From Acidobacteriota bacterium (GTDB lineage: Bacteria; Acidobacteriota; Aminicenantia; S016-38), in the NCBI GenBank assembly GCA_015486055.1, contig WFSJ01000042.1, forward strand, positions 25,357 to 89,356: 64,000 bases of DNA, given 5' to 3'. Positions 1 to 64,000 of this stretch are shown piece after piece. Below the pieces are notes generated by a model. The model had not been told where the DNA came from. It searched no databases and worked only from the letters and a program-made list of their open reading frames with translations. Made by a program: the position numbers and the translations under genes. How positions within the stretch are numbered: position 1 is the first letter of the stretch; each line of letters opens with the position of its first letter.

Positions 1-1
1 T

Positions 2-1180
2 CTAAGGGGCGTTGGGAAAAGGATATGGATGAGTCATGCGGATATAGTGAAATCACCTCCTCCTGGATTTACAGTTTCTGCTGAAACAGAAAACACTCCT
101 GTTGCCGCAATGGAAAACAGGGAAAATCTCACTTTTGGAGTTCAATTCCACCCTGAGGTCTTTCATACTGAAAACGGAAAGGCAGTATTCAAAAATTTCA
201 TAAAAATTGCGAGAATAAAAAAGAACTGGGAACTTGGAAATTTCATAGATAGAAAAACTGAGGAAATAAAGGAAATAGTCGGGGATAAAAAAGTAGTATG
301 TGCCCTGAGCGGAGGAGTTGACTCAACGGTAACGGCTGTCCTCATCTCAAGAGCAATTGGGGAAAGACTTCACTGCATATTCGTTAATAATGGCCTTTTA
401 AGGAAAGGAGAATTTGAGGAAAATCTCGCAACTTTCAAGGAGAAACTGAAATTGAATGTTAAAGGAGTTGAGGCCTCGCGAGAATTTCTTGATAAATTAA
501 AAGGAGTTGTGGAACCAGAGAAAAAGAGGAAAATAATAGGCCATCTTTTTATAGAAATATTTGAGCAGCAAGCCAAAATGATAGAGGGAGCAGAATTCTT
601 GGCCCAGGGAACAACTTACCCTGACATAATAGAGTCTGCGTCTGTAAAGGGTCCTGCTTCTGTAATAAAGAGTCATCATAATGTTGGTGGACTCCCGGCT
701 GGGATGAAGCTCAAACTCATAGAGCCATTGAGAGAGCTTTTCAAGGATGAAGTGAGGGAAATCGGAAGAAAACTCGGGATAGACCCCCACTTTGTGGAAA
801 AACATCCATTCCCAGGCCCTGGTCTTGCAGTAAGAATAATTGGGGAAATTACAGAGGAAAGGCTGAGAAAACTCAGGGAGGCAGATGCCATCCTTCAAAA
901 TGAACTGAAGAGGGAAGGGATATATAATGAACTCTGGCAGGGTTTTGCAATCCTCATCCCAGTTAGAACAGTTGGGGTCATGGGGGATTCAAGGACATAT
1001 GATGAGGTAATAGCCCTCAGGCTAGTCCAGAGCATAGATGGTATGACTGCAGATTGGTATCTTCCTGCTGAGGAATTTCTCACAAAGGTCTCAACAAGAA
1101 TAGTCAACGAGGTAAGAGGGATAAACAGAGTTGTCCTTGATATATCTTCAAAACCTCCAGCCACAATAGAATGGGAGTGA
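2..1180 (+). CDS. guaA: GMP synthase (glutamine-hydrolysing), 5'-truncated by window edge
   Basis: Reading frame is open from base 2 (..RIWMSHAD..); GATase end GVQFHPEV, PP-loop ALSGGVDST, C-terminal dimerisation domain ending KPPATIEWE. Confidence 0.97.
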   Translation, partial: LRGVGKRIWMSHADIVKSPPPGFTVSAETENTPVAAMENRENLTFGVQFHPEVFHTENGKAVFKNFIKIARIKKNWELGNFIDRKTEEIKEIVGDKKVVCALSGGVDSTVTAVLISRAIGERLHCIFVNNGLLRKGEFEENLATFKEKLKLNVKGVEASREFLDKLKGVVEPEKKRKIIGHLFIEIFEQQAKMIEGAEFLAQGTTYPDIIESASVKGPASVIKSHHNVGGLPAGMKLKLIEPLRELFKDEVREIGRKLGIDPHFVEKHPFPGPGLAVRIIGEITEERLRKLREADAILQNELKREGIYNELWQGFAILIPVRTVGVMGDSRTYDEVIALRLVQSIDGMTADWYLPAEEFLTKVSTRIVNEVRGINRVVLDISSKPPATIEWE

Positions 1181-1244
1181 GGATTTTCTGCCCCAAATCT
1201 TTATCTAATTTTCGTCACGCTCAGAAAGCAGTTCTTCTCGGCTC

Positions 1245-1550
1245 CTATTGCTTTTCGATCTCCTTTGCAATTTCAATGAAGCGGGACCATGGAATAGCTG
1301 GCCAGCTTTCCACAGCAAGAGCGCCGCTCGATCTTGTTATCATTGACACCTTTGCTGCGGTCTCATCACCATCTGCTTCATAAATATCCATAAAGTCATA
1401 AGGTCCTAAAAGGGCATAGTGGGCTATCCACTTCACATCTGGACAGAGTGAATCAACCTTTCTCTTCCATTCTTTCCCAATGACTTCTCTCCTTTTTAAA
1501 TCCTTAGAAATCTCAGGCGTCAATTTCGTCATCAATACATAGATACCCAT
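1245..1550 (-). CDS. GYD-domain protein
   Basis: About 100 aa, YVLMTKLTPE... GPYDFMDIYEADGDETAAKV; SD AGGAGG upstream. Confidence 0.8.
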   Translation of the reverse strand: MGIYVLMTKLTPEISKDLKRREVIGKEWKRKVDSLCPDVKWIAHYALLGPYDFMDIYEADGDETAAKVSMITRSSGALAVESWPAIPWSRFIEIAKEIEKQ

Positions 1551-1583
1551 TTTTTCCTCCTGTTTTTTACTTTACCATCTCCC

Positions 1584-3824
1584 TTAGAATCTATAAATAA
1601 AGCTTAAATTTGCTCCTCTTCCTGGGGCATAAACATTCGGGAAGGAGCTTGGTTCTCTATATTCCTTATTAAACAGGTTTGTTATAGAAATTACAAGTTT
1701 TATTCCTTTAAATAATTTAGCACCTCCATAAAGGTCAATTACGGTGAAAGCATCCGCAGGTAGATCTCCTTTAGCCACTTCTTTCTCTTTTGCACTGTAT
1801 CTTATATAACTCTCCACCCAAAATTTTCCCTTTGCAAAGTTCTTTATGATCTCAAAGTTAGCCTGTAGAGGAGGAATATCCATAAGAAGTTCGTTATTTT
1901 CAACATCCTTCCCATATATTTTTGAGAGAGAAAGAATCGTTTGGAAACCCTTCTTAAATTGTCCTGCCACAAAGAGCTCAAATCCGTAAATTTTAGCCTT
2001 CCCAAGATTCTTGAAAATTCCGATTCTGTTTCCTGTAGGTTGATTCCACTTTATAGCTATCATGTTCTTTATGTCGTTGTAGAATAAGGACGCCTCTCCG
2101 TAAAGCCTAAGGCATTTTTTTGTTTTTCTGAACTTTAACCCGAAATCATAGTTGTAACTTCTCTCAGGAAGAAGCTCAGGACTCCCTATGTTCATTCCAC
2201 CTGGTGTGGAGCCAATGTAATATTTTTCTTTAACTGAGGGAATTCTGAATCCACTCCCAAAGTTCGCATAAAGATTTACAGAATCTGAAATAGAGCTTGT
2301 AAGTCCTAAATTTCCACTGAGTGCACCCTGTTTCCCTTTGCCTTTCTCTCCATTCCCTCTTCTCGCATAATCCTTAAAATAGTCATATCTCAGTCCGAAA
2401 TTTATAACAAGTCTCTGCGAAAGCGCAAGGGTATTCTGCATGAACATTCCGTAATCTCTCTGATGCGCATTTTCCACATATATTTCCTTTTTTTTATTTA
2501 AGAGAGTGTCTTCAGGAAGTTTATACAAGCTCTTTTCTCCTTTAAGATAAATGTTTTCTCTAAAATATCCTTCCATCCCTACAACCGATGAAAGCTTTTC
2601 GCTGAAGTCAAAAGTTCCTTCTAAGGAGGCATTATATTCATCTCTACCCATGTCTCTAAAATTTTCTACTTCCTCTTGCTCCTCAGGAATTTTCTTATTG
2701 AATTTAACTGTCGTATGAATTTTGTGCCTGTAAAGGAAAAAATTGAGAGAATTCAACACAGGAGATATATTTGTCCAGGAGTATCGGAAGGAGATTATGC
2801 TCTGCCCATCCTCGGGATGAATTGCCTTTAGTGAAGGAGAAAAGGTAGGTTTTCCTATATCCTTCCCTTTAGAGTTGAAATAGGAAAAGGAGAATTTATT
2901 ATTTTTACCCAGCACAAAGTTAAAGTTTCCATGAAAAAATTTCTCATCAAAGCCGGCATTTACCCTCTCCCCTGTCGCTGTTTTGTAATCCTCTGCTTTT
3001 CTCCATCCAGAAGAAAGAGCAAATGAAACTTTTTCATTTCCCCCCATAAAATTTGCATAAGTATTGAAACAGGAATTTATAGAAAAATAACTTCCTGCAA
3101 TTGTTCCTGAAGTTCTGAAGCGAGAATCATAAAAGAAGGGTTCCTTTGTTTTTACTTCTATAACCCCTGCAATTGCCTCGCTACCATATAGAGTAGAAAA
3201 AGGTCCCTTCATAACCTCCACCGTATCTATATCAAAGGGATTGATAAAGGATAGGTCTGGTCCAACATTCATTTCCTTATATAGCCTGACCCCATCAAAT
3301 AGCATCAGAGCTCTTTTCCTTGCCATACCCCTGACGGAGGGAGAACGGTAAAATCCATTACCTGTAAAGTAAATTCCGGGAAGCTTCATTATCTCATCAG
3401 TTAAAGTTGAAGATGGCTCCCTCGTTATATCTTTATCTGTGATAATTGCTGTAGAATAAGGAAGTTCAAATCCTGTTCTATCACTTTTGGATGCAGTTAC
3501 CACAATATCTTCAAGTGGAGCTATAGTTATTGGTTTAAGCTTAAGTTTTACCTCGATTTTAATTGAATTTTGCACCCTGATAATCTCTTTCTTAGACCTA
3601 TAACCTTCCTTTGAGAATTCTAATTGATAGGTCCCAGGTTTTACAGAAAGGGAAAACTCACCATTTTTACTGGTATAAGTAGAAAGCACAGTGCCCTTCA
3701 CCTTAATTCTTACCCCTATTAAAGGGTTCCCTATAGGATCACTGACCTTGCCAGAGATCCACACCTTATCCAACGCATAAAGGGTTAATGTAAACCCTAA
3801 AAGAAATATCAATACTTTCTTCAT
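1584..3824 (-). CDS. TonB-dependent outer-membrane receptor with N-terminal carboxypeptidase-regulatory-like domain
   Basis: Signal peptide, GKVSDPIGNPLIGVRIKV, plug domain (VEVMKGPFSTLYGSEAIAGVIEVKTK), C-terminal barrel ending in F. Start moved to the ATG at 3824 after AGGAGGATAAAT. Confidence 0.93.
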   Translation of the reverse strand: MKKVLIFLLGFTLTLYALDKVWISGKVSDPIGNPLIGVRIKVKGTVLSTYTSKNGEFSLSVKPGTYQLEFSKEGYRSKKEIIRVQNSIKIEVKLKLKPITIAPLEDIVVTASKSDRTGFELPYSTAIITDKDITREPSSTLTDEIMKLPGIYFTGNGFYRSPSVRGMARKRALMLFDGVRLYKEMNVGPDLSFINPFDIDTVEVMKGPFSTLYGSEAIAGVIEVKTKEPFFYDSRFRTSGTIAGSYFSINSCFNTYANFMGGNEKVSFALSSGWRKAEDYKTATGERVNAGFDEKFFHGNFNFVLGKNNKFSFSYFNSKGKDIGKPTFSPSLKAIHPEDGQSIISFRYSWTNISPVLNSLNFFLYRHKIHTTVKFNKKIPEEQEEVENFRDMGRDEYNASLEGTFDFSEKLSSVVGMEGYFRENIYLKGEKSLYKLPEDTLLNKKKEIYVENAHQRDYGMFMQNTLALSQRLVINFGLRYDYFKDYARRGNGEKGKGKQGALSGNLGLTSSISDSVNLYANFGSGFRIPSVKEKYYIGSTPGGMNIGSPELLPERSYNYDFGLKFRKTKKCLRLYGEASLFYNDIKNMIAIKWNQPTGNRIGIFKNLGKAKIYGFELFVAGQFKKGFQTILSLSKIYGKDVENNELLMDIPPLQANFEIIKNFAKGKFWVESYIRYSAKEKEVAKGDLPADAFTVIDLYGGAKLFKGIKLVISITNLFNKEYREPSSFPNVYAPGRGANLSFIYRF

Positions 3825-4096
3825 ATTTATCCTCCTATTTTTTTGTCTCAAATGTTAAAGTTGCAGCATAAGAAAGCCAGTTGCATTCATTCTTTACCTC
3901 CTGAGAAGAAGGAAGTTTATATTTTACCTTTATTAAGCAAACACCACTGCGTAAGAACTTTATTTTTCCTATACCTCCCCATCTGTCTGGATAGCATAAG
4001 GTCCTCATTGCCTTTGCACACTTTATTGAGGCCACCACTTTGGGGCAACAGGCATTCTTCTAAGATCAATAATATATTGCTTCATGATTTCATCTT

Positions 4097-4792
4097 CTAT
4101 CGCTTTGATGGAAATTCGTAATTCTCAAGAGGAATTAGCTTAAATGTGCCCTCAGGAGGTAAGAACAAAATAGTTTTCACCAAAGATTGAATTTTCTGGC
4201 TCATTGTCTCAATTTCCTCCTTTGAAGATTTTCCCTTGAGATATCTTTGAATGTAGCTTTTTACTTTTTTCGCCTGCTCTGGCCTAATGATTTTGAACTT
4301 GTTGAATATCACCTCAACCGCTTTACCGTTGTCCTTTCTCTGGAATACCATAACCATTTCGCCTGGTTTTTCAGGTTTTAAGGATAGGTCAACGGCAAGA
4401 TCTCCTCTATTAAGCTCATCCCTTCCATAGAAACTTCTTGCACCTGTAATGTAAGATGCAACATCAAGAAAATCATTTGGAGCCATTGCGGCAACCCGTA
4501 TCCGGCCTCTTATAGGTGTCCCATTGGGATAAAGTGCATCGAGCGCCATTTTTGTGGCTATGTAAGCAGATGCTATCCCTGGGCAAACATGACCTGTGTA
4601 AAGGGCAACATCTGTTAGATGGATGCTGAGCACATTCCTACCCTCCGGCATTGAGCCTACAAGAGATGCCATAGGGTCTATAACCTTTATTGTAGGAGCC
4701 TTCCAGTAAAACTCAGGCCACTCATTTTTTGTCTGTGCTCTAACAGACATAATCATGCTAATCACCACGAGAGTTAACGCAAATTTTCTCAT
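4097..4792 (-). CDS. Exported FmdE-like protein
   Basis: N-terminal signal peptide; GHVCPGIASAYIATKMALDALYP resembles the FmdE family N-terminal motif; AGGAGG SD. Confidence 0.75.
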   Translation of the reverse strand: MRKFALTLVVISMIMSVRAQTKNEWPEFYWKAPTIKVIDPMASLVGSMPEGRNVLSIHLTDVALYTGHVCPGIASAYIATKMALDALYPNGTPIRGRIRVAAMAPNDFLDVASYITGARSFYGRDELNRGDLAVDLSLKPEKPGEMVMVFQRKDNGKAVEVIFNKFKIIRPEQAKKVKSYIQRYLKGKSSKEEIETMSQKIQSLVKTILFLPPEGTFKLIPLENYEFPSKR

Positions 4793-4816
4793 CGTTTTCC
4801 TCCTTTTAAGTTTATT

Positions 4817-4868
4817 CTATACTTTATAGTCATAGCTACATTTTATAACAAAAAAAATGAGGTGTCAA
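4817..4868 (-). promoter_or_regulatory. Copy 2 of duplicated iron-locus promoter-region element (upstream of fmdE-like gene)
   Basis: TTGACACCTCATTTTTTTTGTTATAAAATGTAGCTATGACTATAAAGTATAG; about 40 of 52 aligned columns match copy 1 by hand. Confidence 0.65.
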
Positions 4869-4885
4869 GAGCAAAATTTTCATTT

Positions 4886-6979
4886 TCATAAGAGAATCCC
4901 AATCTGATAGATTAAAACAGAGAGGAACCATCCAAGAATAAGACTATAGCTCACTGTAACAAGCGCCCATCTCCATCCAACCTCACTTTTAATTGTAGCA
5001 ACAGTAGCTATGCAGGGAATATAAATGAGAGACATTACCATAAACGAATAGGCAGAAATTGGAGTGAAGTAATGAGGCAATACATTTGAAAGAATCTTTG
5101 CACCGCCAAAAAGCGTTCCAAATGTGCCAACAACGACCTCTTTCGCTAGAATTCCAAAAATCAGAGCTACTGCTGCCTGCCAGAAGCCAAATCCTGCAGG
5201 TTTGAATATTGGCGCAATGAACTTTCCAATTTGACCTATTATGCTTTCCCCCGATGCGTATTCGACGCCGACGGGAAGTGAACTCAAAATCCAGATTACA
5301 ACTACTGTTCCAAAAATAATTGTTCCAGCCTTTGTAAGAAATAACCTGCTTCTAAGCCACATCTCCTGCAGAGAATTTTTCCACTGGGGCAACCTATAAG
5401 GTGGAAGCTCCATAATAAGCGGGGCAACTTCCTCTTTGAAAAATATACCCTTCATAACCTTCGCTACAAAAATAGCAAGCACTATCCCGAGGAGATAGAG
5501 TGAGAACACTACTATGTCCTCATGCCCAGGGAAAAATATAGACGCAAAAAGCACATAGATGGGCAGCCTTGCTGAGCAGGACATGAGGGGAATCACAAGA
5601 ATGGTCAAAATTCTGTCTTTCCTTGACTTAAGTGTCCTTGTTGCCATAATCGCAGGCACATTGCAACCGAATCCAAGAATCATGGGTATAAAGGATTTTC
5701 CATGCAGGCCAAGAGTATGCATAAACTTGTCCATAACAAATGCGGCACGGGTCATGTAACCGCTGTCTTCAAGAATGGAGATCACAAAGAACAGAAGCAG
5801 GATATTTGGCAAAAATACAATAACAGCTCCCGCGCCACTGATCACCCCGTTAGTGATAAAGGAAATTAAGGCATTAGATGCACCAATACCTGTGAGGAGA
5901 TTTGAAATCCATGAGCTAAGATAGTCAAATCCAGCACTGATTAAGTCAGAGAGCGGACCTCCGAGTGCAAAAACGATCTTGAATGTTAGATACATCATCG
6001 CAAGGAAAATGGGAATCCCGAGTACTCGGCTCATTACAACACGGTCTATCTTATCAGAAAGTTCACGCGACGCCTTCCTTCTCCTTTTCCTGGTTACACA
6101 CTCAGAGACAATCCCCTTTATAAATCCATACCTCGTTTCAATTAAAGAGGTAATAATATCGTTGTCTATTTCTTTTTCAACTTTAGCGGCAAGTGTTTGG
6201 ATAAAGTTCTCTATATTCTTGATGCCATATTTTTCCCTCACCATGTGCATTATATGCTGGTCTCCTTCAAGAAGTTTCAAAGAAAGCCACCTCAAGTTTC
6301 CGTTCACATGATAATTGGAGAGAAGAGTAGAAACTTCTGACACTGCATTCTCGGCTGAGACATGATAGTTTATAAAGGGGCTTTCAGAAACTATCGTGGT
6401 AGAACTCGGGTAAGGACATGATTTCTTAAAAGGGCACATGCTGTAAAACGGACAGGTTGTATCACACTCACAGGTTATTTTCATAGATTCGTAGGCAAAA
6501 ATGATTGCGTCCTTCATCGTATCAATACCAGCCCCCTTGTTCGCAACAGTTTTAACAATCGGTCTTTTAAAAAGAAGGGAAAGTTTCTCCTCGTCAATCT
6601 CAAGTCCTTCTGCCTCTGCAAGGTCAGCCATATTAAGGTCAATCACCACATTCATGCCCATTTCAATAAGTTCCATTACAAGATATAGGTTTCTTTCCAG
6701 ATTTGATGAATCTACAATGCAAACTACTGCATCGGGTTTTTCTTGAAACAAATAGTCCCTTGCAATCTTCTCATCGATAGAAGCAGCAGAAAGTGAATAA
6801 ATTCCAGGGAGATCCACTACTTCAATTTTGATACCTCTATATGTAAAATAGCCCTCCCTTTTTTCAACGGTTACACCGGGCCAGTTTCCCGTTCGCTGAT
6901 GGGATCCTGTTAAATTATTGAAGATTGATGTCTTTCCCGAATTTGGGTTACCTGCAAGTGCAATTTTTATCCTCCTCAT
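4886..6979 (-). CDS. feoB: Ferrous iron transport protein B
   Basis: G1 GNPNSGKTS, G3 DLPGIYSL, GTWPGVTVE-like motif, gate domains, GFGCNVPAI, AKEVVVGTFGTLFG. Confidence 0.97.
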   Translation of the reverse strand: MRRIKIALAGNPNSGKTSIFNNLTGSHQRTGNWPGVTVEKREGYFTYRGIKIEVVDLPGIYSLSAASIDEKIARDYLFQEKPDAVVCIVDSSNLERNLYLVMELIEMGMNVVIDLNMADLAEAEGLEIDEEKLSLLFKRPIVKTVANKGAGIDTMKDAIIFAYESMKITCECDTTCPFYSMCPFKKSCPYPSSTTIVSESPFINYHVSAENAVSEVSTLLSNYHVNGNLRWLSLKLLEGDQHIMHMVREKYGIKNIENFIQTLAAKVEKEIDNDIITSLIETRYGFIKGIVSECVTRKRRRKASRELSDKIDRVVMSRVLGIPIFLAMMYLTFKIVFALGGPLSDLISAGFDYLSSWISNLLTGIGASNALISFITNGVISGAGAVIVFLPNILLLFFVISILEDSGYMTRAAFVMDKFMHTLGLHGKSFIPMILGFGCNVPAIMATRTLKSRKDRILTILVIPLMSCSARLPIYVLFASIFFPGHEDIVVFSLYLLGIVLAIFVAKVMKGIFFKEEVAPLIMELPPYRLPQWKNSLQEMWLRSRLFLTKAGTIIFGTVVVIWILSSLPVGVEYASGESIIGQIGKFIAPIFKPAGFGFWQAAVALIFGILAKEVVVGTFGTLFGGAKILSNVLPHYFTPISAYSFMVMSLIYIPCIATVATIKSEVGWRWALVTVSYSLILGWFLSVLIYQIGILL

Positions 6980-6993
6980 GCAGTTATCACCTC

Positions 6994-7212
6994 TTATCTA
7001 ATAATTCTAACTATTATTTCTTTTGCTATGCCAAGTCCGATACCAAGCCTTGTTTCATCCTCCTCAAGCACCCCAGGACCTCGCATGCCGTTTTGAACAA
7101 TCCTCCACCTACTCCCAGGTGTTAATCCCATTGCAAGAACTCTCTGTATCATACCTCTTTACTATAGATCGCCGATTTCAACGAGAACAGCCATCATTAA
7201 GAGAGGTATCAA
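6994..7212 (-). pseudogene. feoA: FeoA-like coding region interrupted by tandem in-frame stops TAG TAA (7159-7164)
   Basis: One frame reads (TTG)IPLLMMAVLVEIGDL**RGMIQRVLAMGLTPGSRWRIVQNGMRGPGVLEEDETRLGIGLGIAKEIIVRIIR. 52-aa open part at 6994..7152; TTG overlaps the dtxR stop codon. Confidence 0.65.
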
Positions 7213-7883
7213 CTCTTTATATCCCTTTCAATAAGAATCTGGTCAGCCTCTTCCTTTCGAAGCGATAGATGATATCCTTTTATGACTATGTCAGTGGGAT
7301 CTCCAAAGGGTGCCACCCTTTCCACAACAACCTTCTCACCAGGTATAAGTCCCATGGATAAGAACTTCCGTTTAAGGGAAGCTTTGGCTTTTATTTTCCT
7401 AATAGTTGCACTTTCGCCTTTTTTTAAGTCCGAGAGCTTTAAACTGTCACTTCCTTCTGAAGTCTCAGCGAGCAAATGCTGGTGCCACTCCTTAACAATA
7501 TTGGGATGTCTATCTTCTAAGAATTCAACAAATAGGGAAAGTTTTTTAAAGCTTTCCTCACTTAAGTAATGCTCTATGTTACATCCATCTTTTGATGCAA
7601 GCTCCGGGCTCACATTTAAAATTTTCGAGAAGAATTTAACAAGCAGCTTGTGCCTTTCATATATTCTTTCTGCAATCATTGCCCCCTGAGGCGTGAGCTC
7701 CACATATTCGTACTTTTCGTGAAAAACAAACCCCTTCTCCCGAAGAACCATAAGAGCCCTATTAACAGATGAAACCTTGTATCCAAAGTATTTCATAATG
7801 TCCTTAACTCTAACCACTTTTTTCTCTCTGTTTATAATCAGAATGGCTTCAAGATAATCTTCAAGGCTATGCGTAAGTTCCAT
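7209..7883 (-). CDS. DtxR-family metalloregulator with C-terminal FeoA/SH3-like domain
   Basis: N-terminal SLEDYLEAI winged helix; dimerisation region with CNIEHYLSEE; C-terminal FLSMGLIPGEKVVVERVAPFGDP. Confidence 0.92.
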   Translation of the reverse strand: MELTHSLEDYLEAILIINREKKVVRVKDIMKYFGYKVSSVNRALMVLREKGFVFHEKYEYVELTPQGAMIAERIYERHKLLVKFFSKILNVSPELASKDGCNIEHYLSEESFKKLSLFVEFLEDRHPNIVKEWHQHLLAETSEGSDSLKLSDLKKGESATIRKIKAKASLKRKFLSMGLIPGEKVVVERVAPFGDPTDIVIKGYHLSLRKEEADQILIERDIKS

Positions 7884-7929
7884 TTTTCCCTCCTTTATAC
7901 CTAAGTAAGAACTTTTTAATAATTATCAT
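7867..7929 (-). CDS. Putative 20-aa leader ORF MIIIKKFLLRYKGGKNGTYA overlapping the dtxR start
   Basis: GTGGAGGTAA immediately before ATG at 7929; stop lies 17 nt inside dtxR. Confidence 0.3.
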   Translation of the reverse strand: MIIIKKFLLRYKGGKNGTYA

Positions 7930-7952
7930 TTACCTCCACTTTCTATTTTCCT

Positions 7953-8003
7953 CTATAAATTATAGCCATTACTACATTACAAACAAAAAACATGAAATGT
8001 CAA
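7953..8003 (-). promoter_or_regulatory. Copy 1 of duplicated iron-locus promoter-region element (upstream of dtxR)
   Basis: TTGACATTTCATGTTTTTTGTTTGTAATGTAGTAATGGCTATAATTTATAG; ends in perfect palindrome CTATAAATTATAG. Confidence 0.65.
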
Positions 8004-8035
8004 GTTAGGGGAAGGAAACGGACACATATACGCTG

Positions 8036-8872
8036 TTATCTACTATGCGATCTCTTGATCACCATAATAAAAATACCCCCCAATATCATAAAAACACAAA
8101 GAGTCTGCCCCATAGTAAAAGGCCCTAATATAAATCCTAATTGGGGGTCGGGTTCTCTCACAAATTCAATAAAAAACCGCACTAATCCATAGCCAACAAG
8201 ATAAAAAGAAAAGAGAAAACCATCAAAATATTTCTTTTTCCTTAAACTCCAAAGAATTATAAAAAGAAATATTCCCTCAAAAAAGGCCTCATAAAGTTGA
8301 GATGGATGTCGTAATTTATGCGCTGGGTCTAAAGGAAAATACATTCCCCAAGCCATACTGGTAACTCGACCATAAAGTTCTCCATTTATGAAATTACCTA
8401 TTCTGCCAAATGTATATCCCAAAGGAATTGCAGGACAAAAAAGATCAGCAAAACGCCAAAAATTTATTCTATATTTACGACAAAAGAAAATAGAAATCAA
8501 GATGACTCCGATAACTCCCCCATGATAAGACATTCCAGAAATGCCAATATAATGGAATCCATTTGAGAAATCAAAAGGACATATTATCTTTAATGGATTA
8601 GCTATAAAAAATTTTAAATCATAGAATAATACATATCCTAACCTTCCGCCAATTATAGCTCCTAAAATAGCCCATACAAAATAATTTTGTATATTCTCTT
8701 TAGAATATTCATAATCATCGTTATTTAATCTATATAGAACAAGTAAATATATAATAGCAAAGGCGACAATATACATTAGGCCATAATAACGTAATTGAAA
8801 TGAACCAATCTTGATAATATCAGGATTAAGATGTTCAGGTATATGGTTCCACCAGTTCAAAAATTCTTCCAC
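8036..8872 (-). CDS. lgt: Prolipoprotein diacylglyceryl transferase
   Basis: YHGGVIGVI and GRIGNFINGELYGR signature; multiple TM segments. Confidence 0.96.
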   Translation of the reverse strand: MEEFLNWWNHIPEHLNPDIIKIGSFQLRYYGLMYIVAFAIIYLLVLYRLNNDDYEYSKENIQNYFVWAILGAIIGGRLGYVLFYDLKFFIANPLKIICPFDFSNGFHYIGISGMSYHGGVIGVILISIFFCRKYRINFWRFADLFCPAIPLGYTFGRIGNFINGELYGRVTSMAWGMYFPLDPAHKLRHPSQLYEAFFEGIFLFIILWSLRKKKYFDGFLFSFYLVGYGLVRFFIEFVREPDPQLGFILGPFTMGQTLCVFMILGGIFIMVIKRSHSR

Positions 8873-9192
8873 CTTTTATGTCTCCACTCAACATCATTCA
8901 ATTGTGCACAATAAGTTCTCATGAAGTCCGTTGACCTTCTTAAGCAATTCAAATTAAGTTACATGCGTTAACGTCCTTAAATTAGAAAGAATTATATCGC
9001 ATAATTTCTGGAATCGCCTCACAAAAAATCCATACTAAATTGCTCAAAGCCAATTATAGAAAGAAAACGCTAAAATCCTTGTTTTTTATTCTTTGCCTAA
9101 TGTGAGCCAGCATTCCTCGTGTGGATTCCCCATAAGAAAATCCCCACAAAACAGTTTACTTCCATGTGCATTGAACAAAACTGTTCGGTCTG

Positions 9193-9954
9193 CTAACGCG
9201 TATAGCGAAAACTCCACCAACCGCTCTTAGGGCCTTTCTGCCCGCCTGTACCTACAGCCCAGACTCTCCAGCGACCTGGCTGTGCACCTATAAACTCAAA
9301 AGTGTAACTTGTTGTAGTAAGATTGCGGACCAATTTCCATGTTCTGCCAACATCAGCGCACCATCTATTGGTTTGACAGCAGTGGAAACAATCTATCTGC
9401 ACCGTGTAACTAACGGCTCCTGGCACAGGCTTCCATCTCAATGTGGTTCTCCGTGGATAGTGGTTGAAAACAGTCCCATTTGGAGGAAAAATTTGCCTTG
9501 GAACGGAAAGTCCAGCAATCCAAGGCATCAGAGCCCGCGTGAAAGTGTAATCAGCTTCGTAATTAGTGCGTCCACTACGGTCAGTAAAGCGCGTGAACAC
9601 CTTAACTTGCAAGTGGCCTCTCACCAGGCGAATGATCATCAGTTTTTGACCAGAATTTGTGCCAAATACTGCTGAAAGAACCTTGACATTGGAAATCAAG
9701 TTAGACGACACACTTGAAGCGTATGCATAAGCATTTGTCCAACCCAAATCGCAATCAGTAGGTTGACATTTTCCCCAGCCTCTGATTCTCACATTAGCCC
9801 CTCTCACCTGAATATTCAGAGCAGTAATCCCCCTGGTGTTGGGATTGATGTTCTTCCAGTTTCCTGCAAACTGATTAAGGCCAGCTAAAACAGGGACAGC
9901 AGCCAGGGCCAATGCCGAAACACTAAACAGTAAAACTGAAGTTCCTTTTCTCAT
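9193..9954 (-). CDS. Secreted protein, N-terminal WGKCxPTDCDxGW-type domain plus Fn3-like C-terminal domain
   Basis: Signal peptide MRKGTSVLLFSVSALALAAVPVLA; GNWKNINPNTRGITALNIQ..WGKCQPTDCDLGW; C-terminal AVSYTVQID..RWRVWAVG; SD AGGAGGTG before ATG at 9954. Confidence 0.7.
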   Translation of the reverse strand: MRKGTSVLLFSVSALALAAVPVLAGLNQFAGNWKNINPNTRGITALNIQVRGANVRIRGWGKCQPTDCDLGWTNAYAYASSVSSNLISNVKVLSAVFGTNSGQKLMIIRLVRGHLQVKVFTRFTDRSGRTNYEADYTFTRALMPWIAGLSVPRQIFPPNGTVFNHYPRRTTLRWKPVPGAVSYTVQIDCFHCCQTNRWCADVGRTWKLVRNLTTTSYTFEFIGAQPGRWRVWAVGTGGQKGPKSGWWSFRYTR

Positions 9955-10033
9955 ACAATTCACCTCCTATTTAAGAAATATACAACAAAATTTTTGTTCT
10001 CCCTGGATTGGGAAGTAAAGGAGCGGGATGTGC

Positions 10034-11143
10034 TTAGAGCCGGGTTTTCTTATCTTTCCCTCCCCTTACCATTTTTTCTATCTTTTCGTATATTTCCCTT
10101 ACCCTTTTCTGAAAGTTTTCCCAGGAGTATTCTTCAAGAAAGAGCTGCCTGGCAGCATTTCCCAATTTTAACCTGAGCTCTGAATCCACCGAGAGTTTTT
10201 CCATCGATTCTGCCCAGGCTCTCTCGTCAAGGGGAAGTAGCACAGCCACCTCACTGTTCAGGACCTGGGTGTGGGATTCTATTTTAGATGCAATTATTGG
10301 TTTCCCAGCCGCAAGATAAGAGTAAATCTTCATCGGTGTATTTACTCCAACAAGTCTTGGAGAAAGAAGCACATCCGCTGCCTTGAGGTATACATTCACC
10401 TCCTCAGGCTGAACAGGTGGATAAACTTTTATTGAAGGTTCATCAATCTTCATTTTTCCCCCGACAAGTGCAAGGAGAAAATTTCCCTTTTTAGCAATTT
10501 TAAAAGCCCTTATTAAAAACTCAATGCCTTGATATGATGAAAAATTTCCTGCATAGAGAAAGACGAATTTCCCTTCCCATCCGAGTTTTTCCTTGAGTCC
10601 TTCTTCTTCAGGAAATTCATGGAAATACGGAGTGTCTGGAAGAAGAAATACATTTCTATTGAATTTTTCTGCGTATTGAGCAAGGGAAGGACTCACTGCA
10701 ATTACTGCAATGGCTTGCTTAAGGGCTTTTTTCTCAAGGATTTTCGCAGCTTTCGCCATGAGCCCCTCAAGCTGGGATGAAAGTATTGAGTCCATATCGT
10801 AAACATAAGGTATCCCGAAGAGTTTCTTTACAAAAAGAGCTGTAAAATTCGCCTCCTCTACTCCATGTATAAGGTCAAACTTCCTTGCAACTCTGACAGT
10901 TTCATCAAACATTGAAAGGTCGTAGAAAAACTTCGTAAAAGAAAATCCTGGAGGAGGTGTCCTTGTAAAGGGGATCCTATCAAGTCTCTGTATCTCAAAT
11001 GGAATTTCTATATCATCACCAAGAGCAAAGGTGAGAAGTTTTCCCTCAATCTGTCCTTCAAGGGCTTTAAGCAGGTTTGCAACGGCGATAGGTGTTCCCC
11101 TCGGGATAAAGAAAGGCTGGGGGGAAAGGAAAAGAACCTTCAA
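10034..11143 (-). CDS. Glycosyltransferase, GT4/GT1-type
   Basis: SPQPFFIPRGTPIAVANLLKAL.., FVFLYAGNFSSYQGIEFLIRAF, PMKIYSYLAAGKPIIAS. Confidence 0.88.
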   Translation of the reverse strand: MKVLFLSPQPFFIPRGTPIAVANLLKALEGQIEGKLLTFALGDDIEIPFEIQRLDRIPFTRTPPPGFSFTKFFYDLSMFDETVRVARKFDLIHGVEEANFTALFVKKLFGIPYVYDMDSILSSQLEGLMAKAAKILEKKALKQAIAVIAVSPSLAQYAEKFNRNVFLLPDTPYFHEFPEEEGLKEKLGWEGKFVFLYAGNFSSYQGIEFLIRAFKIAKKGNFLLALVGGKMKIDEPSIKVYPPVQPEEVNVYLKAADVLLSPRLVGVNTPMKIYSYLAAGKPIIASKIESHTQVLNSEVAVLLPLDERAWAESMEKLSVDSELRLKLGNAARQLFLEEYSWENFQKRVREIYEKIEKMVRGGKDKKTRL

Positions 11144-11979
11144 AAACTTCTCCTTATGATTCCCAACGCTCTTTTAAGTCCAAGCCCATCAACAAGCTCT
11201 TTACCTCGTTTTCCCATTGTTTCTCTCCTGTAAGGGTCAAAATATAGATCCTTCAGCATGCCTTCCTTATACATAAGCCCTGCCCCTTCATTTACAAATT
11301 CCCTACTAATAGGGTCTTCTCTCAAATAAACTGCTGGCGTCCCCACGGTTGCAGCCTCGTACGGTCTTACCCTACCTGAGATAAGGGCCATATCTGCTTC
11401 CCAGAATGCCCTTGCAAGGTCGTTCACAGTCCCAAGAACTCTCAGTCTTCTGTGCCTTTTCCTCAGCTCTGAAAGTAAATTCTTTGGAAATTCAAAGTGG
11501 GGGGCAAAAATCGGGAAAAGGCCTTCCTGCTCTACTCTCTCAATGGCTTCCTCCACTTCCTCCATATTTGATAGACTTGAAGGTGCAACCAGAACTTTCT
11601 TGCCCTTGTTCCTATATTTCTTCTCAAGAAGGTGAAAATGCCTGAACCTTGGATAAATTATCTGATTCTTCCCATTTTCTCTGAGCGGCAGCATTTTTAT
11701 TCCTTCCTCCCCTTCTAAATCTATGAAAATTGAGTCTTCAGGACAGTTTTCCGGCCTTTCAGAAACATCAAAGACGAAAAGCTCAGCGGCAGGGTATTTT
11801 CCCTCAAAGAAAGAAAATGGAAAACCAGAATCTATAAGAAAGGCGGTTGTTTTCCCTCTGCAAAGGGTAAGGAATGAAACCTGATAGGTTCTCCTCAAAG
11901 AAGAGGCAAGGAGAAGAGCCCTTTTTAGCCTGCCATAGTTTCCCCTTCCTCCCCAGGAAATAAAATTTATTCTGTTCAC
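11140..11979 (-). CDS. PseG/SpsG-like or GT-B fold protein
   Basis: GGRGNYGRLKRALLLASSL N-terminus, LARAFWEADMALISGRVRPYEAATVGTPAVYL; overlaps the downstream GT by 4 nt. Confidence 0.6.
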   Translation of the reverse strand: MNRINFISWGGRGNYGRLKRALLLASSLRRTYQVSFLTLCRGKTTAFLIDSGFPFSFFEGKYPAAELFVFDVSERPENCPEDSIFIDLEGEEGIKMLPLRENGKNQIIYPRFRHFHLLEKKYRNKGKKVLVAPSSLSNMEEVEEAIERVEQEGLFPIFAPHFEFPKNLLSELRKRHRRLRVLGTVNDLARAFWEADMALISGRVRPYEAATVGTPAVYLREDPISREFVNEGAGLMYKEGMLKDLYFDPYRRETMGKRGKELVDGLGLKRALGIIRRSF

Positions 11980-12002
11980 CTTTTTTAGTTTATAATCTTT
12001 TT

Positions 12003-14546
12003 ATGCGAATATTCAATGTTACTCCCTCAATTCCACCCGCTCTTAAACCAATTGAAGAGCTCGCATACAATCTCTGGCATGTTTGGAATTATGAAGCAGA
12101 GGCGCTCTTCTCAAGGATTGATCCTGACCTTTGGAAGGAGGTTGATCACAACCCTGTTGCCCTTTTGAGAAAAGTTTCCCAAGAAAGAATAAATGAACTA
12201 AAAAAAGATGACGGTTTCATGTCCCATATGGAGAGGGTTTACAAGGACTTCAGAAGATATATTGAAGAAAAAAAGAGAATCTCTATTGACGGAAGAGAGG
12301 TAAATTTTACGGTGGCATATTTCTCTATGGAATATGGAATAGCTGAATCTCTCCCTATATATTCAGGAGGACTCGGAATTCTTGCAGGGGATTACTTCAA
12401 ATCATCCAGCGACCTCAACCTTCCTGTTGTCGGCATAGGTTTGATGTATCAGAAGGATTATTTCAGACAATATCTAAACCCGGATGGATGGCAGCAGGAA
12501 AACATAGTCACCCTGAATGTTCACTCAATGCCAATGAAACTTCTTAGAAATGGAGAAAAGCCTTTGGAAGTTCTTGCTGAACTGGGCGATAAGGAAGTAA
12601 AGATTCATGCATGGGAAGTTTCAGTAGGAAGGTTAAAACTTTATCTTTTAGATACAGTCCTAAAAGAAAACTCGCCAGATGATAGAGAGATAACCTCACA
12701 ACTATATGTTGGGGATAGAGCAACAAGGTTAAAACAGGAGATGGTCCTTTCCCAAGGTGGATTGAAACTTCTGGAAAAATTAGGAATAGAACCAAGGGTC
12801 TATCACTTAAACGAAGGACACTGTGCCCTTGTTTCCGTTGAAAGGATGAAAAGACTTATAAAGGAGCAAGGACTCAGTTTTGATGAAGCTCAGGAATTTG
12901 TCCGTTCAACAACTGCATTCACTACCCACACGCCTATACCTGCAGGTAATGAGATCTATGATCCCGCACTCATATCAAAATATCTATCAAAGACTGCTAA
13001 GGACCTCGGCCTTGAAATGGACAGATTCCTCAGGCTTGGCAGGATAAATCCTGAAAATTCAAACGAGCCCTTCTGTTTTACAACCCTTGCCCTGAAGCTC
13101 TCCTATAACAACAACGGGGTAAGTCGCCTTCACGAGAAGACTGCAAAGAAGATGTGGAAGGATATATGGAAGGGAACAGACGAAATGGAAATTCCTATAA
13201 CTCATATTACAAATGGGGTCCATATTCCATCCTGGATTTCCTCCGAGCATTCAAAATTATACGAGAGGTTCCTTGGCTCCCTGTGGAGTGAAGATCCTGA
13301 CAACGAAAAAGTATGGGAAAGGGCAAGAAAAATTCCAGATGAGGAGCTGTGGAGAACGCATCAGCTTGCTAAATCCAGACTCATTGAATTCATAAGGGAA
13401 AGACTTCACCATCAGCTAAAAAAAAGAGGCGCTCCAGAAAAAGAGGCAAAGGAAGCGTGGAATGTTCTCTCCCCTGAGGCTCTCACAATAGGATTCGCAA
13501 GAAGGTTCGTTGCCTATAAAAGAGCATATCTGATTTTCTCTGACCCAGAAAGATTGGCAAAAATACTTAATGATCCTGAAAGACCCGTTCAAATAATATT
13601 TGCAGGAAAAGCTCATCCTATGGACCGCGACGCAAAAAACATAATAAAGCAAATAATCCACTATACAAAACAGTCCCAATTTCGCTCCAGAATTGTATTC
13701 CTTGAGGATTACGACATAATAACTGCCAAATACATAATGAGTGGGGTTGACCTGTGGCTGAATAACCCAAGGAGGCCGCTTGAAGCATGTGGAACAAGCG
13801 GAATGAAGATAGCGGCGAACGCAGGGATAAACTTAAGCGTTCTTGACGGATGGTGGGAGGAAGCATATGATCCTGAGATAGGATGGGTAATTGGCGCAGG
13901 AGAAGAATATCAAGACAGGGAATACCAGGACTATGTTGAGTCAAGAACAATTTATGACAGGCTGGAAAATGAGGTCGCGCCAATGTTCTACCAGAGGGAT
14001 TCCCATGGAATACCAAGAGAATGGGTAGAAAAGATGAAAAATTCCCTTTCAAAAGTTTCAGTTTACTATAATTCCCACAGAATGGTTGAGGAATATCTGA
14101 GGAAATTCTACCTTGAGGCAGCAAAAAAATGGGAGGACCTCGGAATGTATGATTTCGGCCCTCTTAAAGACTATATAACCTGGTTAAGACAAATCATGTC
14201 TAAATGGGAAAATGTGGAAATTCTTGATTTTAAAATGCAACCATCTGCCAACATAAAAACAGGGGAAAAAATTATGATAACTTCAAAGATAAACACAGGG
14301 GGAATCGCGCCCCAGGAGCTTAAAGTTGAAGCCTGTTTTGGGCAGGTTGATTACCAGAATAGGCTCATTGAAAAGAAAAGCACAGAGCTTTCAGTGGAAA
14401 AGGAAGAGGGAAATGGAATTTCTACATTCAAAGGAGAGTTTATATGTCAGGAATCAGGTAGATACGGGTTAAAAATAAGGGTTTTCCCTAAGCACGAATT
14501 TATGAAGAACCCTTATTATTACCAACTTTATAAGGAAAAGGAGTAA
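12003..14546 (+). CDS. glgP: Alpha-glucan (glycogen/starch) phosphorylase
   Basis: AYFSMEYGIAESLPIYSGGLGILAGDYFKSSSDL; pyridoxal-phosphate region GTSGMKIAANAGINLSVLDGWW. Confidence 0.95.
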   Translation: MRIFNVTPSIPPALKPIEELAYNLWHVWNYEAEALFSRIDPDLWKEVDHNPVALLRKVSQERINELKKDDGFMSHMERVYKDFRRYIEEKKRISIDGREVNFTVAYFSMEYGIAESLPIYSGGLGILAGDYFKSSSDLNLPVVGIGLMYQKDYFRQYLNPDGWQQENIVTLNVHSMPMKLLRNGEKPLEVLAELGDKEVKIHAWEVSVGRLKLYLLDTVLKENSPDDREITSQLYVGDRATRLKQEMVLSQGGLKLLEKLGIEPRVYHLNEGHCALVSVERMKRLIKEQGLSFDEAQEFVRSTTAFTTHTPIPAGNEIYDPALISKYLSKTAKDLGLEMDRFLRLGRINPENSNEPFCFTTLALKLSYNNNGVSRLHEKTAKKMWKDIWKGTDEMEIPITHITNGVHIPSWISSEHSKLYERFLGSLWSEDPDNEKVWERARKIPDEELWRTHQLAKSRLIEFIRERLHHQLKKRGAPEKEAKEAWNVLSPEALTIGFARRFVAYKRAYLIFSDPERLAKILNDPERPVQIIFAGKAHPMDRDAKNIIKQIIHYTKQSQFRSRIVFLEDYDIITAKYIMSGVDLWLNNPRRPLEACGTSGMKIAANAGINLSVLDGWWEEAYDPEIGWVIGAGEEYQDREYQDYVESRTIYDRLENEVAPMFYQRDSHGIPREWVEKMKNSLSKVSVYYNSHRMVEEYLRKFYLEAAKKWEDLGMYDFGPLKDYITWLRQIMSKWENVEILDFKMQPSANIKTGEKIMITSKINTGGIAPQELKVEACFGQVDYQNRLIEKKSTELSVEKEEGNGISTFKGEFICQESGRYGLKIRVFPKHEFMKNPYYYQLYKEKE

Positions 14547-14549
14547 ACT

Positions 14550-15383
14550 ATGAAGATCGCATTGGCTCAGATAGCCCCTTGCTTGGGAAAAATAGGGGAA
14601 AATTTTGAGAAGCATCGGGATTTTATATTGAGGGCAAAGGAGAGGGAAGCTTCCCTCGTCATTTTCCCGGAACTTTCCCTCACCGGGTATGAACTCATGG
14701 ATCTTGTTCCTGATGTGGCAATAAAAAGGGATTCTAAAGAGATGGAAAATCTGAAGAAACTTTCAAAGGAACTTCCATTTTTCGCTGGCTTTGTTCTTGA
14801 GGAAAATGACCTTTTCTACAATGTGTCTGGATTCTTTAAAGACGGCCAGCTCTCCCATATCCACAGAAAGGTGTTTTTGCCAAATTATTCCATGTTTGAG
14901 GAAAAGAGATTCTTCGCAGAGGGAAAGGGATTTAAGGCTTTTGATAGTGATTTTGGAAGGATAGGCGTTCTCATATGCTACGATTACCTTCATCCTTCTT
15001 CTTCTTACCTTTATTTTCTTCAGAAAGCAGATATTATAATCGTGCAATCATCTTCCCCTACCAGAGGAATAGAAAAGGATGGATTTTCCTCGGTTAAAAT
15101 GTGGGATAATATGTCAAAGGTTGTCTCAAGGTTCTTTACAACCTATGTGGCTTATGTGAATAGAGTCGGCTTTGATGGGGGAATGGGATTCGCAGGAGGT
15201 TCCCATGCCTATTCTCCTACGGGCGATAAACTTGTTCAGCTTGAAGAGTTTGAAGAGGGATTGGGATTTTTTGAATATTCCAGGAAGGAAGTTAAAAGGG
15301 CGAGGGTGCTTTTCCCTGCATTCAGGGATGAAAGGGCTGAGCTAATATTTGAAGAACTCAGGAGGATTCTAAATGAGTATTAA
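14550..15383 (+). CDS. Carbon-nitrogen hydrolase (nitrilase family), probable glutaminase partner of NadE
   Basis: Glu/Lys/Cys triad context FPELSLTGYE, HRKVFLPNYSMFEEKRFF, VLICYDYLHP; overlaps nadE. Confidence 0.88.
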   Translation: MKIALAQIAPCLGKIGENFEKHRDFILRAKEREASLVIFPELSLTGYELMDLVPDVAIKRDSKEMENLKKLSKELPFFAGFVLEENDLFYNVSGFFKDGQLSHIHRKVFLPNYSMFEEKRFFAEGKGFKAFDSDFGRIGVLICYDYLHPSSSYLYFLQKADIIIVQSSSPTRGIEKDGFSSVKMWDNMSKVVSRFFTTYVAYVNRVGFDGGMGFAGGSHAYSPTGDKLVQLEEFEEGLGFFEYSRKEVKRARVLFPAFRDERAELIFEELRRILNEY

Positions 15384-16182
15384 TCCTGAAAAGACCGAAA
15401 AAATTATAAGGAATTTTCTCACAAAAGAGCTTTCAAGGATAGGATATAGGAAAGGGGTTGTCGGACTTTCAGGAGGGCTCGACTCTGCAACAGTTCTCTT
15501 TCTACTCACAAGGTCAATAGGACCTGAAAACTCCATTGCTGTCATAATGCCTCACAAAGTGACCTCCAAGGAATCCGTTGAAGATGCAAAGGAAATAGTG
15601 AAACTTCTCGGAGTAAAGCATCATCTCATAGACATAACCCCTATGGTTGAGGCATATTTTGAAATTATGCCAACTGAGAATGAGACGCTGCGCGGCAACA
15701 AAATGGCAAGGGAAAGGATGAGCATACTCTACGATATTTCAGCGAGGGAAGGAGCTCTTGTGATTGGAACCAGCAATAAAAGCGAGCTTCTCCTTGGCTA
15801 CGGCACCATTTTTGGAGATATGGCCTCCGCAATAAATCCAATCGGCGACCTTTACAAAACTCAGGTGAGAGAGCTCGCAAGATACCTTGGGGTGCCAAAG
15901 AAAATATTAAAAAAGTCCCCAAGTGCAGAATTATGGGTGGGACAGACAGATGAAGGAGAGTTAGGCATAAAATACGAAGAAGCTGATAAAATTATGCACG
16001 AATTAGTAGATGAAAAAAGACCAGAAAGCGAAGTAAGGGAAAAATACGGCAAGGAAAAGGTAAACAGGATAATTGACAAAATCTACAAAAATCACTTCAA
16101 GAGATTGCCCCCCCAGATTTTGAAGCTTTCAAAGAGAACGGTGGGAAGAGATTTTCTTTACAGCAGAGATGTCCTTACCTAA
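15373..16182 (+). CDS. nadE: NAD+ synthetase
   Basis: GVVGLSGGLDSATVLFL PP-loop; GTSNKSELLLGYGTIFGD; SAELWVGQTDEGELG. Confidence 0.95.
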   Translation: MSINPEKTEKIIRNFLTKELSRIGYRKGVVGLSGGLDSATVLFLLTRSIGPENSIAVIMPHKVTSKESVEDAKEIVKLLGVKHHLIDITPMVEAYFEIMPTENETLRGNKMARERMSILYDISAREGALVIGTSNKSELLLGYGTIFGDMASAINPIGDLYKTQVRELARYLGVPKKILKKSPSAELWVGQTDEGELGIKYEEADKIMHELVDEKRPESEVREKYGKEKVNRIIDKIYKNHFKRLPPQILKLSKRTVGRDFLYSRDVLT

Positions 16183-16933
16183 AGGGAGACTATTTATAGT
16201 TTCAACTCCCATAGGAAACCTTGAGGATGTAACATTAAGGGCACTGAGAGTTCTCAGGGAGGTCGATTTTATAGCCTGCGAGGACACGAGAAGGGCATTG
16301 AAACTCTTAAATCACTATGGGATTAAAAAAAACCTTTTTAGCTACTTTTCCCCAAAGGAAACGGAAAAATCCGAGGCGGTAATAAAGAGGCTGAAAAAAG
16401 GAAAAAGCGGCGCCCTTATATCAGATGCAGGAACTCCATTAATAAGCGATCCGGGGGATTATTTGCTAAAAAGGTGCATTGATGAAGAAATAAAAATAGA
16501 AATTATCCCTGGTCCCTCTTCCCTTACAGCCGCTATTTCTCTCTCAGCTCTCCCAAAAAAGGAAATCCATTTCCTCGGTTTTCCTAAAAGAAAGGGCATG
16601 GAAAATTACCTTAAATCGTTGGCACTTCTCAATGGAACTCTCGTATTTTTTGAACGGGCAGAGAGAGTGAGAAATTTCCTTTCTCAAGCCTACAAGATCT
16701 TCGGAGAAAGGGAAGCTGAGATACACAGGGAGCTCACAAAGATTCATGAAGAAACAATAAGGGGAAAACTCTCGGCACTCCAAAACTGGAAGGGTAAAGG
16801 GGAAATAGTGATAATAATAGAGGGGTGCAGGAACAGGAAAGAACTTTTTGATAAATACGGATTAGAGGAGTTTCTTTCTTCCTTAGGGATAAAGAAAAAA
16901 AATATCAAAAAACTCTTGACAAAGATAGACTAA
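16169..16933 (+). CDS. rsmI: 16S rRNA (cytidine 2'-O)-methyltransferase
   Basis: LFIVSTPIGNLEDVTLRAL, CEDTRRALKLLNHYGI, ISDAGTPLISDPG. Confidence 0.96.
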   Translation: MSLPKGRLFIVSTPIGNLEDVTLRALRVLREVDFIACEDTRRALKLLNHYGIKKNLFSYFSPKETEKSEAVIKRLKKGKSGALISDAGTPLISDPGDYLLKRCIDEEIKIEIIPGPSSLTAAISLSALPKKEIHFLGFPKRKGMENYLKSLALLNGTLVFFERAERVRNFLSQAYKIFGEREAEIHRELTKIHEETIRGKLSALQNWKGKGEIVIIIEGCRNRKELFDKYGLEEFLSSLGIKKKNIKKLLTKID

Positions 16934-16958
16934 AGTTATATTATAACAATAGACTAAA
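16916..16958 (+). promoter_or_regulatory. hsp20 promoter: TTGACA-17-TATTAT with flanking direct repeats and palindrome
   Basis: TTGACA 16916-16921; TATTAT 16939-16944; ATAGACTAAA at 16925 and 16949; GTTATATTATAAC 16935-16947. Confidence 0.75.
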
Positions 16959-16975
16959 AAATAAGGAGGTGAACC

Positions 16976-17413
16976 ATGGCAATACTTAAATGGGATCCTT
17001 TCAGGGAACTTCAGTCACTCCAAGAAAAAATTGATAGGGTATTTGAGGACAGTCTAAGAAGCAGAGAAACACCCTCTGGAATTTGGGCACCTGCTGTAGA
17101 CATATACGAAACGGACAATGCTATAATCCTTGAGGCTGAATTACCAGGAGTAAACGAGAAGGATATTGATGTGAAGGTTGAAGACAATATTCTCACAGTG
17201 AAAGGCGAGAGGAAAATAGAAAACGAGCGGAAAGAGGAAAACTACTACAGGATGGAACGCTATTACGGAACATTCCAGAGGTCATTCACACTTCCTTCCA
17301 ACATAGAGACTAACAAAATAAAAGCTGATTACAAAAAGGGAATTCTGAAGGTAGAAATGCCGAAAAAGGAACAGGCCAAGCCCAAGCAGATAAAGATAGA
17401 AGTAAAGGAGTGA
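16976..17413 (+). CDS. Small heat shock protein (Hsp20/alpha-crystallin)
   Basis: ACD fold: PAVDIYETDNAIILEAELPGVNEKDIDVKVEDNILTVKGERK; SD AAGGAGGTG. Confidence 0.96.
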   Translation: MAILKWDPFRELQSLQEKIDRVFEDSLRSRETPSGIWAPAVDIYETDNAIILEAELPGVNEKDIDVKVEDNILTVKGERKIENERKEENYYRMERYYGTFQRSFTLPSNIETNKIKADYKKGILKVEMPKKEQAKPKQIKIEVKE

Positions 17414-17420
17414 CCATCAA

Positions 17421-17440
17421 GGGGGGCGGGTTTGCCCCCC
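17421..17440 (+). terminator. GC-rich hairpin after hsp20 (no clear U tract)
   Basis: GGGGGGC gggttt GCCCCCC just after the hsp20 stop. Confidence 0.5.
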
Positions 17441-17498
17441 ACTACACAAAAATTCTTCGGATACACTCATAAGTAGAAGTTGATGTTATAATTTAATT

Positions 17499-18344
17499 AT
17501 GAAGTTTAAAACACTTTTACTGTTTACAATTCTTACTGTGATTTTGCTCTGGGTGGGTGAATCCCTGGGGGGGGAAGAAGGGTTAATTCTCGCTCTTCTT
17601 TTTGCAGGCGTTTTCAATCTTGGTTCCTATTGGTTTTCTGATTCCATAGTCCTTCGCCTATACAGAGCAAAGGAGGTAGGTCCTGAGGAAGCCCCTCAAC
17701 TTCACAGGATAGTTGAAGAGCTCGCTACCTCTGCAGGAATTCCAAAGCCAAAAATATACATAGTTCCGCAGCAAGCCCCAAATGCCTTTGCAACTGGGAG
17801 ATCTCCATCCCATGCAGCTGTTGCAGTAACAGAAGGAATATTGAGAGCCCTTGATGAAAGGGAGCTAAGGGGAGTATTATCACATGAACTGTCTCACATA
17901 AGACACAGAGACACATTAATTCAAGCAATGGCAGCTACTCTTGGAGCAGCTATTGTTTTCCTCGCGAGGCTGGCATTTTTCGCATCTCTGTTCGGTCTCG
18001 GTGGAGACGACGACAGAGGAAATCCACTAGAGCTCCTTTTAATGCTCATCCTTGCCCCTATAGCAGCTCTTCTTATCCAGCTCGCAATCTCACGCTCAAG
18101 GGAATACTTCGCAGATGAGACGGGGGCAAAAATAAGTAGGGACCCTTTAGCTTTGGCATCTGCCCTTAAGAAGCTTGATAGTTACTCTTCAAAAATTCCC
18201 ATGGCTGGAAATCCCACAACATCTCATCTTTTTATAGTAGCTCCAAGGTTTAGGGATTCATCACTTTTTTCCCTTTTCGCCACCCATCCCCCTACAGAAA
18301 AGAGAATTGAGAGACTGAATAAAATCGCAAGGGGGATTTTATGA
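17499..18344 (+). CDS. htpX: Membrane zinc metalloprotease HtpX
   Basis: LSHELSHIRHRD (HExxH), SREYFADETGAKI, N- and mid-TM helices. Confidence 0.95.
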   Translation: MKFKTLLLFTILTVILLWVGESLGGEEGLILALLFAGVFNLGSYWFSDSIVLRLYRAKEVGPEEAPQLHRIVEELATSAGIPKPKIYIVPQQAPNAFATGRSPSHAAVAVTEGILRALDERELRGVLSHELSHIRHRDTLIQAMAATLGAAIVFLARLAFFASLFGLGGDDDRGNPLELLLMLILAPIAALLIQLAISRSREYFADETGAKISRDPLALASALKKLDSYSSKIPMAGNPTTSHLFIVAPRFRDSSLFSLFATHPPTEKRIERLNKIARGIL

Positions 18345-18898
18345 GGGGAAAAGTTTTAGCTCTATTTCTTCTTCCTTTATTCATTTGTGCAGGGGCTGAG
18401 CAGGGGAAAAATATTGAGGGGAGGTTTTTGAAGATAGAAAAAGCGAGCACAAGAAAGATAAAAATATTCCAGAAAAAGGAAAGTTTTACCCAAGATGAGC
18501 TTAATTCCTTCATAGCATATAAGTTAAAAAATGCAGAGGAAGGAAATGCTATTGATATAAAGGAAGCAAACCTCAGTATAGGAAAGAAGGATTTCTCTCT
18601 TAGAATGATAGGGGTTATGAACAGACCACTTCCTCTTCTTGACATGGAAGCTGCTAACTTAAGGATATTACCGCTTAGCATGAAATTCACCATTGAACAG
18701 AAAAGCTATAAATACAGGATTAGGCTAACAGAATTCAAAATAGGAAATGCAGTGCCTTCGGGAAAGCTCGTGCTGATAATACTTCAGAGACTGAAGGAAT
18801 CTACTGGATTAAATTTTGATTTGAAAAACTGGGGAAGATTTCCCTACGGTATAAGAAAGTTCAAGCAGAAAAAGGAAAAAATAACGGTCTATTATTGA
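18341..18898 (+). CDS. Hypothetical exported protein
   Basis: 185 aa, signal-peptide-like N-terminus; overlaps htpX and recG by 4 nt. Confidence 0.7.
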   Translation: MRGKVLALFLLPLFICAGAEQGKNIEGRFLKIEKASTRKIKIFQKKESFTQDELNSFIAYKLKNAEEGNAIDIKEANLSIGKKDFSLRMIGVMNRPLPLLDMEAANLRILPLSMKFTIEQKSYKYRIRLTEFKIGNAVPSGKLVLIILQRLKESTGLNFDLKNWGRFPYGIRKFKQKKEKITVYY

Positions 18899-20883
18899 TG
18901 CTTTCCCCTGAAACAAGCCTCAGGGAAACAAAAGGCATAGGGGAAAGGAGATTTTTCTTATTAAAAGAAAGAGGGTTCTCAAAGGTTGAGGACCTTCTAT
19001 TATATCTCCCGAAAAAATACGAAAAAAGAGGCAGAATTGTTCCCCTATCAGAAGCAGAAGGAGAAGCAGAGGTTCTTGTAAATGTTATAAAAAGAAAATG
19101 GAGAAGAGGCAAAAGGCTGTGGATCTTAGAGGCAGAGGTTGAGGATAGAAGCGGAAAAGCAAAAGTTATATGGTTTAACAAAAAATATCTCCATAAGATA
19201 ATTTTTCCTGGAACAAAGCTCTACCTTAAGGGAAAGGTGGAAAGAGGAATGGATATAACGATAAAAGCCCCCGAAGTTAAACTTCAGATGGAGGACGGAA
19301 TAGTTCCGATCTACGAAAGGATAGGCTCCCTGAGTTCAAATACAATACGTAGAATAATAGAGAACACTCTCAGGAATATTGAGATAAAAGAGACCCTTCC
19401 AGAGGAAATAATAAGGGAATATAATTTCCCATCAAGGAAGGACAGCTTTGTTTCACTCCATATGCCAGGCAAGAATTACTCCCTTCAAGGCTTAAACTCG
19501 GGAAATACAAAGTTCCACAGAAGATTGATATTTGAGGAAGCATTCTTTTATCATCTTTCCCTCCTCTACCTGAGACAAAAAAGCATGATTAAAAAGAATA
19601 GAGAATATACAGCAGGGCAAAGCACGCTGAGCAGGATTAAGGCAATATTCCCATTTGAGTTCACAGGGGCTCAGGAAAAAGCACTTGAGGAAATATCTTC
19701 GGACCTTTTCTCCCCATATCCCATGAGAAGGCTTCTCCAGGGAGAGGTGGGGAGTGGGAAAACTGCAGTCGCAGTTTCCTCGGCTCTTATTCCCGCAATC
19801 TCGGGATATCAGGTTGCATTTATGGCTCCAACCGAGGTGCTTGCAGAGCAGCATTACAAGAGACTCACCCCGATTCTCAAATCCCTCGGGATAAAAACTG
19901 CTCTTTTAACAAGCGGGATAAATAGGGAAAGGCGAAGAGAGACAGAATTTAACATAGAGACAGGAAGGGCAGGTTTTATTTTCGGAACCCACGCCCTTCT
20001 ATATGAGGGAATAAATTTCCACAACCTTGCCTATGCAATTATTGATGAACAGCAGAGGTTCGGAGTTACCCAGAGGGCAAAGCTATACAATAAGGGCAAG
20101 GACACTGATTTCCTTCTTCTTTCTGCAACACCCATACCGAGAACCCTTGCCCTTATTTTATACTCTGACCTTAAGCTCTCTACCCTCAGAGAAATGCCAA
20201 GGAAAAGGGAAGTTGAAACAAAAGTCCTGAGGGTAAAGAAATTCGGGAGAATCGCTCCTTTCATAGAAGAACTTCTAAGAAAAGGCCTCCAGGGATTTGC
20301 TATATTTCCAGTTATTGAAAGGTCAAAGACAGAGCTTATAGATGCAGAAAGAGGTAAAAAAAGATTGGAGGAATATTTCCCGAAAGCAAGAATTGAGCTA
20401 CTTCACGGGCGGATGAAAACGGATGAGAAAAGGGAAAAAATGGAAAGATTTGAAAGAGGAGAAATAGACATACTTGCTTCAACTACTGTTGTTGAGGTTG
20501 GAATAGATATGGAAAGGGCCGGCTTTATGGTTGTATTCAATGCGGAAAGGTTCGGTCTTGCCCAGCTCCACCAGCTAAGAGGAAGAATAGGGAGGGGGAA
20601 AAACAGGGGATATTTTTTCCTCCTCTCCGAACTACAGCTTCCCAGGCTCAAATATCTTGAAAAAATCAGCGACGGATTCAAGGTTTCCGAAATTGACCTT
20701 AGGCTCAGGGGACCTGGGAACTTAGCAGGTAAAGAACAATGGGGAATTCCAAAGTTCAGGCTTCTGAATCCTCTGCTTCACGAAGAAATTCTATACGCCT
20801 CAAAGCAGGAGGCTTCAAAATATCTGAGCTTTATGGAAAACAAATTTTCCAATATAATAGGAAAGGAGATAAGCGTAGGATAA
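18895..20883 (+). CDS. recG: ATP-dependent DNA helicase RecG
   Basis: OB/wedge domain, LQGEVGSGKTAVA, AIIDEQQRFGVTQR, QLRGRIGRG. Confidence 0.96.
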   Translation: MMLSPETSLRETKGIGERRFFLLKERGFSKVEDLLLYLPKKYEKRGRIVPLSEAEGEAEVLVNVIKRKWRRGKRLWILEAEVEDRSGKAKVIWFNKKYLHKIIFPGTKLYLKGKVERGMDITIKAPEVKLQMEDGIVPIYERIGSLSSNTIRRIIENTLRNIEIKETLPEEIIREYNFPSRKDSFVSLHMPGKNYSLQGLNSGNTKFHRRLIFEEAFFYHLSLLYLRQKSMIKKNREYTAGQSTLSRIKAIFPFEFTGAQEKALEEISSDLFSPYPMRRLLQGEVGSGKTAVAVSSALIPAISGYQVAFMAPTEVLAEQHYKRLTPILKSLGIKTALLTSGINRERRRETEFNIETGRAGFIFGTHALLYEGINFHNLAYAIIDEQQRFGVTQRAKLYNKGKDTDFLLLSATPIPRTLALILYSDLKLSTLREMPRKREVETKVLRVKKFGRIAPFIEELLRKGLQGFAIFPVIERSKTELIDAERGKKRLEEYFPKARIELLHGRMKTDEKREKMERFERGEIDILASTTVVEVGIDMERAGFMVVFNAERFGLAQLHQLRGRIGRGKNRGYFFLLSELQLPRLKYLEKISDGFKVSEIDLRLRGPGNLAGKEQWGIPKFRLLNPLLHEEILYASKQEASKYLSFMENKFSNIIGKEISVG

Positions 20884-21437
20884 TGCTCAGGATAATTTCT
20901 GGAAGAATTAAAGGCAAGAGACTCTCGTCTCCAAAGGGCATGGAAATAAGGCCGACCCCTATAAGACTCAAAAGGAGAATGTTTGACATATTGAGCTATA
21001 AAATCATAGGTTCAAATTTTCTTGATGGCTTTGCGGGAACGGGAGCAGTAGGGATTGAGGCCTATTCCCTTGGCGCATCCCTTATATATTTCATAGAAAA
21101 GGAAAGGGAGGCTGTAAAAATCCTTGAGAAGAATATAAAGAGGATAGGCAATCCCACTGAGGTCCACATAATTAATGATGAGTTTAATATGGGTGTAAAG
21201 GAACTCCAGGAAAAGAGGACTCTTTTCGATTTCATCTTTATTGATCCGCCATATCGATTCCTTGACTATGCTAACCCTTTCAAAATATTGTATAAAAAGA
21301 ATATACTCAAGGAAGACGGGGTAATAATCCTTCAGAAAGAATGCAAACTTAAAATAAAAAAACCTTTCTTTCAGCTCTTTAGAAAGATAAGGGAAGGGAA
21401 AAACTGTCTTCTATTTTTCAGGAGGGAACAATGGTAG
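20883..21437 (+). CDS. rsmD: 16S rRNA (guanine966-N2)-methyltransferase
   Basis: MLRIISGRIKGKRLSSPKG..RPT, DGFAGTGAVGIEAYSLGA, FIDPPY; start taken at 20883. Confidence 0.93.
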   Translation: MLRIISGRIKGKRLSSPKGMEIRPTPIRLKRRMFDILSYKIIGSNFLDGFAGTGAVGIEAYSLGASLIYFIEKEREAVKILEKNIKRIGNPTEVHIINDEFNMGVKELQEKRTLFDFIFIDPPYRFLDYANPFKILYKKNILKEDGVIILQKECKLKIKKPFFQLFRKIREGKNCLLFFRREQW

Positions 21438-22669
21438 CAGAAATAATAGCAATTGGCTCTGAACTCCTCAGTCCTTACAGGATTGATACAAATTCCCTTG
21501 AGCTTACCGAAAAGCTAATGGAAATGGGAATACGGGTTGGAGGAAAATGTGTTGTTGGGGACAATGAGGAAGACATATCAAGGGCAATAAGAACTGCTGC
21601 ATCAAGGGCTCAGCTAATAATAATAACAGGAGGCCTGGGTCCAACAAACGACGACAAAACAAGGGAAGGAATATCAAAAGCTCTTAAACTGAATCTTATT
21701 TTCAAAAAGGAAATCCATAATCAAATAATAGAAAAATATAGGCAGATGAAGAGGAATGCAGAACCCCCTGATAATCTTGCAAGGATGGCTTTCGTTCCAG
21801 AGGGAGCGGAAATAATAGAAAACAATGTTGGAGCCGCTCCTGGCTTATGGATAGAGATGAAGGAAGGGGAACTTTATATACTCTCTCTACCTGGACCTCC
21901 CCAGGAGTGGAGGCCAATGTTTGAAGTTGTAAGGGAAAAACTTTCCAGTTTCGGAAATCACTTCTTTTCAAGAAGAAGTCTCAGGATCGCCGGACTTAGG
22001 GAAGCAGAGGTCGAGGAAAAAATTTCACCTATTTATACAGGAGTCAAAAATCCATCGGTCACAATCCTCTCCTCTGCCGAGGACATTCAAATTCAGATAT
22101 GGGGAAAAGCAAAGGAAAAGCAAGAAGCAGAGAGGCTCGCTGAGGAAATGAAGGAAAGTTTCCTTAATGTCTTAGAGGATAATGTGTATTCTCTAAAGGA
22201 CGAACCTCTTGAGAAAGTAGTGGGGGAGCTTTTGAGGAAAAAAGAAAAAACCTTAGCAGTTGCTGAAAGCTGCACCGGAGGACTCCTTTCCCATAGGATA
22301 ACGAATGTACCCAAAAGCTCTGACTATTTCCTCTTTAGTGGTGTAGTTTACAGCAATGAAGCTAAAATAAAGGTTTTAGGCGTAAATGAAAAGGACATAA
22401 AGGAACACGGAGCCGTCAGTGAGGAAATAGCTACCCAGATGGCAGAAGGTGTGAGAAAAACGGCTGGGGCAGACTTCGGCATAGGAATTACAGGCATAGC
22501 AGGTCCAGGAGGTGGAACAAAGGAAAAACCTGTTGGTCTTGTTTACATAAGCCTGAGCTGGGAAGGAGGCGCAGAAACGAAAAGGTTCAGGTTCCCGGGC
22601 ACAAGACTTCAGGTAAAAACATACGCAACATCCCATGCCCTTAATATGCTGAGAAAGAGGTTGCTTTGA
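21431..22669 (+). CDS. cinA: CinA-like protein (competence/damage-inducible; nicotinamide-nucleotide amidase domain)
   Basis: AEIIAIGSELL, TGGLGPTNDD, C-terminal AESCTGGLLSHRIT and GITGIAGPGGGT. Confidence 0.95.
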   Translation: MVAEIIAIGSELLSPYRIDTNSLELTEKLMEMGIRVGGKCVVGDNEEDISRAIRTAASRAQLIIITGGLGPTNDDKTREGISKALKLNLIFKKEIHNQIIEKYRQMKRNAEPPDNLARMAFVPEGAEIIENNVGAAPGLWIEMKEGELYILSLPGPPQEWRPMFEVVREKLSSFGNHFFSRRSLRIAGLREAEVEEKISPIYTGVKNPSVTILSSAEDIQIQIWGKAKEKQEAERLAEEMKESFLNVLEDNVYSLKDEPLEKVVGELLRKKEKTLAVAESCTGGLLSHRITNVPKSSDYFLFSGVVYSNEAKIKVLGVNEKDIKEHGAVSEEIATQMAEGVRKTAGADFGIGITGIAGPGGGTKEKPVGLVYISLSWEGGAETKRFRFPGTRLQVKTYATSHALNMLRKRLL

Positions 22670-23223
22670 GGCTTTTTATAGCGGTTGAAATCCCTGATGA
22701 AATAAAGGATGGGATAGAAAAGGAAATAAAAAGACTGAAAAGATTGGGAGGAAATATAAAATGGGTAAGGAGAAATGCCATTCATATTACCCTGAAATTC
22801 CTCGGGGAAGTTGAAAAGGAAAAGATTGAATGGATAGAGAAAACAATGGAAAAAACAGCTGGGGAATTTCAAAGCTTTGGAATATCAATTGAGAAATGTG
22901 GAACCTTTCCTCCACACAGCTTCAGGCCAAGGGTGCTATGGGTGGGAATGAAGGACGAAAAGCCTTTGGTCCTGCTCCAGGAAAGACTTGAAACTGAGCT
23001 GGCAAAACTTGGCTTTAAGAAAGAGACGCGAGCATTTTTTCCCCATGTGACGATTGGAAGAGTGAAAGGAAATTCTGCAATAAGGAAAGTCGTTGGCGAG
23101 ATGAGGGCCATAGAAGGAAAGGAATTTGGTAAAATGGGGGCTGATAGAATAACTCTTTTTAGCTCAACTCTGACACCCGAAGGTCCAATATACAAAAAGC
23201 TCCACGAGGCTAAATTAGAATGA
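22666..23223 (+). CDS. thpR: RNA 2',3'-cyclic phosphodiesterase (LigT/ThpR)
   Basis: Two HxT motifs: HITLKFLG and HVTIGRVK; TTG start overlapping cinA. Confidence 0.9.
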   Translation: MRLFIAVEIPDEIKDGIEKEIKRLKRLGGNIKWVRRNAIHITLKFLGEVEKEKIEWIEKTMEKTAGEFQSFGISIEKCGTFPPHSFRPRVLWVGMKDEKPLVLLQERLETELAKLGFKKETRAFFPHVTIGRVKGNSAIRKVVGEMRAIEGKEFGKMGADRITLFSSTLTPEGPIYKKLHEAKLE

Positions 23224-23807
23224 TTTACGCCTTGTATTTAATCTCGTTTCTTTCAGGCTCTATTCCATTCGGGTATATACTTTACAAACTTTTCAGAAGA
23301 GAAGATATAAGAGGGAAAGGAAGCGGAAATATAGGTGCAACAAATGTTCTCAGAAGCGGTGGCATATGGATAGGCACAGTTGTGGGAATTCTTGACATAA
23401 GCAAGGCTGCAATACCTGCTTTTATATGTTTGAAGAATTATGGCCAGCTTCAAGGGGCAATATGCGGCCTAATGGCAGTCATCGGACACTGTTTCACCCC
23501 ATTCCTGAGTTTCAAAGGAGGAAAGGGGGTATCTACTTATATAGGTTCTTCCCTATTTTTAACCCCAATTTCGTTAGCACTTTCCGTCCTGATTTTTCTC
23601 TCCTCTGCTTTTATTACAGGGATAGTCTCTGCGGGTTCCCTTCTCCTCGCGGCTTCTCTTCCTATCCTGAGCCTTATTCTCTACAAATCCCTCAGGATGG
23701 CAATTATCCAATTGCTCGGGACTGTCGTAATATACATCAGGCATAAAGAAAATATAAAAAGAATCCTGAACAAAGGAGAAAGCAAAATATGGAAGGGATT
23801 TATATAA
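23220..23807 (+). CDS. plsY: Glycerol-3-phosphate acyltransferase PlsY
   Basis: SGSIPFGYIL, GSGNIGATNVLR, GHCFTPFLSFKGGKGVST. Confidence 0.95.
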   Translation: MIYALYLISFLSGSIPFGYILYKLFRREDIRGKGSGNIGATNVLRSGGIWIGTVVGILDISKAAIPAFICLKNYGQLQGAICGLMAVIGHCFTPFLSFKGGKGVSTYIGSSLFLTPISLALSVLIFLSSAFITGIVSAGSLLLAASLPILSLILYKSLRMAIIQLLGTVVIYIRHKENIKRILNKGESKIWKGFI

Positions 23808-24778
23808 TAGGGGCAGGAAGCTGGGGAACCGCCTTCAGCTATCATTTGGCAAGGAAAGGGATAAAAGTAAAACTATGGGTAAGGGAAAAAGAACTATTTG
23901 AGAAAATAAAGAATGAAAGAGAAAACACATGGTTTCTTCCTGGCTTTAAGCTAAACGAGAAAATTGAACCCTTTAATGACCTTTCTCTCTTTTCTGAGCA
24001 ACCACCTGAGCTCACATTCCTTGCGGTGCCGACAAAATACATGAGATCTGTCCTGAGGAAATTCCCTGCAAGGCCAAAAGTAGTAGTGAACCTCTCCAAA
24101 GGAATAGAGGTGGAGACCCTCGCGAGAATGAGCGAAGTCATAAGGGAAGAACTCGGCATGGTGGAATATGCTGTTCTTTCAGGCCCGACCTTCGCTTTAG
24201 AAGTAGCAGAGGGAAACCCAACTGTCGTTGTGGTAGCCTCAAAAAAATATGAGCTTGCGAAAAAGGTTCAGGAAATTGTCTCTGACCAGTATCTAAGGGC
24301 ATATACATCCGACGATGTTCTTGGGGTAGAGCTCTGCGGAGCAGTGAAAAATGTCATAGCTATAGCTGGAGGGGCTGTAGAAGGCCTCGGCTTCGGGCAC
24401 AATACACTTGCAGCCCTTATAGTGAGGGGAATTGCTGAGATGAAAAGGATTGCAAACGCAATGGGAGCAAACCCCGAAACAATATCAGGGATAGCAGGAG
24501 TAGGTGACCTTGTCCTGACAGCCACAGGAAATCTCAGCAGAAACAGAAAAGTAGGATATGAGCTCGGCAAAGGAAAATCCTTAAAAGAGGTTCTTTCTTC
24601 CATGAAGATGGTGGCAGAGGGAATCGAGACATCAAAGGCCATTGTAAAGCTCGCCGGGAAATATGGTGTTGAAATGCCCATATCGGAAAAGATGGTAGAG
24701 GTCGTATTTGGAGGGAAAAATTTAAAGAAAGCCTTAAAGGAACTTATGACAAGAAAATTAAAGATGGAAAATGAATAA
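23789..24778 (+). CDS. gpsA: Glycerol-3-phosphate dehydrogenase [NAD(P)+]
   Basis: GAGSWGTAFSYHLA, LSGPTFALEVAEGNPT, GAVKNVIAIAGG, GVGDLVLTATG. Confidence 0.96.
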   Translation: MEGIYIIGAGSWGTAFSYHLARKGIKVKLWVREKELFEKIKNERENTWFLPGFKLNEKIEPFNDLSLFSEQPPELTFLAVPTKYMRSVLRKFPARPKVVVNLSKGIEVETLARMSEVIREELGMVEYAVLSGPTFALEVAEGNPTVVVVASKKYELAKKVQEIVSDQYLRAYTSDDVLGVELCGAVKNVIAIAGGAVEGLGFGHNTLAALIVRGIAEMKRIANAMGANPETISGIAGVGDLVLTATGNLSRNRKVGYELGKGKSLKEVLSSMKMVAEGIETSKAIVKLAGKYGVEMPISEKMVEVVFGGKNLKKALKELMTRKLKMENE

Positions 24779-26282
24779 GCTCTACGTAGAAATTTTAGAC
24801 AAGAAAGGGAATAAAACTTACAGAATAGAAGGGAATTCTGCCACAATTGGAAGGGCCACGGGAAATGATATAACCATAAAGGATTCCACAGTTTCAAGAA
24901 AACACGCGGAGATATTTTTCAAGGAAAACAGATGGTATATAAAGGATCTTAAAAGCACCAATGGAACCTTTGTAAACGGGAAAAAAGTCAAAGGTGAAAT
25001 GAGGCTTTACGAAAAGGACATAGTGGAAATAGGTAAAAGAAGCATAATTCCTATCAAACTCCCTTCAGGTATGGAAATAGGGAAGGAAAAGATCCCTCAG
25101 GATATAACATACTTTATTGGTGACTTAGAAAAGAGAAAATGGGCCAGAATAATGGAAGGGATTGAGGAAATAGGAAAGGAATTGGTGGCCTTATCTTCCT
25201 ACGATAGAATTCTGAACAGAGTGGCTGAGGTAGCCAGGGAGATCTTAAATGTAGAAAGAGCCTTTGTAGTGCTCAAAAAGGAAAATAAGTTTAAGTTGGC
25301 GGCAACATCAGTAAAGAAAGGGATTGAAGGCGGTATTACCATAAGTGAGTCTATATTAAAAAGGGCAATGGAAAGTAAGGTTGGAATAATAACCCAGGAT
25401 GCACTGAGTGACAAAAGATTCTCCGGGCAAAAGAGCATAATGAACATGAAAATAAGATCTGCAGTATGCGTTCCCATATGGAGAAGGGAGGAAGTTCTCG
25501 GAGCTATATATGTTGACAGCTCCATAGACAAGAGAATTCACACTGAGGAAGATGTTGAACTCCTTTCAATCCTCGGAAACTATGTAGCAGTAGTGATAGA
25601 ACAGAAAAGAATAATGGAAGAACTGAAAAAGCAGCAAAGAATGAGGGAAAGGCTGGAAAAATACCATTCTCCTGCTGTAGTCCAGAGGATATTCAGCAAG
25701 GGACTTGAAACAACATTCATCCCCAGAAAGTTCTTTATGGGAGAAGGAACAGTGCTTTTTGCGGATGTAGTAGGATTTACTTCCTTAGTTAGTGAAGGAA
25801 AACCTGAGGAAATAGGAAATCTTCTTAACGAGTTCCTTTCAAGGATGACTGACATCGTTTTCAAATATGAAGGCACTCTTGATAAATACTTAGGAGACGG
25901 GGTAATGGCAGTTTTCGGAATCCCCATGAAGCAGGAAAACCATGAAGAAAGAGCCCTGAGGACTGCTATTGAAATGCAGAGGGAAATTGAAAATACAAAA
26001 TGGAAGAAACCGCTAAAAATAAGAATAGGAATAAATTCAGGAGGGGTAATAGCAGGGGATTTTGGCTCTGAAAAAAGACTTGAATTTACTGTCATAGGAC
26101 ACAGCGTAAATATCGCCTCCAGACTCCAGAGTGAGATCGCTCCACCAGGCAGAACTGCTGTTGGGGAAAAAACATACGAGAAAACAAAGGAAAAATTTGA
26201 GTTTGAATCCCTTGGAAAAGTAAAAGTGAAAGGAATAAAGGAAAAAATGGATGCATATTTACTTAAGGAGGAAAAGAAATGA
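24771..26282 (+). CDS. FHA-GAF-class III adenylate/guanylate cyclase
   Basis: FHA: IGRATGNDITIKDSTVSRKHAEI..STNGTFVNG; GAF; cyclase VLFADVVGFTSL, YLGDGVMAVFG, RIGINSGGVIAGDFGS. Confidence 0.93.
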   Translation: MNKLYVEILDKKGNKTYRIEGNSATIGRATGNDITIKDSTVSRKHAEIFFKENRWYIKDLKSTNGTFVNGKKVKGEMRLYEKDIVEIGKRSIIPIKLPSGMEIGKEKIPQDITYFIGDLEKRKWARIMEGIEEIGKELVALSSYDRILNRVAEVAREILNVERAFVVLKKENKFKLAATSVKKGIEGGITISESILKRAMESKVGIITQDALSDKRFSGQKSIMNMKIRSAVCVPIWRREEVLGAIYVDSSIDKRIHTEEDVELLSILGNYVAVVIEQKRIMEELKKQQRMRERLEKYHSPAVVQRIFSKGLETTFIPRKFFMGEGTVLFADVVGFTSLVSEGKPEEIGNLLNEFLSRMTDIVFKYEGTLDKYLGDGVMAVFGIPMKQENHEERALRTAIEMQREIENTKWKKPLKIRIGINSGGVIAGDFGSEKRLEFTVIGHSVNIASRLQSEIAPPGRTAVGEKTYEKTKEKFEFESLGKVKVKGIKEKMDAYLLKEEKK

Positions 26283-27025
26283 GAAAAATTGTAATTTTAA
26301 CTCTAATGAGCATATTGGTTATACCTATCTACGGGAGGAAAAAGAAGAAAAAAGACGAATTCTATTATTACAATATGGGCCTTTCCATGCTGCAGAAAAA
26401 ACAACCTAACAAAGCGATTGTATATCTTGCAAAGGCAGAAAATTTAAATCCAAAGAACTTTCAAATATTTCATGCATTGGGCATATCCTATTCAATGGCA
26501 GGTAACCTGGACAAAGCTGAGTTCTACTTCAGGAAATCAATATCACTTAATCCTGCTTATGGTCCCTCACATAATCTTTTAGGGGTTATACTTATAGAAA
26601 AAGGAAAATACAAAGAGGCTGAAGCTGAGTTCAAGAAAGCGCTTGAGGACATAGGATATCCCACAAAAGAGATAGTGTATTTCAACATGGCAAAGTTGTA
26701 TTTAAAAATGGGGAATCAAGAGAAGGCCCTTGCATCCCTTGACTTTGCCATAGGAGCTGACAAGGATTATGGAATGGCTTATGCTCTAAAAGGCTATATA
26801 TACTTTTCAAAAGGGGAATTATCCAAGGCCGAGGAATTTTACAGAACAGCATTAGAAAAGGAAAGAGATAATCCAAGATATTGGTTTGGCCTCGGAGAAG
26901 TCCTTGAAAAAGAGGGAAAGATAGAGGATGCTAAGGCTGCTTACAGCAAAGTTCTCGTGGTACCCTCCGATACTGAATTAAAAATAAGAGCAGAGGAAAA
27001 ACTCAAAAAACTTGAAAAAAAATGA
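26279..27025 (+). CDS. TPR repeat exported protein
   Basis: Signal-peptide-like N-terminus; successive TPR units (AIVYLAKAENLNPKNFQIFHALGISYSMAGNLDKAEFYF..). Confidence 0.88.
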   Translation: MRKIVILTLMSILVIPIYGRKKKKKDEFYYYNMGLSMLQKKQPNKAIVYLAKAENLNPKNFQIFHALGISYSMAGNLDKAEFYFRKSISLNPAYGPSHNLLGVILIEKGKYKEAEAEFKKALEDIGYPTKEIVYFNMAKLYLKMGNQEKALASLDFAIGADKDYGMAYALKGYIYFSKGELSKAEEFYRTALEKERDNPRYWFGLGEVLEKEGKIEDAKAAYSKVLVVPSDTELKIRAEEKLKKLEKK

Positions 27026-27070
27026 ACTCGTTATATTATAAAAGTAGAAAGAAAAAATAGGGGTTAAAAA

Positions 27071-28882
27071 ATGAAAAAATTTTGTAAGTTCTATGAGCTC
27101 AAAAAAATAGCGACAAATGCCCTTGGGGAAGTTTACCTCTCTCTCACGAGAGATGAAAAAAAGGAAATTTCCCCGTTTATGGTTGTTAACCTAAGGGAAG
27201 AGTTCAACCTTGAAAGAAGATGGAAGGCTCTCACCGATTATCTTGAGTTCAGCAAGACCCTGAACCACCCCAATATCCTAAGATATGATACATGGGGAGA
27301 GTGCAAGCAAGGGAGATATGTTGCAGCAAGAGCTAAAGAATATTTCTCACTGGGCTCAATAATTAAAAATTTAAAGAAGAGAAATCTCCCGTTCACTTTT
27401 GATATACCAGTTCATGCAATCCTCCAAATTATCTCCGGGCTTCAATACCTGAACAACATTCGCTACAAAGATTCTGCCATCTATCACAATATTCTCTCAC
27501 CCGATGAGATTCTTATAAATCTTGATGGAGTCGTCTACATAAACAATGCGGGAATTCTTCAAGCCATTTCAGAGGATAGAAAGCTGGCCAAAGACCTCAT
27601 AGTGGAAAGGAGCACATTCCTTCCCAAGGAACTAATTGATAGAGCGAAACCCTCCCCAAAGGCTGATGTCTATTCGGTAGCATCTCTACTTTTCTTCCTC
27701 ACCACTGGAAAATACATTTCTCCGGAGAAAAATATTGAACTTCAGCTCAAAAATACTCCACTCATAATGGAGTTCGAGGGAAAGAAGGAAATACCTGAGG
27801 AACTTCAGAAGATTCTATCAAACGCCCTCGCACCCGAGGAAACAAGATACCAGAACATTGAAATACTCCGTTCCGCCTTTGATGATTTTATAACCAAAGA
27901 GGACATCTCTCCCACCACATTCAATTTGGCCTATTACATGAATACCCTTTTCCATGATGAAGTCCTTGAAGGAGAAAAACTTGTAAAAAGAGAATCTGAA
28001 AAGGTCCCTGTAGAGATAGTGGAAGAACCTATCGAGAAGGAAACTGAAAAAGAGGAAGCGGAAAAGAAAAAAGGATTTCCTATGGTAGCCGTTATCGGCA
28101 GTTTAGCCGTAATATTAATAGCAGTTATTATTGCTATAGTATTCATGGGAAAACCGAAACAACCCGTAATTTCTCAGGCAGAGCTTGATAAAAGGATCAA
28201 TCAACTCGTTGAAACAAAGATGAAGGAAAGAGAAGCAGAGCTAAAAAAGGAGTACGAAAATAAATACGGAAAGATAAGCCAGCAGGACGAAGAAAAACTC
28301 AAGAAACAGCTTGAAGAAGAGAGAAAAAAGCTTGCAGAGAAGGCAAGAGCTGAGGAGTTAGCGAAGCTCAGGAAAATTCAGCAATCGAAGAAAAAGCCTG
28401 TCCTTCCCTCTGTAGAGAAGAAAGTCGAAAAGCCAAAGGAGGAAGTAAAGCAGGAAGAGACTAAGGCAGAAATTCCTCCTCAAAAGACTTCGGAGGTCCA
28501 GCAGCAAAAAAAAGAAGAAGTTGAGAAGAAACCCGCAGTGGAAACAAAACCACAGAAAATTTCTGCACCTGTTTCAAAGCCTGAAGTTATACCAGGTTCT
28601 GTTGTACCGATTACGGAATTAGATTCTCCTCTCAAACTTGTGAAAAAAATCCCCCCCCGGATTCCTGAGAGGGCAAGGAGGCTCAGAATAAGAGGAAGTG
28701 TTATGGCTTCAATCATGATCAATGAAAACGGGGAAGTTGAACAGGTAAGGATCATTCGCGGAACCCCAAAAGGCTATTTTGAAAAGGAAGCAGAAAGAAC
28801 TCTCTCTATGTGGAAATTTACCCCTCCCAGAAAAAAAGGAGTTGGGGTTAAGGTCTGGAAAGTTGTTACAATAAAATTCTGA
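27071..28882 (+). CDS. Protein kinase-fold pseudokinase with TM helix and C-terminal TonB domain
   Basis: Kinase fold with degenerate motifs (HNILSPDEILIN for HRDxKPxN; INNAG for DFG); TM MVAVIGSLAVILIAVIIAIVFM; Lys/Glu-rich linker; TonB C-terminal domain. Confidence 0.85.
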   Translation: MKKFCKFYELKKIATNALGEVYLSLTRDEKKEISPFMVVNLREEFNLERRWKALTDYLEFSKTLNHPNILRYDTWGECKQGRYVAARAKEYFSLGSIIKNLKKRNLPFTFDIPVHAILQIISGLQYLNNIRYKDSAIYHNILSPDEILINLDGVVYINNAGILQAISEDRKLAKDLIVERSTFLPKELIDRAKPSPKADVYSVASLLFFLTTGKYISPEKNIELQLKNTPLIMEFEGKKEIPEELQKILSNALAPEETRYQNIEILRSAFDDFITKEDISPTTFNLAYYMNTLFHDEVLEGEKLVKRESEKVPVEIVEEPIEKETEKEEAEKKKGFPMVAVIGSLAVILIAVIIAIVFMGKPKQPVISQAELDKRINQLVETKMKEREAELKKEYENKYGKISQQDEEKLKKQLEEERKKLAEKARAEELAKLRKIQQSKKKPVLPSVEKKVEKPKEEVKQEETKAEIPPQKTSEVQQQKKEEVEKKPAVETKPQKISAPVSKPEVIPGSVVPITELDSPLKLVKKIPPRIPERARRLRIRGSVMASIMINENGEVEQVRIIRGTPKGYFEKEAERTLSMWKFTPPRKKGVGVKVWKVVTIKF

Positions 28883-30074
28883 GAAAAAGATAGGTTTCCC
28901 CCGCAATGAAGGAAATTATAAAGTTAGAAAAGGAATGGGTTATTTTGCATGGAACTTTGAAGAGGGGCTCAAGAAGATTTATCCCAAAGACAAGAAGAAT
29001 TGCAAGAGAATAATTTACCTCAATACCAAGCCAAATTGAAAATAAAATAAGAACAGAAGCTGAAATTAGGGCTGATATTGTTCCTTCAAAGCTTATTCCC
29101 CCTGGTTCCCCTTTTTTTGCTCTACCCATTCTCAAAAGGGAAAAAACGAAGCCTCCAGAGACAGAGCCAATTTCCGTCCCTACAGTATCATAGGTTGCCT
29201 CAGCAAGGGAAATAACAGCAGCCTGGGGAAGGCCGAGGATGGAAAAAAGAAGAGCTGGTCCTCCCTTAGCCCAAACGCTTGCCCATTTTCTTTTTACCCC
29301 TTCCTTCTCTTTTTCTTTATAGAAGGTTGCCGCCTCAGAAAGCAAGAAAAAACTGAGAAGTATGTAAAAAATCTTAACCCCTCCAAAGAGCAAAATCCCT
29401 GACCCAACAAAAAATGCTGAAATTGCTCCCTTCAGGTCCAGAACCTTCAATATAAAAGAAAAGATCGCTAAAATCCCTATTAAAATCAGGATCTTCAATT
29501 CAAGTTCGGTGGGAACTTTCAGTTTTACTATGCTTCCCAGCTTGAAAAAGAACAAAAAAGAGAAAGGAACCACCAAATTATCCTCAATCCCTGTCTGCAA
29601 AGATTCCAAGATGCCTGTGATAACCACAGAAAAGATTATTATCCAGAGCTCTTTGCTTGAGATATTTCCCTTTATAAGCCAGAAGAAAAAAGGGGATAGA
29701 GTAAGCCCTGAAATAATGAATGTGCCAGTCCCTAAATATGTTTTTCTCTTATTCCATGGAAGCTCAGCCTTAGCTCTTCTCCCTACCACCGAAGCGGCAC
29801 CGTCAGAGAAAGCAAGAAGAGACCATCCAGAAGCTGCAAGCCAGAGATTGCTCCTGCACAAAAGAATCATAAGAAGCACAGAGAGCGGATAGAAAATTAT
29901 TCCTCTATCCCATTTTCCTCTGAGAATTCTTTCCCAATAGAGAGGGATTATATAGATATTGTGGATAAAGGCTAAGAAGGCAATGATAGAAGCCTGCCAC
30001 CAGTTGAGCACAAGGAGAAGGAATATTGGAAGTCCAAATCCTATGTGGACAAGTTTCCGCAGATCCTCATCCAA
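28866..30074 (-). CDS. Phytol/dolichol kinase-like domain fused to DUF92 (VTE6-like) domain
   Basis: N-half: RKLVHIGFG..SDGAASVVGRRAK..KTYLGT..ESLQTGIEDNLVVPF; C-half: GAISAFFVGSGILLFGG..EATYDTVGTEIGSVSGG..GGISFEGTISAL. Confidence 0.8.
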   Translation of the reverse strand: MDEDLRKLVHIGFGLPIFLLLVLNWWQASIIAFLAFIHNIYIIPLYWERILRGKWDRGIIFYPLSVLLMILLCRSNLWLAASGWSLLAFSDGAASVVGRRAKAELPWNKRKTYLGTGTFIISGLTLSPFFFWLIKGNISSKELWIIIFSVVITGILESLQTGIEDNLVVPFSFLFFFKLGSIVKLKVPTELELKILILIGILAIFSFILKVLDLKGAISAFFVGSGILLFGGVKIFYILLSFFLLSEAATFYKEKEKEGVKRKWASVWAKGGPALLFSILGLPQAAVISLAEATYDTVGTEIGSVSGGFVFSLLRMGRAKKGEPGGISFEGTISALISASVLILFSIWLGIEVNYSLAILLVFGINLLEPLFKVPCKITHSFSNFIISFIAGETYLFLRILL

Positions 30075-30984
30075 GTTTCCCCCTCCAGTAATTCAGAATA
30101 TCGAGGAGGGTTTTTTCAATGGGAATTGAAGGTGTCCAACCCGTTATTCTGTTTATCTTTCCTATATCCGCCCAGAGAAGAGGAATATCCGTTTTCCTGA
30201 GCTTCGCCCTCTTTATCTTCACCTCAAATTCAAGCTCTGAAAAGGAGATAAGGATTTCCAATATCTCCTTTATAGAATAAAACCTCCCTGAGCCTATATT
30301 GTAGATACTTCCTGCTCTTCCTTTTTTGGAGAGCAAATAAAGAACTTCAACCCCATCCCTTACATCTGTGAAATCCCTTATGGCATCAAGGTTACCAACT
30401 TCCAGGATGGGTTTCTTTAACGCCTTCTCCCCTTCTGCTATGGATTTCGCAAAGGAGGAAGCAGCGAACCCTGGAGATTGACCTGGCCCTATCTGGTTAA
30501 AGAGCCTTACTACCATGGTCTTTATCCCATAAACCCTCTTAAAAAAAAAGGCTGCTTCCTCTGCTGCTATCTTTGAAACTGCATAATGAGAAAGAGGGGA
30601 TGGTTTTCTATTCTCTTTTATGGGTTGTTCCTTCCTCTCAACATTCCCGTAAATCTCGCAAGAGGATGCAAGAATGAAAATAGGCTTTAATCTCCCGGAA
30701 GCCAAATTTTCAAGGACATTAATAGTCCCTAGGAAATTGACCATATAGGTGTTTTTATAATCCTTCCAGCTCTGACCAACATGACTCTGGCCTGCTAAGT
30801 GATATACAACATCGGGTTTGAAATCCACAACGTGGGAGAGCCTTCCACGAGTTATGTCCATCTTTACATCCGAAGCTTCACATTTCTCAAGGGAAATTCC
30901 TAAAACTTCCTCCCCCTGCGATTTGATTTTGTTATACAGATTTTTCCCGATAAACCCGCAGGAACCAGTTATGAGATATTTCAA
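30067..30984 (-). CDS. NAD(P)-dependent sugar-nucleotide epimerase/dehydratase or reductase (GMD/RMD-like SDR)
   Basis: TGSCGFIGKNLY, YAVSKIAAEEAA (YxxxK), NLDAIRDFTDVRD. Confidence 0.85.
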   Translation of the reverse strand: MKYLITGSCGFIGKNLYNKIKSQGEEVLGISLEKCEASDVKMDITRGRLSHVVDFKPDVVYHLAGQSHVGQSWKDYKNTYMVNFLGTINVLENLASGRLKPIFILASSCEIYGNVERKEQPIKENRKPSPLSHYAVSKIAAEEAAFFFKRVYGIKTMVVRLFNQIGPGQSPGFAASSFAKSIAEGEKALKKPILEVGNLDAIRDFTDVRDGVEVLYLLSKKGRAGSIYNIGSGRFYSIKEILEILISFSELEFEVKIKRAKLRKTDIPLLWADIGKINRITGWTPSIPIEKTLLDILNYWRGKLG

Positions 30985-31937
30985 ACCCTCTCTCTCCAGT
31001 AATTCAAGAGGTCCTCAAGAGTTTTTTCTATCGGTATCTCAGGACTCCATCCTGTCTTTTCTCTGAACTTGGAACTGTCTCCAATGAGAACAGGAACATC
31101 CGAAGGCCTCAATCTATCAGGTGCAACCTCCACTTTCACCTCAATTTTTGATAAAGAAAGGATGTGGTCGAGAATCTCCCTCATTTTATATCCCTTACCA
31201 GAACATATATTATATACATCACCTGGCTCACCTTTTGTTGCAGCCAACCAGTATCCCCTTACCATATCCCTCACATCTGTAAAATCCCTTATTGAATTGA
31301 GATTACCAACCCTTATTATAGGTTCCTGTTTCCCTGCCTCCATCATAGCTACCTGTCTGGCAAAATTAGAACAAACAAAAACATCTCCTCTCCTTGGGCC
31401 GGTATGATTGAAACCCCTTGTTCTTACAATTCTCATATTGTAGCTTTTAAAATACTGGTACCCGAGGAAATCCTGAGCTATTTTTGAAACTGCATATGGA
31501 CTTAGAGGTCTTAAAGAATGGGTTTCCTTAATAGGAATTTCCTCCCCATTGACAAGCCCATATTCCTCGCTTGAACCTGCTATTTGAATCACAGGCTCTA
31601 TCTTAGTTTCCCTTACGGACTCAAAAAGGTTGGTCTCTCCTATTATATTCGTTGTTAATGTCTCTTGGGGAGCCCTCCATGAAGTTGGCACAAAGCTCTG
31701 GGCTGCAAGATGAAATATCAGTTCCGGCCTTATCTCCTCAATCACCTTTCTTATAGAGACATAGTCCCTTATATCCCCCTCCACAAGTTTGATCCTCTCT
31801 TTCAAATGCTCAACATTTTCCATCCTTGAACGCCATCTGGCTATACCAAATATCTCAACATCTTTGTGGTTTTCAAGAATGTAATCCGCAAGATGGGAAC
31901 CTGCAAATCCTGTTATTCCTGTTATAAGAATTTTCAC
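30981..31937 (-). CDS. GDP-mannose 4,6-dehydratase-like SDR
   Basis: TGITGFAGSHLADY, YAVSKIAQDFLG, GFNHTGPRRGDVFVCSNFARQ, RPSDVPVLIGDSSKFRE. Confidence 0.85.
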   Translation of the reverse strand: MKILITGITGFAGSHLADYILENHKDVEIFGIARWRSRMENVEHLKERIKLVEGDIRDYVSIRKVIEEIRPELIFHLAAQSFVPTSWRAPQETLTTNIIGETNLFESVRETKIEPVIQIAGSSEEYGLVNGEEIPIKETHSLRPLSPYAVSKIAQDFLGYQYFKSYNMRIVRTRGFNHTGPRRGDVFVCSNFARQVAMMEAGKQEPIIRVGNLNSIRDFTDVRDMVRGYWLAATKGEPGDVYNICSGKGYKMREILDHILSLSKIEVKVEVAPDRLRPSDVPVLIGDSSKFREKTGWSPEIPIEKTLEDLLNYWRERV

Positions 31938-32944
31938 TTCTTCCTCCTTTTGTAATTCTTACTGTAATATTCCTTGAATTCTTTTGCCTCCTTCCTCTTT
32001 TTCCACCAATTCTGATGGTTTCTATACCAATCTATAGTCAGCTCAAGGGCACCTTCAAAGGTGTGTTGAGGGGCCCACCCAAGGGAACGGAGTTTCTCCG
32101 AATTAATTGAATACCTTAAATCATGACCCGGACGGTCCTGAACGAATTCCACCATTGAGAAAGGCTTCCCCATTTTGCTAAGTAAAAGTTTTATAAGGTC
32201 TATGTTTTTGAGTCCAAATCCGGAAGACAAATTATAAGCTTCTCCTTCCTTCCCCTCCTCGAGAACTTTCCATATTCCTTCAACGCAATCTTCCACAAAG
32301 AGCCATTCCCTCATATTTTCCCCATTCCCATACAGGGGGATTTTTTCCCCCTCAAAGAGGTTTGTTATAAAAAGCGGCAATGCCTTTTCTGGATGCTGGT
32401 AAGGACCAAAATTATTTGAGGGCCTTACAATAACCACTGGCATGCTGTATGTCTTATAGAAGGAAAAAGAAAGCCTGTCTGCTCCTGCCTTTGATGCAGA
32501 ATAGGGAGAAGATGGATTCATCGGATCGTCTTCCCTGAAACTTCCCTCCTTTATCGGGCCATAAACTTCGTCAGTAGAAATATAAATGAACTTCTTTAAA
32601 TTACCAGCCTTTCTTACAGCTTCCAAAAGGACATAAGTTCCATAGAAATTTGTTAGAGCAAAATCCCCCCCCTCAATTATTGACCTATCCACATGGGTCT
32701 CTGCTGCGAAGTGAACTATATAGTCTGCTCTCCTCACGAGGGGTTCCACTATCTTCCAATCCTTTATGTCCCCTTTAACGAAACTGTGCTCCGGGTTGTT
32801 TAAAATATCCTGAATTGTATCCACATCGCTTGCATAGGTTAAAAGATCAAGGTTTATGACCTTTGCGCCTCTCTTTAAAGCAGTTCTTGTAAAGTGAGAA
32901 CCTATAAAACCAGCTCCCCCTGTCACCAAAATGACATCATTCAT
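31934..32944 (-). CDS. rmlB: dTDP-glucose 4,6-dehydratase
   Basis: TGGAGFIGSHFTR, FAAETHVDRSI, STDEVYG, YSASKAGAD, NNFGPYQHPEKALPLFI. Confidence 0.93.
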   Translation of the reverse strand: MNDVILVTGGAGFIGSHFTRTALKRGAKVINLDLLTYASDVDTIQDILNNPEHSFVKGDIKDWKIVEPLVRRADYIVHFAAETHVDRSIIEGGDFALTNFYGTYVLLEAVRKAGNLKKFIYISTDEVYGPIKEGSFREDDPMNPSSPYSASKAGADRLSFSFYKTYSMPVVIVRPSNNFGPYQHPEKALPLFITNLFEGEKIPLYGNGENMREWLFVEDCVEGIWKVLEEGKEGEAYNLSSGFGLKNIDLIKLLLSKMGKPFSMVEFVQDRPGHDLRYSINSEKLRSLGWAPQHTFEGALELTIDWYRNHQNWWKKRKEAKEFKEYYSKNYKRRKK

Positions 32945-32947
32945 TAT

Positions 32948-33295
32948 TCATCTCTTGACCACAACATCGTCAGAAGTACCTTCAACACCATCAGGGCCTA
33001 CACTCCTCAACTCAAAACCATTTTCCATCTTCTTATAAACTATCCTGTTCCCCCACGGATCCTTTGGTGTTCTTCCGAAAACCTCTCTGAGGGTCTCTGG
33101 AAGTTCCCCGGTCGTGGTATACCTCGCAGTTATCTCAGCAGCTAAGGTATTTAAATCAGAACGCACAGCTATTGTCTGCGATTGGGTTATTCTTGAAACC
33201 CCCTCCTTAGTTTTCACAACCTTTTTTGTGTGGAGCATGGTAAGAGCAAGATAAATCCCTAAAGCAAGAATCAAAATCAAAAATAATCCTCTCAT
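32948..33295 (-). CDS. Hypothetical membrane-anchored protein, type II secretion G-like C-terminal motif
   Basis: TPKDPWGNRIVYKKMENGFELRSVGPDGVEGTSDDVVV resembles GspG C-terminal region; start placed at MRGLFL. Confidence 0.6.
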   Translation of the reverse strand: MRGLFLILILALGIYLALTMLHTKKVVKTKEGVSRITQSQTIAVRSDLNTLAAEITARYTTTGELPETLREVFGRTPKDPWGNRIVYKKMENGFELRSVGPDGVEGTSDDVVVKR

Positions 33296-33305
33296 AAAGG
33301 ATATT

Positions 33306-33968
33306 TTATACCCTTTGCCTAAGAGTGTAAAGGAATATCCCAGCGGCCACTGAAACATTCAAAGAGTCTATATCTCCTGACATTGGTATAGAAACACGGA
33401 AATCGCAGAGTTTTTCAACTGGTTTTCTTATTCCTTTCCCTTCGGAGCCCATGACTATAATAGATTTTGGGGGGAATTTGAAAGAGGGCAGTGATTCTCC
33501 ACTTTTCTCGGCACAAACAACCCAAAATTCACTGCTCTTTGCCCTTAAGATAAAAGCTGGGAGGTTAGCTGTCCTGTGAATAATGGCACTGAATATTACC
33601 CCGGAGGATGCCTTGACAACTGTTTCATTAAGGGGTGGCGAATGCCTTTTCTCTATAACAACAGGGGAAGAAAAAGCATGAGCTGACCTTATTATTGCAC
33701 CGAGGTTCATTGGGTCTTCAATCCTGTCTAAGCAGAGAACTATATTGCCATTAAGAACTTTCCCTTCTCCTGCAGTTCTTACCTCTGAAATATAAGCCTT
33801 TGGGTTTCTTTCAGAAGGTGAAAAGAAAAAGGGAACAGACCCGATTTTTGCAAGTTCCTTTATTTTATCTATTCTGGGGCCCCTTTTCCCTGCCGGGATT
33901 ATTATCTTTTCAACCTCAGCTTCCGAGGATAAAGCCTCAATTATTGGATTTAATCCCTCAATAACCAT
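33306..33968 (-). CDS. TrmH/RlmB-family rRNA 2'-O-methyltransferase
   Basis: GLNPIIEAL, DRIEDPMNLGAIIRSAHAF, IVMGSEGKGIR, SLNVSVAAGIFLY. Confidence 0.94.
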   Translation of the reverse strand: MVIEGLNPIIEALSSEAEVEKIIIPAGKRGPRIDKIKELAKIGSVPFFFSPSERNPKAYISEVRTAGEGKVLNGNIVLCLDRIEDPMNLGAIIRSAHAFSSPVVIEKRHSPPLNETVVKASSGVIFSAIIHRTANLPAFILRAKSSEFWVVCAEKSGESLPSFKFPPKSIIVMGSEGKGIRKPVEKLCDFRVSIPMSGDIDSLNVSVAAGIFLYTLRQRV

Positions 33969-35335
33969 TGCTCGTATTTTCTCAGCCTGCCTGCAAGAGA
34001 ATCTGTATATCCTAAAGCCGAGGCTTTTTCTATCAGTTCTCCGAGAAAAGCAAGCTCAGGCCCTGAACCCCTGCCTGTAAGGGCAATTCTCAAAGGATGG
34101 TAAAGGGCCTTCCCCCTGATTTTAAGCTCTGAAGATACCTCCTTCAAGGCAGCCGCAAGGGGCTTACCATGCTCAAGCTTTTCCCTAATTCTTCTCACAA
34201 CCTTAAGTTCTTCCTTAGTTATCCTTTCCTCTGCCTTATAGTTTATTTCCCTCTCAAGAGCTTCCTGAAGCTCCTTGAGAGTATAAGCCCCTTCCCTAAG
34301 CTTCGGAAGAGCGAAGGAGAGAAAGTCCTCACTCAGTTTAATTCCCGTAAATTCCACAAAACGCTTTACAAGTTCTTTATCATCAAGCTTTTCAAGATGC
34401 TTATGATTCATCCAGAGAAGCTTTCTGTGGTCAAATACGGCTCCTGCTTTGGAAACCCTTGAAAGCTGGAAGCATTTTACCATCTCCTCCTTCGCCATAA
34501 TTTCCTTTTCATCGCATGACCAACCAAGGAGAGAAAGATAATTGAAAAGTGCTTCGGGAACTATGCCGTCATCCCTGAACTGAAAAACCGCAGTTGCACC
34601 GTGGCGCTTTGAAAGTCTGCTTCTGTCAGGACCAAGGACCATTGGAAGATGAGCAAATTCAGGGGGCTCCCAATCAAAAGCTTCGTAGAGTTTTATCTGT
34701 TTTGGTGTATTTGAAATATGATCTTCGCCCCTTATAACATGAGTTACCCCCATGTGATGGTCATCTATTACAACTGCAAAATTATACGAAGGTATTCCAT
34801 TGGAGCGCATTATAACAAAATCCCCAAAAAGGGAAAGATTAAAGTTCACTTTACCTCTTATAAGGTCGCTGTAGGAAAAGGCCTCATCGCTCATCTTAAA
34901 TCTTATAGAAGCTAATTCACCCTTTTCAACCCTTTTCCTTGCATCCTGTGGGGGAATGCTCCTGCACTTTCCTGAATATTTATAGGGTATCCCCTTCTCT
35001 ATTGCCTTCTGCCTTTCCTCCTCTAACTCCTGCGGGGTGCAGAAACAATAATATGCCTTGCCTTCATCAAGAAGCCTCTGGGCATAAGATCGGTAAACCT
35101 CAAGCCTCTGGCTCTGTTTGTATGGTCCCTCATCCCAGTTTATCCCCAGCCACGCCAGATCTTTCAGAATCAGCTCTTCGTATTCCTTTTTAGACCTTTC
35201 AGGATCAGTATCCTCTATTCTCAATATAAATTTCCCATCCTTACTTTTCGCAAAAAGCCAGTTGAAAAGGGCTGTCCTTGCTCCCCCAACATGAAGATAA
35301 CCTGTGGGAGATGGGGCAAACCTTACTCTAACCAT
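33950..35335 (-). CDS. gltX: Glutamyl-tRNA synthetase
   Basis: RFAPSPTGYLHVGGARTALFNWLFA; LSKRHGA. Confidence 0.97.
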   Translation of the reverse strand: MVRVRFAPSPTGYLHVGGARTALFNWLFAKSKDGKFILRIEDTDPERSKKEYEELILKDLAWLGINWDEGPYKQSQRLEVYRSYAQRLLDEGKAYYCFCTPQELEEERQKAIEKGIPYKYSGKCRSIPPQDARKRVEKGELASIRFKMSDEAFSYSDLIRGKVNFNLSLFGDFVIMRSNGIPSYNFAVVIDDHHMGVTHVIRGEDHISNTPKQIKLYEAFDWEPPEFAHLPMVLGPDRSRLSKRHGATAVFQFRDDGIVPEALFNYLSLLGWSCDEKEIMAKEEMVKCFQLSRVSKAGAVFDHRKLLWMNHKHLEKLDDKELVKRFVEFTGIKLSEDFLSFALPKLREGAYTLKELQEALEREINYKAEERITKEELKVVRRIREKLEHGKPLAAALKEVSSELKIRGKALYHPLRIALTGRGSGPELAFLGELIEKASALGYTDSLAGRLRKYEQWLLRD

Positions 35336-35810
35336 TCTTCCTCCTCAAAACAGAAACTGCATAACATGAAATTGCTTTACCTTCTCCTATTTCCCCGAGG
35401 CCTTCATTTGTCTTTGATTTTATCCCTATCCTGTCAGGCTCAATTCTCAGAACTTGAGAAAGGCTTTTCCTGATTTCCTCCTTATATGGGGAAAGTTTAG
35501 GGGCCTCTGCAATGATAACGGTATCTATGCCAACTATCTCATACCCTTTTTCACCGACCATCAACGCAACCTTCTCAAGAAGTTCTATACTCCTTGCATC
35601 CTTATAAGCAGGGTCGGTATCTGGAAAGAGCTCACCTATATCTGGAAAGGAAAGGGCACCGCAAAGTGCATCTATTATTGCATGGGAGAGGAGGTCTCCA
35701 TCAGAGTGACCCTCAAGCCCAAAGCTGTAAGGAATAAGAACTCCTCCAATTATCAGTTTCCTTCCCTCAACTAACCTGTGAATGTCGTATCCAATTCCTA
35801 CCCTTATCAT
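35328..35810 (-). CDS. ispF: 2-C-methyl-D-erythritol 2,4-cyclodiphosphate synthase
   Basis: RVGIGYDIHRL..GHSDGDLLSHAIIDALCGAL; start placed at MIRVG (35810). Confidence 0.95.
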   Translation of the reverse strand: MIRVGIGYDIHRLVEGRKLIIGGVLIPYSFGLEGHSDGDLLSHAIIDALCGALSFPDIGELFPDTDPAYKDARSIELLEKVALMVGEKGYEIVGIDTVIIAEAPKLSPYKEEIRKSLSQVLRIEPDRIGIKSKTNEGLGEIGEGKAISCYAVSVLRRKNG

Positions 35811-35830
35811 GCTTTTATTATACATCAAAC

Positions 35831-35859
35831 TTGATTTCTTCCTCCTGTTGAACTATTTT
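35831..35859 (+). promoter_or_regulatory. Putative promoter of PAS-histidine kinase gene (TTGATT-17-TATTTT)
   Basis: TTGATT 35831-35836, TATTTT 35854-35859. Confidence 0.4.
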
Positions 35860-35902
35860 CTTATAAGGTGGAAAACTGCAAAAAACTTGGAGGGAGGATT
35901 TT

Positions 35903-37705
35903 ATGGAGACTTTGGAGATAGTAAAAAAACTTATGGAGGAGGTTTCAACCCACAGGGAGGAGTTGAAAAGGGTAAAGGAAGCATTTGAAAGGTACAGAAA
36001 CTTTTTTGAAAATATACCGGTAGGAATATACAGGTCAACTCCTGAAGGAAAAATTCTTCATGCAAACCCGGCAATGGGAAGGATATTCGGATATGAAAGC
36101 CCTGAAGAACTTATGAAAGCAGGTTCCTATGCCCTTTATCTGGAGCCTGACCAGAGGAAGAGGCTGAAAAAAGAAGCAGACAAGAAGGATATCAACAAGT
36201 TTGAACTTCAGATGAAGAGGAAGGACGGAAGCAAAGTCTGGGTGAGGGGAACCGAAAAGGTGGTGAAAGACGAAAGTGGTAAAGTTCTTTATTACGATGG
36301 TTTTTTGGAAGATATAACTGAAAGGAAAGCAACAGAAGAAATGTATAGAGTAATAATTGAAAATACTCATGATGGCATATACATTTACAGGGGAAATAAA
36401 TTTCTATTCGTTAACAAAAGGTTATGTGAGTTTCTTGGATACAGCGAAGAGGAGCTTTATAACATGGACATATTTAAGCTCGTTAATCCCGAAGACAGGG
36501 AAAGGCTGAAAGACTACGGAAGAAGGAGGGAAAAAGGCGAAGAAGTTCCTTCAATCTATGAGGCAAGGGTGCTGAATAAAGAAGGGCAGGTAAGGACTCT
36601 TGAGTTCGCAGTAAGTGCTATAAATTACGGGGGAAAATATGCTGCCTTAGGCGCTGTAAGGGATGTCACCGAAAGAAAACAATTGGAGAAAAAATTAAGG
36701 GAGGAAAAGGACAGAGCGAAAAAATATTTAAACATAGCAGGGAATGTTATCGTCCTTTTGAACACGAGTGGGAAGGTAAAATTAGCAAACAAGAGAGCTT
36801 GTGAAGTTCTTGGATACACAGAAAGTGAAATTCTCGGGAAAAACTGGTTTGATAATTTCATCCTCCCTGAACAGAGAAAGGAAATCAGGGAAGTTTTCAA
36901 AAAGATTCTCAGCGGAGAAATTGAAAGCTTTGAATATTACGAGAATCCTGTCCTCACAAGGGATGGGAAAATAAGAATGATAAAATGGCATAATTCTGTG
37001 ATAAAAAACTCAAAGGGGAAAGTATTAGAAATTCTCACATCAGGGAACGATATAACTGAACTCAAGGAAAAGGAGGAAAAGCTCAGGGCATCCCTTAGGG
37101 AGAAGGAAATTCTCCTCAGAGAACTTCACCACAGGGTGAAAAACAACCTTCAAATAATATCAAGCCTCCTCAGACTTCAAGCAAGACATACTGATGATGA
37201 AAGAGTATCCAGGCTCCTGAGCGAAAGCCAGCACAGGATAAATTCAATCTCTCTTATTCATGAGAAATTTTACAGGTCAGAGAGCCTTGCGGAGATAAAA
37301 CTCGGGGAATACACAAAAAGCCTGATTAATGAGCTTTTCAGGTCCTATGGCACTGACAAAAATAGGGTTCAGGTTGAACTGAGGTTCAAAGAGATTCTCC
37401 TGCCAATTGACAAGGCAATACCTGCAGGGCTCATCATAAACGAGCTTGTATCAAATGTTCTCAGTTATGCCTTCCCTGCAGGAAAGAAAGGGAAGCTGGA
37501 GATAGGAATAACCTCCCCTGAGAAAAAAATGGTGGAGATAACCGTCAGGGACAACGGTGTTGGAATTCCTGACAGCGTTAGCTTCGATTCCCCATCAACC
37601 CTCGGGTTCAGGCTGATAAAAATACTGGTAAATGACCAGCTCAAAGGCGAAATCAAACTTAAAAGGAGGGGAGGGACAGAATTCATAATAAGATTTAGGA
37701 GATGA
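35903..37705 (+). CDS. Multi-PAS cytoplasmic sensor histidine kinase (HisKA_2)
   Basis: Three PAS domains; LLRELHHRVKNNLQIISSLLRLQ; HATPase VRDNGVGIPD; no TM segments; SD GGAGGGAGG. Confidence 0.93.
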   Translation: METLEIVKKLMEEVSTHREELKRVKEAFERYRNFFENIPVGIYRSTPEGKILHANPAMGRIFGYESPEELMKAGSYALYLEPDQRKRLKKEADKKDINKFELQMKRKDGSKVWVRGTEKVVKDESGKVLYYDGFLEDITERKATEEMYRVIIENTHDGIYIYRGNKFLFVNKRLCEFLGYSEEELYNMDIFKLVNPEDRERLKDYGRRREKGEEVPSIYEARVLNKEGQVRTLEFAVSAINYGGKYAALGAVRDVTERKQLEKKLREEKDRAKKYLNIAGNVIVLLNTSGKVKLANKRACEVLGYTESEILGKNWFDNFILPEQRKEIREVFKKILSGEIESFEYYENPVLTRDGKIRMIKWHNSVIKNSKGKVLEILTSGNDITELKEKEEKLRASLREKEILLRELHHRVKNNLQIISSLLRLQARHTDDERVSRLLSESQHRINSISLIHEKFYRSESLAEIKLGEYTKSLINELFRSYGTDKNRVQVELRFKEILLPIDKAIPAGLIINELVSNVLSYAFPAGKKGKLEIGITSPEKKMVEITVRDNGVGIPDSVSFDSPSTLGFRLIKILVNDQLKGEIKLKRRGGTEFIIRFRR

Positions 37706-39459
37706 GAATGTCTGAGAAAATCCTTATCATTGAGGACGAGAGGATAACTGCGGAGGACATAAAGGAAATGCTTCAGGAGGTCGGATATGAGGTCTGCAAA
37801 ATAGCAACAACCTTTAGGGAAGCAGTTAAAATCGCAGAAAAGGAGAAACCCGATCTTGCTGTAGTGGATATAGCTCTCGGAAAGGACAGGACAGGAGGGA
37901 TAAGGGCTGCGGAGGAAATAAGTTCAAAACTCCAAATTCCCATTATTTATCTTACAGCATACAGCGACAGCAAGACCTTTGAAGAGGCAAAGATATCAGA
38001 GCCCTTCACATATCTGACAAAGCCAATTAACGAGAACGAGCTGAAATTGAATGTGAGAATAGCCCTCTACAAGAGCAAGGCCGAAAAAGAACTCAGGAGA
38101 TTAAACATAGAAAAAGATGAGGCCATTAAAACCCTTGAGAGGTCAGAATCAACCATGAAGGCAATTTTCTCCTCAATGGTTGATTTAATCTTTGTGGTTG
38201 ACGGACAGGGTAGATTCGTTTTCTACAACAGTCCTGAGAAGCAATTGTATCTGAAGCCTGAGGAGTTTCTCGGAAGAACTACTTCAGAAGTTCTTCCTCC
38301 CGATATTTCCTCCAAGTTCAAGGAGGCTTTTAAAAAAAATAAAAAAGGGGAAATAGCAGATTATCAATATGAACTTAAAATCTCAGGAAAGAAGGGATGG
38401 TTTTCTGCAAGGCAGTCCCCAATATTTATTGGCAAAAAATTCAATGGAGCTGTTGCAGTGATAAGGAATATTACCCAGATAAAGGAAACGGAGGAAAGAT
38501 ACACAAACCTCTTTAATAGGGTTCCCATCGGACTTTACAGGACAAGTCCTTCAGGGGAAATAACAGATGCTAACCCTGCCTTCCTGGAAATCCTTGGATA
38601 TTCAACTTTAGAGGAATTAAAAAAGAGAAACGCATATGAGCTTTATCAAGAACAAAAAAATAGGGAAAAATGGAAAAAACTCTTAGAAAAACAAGGAATC
38701 CTTATTATGGAAACCCAGCTTCGCAGAAGGGACGGAAAGATAATATGGGTAAAAGAATTTGCAAGGGCAATAAGGAATGGGACAGGGGAAGTGGACCATT
38801 ACGAGGGTTCTATACAGGACATAACTGATAGAAAGAAGCTTGAGGAGGAACTGAGGAGAAATATAAATTCCATAAGAAAGCTATTTGAGGAAACGGTTTC
38901 TACCTTAGGTTCTATCGTGAAGATAAGGGACCCTTACACAGCAGCGCATCAAAGAAGGGTAACTGAATTGGCAGTTGAGATAGCAAAGGAAATGGGGCTT
39001 GACGAAAGAAGGATAGAAGCCATCAGAATTGCAGGCCTTCTTCATGATATAGGAAAACTCGCAGTCCCAGCAGAGATACTTGCCAAACCCACAAAGCTTA
39101 CAAAACAGGAGTTTATGCTCATAAAATCCCATACAGAGGTGGGATACAACATTCTGAAGGAAATAGACTTTCCCTGGCCAGTTGCAGAGATAGTTCTTCA
39201 GCATCACGAAAGAATGAACGGGTCAGGATATCCAAAGGGGCTAAAGAACGGGGAAATACTCCTTGAGGCAAGGATACTTGGAGTTGCAGATGTGGTTGAG
39301 GCAATGAATTCTCACAGGCCTTACAGACCTGCTCTCGGTATTAAAAAAGCTCTTGAAGAGATAAAAGAAAACAGGGGGAAGCTTTATGACCCGGAGGCAG
39401 TTGATGCCTGCCTCAGAGTATTTGAAAAGGGCACTGTAAAATGGGAATCTTCAGTCTGA
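37702..39459 (+). CDS. Response regulator: REC-PAS-PAS-HD-GYP
   Basis: REC IIEDERITAEDIKEML..VVDIALG..YLTKP; HD-GYP LLHDIGKLAVP..HHERMNGSGYPKGL. Confidence 0.94.
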   Translation: MRMSEKILIIEDERITAEDIKEMLQEVGYEVCKIATTFREAVKIAEKEKPDLAVVDIALGKDRTGGIRAAEEISSKLQIPIIYLTAYSDSKTFEEAKISEPFTYLTKPINENELKLNVRIALYKSKAEKELRRLNIEKDEAIKTLERSESTMKAIFSSMVDLIFVVDGQGRFVFYNSPEKQLYLKPEEFLGRTTSEVLPPDISSKFKEAFKKNKKGEIADYQYELKISGKKGWFSARQSPIFIGKKFNGAVAVIRNITQIKETEERYTNLFNRVPIGLYRTSPSGEITDANPAFLEILGYSTLEELKKRNAYELYQEQKNREKWKKLLEKQGILIMETQLRRRDGKIIWVKEFARAIRNGTGEVDHYEGSIQDITDRKKLEEELRRNINSIRKLFEETVSTLGSIVKIRDPYTAAHQRRVTELAVEIAKEMGLDERRIEAIRIAGLLHDIGKLAVPAEILAKPTKLTKQEFMLIKSHTEVGYNILKEIDFPWPVAEIVLQHHERMNGSGYPKGLKNGEILLEARILGVADVVEAMNSHRPYRPALGIKKALEEIKENRGKLYDPEAVDACLRVFEKGTVKWESSV

Positions 39460-39558
39460 GGCACACTTGGGGTTATTTTGTTTTTCAGGCTTGTAAAATT
39501 TCTGCCTTATGAAATGAAAATCCCTCCGCAACCATGGAAAATAAAAGGATAAACATTG

Positions 39559-39600
39559 CCACAGGATAATTTGATAGGGAATGCCTGTGGATTATTTTTC
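39559..39600 (+). terminator. Terminator-like inverted repeat after the two-component operon
   Basis: CCACAGG-N18-CCTGTGG followed by ATTATTTTTC. Confidence 0.45.
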
Positions 39601-39791
39601 TATCCCTTCGTAAATGGAATAAAGACTTCCAAGACCAAAAAGCTGAATTGCCACCAAAGAAGCCCAGAAAAATTTTTTGGGAACGTCCCTAACTTAAAAA
39701 ATTAAATTTACCATCGTAAAAATAAAATAAAAAGAAGTGTCCTGAAATTCGGACATTAAAAAAACTCTCCCCCTGGTAGAGAGGCAAGTTT

Positions 39792-39807
39792 TGGCACGGA
39801 ATTTGCT
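39792..39807 (+). promoter_or_regulatory. Sigma-54 (-24/-12) promoter
   Basis: TGGCACGGAATTTGCT matches TGGCACG-N4-TTGCW; start codon 22 nt downstream with GGAGGT SD. Confidence 0.8.
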
Positions 39808-39828
39808 ATAATAATAGTGGAGGTAAAA

Positions 39829-41865
39829 ATGAGATTAAAAGCTTTTGGTTTGATAGCCTTGATAGCAATGACGGGGTTTGCCTTCTCGCAGGGTTCCTCT
39901 GCGGATATTCAATATAAATACTTTGCCAGAATCAGTTCCCTTGAAGGACAGGGATTCATAGAAAAAGCAGGAGGGGAGGGCATAGAAGATGCGACAGTGA
40001 ATATGCCCCTCGGTGAAGGCGACAGAATCTTCACAGGGGAAAATGGAAGGGCTGAGCTATATGTGGGATATTCTACATACATAAGGATGAATAGAGCCAC
40101 CAAACTCGACCTTATAGTTCTCCCATACACAGAAGATAAAAAAATAGAAATTCGTCTTATAAATGGTGACATATACATAAACAAGCTCAGGAAAGGGCTG
40201 AGAGCCTATATAGAAGTAAGAGACGGGGAATTTTTACCAATAGAAAATGGCAGTTACAGAATAAGCTCCAATGGAGAGGAAATCAGATTTGCCGTGGAAG
40301 ATGGATATGGAGAACTCAGGATTGGAGGCGAAGATATAGACATTGGTTCAGCAGAAATGGTTGTCGTATCAGGTAATAAGATTTACGGCCCAGAAAGGCT
40401 TAAAAGATTTGATGATGAATTTGCATCATGGAATGAGGAAAGGAACAGAAACATAGAGAGGGGTTATCGTTATAAGAAATATCTTCCTCCAGAACTCACA
40501 GATTACGCATGGGAATTTGAGGACTATGGAAGTTGGAGATATGCGCCACCTTACGGTTGGGTATGGGTACCAAGAAGAATATATAACGATTGGATGCCCT
40601 ATTACTATGGCTACTGGGAATGGGTCCCTGGAGGATGGTTCTGGGTAGGATACGAACCCTGGGGTTGGGCTGTTTATCACTATGGACGCTGGGGGTGGAG
40701 TCCAATATTCGGATGGTATTGGATCCCGGTTCCAAGGTGGGGATACGCATGGGTTGAATGGACCTGGTTTGATGATTACATCGGTTGGTGTCCTATGGAT
40801 TTCTACGGAAGGCCGATAATAATAATCAACAATGGCTTGTACAACTATTATGACTATGTTCCTATCCACTCCTCATCCTGGATATTCGTAAGAAAGAGTC
40901 AATTCGCAGCAAGAAACATAAGGAGAACCGCCCTTAGAAAAGGTCAACTGAGAGCCACAGGAGTTTCAAAAGTCAGGGTATTTTCATCTCAGCCAAAATT
41001 AAGGCCGGTTTATGCTGTACAGAAAACCAAGATGGGTTATAAGAAAGTTGTATCCGGAGTTTCTCCAGCCACAGGGTTCTCAAAAGCAACAGCGGTAAGA
41101 AAAGACACCTACAAATCCTCTTCAGTATGGTCAACCTCCAAGAAAGAAGCAATACCAAAGGGAGCAATAAGCAAAAAAACCGAGGTCAAGAAGAAAACTT
41201 CTGCAGTGAAGGGTTTCACATCTTCAAGCTCAAGCAGCTCTTCCAAGAAAAAGGCCAAAAAGAAGAAAGGCGGGGGAGGATATCCCTCTTCATCCTATAA
41301 AGCATCCTCATCCTATGGAATTAGCCATTCCAGGGATGGGGCAAGAGTAAGAACATACAGGGAAAGTAAGAGAAACTCAGCAAAAAGAGATAGAAATTAT
41401 TACGGGTCATACAGGACTTACATTAGGAACTATTCAGGATATTATCATGGATCAGAAAAAGACAGAAGCGGATATTTAAGGGTGAAAGGAAAGAATAATA
41501 ACAACTACTATGGATATGGAAATTCTCACAGTAAGAATTACAGTAGAAATTATTCTGGAAGCTATTACGGTTATAACCGTAGCAGAAGTTATGTCAAGCA
41601 CTATCCGAGCTCTTATAGCAGAAGTTACGAAAAGAAGAGGAGTTCAGGAAGTATTTGGTCCTTTATTTTCGGTTCTTCAAAACCAAAATCCCGTTCATAT
41701 AGCTCTTCCCACAGTTCTTATGGAAGAAGCTATTCAGGAATAAATCACTCATATAGCTCTTACCGAAGCTCAGGATGGAGCCATTCATCCTGGGGTTCAT
41801 CAAGGAGCTCAGGTTACAGCTCCAGCCATTCGTCAAGCTATTCTTCAGCAAGAAAAAGGCATTGA
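39829..41865 (+). CDS. Exported FecR-domain protein with Trp/Tyr-rich repeats and Ser/Tyr/Gly-rich tail (DUF6600-like)
   Basis: Signal peptide; FecR-like VNMPLGEGDRIFTGENGRAEL; YGWVWVPRRIYNDWMPYYYGYWEWVPGGWFWVGYEPWGWAVYHYGRW; tail SSSHSSYGRSYSG..SSHSSSYSSARKRH. Confidence 0.82.
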   Translation: MRLKAFGLIALIAMTGFAFSQGSSADIQYKYFARISSLEGQGFIEKAGGEGIEDATVNMPLGEGDRIFTGENGRAELYVGYSTYIRMNRATKLDLIVLPYTEDKKIEIRLINGDIYINKLRKGLRAYIEVRDGEFLPIENGSYRISSNGEEIRFAVEDGYGELRIGGEDIDIGSAEMVVVSGNKIYGPERLKRFDDEFASWNEERNRNIERGYRYKKYLPPELTDYAWEFEDYGSWRYAPPYGWVWVPRRIYNDWMPYYYGYWEWVPGGWFWVGYEPWGWAVYHYGRWGWSPIFGWYWIPVPRWGYAWVEWTWFDDYIGWCPMDFYGRPIIIINNGLYNYYDYVPIHSSSWIFVRKSQFAARNIRRTALRKGQLRATGVSKVRVFSSQPKLRPVYAVQKTKMGYKKVVSGVSPATGFSKATAVRKDTYKSSSVWSTSKKEAIPKGAISKKTEVKKKTSAVKGFTSSSSSSSSKKKAKKKKGGGGYPSSSYKASSSYGISHSRDGARVRTYRESKRNSAKRDRNYYGSYRTYIRNYSGYYHGSEKDRSGYLRVKGKNNNNYYGYGNSHSKNYSRNYSGSYYGYNRSRSYVKHYPSSYSRSYEKKRSSGSIWSFIFGSSKPKSRSYSSSHSSYGRSYSGINHSYSSYRSSGWSHSSWGSSRSSGYSSSHSSSYSSARKRH

Positions 41866-42380
41866 GGCACAAAGTAGAGGAGGGTTCCCTCCTCTACTTT
41901 CCCATAGAGCTCAACAATATCTTTATTTCTCATCCTTACGCATCCTTCTGAGGCAGGGGTTCCAACCTTTTCTTCTTCAGTCGTCCCGTGTATATAAATA
42001 AATCTATCCTTCGTATCAACATGTCCCCCTAAGTTCTTCCCATCCTCCAGTCCCTGAAGCCATAAAATCCTTGTTGTTATAAGGTTCTCTCCAGACGGAA
42101 TCCTGACTGTTTTCCCTGTCCATTTTCTTTTAACAAAAACAGCTCCAAGGGGAAGTCCATCACCTAACTTCTTGTAAATCTTATGGATTCCTAACGGGGT
42201 TTTATAGCTGCCTTTTTCATTTCCTGTGCCAAATCTTGATGTAGATACAGGATAGGACTTTAAAACCTTTTCATCCTTCAGAAGGAGTAACTCCTGATCT
42301 TTCACACACACGATTATGTAAGTTTCGCCTTCCCTCAGACCAAACTCCCTGAGCTCCGCTTCTATTTCATTTCTTCTCAT
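41838..42380 (-). CDS. L,D-transpeptidase (YkuD family)
   Basis: TPLGIHKIYKKLG..YIHGTTEEEKVGTPASEGCVRMRNKDIVELY. Confidence 0.93.
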   Translation of the reverse strand: MRRNEIEAELREFGLREGETYIIVCVKDQELLLLKDEKVLKSYPVSTSRFGTGNEKGSYKTPLGIHKIYKKLGDGLPLGAVFVKRKWTGKTVRIPSGENLITTRILWLQGLEDGKNLGGHVDTKDRFIYIHGTTEEEKVGTPASEGCVRMRNKDIVELYGKVEEGTLLYFVPQCLFLAEE

Positions 42381-43561
42381 GCGAATATGATTATAGCAAG
42401 GAAAAGGATTACAAGCACAGGCACTGTAATATATTTATAGACCTTAAAAAGCTTTGCCCCGTAATATTCTGCCGACAGAACCAGGCAGAGATGAAGAGGA
42501 GAAAGAAGAACCCCTGAAAACCCACTTATATAAAGCAGGGAAATATAATTTATATTCTGTCCGACTATAGAGACAAAAAGTGGAAAGGCAATCCCTGCAA
42601 AGGCAGTATTTACTCCCGTAAGAAATCCTAAGGAAAATGGGATACTCACCATTAAAACTGGAAGAAGCGTCTTTGAACCAGAAATATTGCCTTTTAAAAG
42701 TTGGGAAAGGGAGGAATTGAGAACAAATCCTTTAAAAATCATCACCGACGCAATGAGAAGAAGGATATTAACATTGAAAGCTTTCAATAAAATGCGGAAT
42801 TTTTTATTCAGGGGCACACTTATCAAGAAGGAAAAAATTGTAACTATAAGCAGTGATAAAAGAAGATCTACATTAAAAATAAGGATGAAAACTACAATGG
42901 CGAGTATTTCCCAAGTTCCCTTGGCAAGAATAAGAAGTGATTTGCCGGGATTCTCCTTGGGAAGATTATTTCCAACCGAGGGCAGGAAAATTGCCATACT
43001 TATATACCCAAGGGCAACGGCAATTATCATGAAATAGAACTGATTCTTCATCAGCTCTACAGTTCTTATCCCGAATATAGCCACAGTTACAATAAAACCC
43101 TGGTAAAGGGGCCAGAAAAATTCCCATATATGTCTAAACCAGTAATTTATGAAGGTCTTCAACTCAGGTTTTACTTTCCCCTTTGGGAGTGCCTCGTCAA
43201 GCGTGGGTGCAGACACAAGGGCACCTCCAGGCATAGGAAGAAGCCCTATAAGAGCAGGAGACAGGGTTATCGTAAGCCATTTATTGCCAAAAAGTCCTTC
43301 CATTCCCCGAACAAGTTTTCTGAGAGAACCTTTAGTCTTTTGTATCTCTACAAGCAAAAGCACAAGATAAATTATCAGAAGCAGCCTTATGGTTGAAAAA
43401 CTGGTGAGGGAATGATAGACTGAGATAATTATTCCCCTTGCATTCATCCTGAAGAGAATTGCAAGCAAAATTCCCGGAAGCAAAATGGATAGAGATAGAT
43501 TCGCCTTTATTACAAGGAGGAAAAGAAGAAGCCCGACAATTAGTGCGAGTCTTACCCACAT
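42377..43561 (-). CDS. DUF401-like membrane protein (putative transporter)
   Basis: About 10 TM helices; GLLPMPGGALVSAPTLDEAL. Confidence 0.8.
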   Translation of the reverse strand: MWVRLALIVGLLLFLLVIKANLSLSILLPGILLAILFRMNARGIIISVYHSLTSFSTIRLLLIIYLVLLLVEIQKTKGSLRKLVRGMEGLFGNKWLTITLSPALIGLLPMPGGALVSAPTLDEALPKGKVKPELKTFINYWFRHIWEFFWPLYQGFIVTVAIFGIRTVELMKNQFYFMIIAVALGYISMAIFLPSVGNNLPKENPGKSLLILAKGTWEILAIVVFILIFNVDLLLSLLIVTIFSFLISVPLNKKFRILLKAFNVNILLLIASVMIFKGFVLNSSLSQLLKGNISGSKTLLPVLMVSIPFSLGFLTGVNTAFAGIAFPLFVSIVGQNINYISLLYISGFSGVLLSPLHLCLVLSAEYYGAKLFKVYKYITVPVLVILFLAIIIFA

Positions 43562-43640
43562 TGGAAGATATTTTAATCCCTTTCAAACCCCATTTCCAGT
43601 TTATTGTTTTTCAGGGACAGTCACCAATACGAAAATCACT

Positions 43641-44348
43641 TTACCCTATAAAGAATTTATCCTTTATGATCTCCTGCTCTTTGCCGCGAAGAGACTCCCA
43701 GACATTTTTTGCTGCATTGGACATTGCCTCTTTTTTAGATCTTCCCTCACCTATCTGTTTCAGGAGGACTGGGCCCTCTATTTTCACTTCCACCACAAAG
43801 GTCTTTCTGTGCTGAGGTCCCTGCTCTGATATAACTTTGTATTCAGGAGGAGGGAAGCCCTGTTTCTGGACGAATTCCTGAAGGGCGGTGCGGTAATCAG
43901 CGGGTCTCCCTGTGGTCTTTGAGATAATTTCCATTTTATCCTCAAGGGCAGACACTACTATTTTCTCTGCTTCCTCAAAGCCTCCGTCAAGGTAAACAGC
44001 GGCAGCCCAGGCCTCGAAAACATCGGAAATTATGGAGTCATTGTCCCTTCCCCCGCTTTTCTCCTCACCCTTCGAGAGTTTTATCTTCTTATGAAGCCCG
44101 AGTTTCCTTGCTGCTTCTGCTAAACTTTCTTTGGAGACAAGAGCCGCCCGCAGGTTGGACATTTCACCCTCGTCCATTTGAGGAAAATTGAGAAAGAGCC
44201 ATTTGGAAACGATAAAGTTAACTACTGTGTCCCCTAAGAATTCAAGCCTTTCGTAATTAAAGTTCTTATCTCTTCCCTTCTCATTTGCATAAGAGGTATG
44301 GGTCACCGCCATTTCAAAAAGATTTCTATCCTTAAATTTATAGTTCAT
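43641..44348 (-). CDS. rnc: Ribonuclease III
   Basis: NYERLEFLGDTVVNFI, SDVFEAWAAAVYLDGG, dsRBD C-terminus. Confidence 0.96.
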   Translation of the reverse strand: MNYKFKDRNLFEMAVTHTSYANEKGRDKNFNYERLEFLGDTVVNFIVSKWLFLNFPQMDEGEMSNLRAALVSKESLAEAARKLGLHKKIKLSKGEEKSGGRDNDSIISDVFEAWAAAVYLDGGFEEAEKIVVSALEDKMEIISKTTGRPADYRTALQEFVQKQGFPPPEYKVISEQGPQHRKTFVVEVKIEGPVLLKQIGEGRSKKEAMSNAAKNVWESLRGKEQEIIKDKFFIG

Positions 44349-46051
44349 TTTACTTTACCAACAAAAACTGCAATGTCATCCGGAGGGATTTCCCTCCCAA
44401 AGAATCTCTCAGCTTCAGTTAATATTCTATCAAGAATTTGCTGTGGCTGAAGATGAGAATTCTTCTTTATAATTCTCTCAATTCTCTCTGTGCCAAACAT
44501 TTCAGCTCCACTGCTGGATGGAAGCTCGCTAAGCCCATCAGTAAAAAGAACGAGTATATCTCCTTTTTCTATCTGTATTCTCGTTGTTTTCGTAAGTTTC
44601 TCTATATTTTTTAATATACCTATCCCAATACCCGCTGGTTTTATGAGCATTATTTCTTCCAAACCTGTAGTGGAAAAGGGCCTGTATAATATCATGGGCT
44701 GATGCCCTGCTCTTGCTACTTCCATTTCCCCTCTGGAGAGTCGAACAGCAGTAAAAGTTATAAAATGAGTAGGATGCAGATGAGGAAAAAGAATCTCGTT
44801 TGTCTTTTCAACCACGGATTTAAGAGGAAGACCTGACCTTATAAAAGCAGTAACAACCCCTTTGAGCATGGCTCCGAAAAGGGAAGAGTAAAGGCCCCTT
44901 CCCGAAACATCAGCCATCAGTATAAAGCAATTCTCTCCTTCCTTTATTATGTCGTAAAAATCCCCTCCAACTCCTCTTGCTGCAATTGTGAGGGCAGAGT
45001 GTTCTAAATATGGGATTTCTTCTTCCTGGGGAGGCATGAGCCTTAGCTGAATTTTTCTCGCTATCCTTATCTCTTCTTCAAGCATATTCGCAATATTTTC
45101 ACTCTGGGCGAGAGTCCCCAACCTCTTCACCATACCATCAAAGCTTTCCATTATCCTTCCCAGTTCGTCTTTCCTCTTGGTCTTAATTCTAATTGAAAGG
45201 TTACCGTTCTTTATTGCTCTTACTGCAAAGGAAAACTTGGAAAGCGCCTTGGTTATATCCATGGTTATAAGAAATCCTCCTCCCATGGCTGCCAGGTTTA
45301 GGAAGGAAAGCACGATAGCGAAAAACAGAAAGGAAAAGAACAGAGAGTTGGAAATGGAACTTTTCCCCCTTACTATACCGTTTACAAGGCTTCCAAAAGT
45401 AGCTTTAGCGAGAAAAACTGCACCGTCATACTCGTTTCCATCATCAAAGGAATAAACATCTCCAGAAAAAATCACAGGGAAGCTGAATCCTTTACCCTCT
45501 GTCTTTGTCCCCATGTTTCTTATATTCACTTTTTTCCCTTGCCTTTGAAAAAGATATGGTGGAAGATAAACCTTTATTCCATACTCATCCATGAAGAAAT
45601 CCGAAACAGAATTGTTAATGGGAAAAATTTTCCTTCCTCTTCTGTTGACTGCGAGGAAAAATTTCTTACCATTTAAAATTATGCCCTCAAATCCCTTTCT
45701 AATTTGAAGATCAGTTTTTACTCCAGCCTCTCCCTTTTCCATTTCCTCAAATTTATAATCAAACCACCCCATGATAAGCGTGCTTGTAAAACCTGCAAAC
45801 ATAACATATACAAGAAGAAATGCCATAATAATTAAGAGAACCACAGGAATAAGTCCTGCAAGAAGGTGGGAAAAAATCAGCCTGTTCTTTATCTTGTAAA
45901 GGAATCTTCTGAATACATAAGGGAAAAATATTATAAGGACAAGTAAAAGAAAAATTGATGTGATAAAGATAAAGCTATATAAATTTCTGGCCTTAAAAAT
46001 TACCGCAAGGAGATAAAGGAAAAGAAGCAAAATTAAGCTTTTTTCCCTCAT
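44345..46051 (-). CDS. Membrane HAMP-PP2C (SpoIIE/RsbU-type) serine phosphatase
   Basis: HAMP; AARGVGGDFYDIIKEG, LMADVSGRGLYSSLFGAML, LVLFTDGLSEL, PPDDIAVFVGKV. Confidence 0.93.
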   Translation of the reverse strand: MREKSLILLLFLYLLAVIFKARNLYSFIFITSIFLLLVLIIFFPYVFRRFLYKIKNRLIFSHLLAGLIPVVLLIIMAFLLVYVMFAGFTSTLIMGWFDYKFEEMEKGEAGVKTDLQIRKGFEGIILNGKKFFLAVNRRGRKIFPINNSVSDFFMDEYGIKVYLPPYLFQRQGKKVNIRNMGTKTEGKGFSFPVIFSGDVYSFDDGNEYDGAVFLAKATFGSLVNGIVRGKSSISNSLFFSFLFFAIVLSFLNLAAMGGGFLITMDITKALSKFSFAVRAIKNGNLSIRIKTKRKDELGRIMESFDGMVKRLGTLAQSENIANMLEEEIRIARKIQLRLMPPQEEEIPYLEHSALTIAARGVGGDFYDIIKEGENCFILMADVSGRGLYSSLFGAMLKGVVTAFIRSGLPLKSVVEKTNEILFPHLHPTHFITFTAVRLSRGEMEVARAGHQPMILYRPFSTTGLEEIMLIKPAGIGIGILKNIEKLTKTTRIQIEKGDILVLFTDGLSELPSSSGAEMFGTERIERIIKKNSHLQPQQILDRILTEAERFFGREIPPDDIAVFVGKVK

Positions 46052-47145
46052 TCCGCGGCCTTGGAAACAATTTCAGCCATGTGATATGTCCTTATAGGAG
46101 AAAAACTTCCAAGGAACATTACACATCCGGGGCATTCTGTTACTAAAATATCTGCGCCCGATTTCCTTATATATTTCCGCTTTTCCCCTCTCAAATTGAG
46201 GGATATCAAAGGATGAGATAGGGAAAAGCTGCCTCCAAATCCGCAACAGAGGTCAGGCCTTTCCATCTCATGAAAATTGCTAATTTTTGAGAGAAGTTCC
46301 CTTGGTTCCTTCCATATTTTGAGTTCTTTTCTTAAATGGCATGGATCGTGCCATGTGGTTTTTAAATTTAGCTTCCTAAGATCAAGGGAGGAGATATTCT
46401 CAAGCACAAATTTGGAAATGGTATATACATTGGAAAGCCCATAGAATCTCTTCAGAGTATTTATGCCAGTTGGACATGGAGAAAGAATAATATCAGGTGA
46501 AGCTTCATCTATTACTTTAAGATTATGCTCCCTAATTTTTGAGAACTTTTCCCTATCCCCAAGGGAAAGATAAGGAAATCCACAGCATATTTGTCCCTTT
46601 GGAACAGAAAGGTCAAATCCTGCTTCAAGAATAACTTCAGCCATTGAGGCCGCAATGGCCGGGAAAAATTGATTAACAAGACAGCCCAAAAAAAGCATAA
46701 CTTTCCCCTTCCCTTTTCCCTTACGAAATTCCTGTGTCCTTGAGAGGTAAGGCCTCAAAGCAGGGGAGAAAGGTAATTTCTCAGGAAAAAAAAGAGCAAG
46801 GAGACTGGTAATGAGATGGGCCGGGAATGTTTCCTTTGAAATAGAGTCTATGACAAGCTCCTTTAATTTACTACCTCCCCATCTTTTCCTTGCTTCTATC
46901 ATTATATCTATTGTCTTTATCCCGTTGGGGCAAGCATCCTCACAGCCTCCGCATAAGGAACAATATGATATTATCTTCTCCACTTCTTTCTGAGGGACAC
47001 TCCCTTCAAGGGCATTTTTTATTATTGTGAGTTTCCCCCTTGGGGAAACAGCTTCATCCCTATCGACATAATAAACAGGACATGCTGTAAGGCAACTTCC
47101 GCACTGAACACATACCTCAAGGAGTTTAGAGAGCTTTAAAGACAA
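46048..47145 (-). CDS. Two-[4Fe-4S] ferredoxin domain plus CCG-domain oxidoreductase subunit (GlcF/HdrD-like)
   Basis: CVQCGSCLTACPVY, CSLCGGCEDACPNG, CCGFP..PCPTG, CCGFGGSFSLSHP. Confidence 0.88.
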   Translation of the reverse strand: MSLKLSKLLEVCVQCGSCLTACPVYYVDRDEAVSPRGKLTIIKNALEGSVPQKEVEKIISYCSLCGGCEDACPNGIKTIDIMIEARKRWGGSKLKELVIDSISKETFPAHLITSLLALFFPEKLPFSPALRPYLSRTQEFRKGKGKGKVMLFLGCLVNQFFPAIAASMAEVILEAGFDLSVPKGQICCGFPYLSLGDREKFSKIREHNLKVIDEASPDIILSPCPTGINTLKRFYGLSNVYTISKFVLENISSLDLRKLNLKTTWHDPCHLRKELKIWKEPRELLSKISNFHEMERPDLCCGFGGSFSLSHPLISLNLRGEKRKYIRKSGADILVTECPGCVMFLGSFSPIRTYHMAEIVSKAAE

Positions 47146-48403
47146 TCTCCCCCTCTACAAAAGTAAGAACAGGAGCTCCTTTTAACTTCCATCCTTCAAA
47201 TGGTGTATTTTTGCTCTTTGAAGCGAACTTTTCTGTTTCTATTTTAATTTCCTTTTTGGGGTTAATCACTGTGAGATTGGCTGGTAACCCTTTTTCTATC
47301 TTTCCGAATCCTTTAAGATTAAGTATGTTCGCAGGATTGATAGAAAGCAGCTCAACAAATCTTTTTATGCTTATTTTCTTCTTTGAAACGAGCTTATCCC
47401 AGATCAAAGGAACTGTTGTTTCAAGGCCAATTACTCCGAAAGGCGCCGCATCAAATTCTACTTCCTTATCGTCCTTGGTGTGAGGGGCATGGTCCGAAGC
47501 TATAACATCTATTATCCCACTCCTCAGGCCTTCAACAAGAGCATCCCTATCCTCTCGAGTTCTCAATGGAGGATTCATCTTGAAGTTCGTATTATAGTTG
47601 GAAAGAAAAGTTTCATCAAGAAGAAGATGATGGGGAGTTGCCTCAGCAGTGACTCTGACTCCTCTTGCTTTTGCGTTTTTAATAATATTTAGAGTGCTTT
47701 TACAGGAAACATGTTGGATGTGGATTTTGGCCCCTGTAAATTCTGAAATAAGAAGGTCCCTTGCCACAATGGATGCTTCTGAAACCCAGGGAATTCCTCT
47801 CAATCCAAGCTTCGCAGTGAAGTAGCTCTCATTTGCTACACCGCCTTGGGAGAGTCTAAGATCCTCGGCATGGTCAATATAAGGAAGGTCAAGACTCAGG
47901 AGGTATTCAAGGCCTCTTCTTAAAATCAGAGGGTCTCCAACAGGAGAACCATCATCTGAAAATGCAACTGCCCCTTCGGCTGCCATAAGGGCCATTTCTG
48001 TAAGTTCTTTTCCCTCTCTTCCTTTGGTGAAGGCACCAACAGGGAAGACATATACCTTGGAATCTTTACCCCTTTCAACTACGAATCTAACCCTCAGGGG
48101 ATCATCCACCGGAGGCTGAGTATTTGGCATCATTCCAACAGCAACAAATCCTCCCTTTGCAGCGGCCTTCGCTCCGCTCCTTATATCCTCTGCCTCCTCT
48201 CTCCCCGGTTCTCTAAAGTGAACATGCATATCTATCAGACCAGGGAAAATTATCATCCTTGTAAGGTCCAAAAGCTCACAGTCATCGCAGGAAAGCCCTT
48301 TCCCTATTTCCATTATTTGGCCTTCCTCTATTAAAATATCCCCTATCAAATCAAGCTTATTTAGAGGGGAAACTATTCTTGCATTTTTAAGTAGCCTTCT
48401 CAT
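47126..48403 (-). CDS. pyrC: Dihydroorotase
   Basis: [40 protein letters not shown]. Confidence 0.95.
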
Positions 48404-49317
48404 CTTGCACCTCCCAAGAGAAGGGAAAGAACTGCCATTCTGACAGCCACGCCTTTTTCTACCTGCTCAAGAATAACGGATCTCCCTGAATCTGCAACAT
48501 CTGAGGAGAGTTCTATTCCCCTGTTAATTGGACCGGGGTGCATTACTATTGCATCGGGTTTCGTTGCTCTAAGCCTCCAGGGAGTTAACCGATATCTCTC
48601 CCTGTATTCCCTGAGAGTTGGGAAAAATCCCCCCACCATCCTTTCTAACTGAAGCCTCAGCATTATAATAACATCCGCTCCTTCTACTGCCTTGTCCAGG
48701 TTGTATTCAACCTTAACGGGAAGGGAAGAGAAATAGGAAGGGAGCAAAGAAGAAGGACCTGAAAGAACTACCTTGGAACCCATTTTAGTGAACAGAAAAG
48801 TGTCCGAACGAGCAACTCTGCTGTGAAGAATATCTCCAACAATAACAACCTTCATACCATTGAGTCTCCCCTTCCTTTCAAGAACTGTAAGAGCATCCAG
48901 AAGGGCCTGAGTTGGATGCTCATGGGTTCCATCCCCTGCATTGACAACAGAACTTTTACAAAAGGTTGTAAGAAACTTAGCAGCCCCAGACGCTGAGTGT
49001 CTTATAACTAAAAGGTCTGTGTTCATTGCCTCAAGGTTCAAAACTGTATCTTTAAGTGTTTCTCCCTTCCTCACAGAAGAAGAGGCAGAGGAGAAATTCA
49101 TAACATCTGCGCTGAGCCTTTTAGCTGCTATTTCAAAGGAAGACATAGTCCTTGTGCTCGGCTCAAAAAAAAGATTGACCACAGTTTTACCTCTCAGGGT
49201 TGGGACCTTTTTTATGGGTCTTTTTGAGATCTCAAGAAAGCTTTTAGCTGTTTCAAGAGTTTCCTTAATTTCATGGGTTTCAAGTTCCTCAATTGAAATA
49301 AGATGTTTCCTCTTCAT
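48400..49317 (-). CDS. pyrB: Aspartate carbamoyltransferase catalytic subunit
   Basis: [50 protein letters not shown]. Confidence 0.96.
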
Positions 49318-49863
49318 TTATTCCTCCTCTGTTATCAAAACCTCATCTGCCCCATCTACTTCTTTTATTTTTACCCTTACTCTTTCTCTTCTTGAAGTCG
49401 GTAGAACTTTGCCTATGTAATCCGCCTGGATTGGAAGCTCCCTGTGTCCTCTGTCAATGAGAACCAAAAGCTGAATTGTCCTGGGTCTTCCAAGGTCAAC
49501 GATGGAGTCCATTGCAGCTCTTACTGTTCTTCCAGTAAAGAGAACATCATCAATTAATATTATGTCCTTCTTGTCCACAGAGAAAGGTATTTCAGTAGCC
49601 TTAACCTCAGGTTGTATTCCCCTCTGGGGTATATCGTCTCTGTAAAGAGTTATATCAAGAATTCCAAGTGGAAGTTCAATTCCCTCGATTTTCTTTATGG
49701 CTTTTCTAATTCTCTCTGCTATAAAAGTGCCTCTGGTTCTTATCCCCATAAGGATGAGATTCTCTATATTCCTGTTCCTCTCGACAACTTCGGTTGCTAA
49801 TCTTGTGATAGCTCTCGAAATCCTCTTCTGATCCATTATCTTTGCCTTTATCTTTTCTGCCAT
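49318..49863 (-). CDS. pyrR: PyrR (pyr operon regulator / uracil phosphoribosyltransferase)
   Basis: RAITRLATEVVERN, LMGIRTRGTFIAERI, ILIDDVLFTGRTVRAAMD; start placed at MAEKIK after GGAGGGTAAG. Confidence 0.93.
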   Translation of the reverse strand: MAEKIKAKIMDQKRISRAITRLATEVVERNRNIENLILMGIRTRGTFIAERIRKAIKKIEGIELPLGILDITLYRDDIPQRGIQPEVKATEIPFSVDKKDIILIDDVLFTGRTVRAAMDSIVDLGRPRTIQLLVLIDRGHRELPIQADYIGKVLPTSRRERVRVKIKEVDGADEVLITEEE

Positions 49864-49975
49864 CTTACCCTCCGCTCTAATCCTTCCTCTTCCCCCAGGA
49901 GAAATTATAACAATAACAGGAAACTTTTCCCCCTTCAAGTTTATTTTTATCTTTAAGTGTGGTATCTTCTCAATT

Positions 49976-51340
49976 GTGAATGAGAAAGCCCTTGCTATGC
50001 TTTACAGTTCGGCAGCCAAATTTATAAGAGTAAGGGCATATTCTAAATTATGGAATCTTGTCAAGAAAGCCCATTCAGCGGATATTGCTACTGTTTTAGA
50101 CAAATTGTTCCCTGGGGAAAGGAAGGAACTTTTCCGAGTTATATACAACAATGATATAGAAAAAGCTGCAGATGTAGTTTCAGAGCTTCACCCGGATATT
50201 GCTGCAGATCTCCTCATTCAGTCAGAGCTTTCTTCAAGAAATATAGTCGAACTTTTCAGGCTTATGCCAAGTGACGATGTTGTCTCGATAATGGATTCCC
50301 TTCCAGAAGAACTCGCCGAGGATATAAAAGAACTTATGAGCCCTAAAAGGACAGAAGAGGTAGAATCCCTTCTGTCATACGAGGAAGATACCGCTGGCAG
50401 AATAATGTCAACGGACTTTTACGCTCTGGATCAGAATACAACCGTCTCCGATGCTATAACTGCGATTCAGCTCTCAAGGGAGATTGAATCGGGTTTCTAC
50501 CTTTATGTGATTAATAGGGAAGAAAAACTTATGGGGGTAATTTCCTTAAAGCAGCTTATACTGAATCCACCATCTACAAGATTAAGGGAAATAATGAACA
50601 GAGATGTTATATCTGTTACCGTGGACACTGATCAGGAGGAAGTTGCAAGACAGGTCTCAGCCTATAATCTCGTAGCCATACCTGTTGTGGACCATGAAGG
50701 ATGCCTTAAGGGTGTCATCACTGTAGATGACATAATAGATATCATTGAGGAGGAAGCCGCTGAAGACCTTCTAAAGATGGCGGGTGTTGAAGAAATTGAC
50801 AGGATAACAACCTCTCCTGTAAAGTCCATAAAAAAGAGGCTCCCTTGGCTGTATGTAAATCTTATTACTGCCTCCATCGTTGCTTTAGTAATTTCCCTAT
50901 TTAAGGGAACAATACAAAAATATGCATTAATAGCGGCTTTTATGCCGATCACAGGACTTGTGGGAAATGCAGGGATTCAGTCAATTGCAGTTATGGTGAG
51001 AGAGTTGGCTCTGGGAAAAATAACATGGGGGAATGCTAGAAAAGCTCTTTTTAAGGAGGTTTCAGTTGCCCTTGGCAATTCAGTAGGTCTTGGAATAGTT
51101 GTAGCCGTTTTCGGTCAAATAGTTACTGGAAAGCCAATAATTGGTCTCATTCTTTTCATTGTTCTTTCAGGGGATATGTTGATAGCTGCAGTAGCGGGAA
51201 CATTAATTCCGATTATTTGGAGAGCGGTTGGATTCGACCCTGCCTTCGGTCCTGGAACATTTCTCACGATGCTTACTGACGGTTTCGGATACTTTTTGCT
51301 CTTTGGCCTCACTTCCTTGTTTATGGGAAAATTCCTCTAA
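49976..51340 (+). CDS. mgtE: Magnesium transporter MgtE
   Basis: MgtE N domain, tandem CBS, five-helix TM domain (ALIAAFMPITGLVGNAGIQSIAVMVRELALG). Confidence 0.95.
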   Translation: MNEKALAMLYSSAAKFIRVRAYSKLWNLVKKAHSADIATVLDKLFPGERKELFRVIYNNDIEKAADVVSELHPDIAADLLIQSELSSRNIVELFRLMPSDDVVSIMDSLPEELAEDIKELMSPKRTEEVESLLSYEEDTAGRIMSTDFYALDQNTTVSDAITAIQLSREIESGFYLYVINREEKLMGVISLKQLILNPPSTRLREIMNRDVISVTVDTDQEEVARQVSAYNLVAIPVVDHEGCLKGVITVDDIIDIIEEEAAEDLLKMAGVEEIDRITTSPVKSIKKRLPWLYVNLITASIVALVISLFKGTIQKYALIAAFMPITGLVGNAGIQSIAVMVRELALGKITWGNARKALFKEVSVALGNSVGLGIVVAVFGQIVTGKPIIGLILFIVLSGDMLIAAVAGTLIPIIWRAVGFDPAFGPGTFLTMLTDGFGYFLLFGLTSLFMGKFL

Positions 51341-51966
51341 TGGGAAGGATAATTCTCAAATCCTTTGTTCTGGATTCCCGATACATATTTGAGATTGACA
51401 GAGAAGTGATCCTCCTCACTAAAGAAAGAGGGAAACTTAAAACAATAGGAAAAGGAGGGGCAAAGGTTCCCAACAGGTTCGGTTCATCAATAATCCCTTT
51501 TTCTTTTGTTGAGGCTACCATATGGGAAAGCTGGAAAGGAGGCCTCACTCTTGAATCAACTGAACTTATAAGACCAAGCTTCTCAATGCTTTCGGATATA
51601 AGGATTTATCCATTCATATCGCCTCTTCAGGAAATTCTTATGCTCGTTCTCCCCGAAAATTTACCAAGGGAAAAAACTTACCGGTTGGTAAAATTAAGCC
51701 TTCCTATCTTTAGAAAAAATCCTGTCTCCCTTGCTTTCTACGGGATTTTCTGGGCGCTTAAACTTGAAGGTTTCCCTGTAGAAAGAGAAATTTCAGCGCA
51801 TTTAAAAAATGATCTCAGGAAAAGTCCTGATAGATTCTCCAGCATTGAAATTTCCCCATCAATCTTAATCTCTCTTTTAGAAAAAACCCAATCCATCCTT
51901 TCTCAGAATATAAATTCCCTATTCTATCTTAAAACTCTCTTCAATATCCCTGAGCAACGAAGATAA
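51340..51966 (+). CDS. recO: RecO-like DNA repair protein, short and divergent
   Basis: FVLDSRYIFEIDREVILLTKERGKLKTIGKGGAKVPNRFGSSIIPFSFVEA matches RecO OB-fold pattern. Confidence 0.72.
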   Translation: MGRIILKSFVLDSRYIFEIDREVILLTKERGKLKTIGKGGAKVPNRFGSSIIPFSFVEATIWESWKGGLTLESTELIRPSFSMLSDIRIYPFISPLQEILMLVLPENLPREKTYRLVKLSLPIFRKNPVSLAFYGIFWALKLEGFPVEREISAHLKNDLRKSPDRFSSIEISPSILISLLEKTQSILSQNINSLFYLKTLFNIPEQRR

Positions 51967-52419
51967 CTTTTCCCTTGCCTCCTCATTTTCCTCTCTTTTA
52001 ACCACCTCTTCTATTTTGAGAAGAGAGTCCTTCAGAGTCACAAAGTTCTCCCTTAGGGTTTGGGTTAGAACAGATATTTTCTCCGTAAAGCTTCCTAGTA
52101 ATTCATCATCACAGGGGTTGTATTCAACATTGAAGTTTCCGCTTATCATTGAGTCAATTATTGGCTCAATTTTTTTTATTGGAAGAAATACATTGGTAAA
52201 AAGCGATGAGAGCTTTTTTGTGGAAACTGGAAGAACAATCAATAGGGAAGCAATAAAACTTATAAGATAAAGATATTCCTTTCCCAAAAGGGAATATTTT
52301 TCCAAGATAAGCAATGTAAGAATGAATACTATGATGGAACTAACTATAGCAAAGAAAAGCAATGTCCCAGCTCGTCTCTTCAATAATTTTTTCTCTTTGT
52401 CCAAGCTTTTTCTTTTCAT
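51919..52419 (-). CDS. Two-TM HAMP-like membrane protein
   Basis: Two N-terminal TM helices followed by HAMP/coiled-coil-like helices; overlaps recO 3' end. Confidence 0.6.
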   Translation of the reverse strand: MKRKSLDKEKKLLKRRAGTLLFFAIVSSIIVFILTLLILEKYSLLGKEYLYLISFIASLLIVLPVSTKKLSSLFTNVFLPIKKIEPIIDSMISGNFNVEYNPCDDELLGSFTEKISVLTQTLRENFVTLKDSLLKIEEVVKREENEEAREKLSSLLRDIEESFKIE

Positions 52420-52443
52420 AAATTAAATAATACCGAATTTATC

Positions 52444-52472
52444 TTGACAAAATCAAATATTTGAGGTATAAA
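52444..52472 (+). promoter_or_regulatory. gdh promoter TTGACA-17-TATAAA
   Basis: TTGACA 52444-52449, TATAAA 52467-52472; SD GGAGGTG before ATG 52506. Confidence 0.75.
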
Positions 52473-52505
52473 TTTAGTCTTGAAAATTAATATGGAGGTG
52501 AATTA

Positions 52506-53828
52506 ATGGCAAAAAGAAGTCCATTTGAAATTGCGCAGGAACAGCTTGACAAAGTTGCAAAAATTATCAAGCTTGATCCCGCATCTTATGAGATGCTCCG
52601 CTGGCCCATGAGGGAATTGAGAGTAACAATTCCTGTAAAAATGGATGACGGAAGCGTTAAGGTATTTAAAGGGTTCAGGGTTCAGTACAATGATTCAAGA
52701 GGTCCTACAAAGGGTGGAATCAGATTCCATCCTGAGGAAACGATTGATACAGTAAGAGCTCTTGCAGCATGGATGACCTGGAAGACATCCATCGTGAACA
52801 TTCCATACGGTGGATCAAAGGGAGGAGTCATATGTAATCCAAAGGAAATGAGCAAAGGCGAGCTCGAAAGACTCTCCAGAGGATACATAAGGGCTATAGG
52901 CCGTTTCGTAGGTCCTGAAAGGGATATTCCAGCTCCTGATGTTTATACAACTCCCCAGATGATGTCCTGGATGATGGATGAATATTCCAAGATAGTTGGT
53001 TACAATGCACCGGGGGTTATTACAGGAAAACCCCAGGCAATAGGTGGATCCAGAGGAAGAGAAGATGCAACTGCAAGAGGAGGAATGTTTGTCCTCAGGG
53101 AAGCAGCAAAGAAGGCCGGGATAAACCTCATTGAAAACAAGGAAAATTCCCACAGAAAACCTCAAGAGCTTGAGAAACTTCCTGATCCTCAGCCAAAAGC
53201 CAATGTGATAAAGGTAGCAATACAGGGATATGGAAATGCAGGATATTATGCTCATCTTCTTGTTACAAGGATGTTTGATAATGTGAAAGTAGTTGCAGTC
53301 AGCGACTCAAAGGGTGGAATTTACAATGAGAATGGCCTTCCATTTAATCCTGTCTTCGAGACAAAAACAAAGGAAAAAACAGTAACAAAATACAAGGACG
53401 CAAAACAGATATCCAACAAAGAACTCCTTGAACTGGATGTGGATGTTCTTATTCCTGCAGCACTTGAAGAAGTTATAACTGAAGAAAATGCAAACAGGAT
53501 AAAGGCAAAGATAGTTCTTGAACTTGCAAACGGACCGACTACTCCTGAAGCAGATGAAATACTCTTCAAAAAAGGCATAGTGGTCATTCCTGACTTCTTA
53601 GCAAATGCAGGAGGCGTTACAGTTTCCTACTTTGAATGGGTACAGAATATAACTGGTTATTACTGGGACTACGAGGAGGTCTACGAGAAGCTGGACAGAA
53701 AAATGAAAGAAGGATATTACGACACAGTGAAAGCAGCAGAAGGACACAAGACCCATAATCGGAATGGAGCTTACATAGTATCAGTTGGAAGAGTTGTGGA
53801 GGCCATGAAACTGAGAGGTTGGATATAA
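52506..53828 (+). CDS. Glu/Leu/Phe/Val-type dehydrogenase (glutamate dehydrogenase)
   Basis: [55 protein letters not shown]. Confidence 0.95.
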
Positions 53829-53845
53829 GATAGTCACAATTCATA

Positions 53846-53875
53846 GGGGGGCATTTCCAGATGCCCCCTTTTTTG
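53846..53875 (+). terminator. Rho-independent terminator of gdh
   Basis: GGGGGCAT ttccag ATGCCCCC TTTTTTG. Confidence 0.9.
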
Positions 53876-53876
53876 T

Positions 53877-53905
53877 TTGACAAAAAAAACCGGTGATGTT
53901 AAAAT
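53877..53905 (+). promoter_or_regulatory. Promoter of MglA-like gene TTGACA-17-TAAAAT, predicted leaderless
   Basis: TTGACA 53877-53882, TAAAAT 53900-53905, ATG at 53912, no SD. Confidence 0.7.
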
Positions 53906-53911
53906 AAATTC

Positions 53912-55093
53912 ATGGTGTTTTTCAACTATGGAACTAAGCAGTTAGCTGCAAAAATTGTTTATTATGGGCCTGGACTCAGCGGTAAAACTACAAATCTTCA
54001 GGTTATATACCGTAAAACTCACCCAAGATCAAGGGGTGAATTGATAAGCCTTGAAACCGGAGCTGACAGGACATTGTTCTTTGATCTTCTTCCGGTTGAA
54101 GTTGGAAGGATAAAAAATTTTAATGTAAGGTTCCAGTTATACACAGTTCCCGGACAGGTTCATTATAATGAGACCAGGAAAATGGTCCTGAAAGGGGTTG
54201 ATGGAATAATCTTTGTGGCTGATTCCCAGGAAACCCTTCTCGATTCAAATATAGAAAGTATGGAGAATCTGGCAGAAAATCTGGCTTCTTATAATTTAAA
54301 GCTCGAAGACCTCCCATTGGTGATACAATACAACAAGAGGGATCTTCCCGGCATTTTGCCTGTAGAAGTTCTTCAAAAGAACCTCAATCATTTAGGAGTT
54401 CCTTATGCCGAAGCAATCGCAACAAGAGGCGTGGGGGTATTTGAGACATTAAAGAGCATATCTCGCCTAACTCTGGCAAGAATAACCCAAAAACTTGAAG
54501 AGCAGGAAAAAGTCAGGGAAAAACCTATTGAAATAAAAGAAAAAATAAAGGAGTTTGAGGAAGAGACCACTGTTGTTATGCCCCCTAGAAAGAAGCAGAA
54601 AAAAGCAGTGGAAAGACAAGATAAAAAGGAAGTGGAACTCAAAAAAGCACCTGTTCAGGTTGCCCCCAAAACTGAGGAAGAAAAGACAGCAGAGGAGGAA
54701 ATTGATGTTGAATTCGCAGTTGAGAACGAAAGGCCTGCCACCGAGAATGTGTATTTCAGAAAGATTTCAGTTTCAAGGAAAGAAGCTGACAAACAGCTTG
54801 ATCAACTTGTCAACACAATACTCGGTGAGACAAAGACAACACCGAGAAAGGTGGGAAAACTGGAAAGAAAGGAATTTCACGAGGTATTCAAGGAAGTGCT
54901 CAGGCATGAAAAGACTGTGAAGAAGGATGAACAATTTGATATTCCATTGAACCTATTGGAAGAATCTAAATACATAATGCTGAATATAAAGCCAGAAAAG
55001 GGCGGAAAGGAATTTACTCTCAAGATACCCGTAAAAGGAAAAGGCTTTGACATAGTAACCCTTAAATTGAATCTTAAACTTATAGGGAAGTGA
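53912..55093 (+). CDS. MglA-like small GTPase with ~190-aa C-terminal extension
   Basis: GPGLSGKTTNLQ, TVPGQVHYNETRKMVLKGVDGIIFVADSQ, QYNKRDL; charged linker then globular-looking C-terminus. Confidence 0.88.
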   Translation: MVFFNYGTKQLAAKIVYYGPGLSGKTTNLQVIYRKTHPRSRGELISLETGADRTLFFDLLPVEVGRIKNFNVRFQLYTVPGQVHYNETRKMVLKGVDGIIFVADSQETLLDSNIESMENLAENLASYNLKLEDLPLVIQYNKRDLPGILPVEVLQKNLNHLGVPYAEAIATRGVGVFETLKSISRLTLARITQKLEEQEKVREKPIEIKEKIKEFEEETTVVMPPRKKQKKAVERQDKKEVELKKAPVQVAPKTEEEKTAEEEIDVEFAVENERPATENVYFRKISVSRKEADKQLDQLVNTILGETKTTPRKVGKLERKEFHEVFKEVLRHEKTVKKDEQFDIPLNLLEESKYIMLNIKPEKGGKEFTLKIPVKGKGFDIVTLKLNLKLIGK

Positions 55094-56634
55094 AGAAAGG
55101 AGGCCTATTTTTTCTTCTTCCCTTCTTATTATTTTACTGTTCTAACCATCCCGTTAAAACAGAACCAAAAGCTTATTATTATGTTGAAAAAGTTGCTCCA
55201 CCTGCCATAGAACCTGAGGATTTCTCCCCTCCAATTCCTGCTCAGCTCCCGAAAATTTCTACTGAGGAAGAAAAAAAGATAAGCGAGAAAATAAGAACAG
55301 AAAAGAATCTATATGAGTATCCCGTTGAAATTAATGATCTTGTAAAGAGATTTGTTTATGCCTATACTACGAAATACAGGGCGTTTATGGAAAGTTCGCT
55401 GAGAAGGTCGGGGAAATACATAAGTTTTATAAAGTCCCTTTTAAAAGAGGAAAGCGAGCCCGTTGAATTAGCATATCTGCCAATAATTGAGAGCGGCTTC
55501 AGGGAAAAAGCACTCAGCAGGGCAAGGGCAAGGGGAATGTGGCAGTTTATGAAATCTACAGGGAGGCTTTATGGATTAAACATAAATTGGTGGGTGGACG
55601 AAAGACTTGATCCAATAAGATCAACCTATGCAGCGGTCAGATATCTGAAGGACCTTTACCAGAAATTTGGGGATTGGAATCTCGCCTTGGCTGCTTATAA
55701 TGGGGGAGAAAGGAGAGTGGAAAGGGCTATAAGAAGGGGAAAATCAAGGGACTTCTGGAAAATTAAAAAGTATCTAAGAAGACAAACTTTAAATTACATT
55801 CCTGCCTTCATGGCTACCGTTATCATAGCAAGCAATAAAGGAGATTATGGATTTACAGAGGCTGACCCATCCTTTGAGTTTGATGAAGTTGAAGTTCCAT
55901 CCCCAACGGATTTAAGGGTAATAGCGAAATGTGCTGGTGTAAGTTATTCAGAAATCAAGGCCTACAATCCCCACATATTAAGGTTCATCACTCCTGGAAA
56001 TCTCAATTCATATAAGATATGGCTCCCGAAAGGGAAAAAAGAGATTTTCCTTGCAAATTTCAGGAAGATTCTGCCAAAGGAAAGACTAAAATGGACATGG
56101 TATAGGGTGAGAAGAGGAGATTCCTTTTATTCCATTTCAAGGAAATTCGGAGTTTCCGTGACCTCAATAAAGAATGCAAACAATCTAAGATCCAATTTCT
56201 TGCGGCCTGGTCAAAGGCTTCTTATACCCCTGAGTTATTCAAGAGGGCCAAGAATATATACCAAAAGAAGAGTAATTAAACCAAAAAAAGGAGACATAAT
56301 CCATAGAGTAAAAAAGGGAGAAACTTTCTATTCAATCTCAAGAGATTACGGAGTTTCAATAAGGGCCATAAAGAGGAAGAATAATCTTTGGTCAAATCTC
56401 TTACGACCTGGCCAGAGGCTAATTATACCTCTAAAAAATTCCGAAAAATTGAAAAAGAGGAAAAAAGAAATTATAGAACCACCTAATGGAGCTACAATTC
56501 ATGTGGTAAAAAAAGGCGAAACTCTCTATTCAATTTCAAGAAAGTACCGTGTGAGTGTCAGCGAAATAAAAAAATGGAATTCTCTCAGGCATAACTTGAT
56601 AAAGCCTGGCCAAAGGTTATTAATTTATAAATGA
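55090..56634 (+). CDS. MltD-like lytic transglycosylase with three LysM domains
   Basis: Lipoprotein-like N-terminus (LLFYCSN), SLT motif ESGFREKALSRARARGMWQFM..GLNINWWVDERLDP, three LysM units. Confidence 0.92.
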   Translation: MKKGGLFFLLPFLLFYCSNHPVKTEPKAYYYVEKVAPPAIEPEDFSPPIPAQLPKISTEEEKKISEKIRTEKNLYEYPVEINDLVKRFVYAYTTKYRAFMESSLRRSGKYISFIKSLLKEESEPVELAYLPIIESGFREKALSRARARGMWQFMKSTGRLYGLNINWWVDERLDPIRSTYAAVRYLKDLYQKFGDWNLALAAYNGGERRVERAIRRGKSRDFWKIKKYLRRQTLNYIPAFMATVIIASNKGDYGFTEADPSFEFDEVEVPSPTDLRVIAKCAGVSYSEIKAYNPHILRFITPGNLNSYKIWLPKGKKEIFLANFRKILPKERLKWTWYRVRRGDSFYSISRKFGVSVTSIKNANNLRSNFLRPGQRLLIPLSYSRGPRIYTKRRVIKPKKGDIIHRVKKGETFYSISRDYGVSIRAIKRKNNLWSNLLRPGQRLIIPLKNSEKLKKRKKEIIEPPNGATIHVVKKGETLYSISRKYRVSVSEIKKWNSLRHNLIKPGQRLLIYK

Positions 56635-58136
56635 GCAAAATATACGCTGCTTCCCTTTTAGGGATAGATGGGTTCCTTGTAGAAGTGGAAACTGACCTCT
56701 CCCCTGGCCTTCCTGACTTGAAGGTCATAGGTCTTGCAGACACAACTATAAAAGAAAGCTCGGAGAGGATAAGAGTTGCCCTTAAAAACATAGGCCATCC
56801 TCTTCCATCAAGAAGGATAACTGTAAGCCTCTCCCCTGCTGATTTAAAAAAGGAAGGAGCTTGGTTCGACCTTCCGATAATAACAGCTCTTCTTTCTGCA
56901 ATTCTAAAAAGGAGTTTAGATGATAAACTCATGTTCGCAGGTGAAATAGGTCTTGATGGCGAGGTGAAACCGATAAGAGGAGCTCTCCCGATGGCTGATA
57001 TAGCAAAAAGGAAAGGCCTTGGAGGAATAATTGTTCCTTCCAGGAACGCTAGAGAGGCTGCACTCATAAAGGACTTTCCGGTCTACAGAATAGACCACAT
57101 TCAAGAAATTATTGAATACCTTCTTTATGGAAAAGAACTGAGAAGGGCTTCCAAGCCAGACCTGAGCCTTAAACCCGATTATAATCTGAACATGAGTGAG
57201 GTGAAAGGACAGAAAATAGCAAAAAGAGCTATAGAAATAGCTGTGGCAGGGGGCCATAACCTTGCCATGGTAGGTCCACCAGGGGCAGGAAAAACAATGC
57301 TCGCAAAGAGAATTCCTACTATCTTTCCCCAGATGGTTGGAAGAGAAATAGAAGAAGTTACAAAAATATACAGCGTTGCAGGTCTTGGAAGGGGGAAATT
57401 TATAACAGAAAGGCCCTTCAGATCACCTCATCATACGATTTCACCCGTGGGACTTATAGGAGGGGGAAGATATCCGAGGCCCGGGGAAATTTCTTTGGCT
57501 CATAAGGGAGTTCTCTTTATGGATGAGATCACTGAATTCACAAAGCAAAGCCTCGAGAGCCTCAGACAGCCCCTTGAGGGAAAAAACATAACAATAACAA
57601 GGGCAGGATACAGTGTTGATTTCCCTGCTGATTTCATGCTTGTTGCTGCAATGAACAGATGCGAGGATAGATATGGAGGGATAGAGATGTATGAGTGCAC
57701 CCCTTCGGAAAGGAAAAAATATTACTCAAAGCTTTCAAAACCTCTTGTTGACAGAATAGACATCTGGATCGAAGTAGCAAGGGTGGAAACCTCTGATCTT
57801 TTTTCAGGAACATCAGGAGAGGAAAGTTCAAAAGATATAAGGGAGAGGGTTAAAATGGCAAGGGAAATCCAGAGAAGAAGACTGGAAAATGATGGAATCT
57901 ATACTAACTCCCAGCTCAGTCAGAAGAATATAAAGAAATATTGTTCCATTCCAGCCGAGGCAGAGGAGATATTAAAAAGGGCTATTGACTCTTTAGCCCT
58001 TTCAGCAAGGTCTCTATCAAGGATATTGAAAATATCAAGGACAATATCTGACCTTTCTGGAAAGGAGAAGATAGGCCTTCCAGAGGTCATGGAAGCAATA
58101 AATTACAGGAGAACGGAGAAGATAATATGGAACTGA
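56631..58136 (+). CDS. comM: YifB/ComM family Mg-chelatase-like ATPase
   Basis: N-terminal VEVETDLSPGLPDLKVIGLAD, MVGPPGAGKTMLAKR, FRSPHHTISPVGLIGGG. Confidence 0.95.
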   Translation: MSKIYAASLLGIDGFLVEVETDLSPGLPDLKVIGLADTTIKESSERIRVALKNIGHPLPSRRITVSLSPADLKKEGAWFDLPIITALLSAILKRSLDDKLMFAGEIGLDGEVKPIRGALPMADIAKRKGLGGIIVPSRNAREAALIKDFPVYRIDHIQEIIEYLLYGKELRRASKPDLSLKPDYNLNMSEVKGQKIAKRAIEIAVAGGHNLAMVGPPGAGKTMLAKRIPTIFPQMVGREIEEVTKIYSVAGLGRGKFITERPFRSPHHTISPVGLIGGGRYPRPGEISLAHKGVLFMDEITEFTKQSLESLRQPLEGKNITITRAGYSVDFPADFMLVAAMNRCEDRYGGIEMYECTPSERKKYYSKLSKPLVDRIDIWIEVARVETSDLFSGTSGEESSKDIRERVKMAREIQRRRLENDGIYTNSQLSQKNIKKYCSIPAEAEEILKRAIDSLALSARSLSRILKISRTISDLSGKEKIGLPEVMEAINYRRTEKIIWN

Positions 58137-59932
58137 GAAAATTAATCGTAATTTTATTCCCATTCCTTCTTTTTGCAGGGGTTGAGAAGATTTTCTTCCC
58201 GTATTATTTTGCCCTTTATCCATACGGCAGCCTCCTGTATCCTGACACAGGGGAAACAGAAATTTACTTGGACGGCTTCAGGCTTCCTTTCCCTGTTTTC
58301 GATGAATATCCCGAGGTGCCACCTTCTAAATTGGGCTTTGAAGGCTCAAGGGATTCAATCTTCCTGAAGGGTAAAAATATCAACAGAGAAATTCTCGGAG
58401 GTCCAAGGGGGGATTTTGCCCTTAGATATCCTATATCGTCTTCCCTGATTCAGGCCTATACATTTCAGGGAAGAAAGGGAAGGGAATGGTCCATGCTCGG
58501 GTTAAAGGAAGGAAAAAACTACCTGTTCTATCTGAATCTCAAAAGAAATTACTCTCTTTCAAGGGGAGAATGGAGGGATGTTGGGTTCTCGTCCCTTGAG
58601 ATAAGGGGGAAAAACTACTCATTTGCCTCCTTTATATCAGGTTTTTCATCCACAAATGAAATGGAAAAATTCAGTCTCCTCTCCTTTAATCTGATAGGAA
58701 GTTACAGCAAACCGCTTAGCAATAGCATACATATCCTTTTTCTCGGAAGATTTGAGGCCGCTCATGGAAAATATTCATGGAAGGGGGACAAGGAAATATT
58801 CTTAAATGATTCTCCCTTGATGAGAATTTCATACTCCGGCTTCTCATACACTCCGAAAAAATTAGATACAGGAATCTTCATCATCAAAAAGATAGGACTT
58901 CTAAAGGGAAAAGCAGGAATTTCCGCAATGTATCTCGGAGGAAAATTTTTCTTCCAGCCATTCCTCTCCTCTGTGCTTGGCTCTGGGAGAAACAAACTCT
59001 TCATCTCATACAGCGGAATTCCTCCAAAAATAGAAAATCTGAAGGGAATCTCAAGACGGGAGGAAGGAAAATTATATTACTGGTGGGATGGGTCTGAATG
59101 GAAAGAAATCGGAAGGGAAACACCACCTAAATGGGAGGACGCTCCTAACTTTTTTAAGAGGCTAACAACAGGGGGAAAATTCTCCAAAAAATGGGGTTCT
59201 TTTGAAGCCCAGGCCGGGGTTTTATACATAAGGGATTGGGATATAGGAGAGGATTATGGAATATGGGGAAAAGAGGAGGAGACAAGGGTATTTTTCAAAG
59301 GCCAGAAATTTAAAGTCTGGAGGGAAGAGGACATTAAGGGATACAGATATGACAATTTCAATAATCTCTGGAGGGAAAAACTTGGAGGATATCTTGGATT
59401 TTCTCTGAAGTTAAAAAAGCTTAATTTAAGCTCATACATTTCGCTAAAAACTTCTAAGGGGAATTATCCATTCTCCCCCTTCTGTTATTATCCGGGAGAA
59501 TACTGCCTTTATTCATCAGCCATAATGAACGATAGAAACAGGTCCCCTGAGAACGAAAAATACCTTGAGGGAAATCTCCCATGGGGGAACGGGATATCCT
59601 CCCTTTTTCTCGGAGAGTATACAGGCAAAAAATTGGAAGCCCTTACATATTTTTATCTATTCAGGAATCCTCCCATAAATTCATTTATCTTAGTTTCAGG
59701 TCTTCCTCAGGGAAATTTCTATCTTCCAACTGAAAAATTAGGTAAAAAAGAAGGCATGTGGAATTTCGCATTTGGTGGATATTTAAAGCTGAAATTCAGA
59801 AAGTTTAGCTTTGTATTTGAAGGGGAAAATTTCTTCCTTAAATCTCACATTCTGAAAACAAATGTGAATGGGAAAGAAAAGGCTCTCCTTCTTTTTCCTC
59901 CTCAGAGAATTCTGATAGGAATTTCCTTCTAA
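58127..59932 (+). CDS. Hypothetical exported protein, probable outer-membrane beta-barrel
   Basis: Signal peptide; alternating aromatic/hydrophobic beta-strand pattern; C-terminal ..RILIGISF ending in Phe. Confidence 0.6.
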   Translation: MELRKLIVILFPFLLFAGVEKIFFPYYFALYPYGSLLYPDTGETEIYLDGFRLPFPVFDEYPEVPPSKLGFEGSRDSIFLKGKNINREILGGPRGDFALRYPISSSLIQAYTFQGRKGREWSMLGLKEGKNYLFYLNLKRNYSLSRGEWRDVGFSSLEIRGKNYSFASFISGFSSTNEMEKFSLLSFNLIGSYSKPLSNSIHILFLGRFEAAHGKYSWKGDKEIFLNDSPLMRISYSGFSYTPKKLDTGIFIIKKIGLLKGKAGISAMYLGGKFFFQPFLSSVLGSGRNKLFISYSGIPPKIENLKGISRREEGKLYYWWDGSEWKEIGRETPPKWEDAPNFFKRLTTGGKFSKKWGSFEAQAGVLYIRDWDIGEDYGIWGKEEETRVFFKGQKFKVWREEDIKGYRYDNFNNLWREKLGGYLGFSLKLKKLNLSSYISLKTSKGNYPFSPFCYYPGEYCLYSSAIMNDRNRSPENEKYLEGNLPWGNGISSLFLGEYTGKKLEALTYFYLFRNPPINSFILVSGLPQGNFYLPTEKLGKKEGMWNFAFGGYLKLKFRKFSFVFEGENFFLKSHILKTNVNGKEKALLLFPPQRILIGISF

Positions 59933-59951
59933 TTTATAAATTACAATTTAT

Positions 59952-60860
59952 CTATTCTTTCCAGATAAAGGGATTATCCTCGCTTATAATTCTTGCTTTC
60001 CCGAAGGCCTTTTTAAGATAATCGGGAAGTGAAAAACTTGAAAGGAAAAGAGGAACATTAAGATATTTAAGCCCTTCAATTCCCAACGAATTTATTCTTC
60101 TTATTACTTCATCCTCATCAAAAAGGAGGGGATCGGTATCCTTTGAGGCAAGGTTAAATCCCCAGGGAGAGCTGAAGGAAAATATAAAGGACCAGTAAGG
60201 TCTGACGATGGGAAAGATTTCCTTTAATGTGGCATAAATGGAGGCAAAGAACCCATTATAATAGGGGTCTGCGCTTCCTGACTGGACAGTGAGGATTCCA
60301 TTATCATTAAGGTGTTCGTGAATGATTCTAAAATATTCTTCTGTAAATAATTTTATTGAAGGACTACCTTCTAAAGGTTCAGTAAGGTCACTTATTATAA
60401 TATCAAATTTCTCATCGGTCCTTTTGAGAAACTGATATGCGTCCTCAATCCTGAGCTCTGTCTTGGAATCTTCTAAGGCACCTCTCGACCATTCAGGTAA
60501 GTACTTTTTACAAAGTTCCACGAGCTCCCCGTCAATGTCCACCATAACGGCTCTCTTAACCGAAGAGGCTCTTAGAACTTCCCTGAGGGTGGCTCCTTCA
60601 CCACCTCCTATTATAAGAACATCCTTCGGATATCCATGGGTTACAAGGGAAGGAATTACCAAAGATTCATGGAAAACGAACTCATCTACTTCTGCCGATT
60701 GAATCTTTTTATCTAAAAACAGGGTTTTCCCGAAAACTCCAAGATTAAGCACATCTACCTTCTGGAACTTGGTTCGACAGCTATATAAATATTCCTTTAC
60801 ATTATATCCATAAAGAAGATACTTCGTGAACTCTTCAAAAAACCATAAGCCCTCGCTCAA
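59952..60860 (-). CDS. speE: Polyamine aminopropyltransferase (spermidine synthase)
   Basis: LFLDKKIQSAEVDEFVFHESLV, LIIGGGEGATLREVLR, IIISDLTEP. Confidence 0.95.
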   Translation of the reverse strand: MSEGLWFFEEFTKYLLYGYNVKEYLYSCRTKFQKVDVLNLGVFGKTLFLDKKIQSAEVDEFVFHESLVIPSLVTHGYPKDVLIIGGGEGATLREVLRASSVKRAVMVDIDGELVELCKKYLPEWSRGALEDSKTELRIEDAYQFLKRTDEKFDIIISDLTEPLEGSPSIKLFTEEYFRIIHEHLNDNGILTVQSGSADPYYNGFFASIYATLKEIFPIVRPYWSFIFSFSSPWGFNLASKDTDPLLFDEDEVIRRINSLGIEGLKYLNVPLFLSSFSLPDYLKKAFGKARIISEDNPFIWKE

Positions 60861-61249
60861 GATGCCATTTCCTGCTGGGAGTAGGAGATAATTTCAGGAA
60901 GAATTCCCCGTTTTACCTCCAATATTGTCATGTGTTCCGGCCTAAAGCTCTCTTTAAGTATCTTTATAGCCTTGTCAATGTCAATTTTAGGATCACAGTA
61001 AAATAAATCTACTGCCGCATAGTTATTTTCCGGCCATGTGTGAATCGTATAATGAGATTCTTTTATTACTACCACCCCTGAAACACCATAAGGAAGAAAT
61101 TGGTGAAAAAATATTTCTACTACATTTGAATTTGATTCCTTTGCTGCCCTTTCCATTGCCTTTCCCACATAATCAACACCCTTAAGGGTTTGAGAATCAC
61201 ACCCATACATCTCAATTAAAAGATGCAATCCCAAAGCTTCTCTGCTCAA
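60857..61249 (-). CDS. speD: S-adenosylmethionine decarboxylase proenzyme
   Basis: KESHYTIHTWPENNYAAVDLFYC (self-cleaving Ser); TTG start with AAGGAGGTG. Confidence 0.95.
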   Translation of the reverse strand: MSREALGLHLLIEMYGCDSQTLKGVDYVGKAMERAAKESNSNVVEIFFHQFLPYGVSGVVVIKESHYTIHTWPENNYAAVDLFYCDPKIDIDKAIKILKESFRPEHMTILEVKRGILPEIISYSQQEMAS

Positions 61250-61274
61250 TTGGCACCTCCTTAAAGTTTTCTAA

Positions 61275-61328
61275 CTACCAGTTGTCAATGTAAATTTTCC
61301 CGTGGTGAAACCTTCGTCGGGAACTCAT
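61275..61328 (-). CDS. 17-aa small ORF MSSRRRFHHGKIYIDNW, candidate leader peptide of speD-speE
   Basis: AGGAGG-GTTT-ATG; complete ORF in the rpmB-speD gap; 25 nt before the speD start. Confidence 0.5.
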   Translation of the reverse strand: MSSRRRFHHGKIYIDNW

Positions 61329-61347
61329 AAACCCTCCTTTTATCTTT

Positions 61348-61539
61348 TTATATAACTTTTTGCACCTTACCTGCTTTTAAACATTTTGCACACACATAAA
61401 CTCTTTTTTTAACGCCATTTTCAAGGATTGTCACCTTATGAAGATTTGGAAGCCATCTTCTCTTTGTAAGGTTATGGGCATGACTGACATTGTGGCCTGT
61501 CATTGGCCCTTTACCACATATATAACATCTTCTGGCCAC
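61348..61539 (-). CDS. rpmB: 50S ribosomal protein L28
   Basis: [39 protein letters not shown] start, SD GGAGGT. Confidence 0.97.
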
Positions 61540-61570
61540 TTTTTACCTCCTTCCGTAAAAAGGAAACTCT

Positions 61571-61599
61571 ATTTTAGCAAATGCTCAGATTGAAGTCAA
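61571..61599 (-). promoter_or_regulatory. rpmB promoter TTGACT-17-TAAAAT
   Basis: On minus strand TTGACT (61599-61594), 17-nt spacer, TAAAAT (61576-61571). Confidence 0.7.
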
Positions 61600-63186
61600 C
61601 TATTTTCTCACCACTAAGATAATATTCCCTTTCCTCCCGAGCTGGATTGAATCCCCTATTTTTGCTTTCCCCTGGGAGATTTTCTTACCATTTATGTAAG
61701 TTCCATTTGTTGAGTTGAGATCCACAACAAGAAAATCCTCCTTCTGAGGAACTATCTTGCAGTGAGTTTTTGAAATTGTAGGCTCTGAAATTATTATATT
61801 TGCCCTTAATGGATCTCTTCCAACTATTGCACCTGCCTTAGATATATTTTCCTCCCCTATTCTTTCCCCTTTCACAAATATATCAACCTTTCCCCCGTAT
61901 TCCTCAACAACAGTCCCTTTAACTTCCTCAGCTCCAACAGTTGGGGCTTCCTCTGCTGGTTTCTCTATAGTTTCGGATTCTCTCTCAGAAGGTTTCAAAA
62001 CTATAAAGAGGATTACGAATATAAAAATCACTAAGACTCCACCTACGATGACTGCAACCCCATGCTGTTTCCACATCCTTGTAATCGGTGACATATTTTC
62101 TATCTTTCTGAGTATATTGGCCTGGAGCCTCTCAAGATCGGGTTGGCCCTTCATATAAGAAAGAGCTATTGTAACGAGGTCCTTTGCCCTGAAATAATCC
62201 CCTTTCCAGTAGGCATCGAAAAGGGCATCGTAGGTTTTTTTGAAGTCTGAGGATTTATTCATTTCTATCCCAACATCCCTTACAAATTCTTTCGCTGTGT
62301 TTATGGGGACAAGGAAGTTGAATCCCGCTACCTCCTGAACTACCCCAAAAGGATTTACCTCTGCAGAACCAAGGGTAGCTATCCCTATAACTTTTCCATA
62401 TATGTCAACTACAGGGCCACCTGAGTTTCCATGTCCAATTGCTACATCGGTCTGGATAACAGGAACTCCCTTATAATCAGCCTTCAGGGAGGAAATGACC
62501 CCTTTCGTTATCGAAGGTTGAAGCCTTGTTTTGAAGCTGAGGAAAATATGGGTTAACGGGTCTACCACTCCAGGATAGCCAACTGCGAATATATCCTGAT
62601 TTAGAACTGCCTTTGAAGAATCCCCGAGAAAAAGGACTGGACAATTGTTCCTCTCTATTTTCAACACCGCTATGTCCTTTCCATTCTCGTCTATAGGTGG
62701 GGAATACTTCTTTATCTCATATATATATTTTTTGTTGTTAGAGAGTGTTACCGTAGGAGAAACTTTCAAGGATATAACGGAAGGGTTGTGTCTTCGTAGC
62801 CACCTCTGAAAATTACTCCTTGTTATTGGAATGTTTTCCTCTTTCATTTTGTTCAACGCAAAATACATCAAGAGTTTTTCTTTGAACTTCTCGGGGTCCT
62901 TCATATAAATCTGATAATCTTCAACGACATGGCCTGATGTCAGAAGATAGCCCTCTGGATGAATGAAAAATCCGCTTCCAGAAGAGCCAAGGGTCATGTC
63001 CTGAACGCCAGAGCGCCCGCTATTATCAATATAACTGAATCTTGCCTGGACATACTCCTCAATAAGAACAACAGCAGGTTTTACCCTATAAGCTACCTTC
63101 TCTGCTGGGCTCAATTGCTCGCCAAAGAGTAAAGCTATTGGAAGAAAAAGGGAAAACATAAAGAAAGCAAAGAAATTTTTTTTCAT
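61600..63186 (-). CDS. Trypsin-like (S1C/DegP-type) serine protease with TM helix and C-terminal FHA domain
   Basis: GHVV (His), GKDIAVLKI (Asp), GHGNSGGPVVD (Ser); TM VAVIVGGVLVIFIFVILFIV; FHA VGRDPLRANIIISEPTISKTHCKI..STNGTYINGKKI. Confidence 0.9.
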   Translation of the reverse strand: MKKNFFAFFMFSLFLPIALLFGEQLSPAEKVAYRVKPAVVLIEEYVQARFSYIDNSGRSGVQDMTLGSSGSGFFIHPEGYLLTSGHVVEDYQIYMKDPEKFKEKLLMYFALNKMKEENIPITRSNFQRWLRRHNPSVISLKVSPTVTLSNNKKYIYEIKKYSPPIDENGKDIAVLKIERNNCPVLFLGDSSKAVLNQDIFAVGYPGVVDPLTHIFLSFKTRLQPSITKGVISSLKADYKGVPVIQTDVAIGHGNSGGPVVDIYGKVIGIATLGSAEVNPFGVVQEVAGFNFLVPINTAKEFVRDVGIEMNKSSDFKKTYDALFDAYWKGDYFRAKDLVTIALSYMKGQPDLERLQANILRKIENMSPITRMWKQHGVAVIVGGVLVIFIFVILFIVLKPSERESETIEKPAEEAPTVGAEEVKGTVVEEYGGKVDIFVKGERIGEENISKAGAIVGRDPLRANIIISEPTISKTHCKIVPQKEDFLVVDLNSTNGTYINGKKISQGKAKIGDSIQLGRKGNIILVVRK

Positions 63187-63188
63187 TT

Positions 63189-63995
63189 TTATCCTCCTTT
63201 CAGGGATTTTATTATAAATTTTTCCATAAGTTCAACATCCTTCTTATTGGTCTTTTTCCTTCTCAACTTAAACTTCGCCTTTACTTTGCTTTTTGACTCA
63301 ATGAAAAGTTTAAATTCCTTCTCCCATGGCTTCTTTGTGGGTTTAACTTTCTTAAGTTCCCCCCTTTTTATAATGAACGAGGAACTCTTGGAACCTGCAG
63401 GTGAATATTTCAAATATTCTTTTGCAATAATTAACCAACCTGTGCTCTTGTTTTTTCCTATGATCTTCTTCCAGCCGGGAAGAAATACAACTTCAAATTT
63501 TACATACCCAAGCAGGGAGAAAGCTCTGCCAAGATATTTCTCAGCTCTTGAATAGTCTCCCACCAGGAAATATGCCCTACCAGTATGAAGAAAAAGATCC
63601 CCGCCATCAATTCCCATAGATATAAATTTCTGGCCTTTTGAAGCTGCTTCTGAGAATTTCTCCCTACTGACAAGACTGTATATTTCAGCAGAAGCCTCAC
63701 TTCCAGAGGGTTTTGTTGTGGTTTTTTTCTTCTGAGGAATTTTTTTCTTCGCAGGAGCTTCAACTTGGGCGGCTGTCTCTTCTCTAACCTCGGTGCTCTT
63801 CGGAGCTTCCGCAGAGGGTTGGGATTCAGGCCTCTTTACCTGGGGTTGAGGAGGCCCGGGCAAGGACTGCAAGGCAATACCGCCTGAAGGCTCAGGTTCA
63901 AGCCTTCCCCCTGCGAGCTGTCGGTTCCCTGCGCTAGTTTGAAGGGAATAATGCGATACTTTTGATCCTGTCTCTGCCAGCATTATTATCAACAT
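63189..63995 (-). CDS. Hypothetical protein, Pro/Lys-rich N-region and TPR-like C-region; possibly truncated by window edge
   Basis: Open frame to the window end; YSLVSREKFSEAASKGQKFISMGIDGGDLFLHTGRAYFLVGDYSRAEKYL TPR-like. Confidence 0.6.
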   Translation of the reverse strand: MLIIMLAETGSKVSHYSLQTSAGNRQLAGGRLEPEPSGGIALQSLPGPPQPQVKRPESQPSAEAPKSTEVREETAAQVEAPAKKKIPQKKKTTTKPSGSEASAEIYSLVSREKFSEAASKGQKFISMGIDGGDLFLHTGRAYFLVGDYSRAEKYLGRAFSLLGYVKFEVVFLPGWKKIIGKNKSTGWLIIAKEYLKYSPAGSKSSSFIIKRGELKKVKPTKKPWEKEFKLFIESKSKVKAKFKLRRKKTNKKDVELMEKFIIKSLKGG

Positions 63996-64000
63996 AGAGA

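Follow-up and report, generated by a model that had tools for sequence, protein, structure and literature searches.

A conserved 17-codon open reading frame (ORF), MSSRRRFHHGKIYIDNW followed by a stop codon, lies directly upstream of speD on the minus strand of the window, the 64,000-nt stretch of DNA analyzed here (ORF at 61275..61328), and matching small ORFs precede speD in at least 32 genomes from two phyla. The best explanation, which we hold with modest confidence, is that the ORF encodes a cis-acting termination-arrest leader peptide for the feedback repression of speD; ribosome stalling would be the underlying event, a polyamine the presumed ligand and repression the predicted sign of the response. 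The leader family spans two largely uncultured phyla and is marked by an 8-residue motif that ends exactly at the stop codon. The very small size of the peptide makes polyamine sensing by the ribosome directly testable. If the explanation is true, the ORF would represent a bacterial leader peptide through which polyamine synthesis is controlled by its own product, with a ligand-sensing motif of only about 6–8 residues. It would also parallel, apparently independently, the control that MAGDIS exerts over this enzyme in mammals.

On the minus strand the leader ORF reads ATG AGT TCC CGA CGA AGG TTT CAC CAC GGG AAA ATT TAC ATT GAC AAC TGG TAG, with its ATG at 61328-61326 and its TAG at 61277-61275. 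A Shine-Dalgarno (SD) sequence, AGGAGG, is present at 61333..61338 and is separated from the ATG by GTTT. The ORF begins 19 nt past the end (61348) of rpmB (L28; 61348..61539, minus strand; TIGR00009) and ends 25 nt ahead of the TTG start codon (61249) of speD. This 25-nt spacer (61250..61274) is A-rich and contains a separate SD for speD, AAGGAGGTG, at 61262-61254. The preliminary description of this locus had reported the ORF, its SD, its spacing and the distinct speD SD, and re-reading of the sequence confirmed all of these. The predicted target, speD (60857..61249, minus strand), encodes a class 1b S-adenosylmethionine decarboxylase that scores 130 bits against TIGR03330 (cutoff 75.65). 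It shares an operon with speE (59952..60860, minus strand), a polyamine aminopropyltransferase gene by its best matches, PRK00811 and TIGR00417, both of which score somewhat under their curated cutoffs. As looked for in a leader peptide, the small ORF is on the same strand as the gene it would regulate, directly before it, and has its own SD and start codon. The genome from which the window derives (1.86 Mb in 60 contigs) groups with Candidatus Aminicenantes, Acidobacteriota.

Homologous leaders were sought in one genome per species for 85,462 species, along with a search of the WOR-3 phylum (WOR-3/Hydrothermota is the Caldifarciminota of NCBI). Thirty-two genomes carry a matching small ORF ahead of speD, 13 from Aminicenantes/Acidobacteriota and 19 from WOR-3, including Hydrothermota. 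SpeD-anchored synteny showed that speD is preceded by a small, SD-bearing ORF in 7/7 genomes of the window's family, the leaders being MSSRRRFHHGKIYIDNW, MSSRRKLCLGKIYVDNW, MSSRRRLCLGKIYVDNW and, in four genomes, MSSDRLCVGKIYIDNW. Five genomes of family f2 carry MLKCNQKSLFFIDDL (three genomes), MSKCSKNGLFFIDDL or MFPMYAKFLFLDDF, and one genome of family f6 carries MLRQIGSKKSSQIIDDW; all 13 genomes of the class with this SpeD type possess a leader ORF with its own SD. The WOR-3/Hydrothermota leaders are MCEGDLCVGRVGILFWDNW, MCEGDLCVGRVGILYWDNW, MCDGDLCVGRVGILYWDNW, MLDGDRCPRICVGLLFVDNW, MHDGDRCTRTCVGLLFVDNW, MPADGDRCYRECVGLLFVDNW, MSEGDRCKHCVGLLYVDNW, MLESDRCVKCIGLLYWDNW, MCEYARCCLYLGRLYLDNW, MCDYARCSLYLGRLYLDNW, MCEYARCSLYQGMLYLDNW, MESESERIVGILYVDNW, MESESEKIVGILYIDNW, MKCESYKKLWGLLYVDNW, MESESNSKDGLLYIDNW and MRSDEDQPGRRYTTFLFVDNW. 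The WOR-3 and Aminicenantes genomes are metagenome-assembled, some from shared samples, but their leaders and SpeD proteins are not identical and are spread over many separate contigs. Nearly all homologous leaders are preceded by a strong SD, and they range in length from 14 to 21 residues. The gene upstream of the leader varies, with rpmB occupying this position in the window's family only and not in f2 or WOR-3, and the gene downstream is always speD. This direct succession of rpmB, leader and speD in the window's family is an unusual pairing of a ribosomal protein gene with polyamine synthesis. No leader was found at the speD loci of Armatimonadota, Bacillota, Bacteroidota, Elusimicrobiota, Vulcanimicrobiota or archaea. 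The range of the leader may exceed two phyla, as Aquificota and Nitrospirota lay outside the search.

The homologues converge on a common C-terminus, G-[KLIR]-[IL]-[YF]-[IVLW]-D-[ND]-[WLF]-stop. Residues were counted over 27 distinct 9-codon C-termini. The aspartate at position -3 from the stop codon (Asp15 in the window, 61286-61284) is found in 27/27, position -2 is Asn in 22/27 and Asp in 5/27, and position -1 is Trp in 23/27, Leu in 3/27 and Phe in 1/27. Further upstream, position -4 is Ile, Val, Leu or Trp, position -5 is Tyr or Phe in 26/27, and position -8 is Gly in 22/27. All three stop codons are in use (TGA 13, TAG 10 and TAA 4; n=27), which indicates that what is kept is a stop, whichever codon supplies it. 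Toward the N-terminus, the first half of the leader changes freely, including the RRR and HH of the window leader. The Arg/His richness that had been put forward as the key feature of the peptide is a trait of the window genome alone; its relatives carry leaders such as MSSDRLCVGKIYIDNW or MESESERIVGILYVDNW.

Comparison of nonsynonymous and synonymous changes agrees with these counts. Over the last 7 codons, pN/pS was 0.31 for all leaders, 0.23 for leaders ending in DNW, 0.20 for WOR-3 and 0.09 for the window's family; when only the last 5 codons were counted, the values were 0.20, 0.12, 0.15 and 0.12, respectively. In the two shifted frames, pN/pS was 1.6-1.8 for the full, DNW and WOR-3 sets, and 0.45-0.59 for the window's family, which is a small and closely related set. 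Purifying selection thus acts on the C-terminus of the peptide, covering the last ~8 residues and the stop, so that the functional segment shows the amino-acid conservation looked for in a leader peptide. The two comparisons proposed in the preliminary description, a homologue and synteny search upstream of speD and a Ka/Ks-type analysis, both came out in favor of a conserved peptide: amino-acid conservation, whose absence would have spoken against it, is present, and in-frame pN/pS (0.12-0.31) is in the purifying range. In the window, the conserved block is GKIYIDNW plus the stop codon (61275..61301, minus strand), which is the predicted arrest motif on the basis of pN/pS, residue counts and its near-uniqueness in each leader-bearing genome.

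This near-uniqueness was seen when 31 leader-bearing genomes were scanned with a DNA pattern for [FY]-x-D-[ND]-[WL]-stop. It gave 24 matches in 24 genomes, 23 of which are the speD leader and one of which ends in TGG rather than a stop; a reversed control pattern gave two matches. A stricter pattern matched in 13 of 396 Acidobacteriota genomes, five of these matches being leaders of the window's family, and a looser pattern matched in 40 of 147 WOR-3 genomes. One match, at a contig end of G443, is a further speD leader. Among the matches away from speD that were inspected in these two genome sets, which covered a part of the WOR-3 matches, none is followed by an SD, and the motif was rejected as an element of other genes. 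Control sequence taken from these loci, 316,888 nt in all, contained a single 12-mer encoding D[ND][WLF]-stop. Because this 12-mer is rare and in-frame homologues precede speD in 32 genomes, the window ORF is far beyond chance.

A tree of 110 SpeD proteins, 27 of them from leader-bearing loci, was used to trace the history of the leader. All but one of the leader rows (26/27) fall in one SpeD clade with support of 98/94; the remaining one, L164, has a long branch and lies in a neighboring WOR-3 clade. The presence of a leader requires four changes on the tree as compared to 24.5 with shuffled labels. This value and the single-clade grouping indicate that the leader travels with a SpeD lineage common to two phyla, whether through descent or through transfer of the gene together with its leader. 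About a third of the leader-rich clade, consisting of 12 Armatimonadota rows and L159, is leaderless. In close leaderless Armatimonadota relatives (L078-L087 and L090), a long open frame (234-432 nt) is found upstream of the usual SpeD start, which suggests an N-terminal extension or fusion of SpeD.

In f2, in f6 and at almost every WOR-3 locus, the leader is preceded by a TTGACA-N16/17-TATAAT promoter that is close to perfect, with 11-12 of 12 positions matching. The gap between the end of this promoter and the start codon of the leader is 22-33 nt, or 56 and 66 nt in two WOR-3 loci. The match is 10 of 12 in L164 and L013, and no promoter was recognized upstream of the leader in L149. This spacing makes the leader the first ORF of the speD mRNA in f2, in f6 and at almost every WOR-3 locus, which puts it close to the 5’ end of the transcript, as looked for in a leader peptide. 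Such a position is not seen in the window's family, in which rpmB precedes; no consensus promoter was seen before the leader there, and it is probably transcribed together with rpmB. Where the speD start could be assigned, 22-35 A-rich nt separate the leader stop from it, and in most loci the speD SD begins 11-21 nt past the leader stop. The speD start codons are mostly TTG or GTG. At four WOR-3 loci tested (L077, L152, L155 and L164), a gene for pyruvoyl-dependent arginine decarboxylase (PvlArgDC) follows speE; by gene order, leader-speD-speE-PvlArgDC is a putative compact arginine-to-polyamine operon.

When 28 leaders were folded, most lineages showed a predicted hairpin within the 5’ half of the ORF, and the mean folding z was -1.2. 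In the window, the preliminary description had noted a CCCG..CGGG hairpin inside the ORF, and folding recovers it as TTCCCG/CGGGAA in the N-terminal half (61297..61323, minus strand). Its 3’ arm in the window's family ends ~20 nt before the leader stop, close to where a ribosome halted on that codon would have its trailing edge. The stems differ by lineage (CCGA/TCGG, GGAG-CCGA/TCGG-CTCC, ATGCCC/GGGCAT, GGGAG/CTCCC and GATCC/GGATC), and the hairpin is weak or absent in L009, L011, L013 and L155-L161. Among 14 aligned leaders, the paired fraction was above that of slid versions and the covariation score was not clearly so; covariation is modest, with compensatory change at columns 15/44 and 16/43. 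The leader gave no match to Rfam at gathering or permissive thresholds. Pairing of the speD SD with the leader averaged 0.14, with no consistent masking. This lack of sequestration counts against an ermC-like switch that unmasks the SD, and such a switch was rejected.

These features can be joined in a model of termination arrest. A motif of ~8 residues ending at any stop codon, a free N-terminus, a position in cis and a short gap to speD point to a peptide that hinders its own release. As the ribosome translates the leader, the nascent ...[YF][IVL]DNW would sit in the exit tunnel beside the peptidyl transferase center, where spermidine or a similar polyamine, as the pathway's product, would when abundant slow release at the leader's own stop. 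Because SpeD is the enzyme committed to spermidine synthesis, the product is the likely signal; SAM, dcSAM and putrescine/agmatine are possible alternative ligands. A ribosome paused with a stop codon in its A site covers about 10 nt past the stop, and an initiating 30S subunit requires about 20 nt upstream of the start codon. At stop-to-start distances of 22-35 nt the two would usually collide, which predicts repression: the stalled ribosome would cover or crowd the speD ribosome-binding site, and translation of speD, and of speE via coupling, would drop. Where the spacing is longest (33-35 nt), the start site would be only marginally occluded. The arrest model does not require the hairpin, which some lineages lack. 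The leaderless third of the leader-rich SpeD clade is a point against the model.

The same arrest could instead induce speD, with a pause at an abundant precursor (agmatine, putrescine, ornithine or SAM) raising expression through mRNA protection, Rho blocking or the opening of structure, as for speFL and mdtU. The two bacterial polyamine-gene leaders whose sign is known, speFL and mdtU, do induce (PMC7815308), and a hairpin lies within most of the leader ORFs. However, the 22-35 A-rich nt between stop and start leave hardly enough space for a switch based on Rho or a terminator, and the leader does not consistently mask the speD SD, so that induction is considered unlikely. Doubt is greater for a purely structural role of the region as a riboswitch-like RNA, with the ORF as a by-product. 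The folding z and the compensatory changes give some support to such an element, but covariation scores are similar in slid controls, Rfam holds no match, and the 3’ half of the leader varies at synonymous sites while retaining its stop. An element consisting of the hairpin alone was rejected, as the hairpin is missing from several lineages and its covariation is weak against slid controls.

It is just as doubtful that the leader merely delivers ribosomes to speD by translational coupling, with its peptide sequence irrelevant. The short gap and the TTG or GTG starts of speD are what coupling would predict, but purifying selection on the peptide and its invariant Asp at -3 are not, and speD possesses a strong SD of its own. 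A free-standing micro-protein working in trans would also be a conserved ORF bearing the marks of translation, yet conservation is confined to the last ~8 residues before the stop, length and N-terminus vary freely, and the ORF adjoins speD in every case found. We consider this reading, which corresponds to the overlooked small protein of the preliminary description, very improbable. The least credible of the alternatives is amino-acid attenuation through the conserved Trp codon. Trp occupies position -1 in most leaders and some WOR-3 leaders end in WDNW, but Leu or Phe replaces it in f2, no terminator or alternative structure is present, and metabolism offers no rationale for the control of speD by tryptophan. 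Repressive termination arrest thus remains the preferred explanation. The original proposal of a regulatory speD leader peptide is strongly supported by cross-phylum residue conservation, fixed position, purifying selection and first-ORF placement; the Arg/His content and the resemblance to speFL from which it had been argued were not supported.

Two other types of candidate speD leader were observed. In Acidobacteriota family f22 (L039, L040, L041 and L042), MVSDLSYDRCVGKKVWGINNFLQRDYTNG-stop and its relatives lie just upstream of speD with their own SD and share a conserved C-terminus, LQR[DE]Y[ST]N[GR]-stop. A third type, MCFFLCRFELNPLTSDFGGAKECKP-stop, is found in L170, L171 and L178 (WOR-3), and runs at its 3’ end into the SD and start codon of speD. 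It is conserved, though part of this may reflect the speD SD itself.

The literature and Rfam searched, which covered little of the subscription literature, yielded no prior account of a leader peptide for a bacterial speD. One study of Bacillus subtilis labels an Hfq-bound RNA as 'unknown or speD leader region', and the passage concerned makes no mention of a peptide (PMC3574147). Several uORFs of polyamine genes are known in bacteria. MdtU, the E. coli mdtJI leader, is a spermidine-related uORF that is most strongly conserved at its C-terminus, as is the speD leader (PMC7815308). It differs in having 34 codons and a stop 106 nt before mdtJ, in inducing an exporter rather than acting on synthesis, and in involving Rho. 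The odc1 motif of Alphaproteobacteria combines a uORF with RNA structure upstream of an ornithine decarboxylase gene (PMC8632094); gene and phylum are different, and its RBS is inside the RNA structure.

SpeFL of E. coli and Salmonella is likewise a bacterial leader peptide that precedes a polyamine-synthesis gene and acts by termination arrest. Its gene is speF, for ornithine decarboxylase, whereas the gene downstream of the leaders described here is speD (TIGR03330); it senses ornithine and induces, via Rho and RNA structure. At 34 residues, SpeFL is longer than the speD leader. TnaC and SpeFL are both bacterial termination-arrest peptides that work with a metabolite, and TnaC blocks release-factor action at its own stop with a small-molecule ligand (PMC8429421). 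TnaC differs in its ligand, which is Trp, in its 24 residues, and in its induction of the unrelated tna genes through Rho.

Of the two parallels drawn in the preliminary description, MAGDIS proved to be the better one, and the Arg/His likeness to speFL was not supported. When spermidine is high, the stop codon of the MAGDIS uORF of AMD1 causes ribosomes to pause, and AMD1 initiation is blocked (PMC13025110, PMC4505036). Both are short ORFs ahead of the gene for the same enzyme, both have Asp at position -3 (MAG-D-I-S-stop as compared to ...-D-N-W-stop), and blocking of initiation from the ORF's own stop is shown there and proposed here. The response of MAGDIS to polyamines has been shown; that of the speD leader is presumed by analogy alone. 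MAGDIS is eukaryotic, has six residues and acts on preinitiation complexes on a scanned mRNA, whereas the speD leaders are bacterial, longer and of other sequence, and do not belong to the MAGDIS hexapeptide. Its target is the eukaryotic class 2 AdoMetDC, and a common origin is not implied. It is possible, though somewhat less likely than not, that bacteria and animals independently evolved a short, spermidine-sensing uORF with arrest at its own stop and Asp third from the end, at the same metabolic step.
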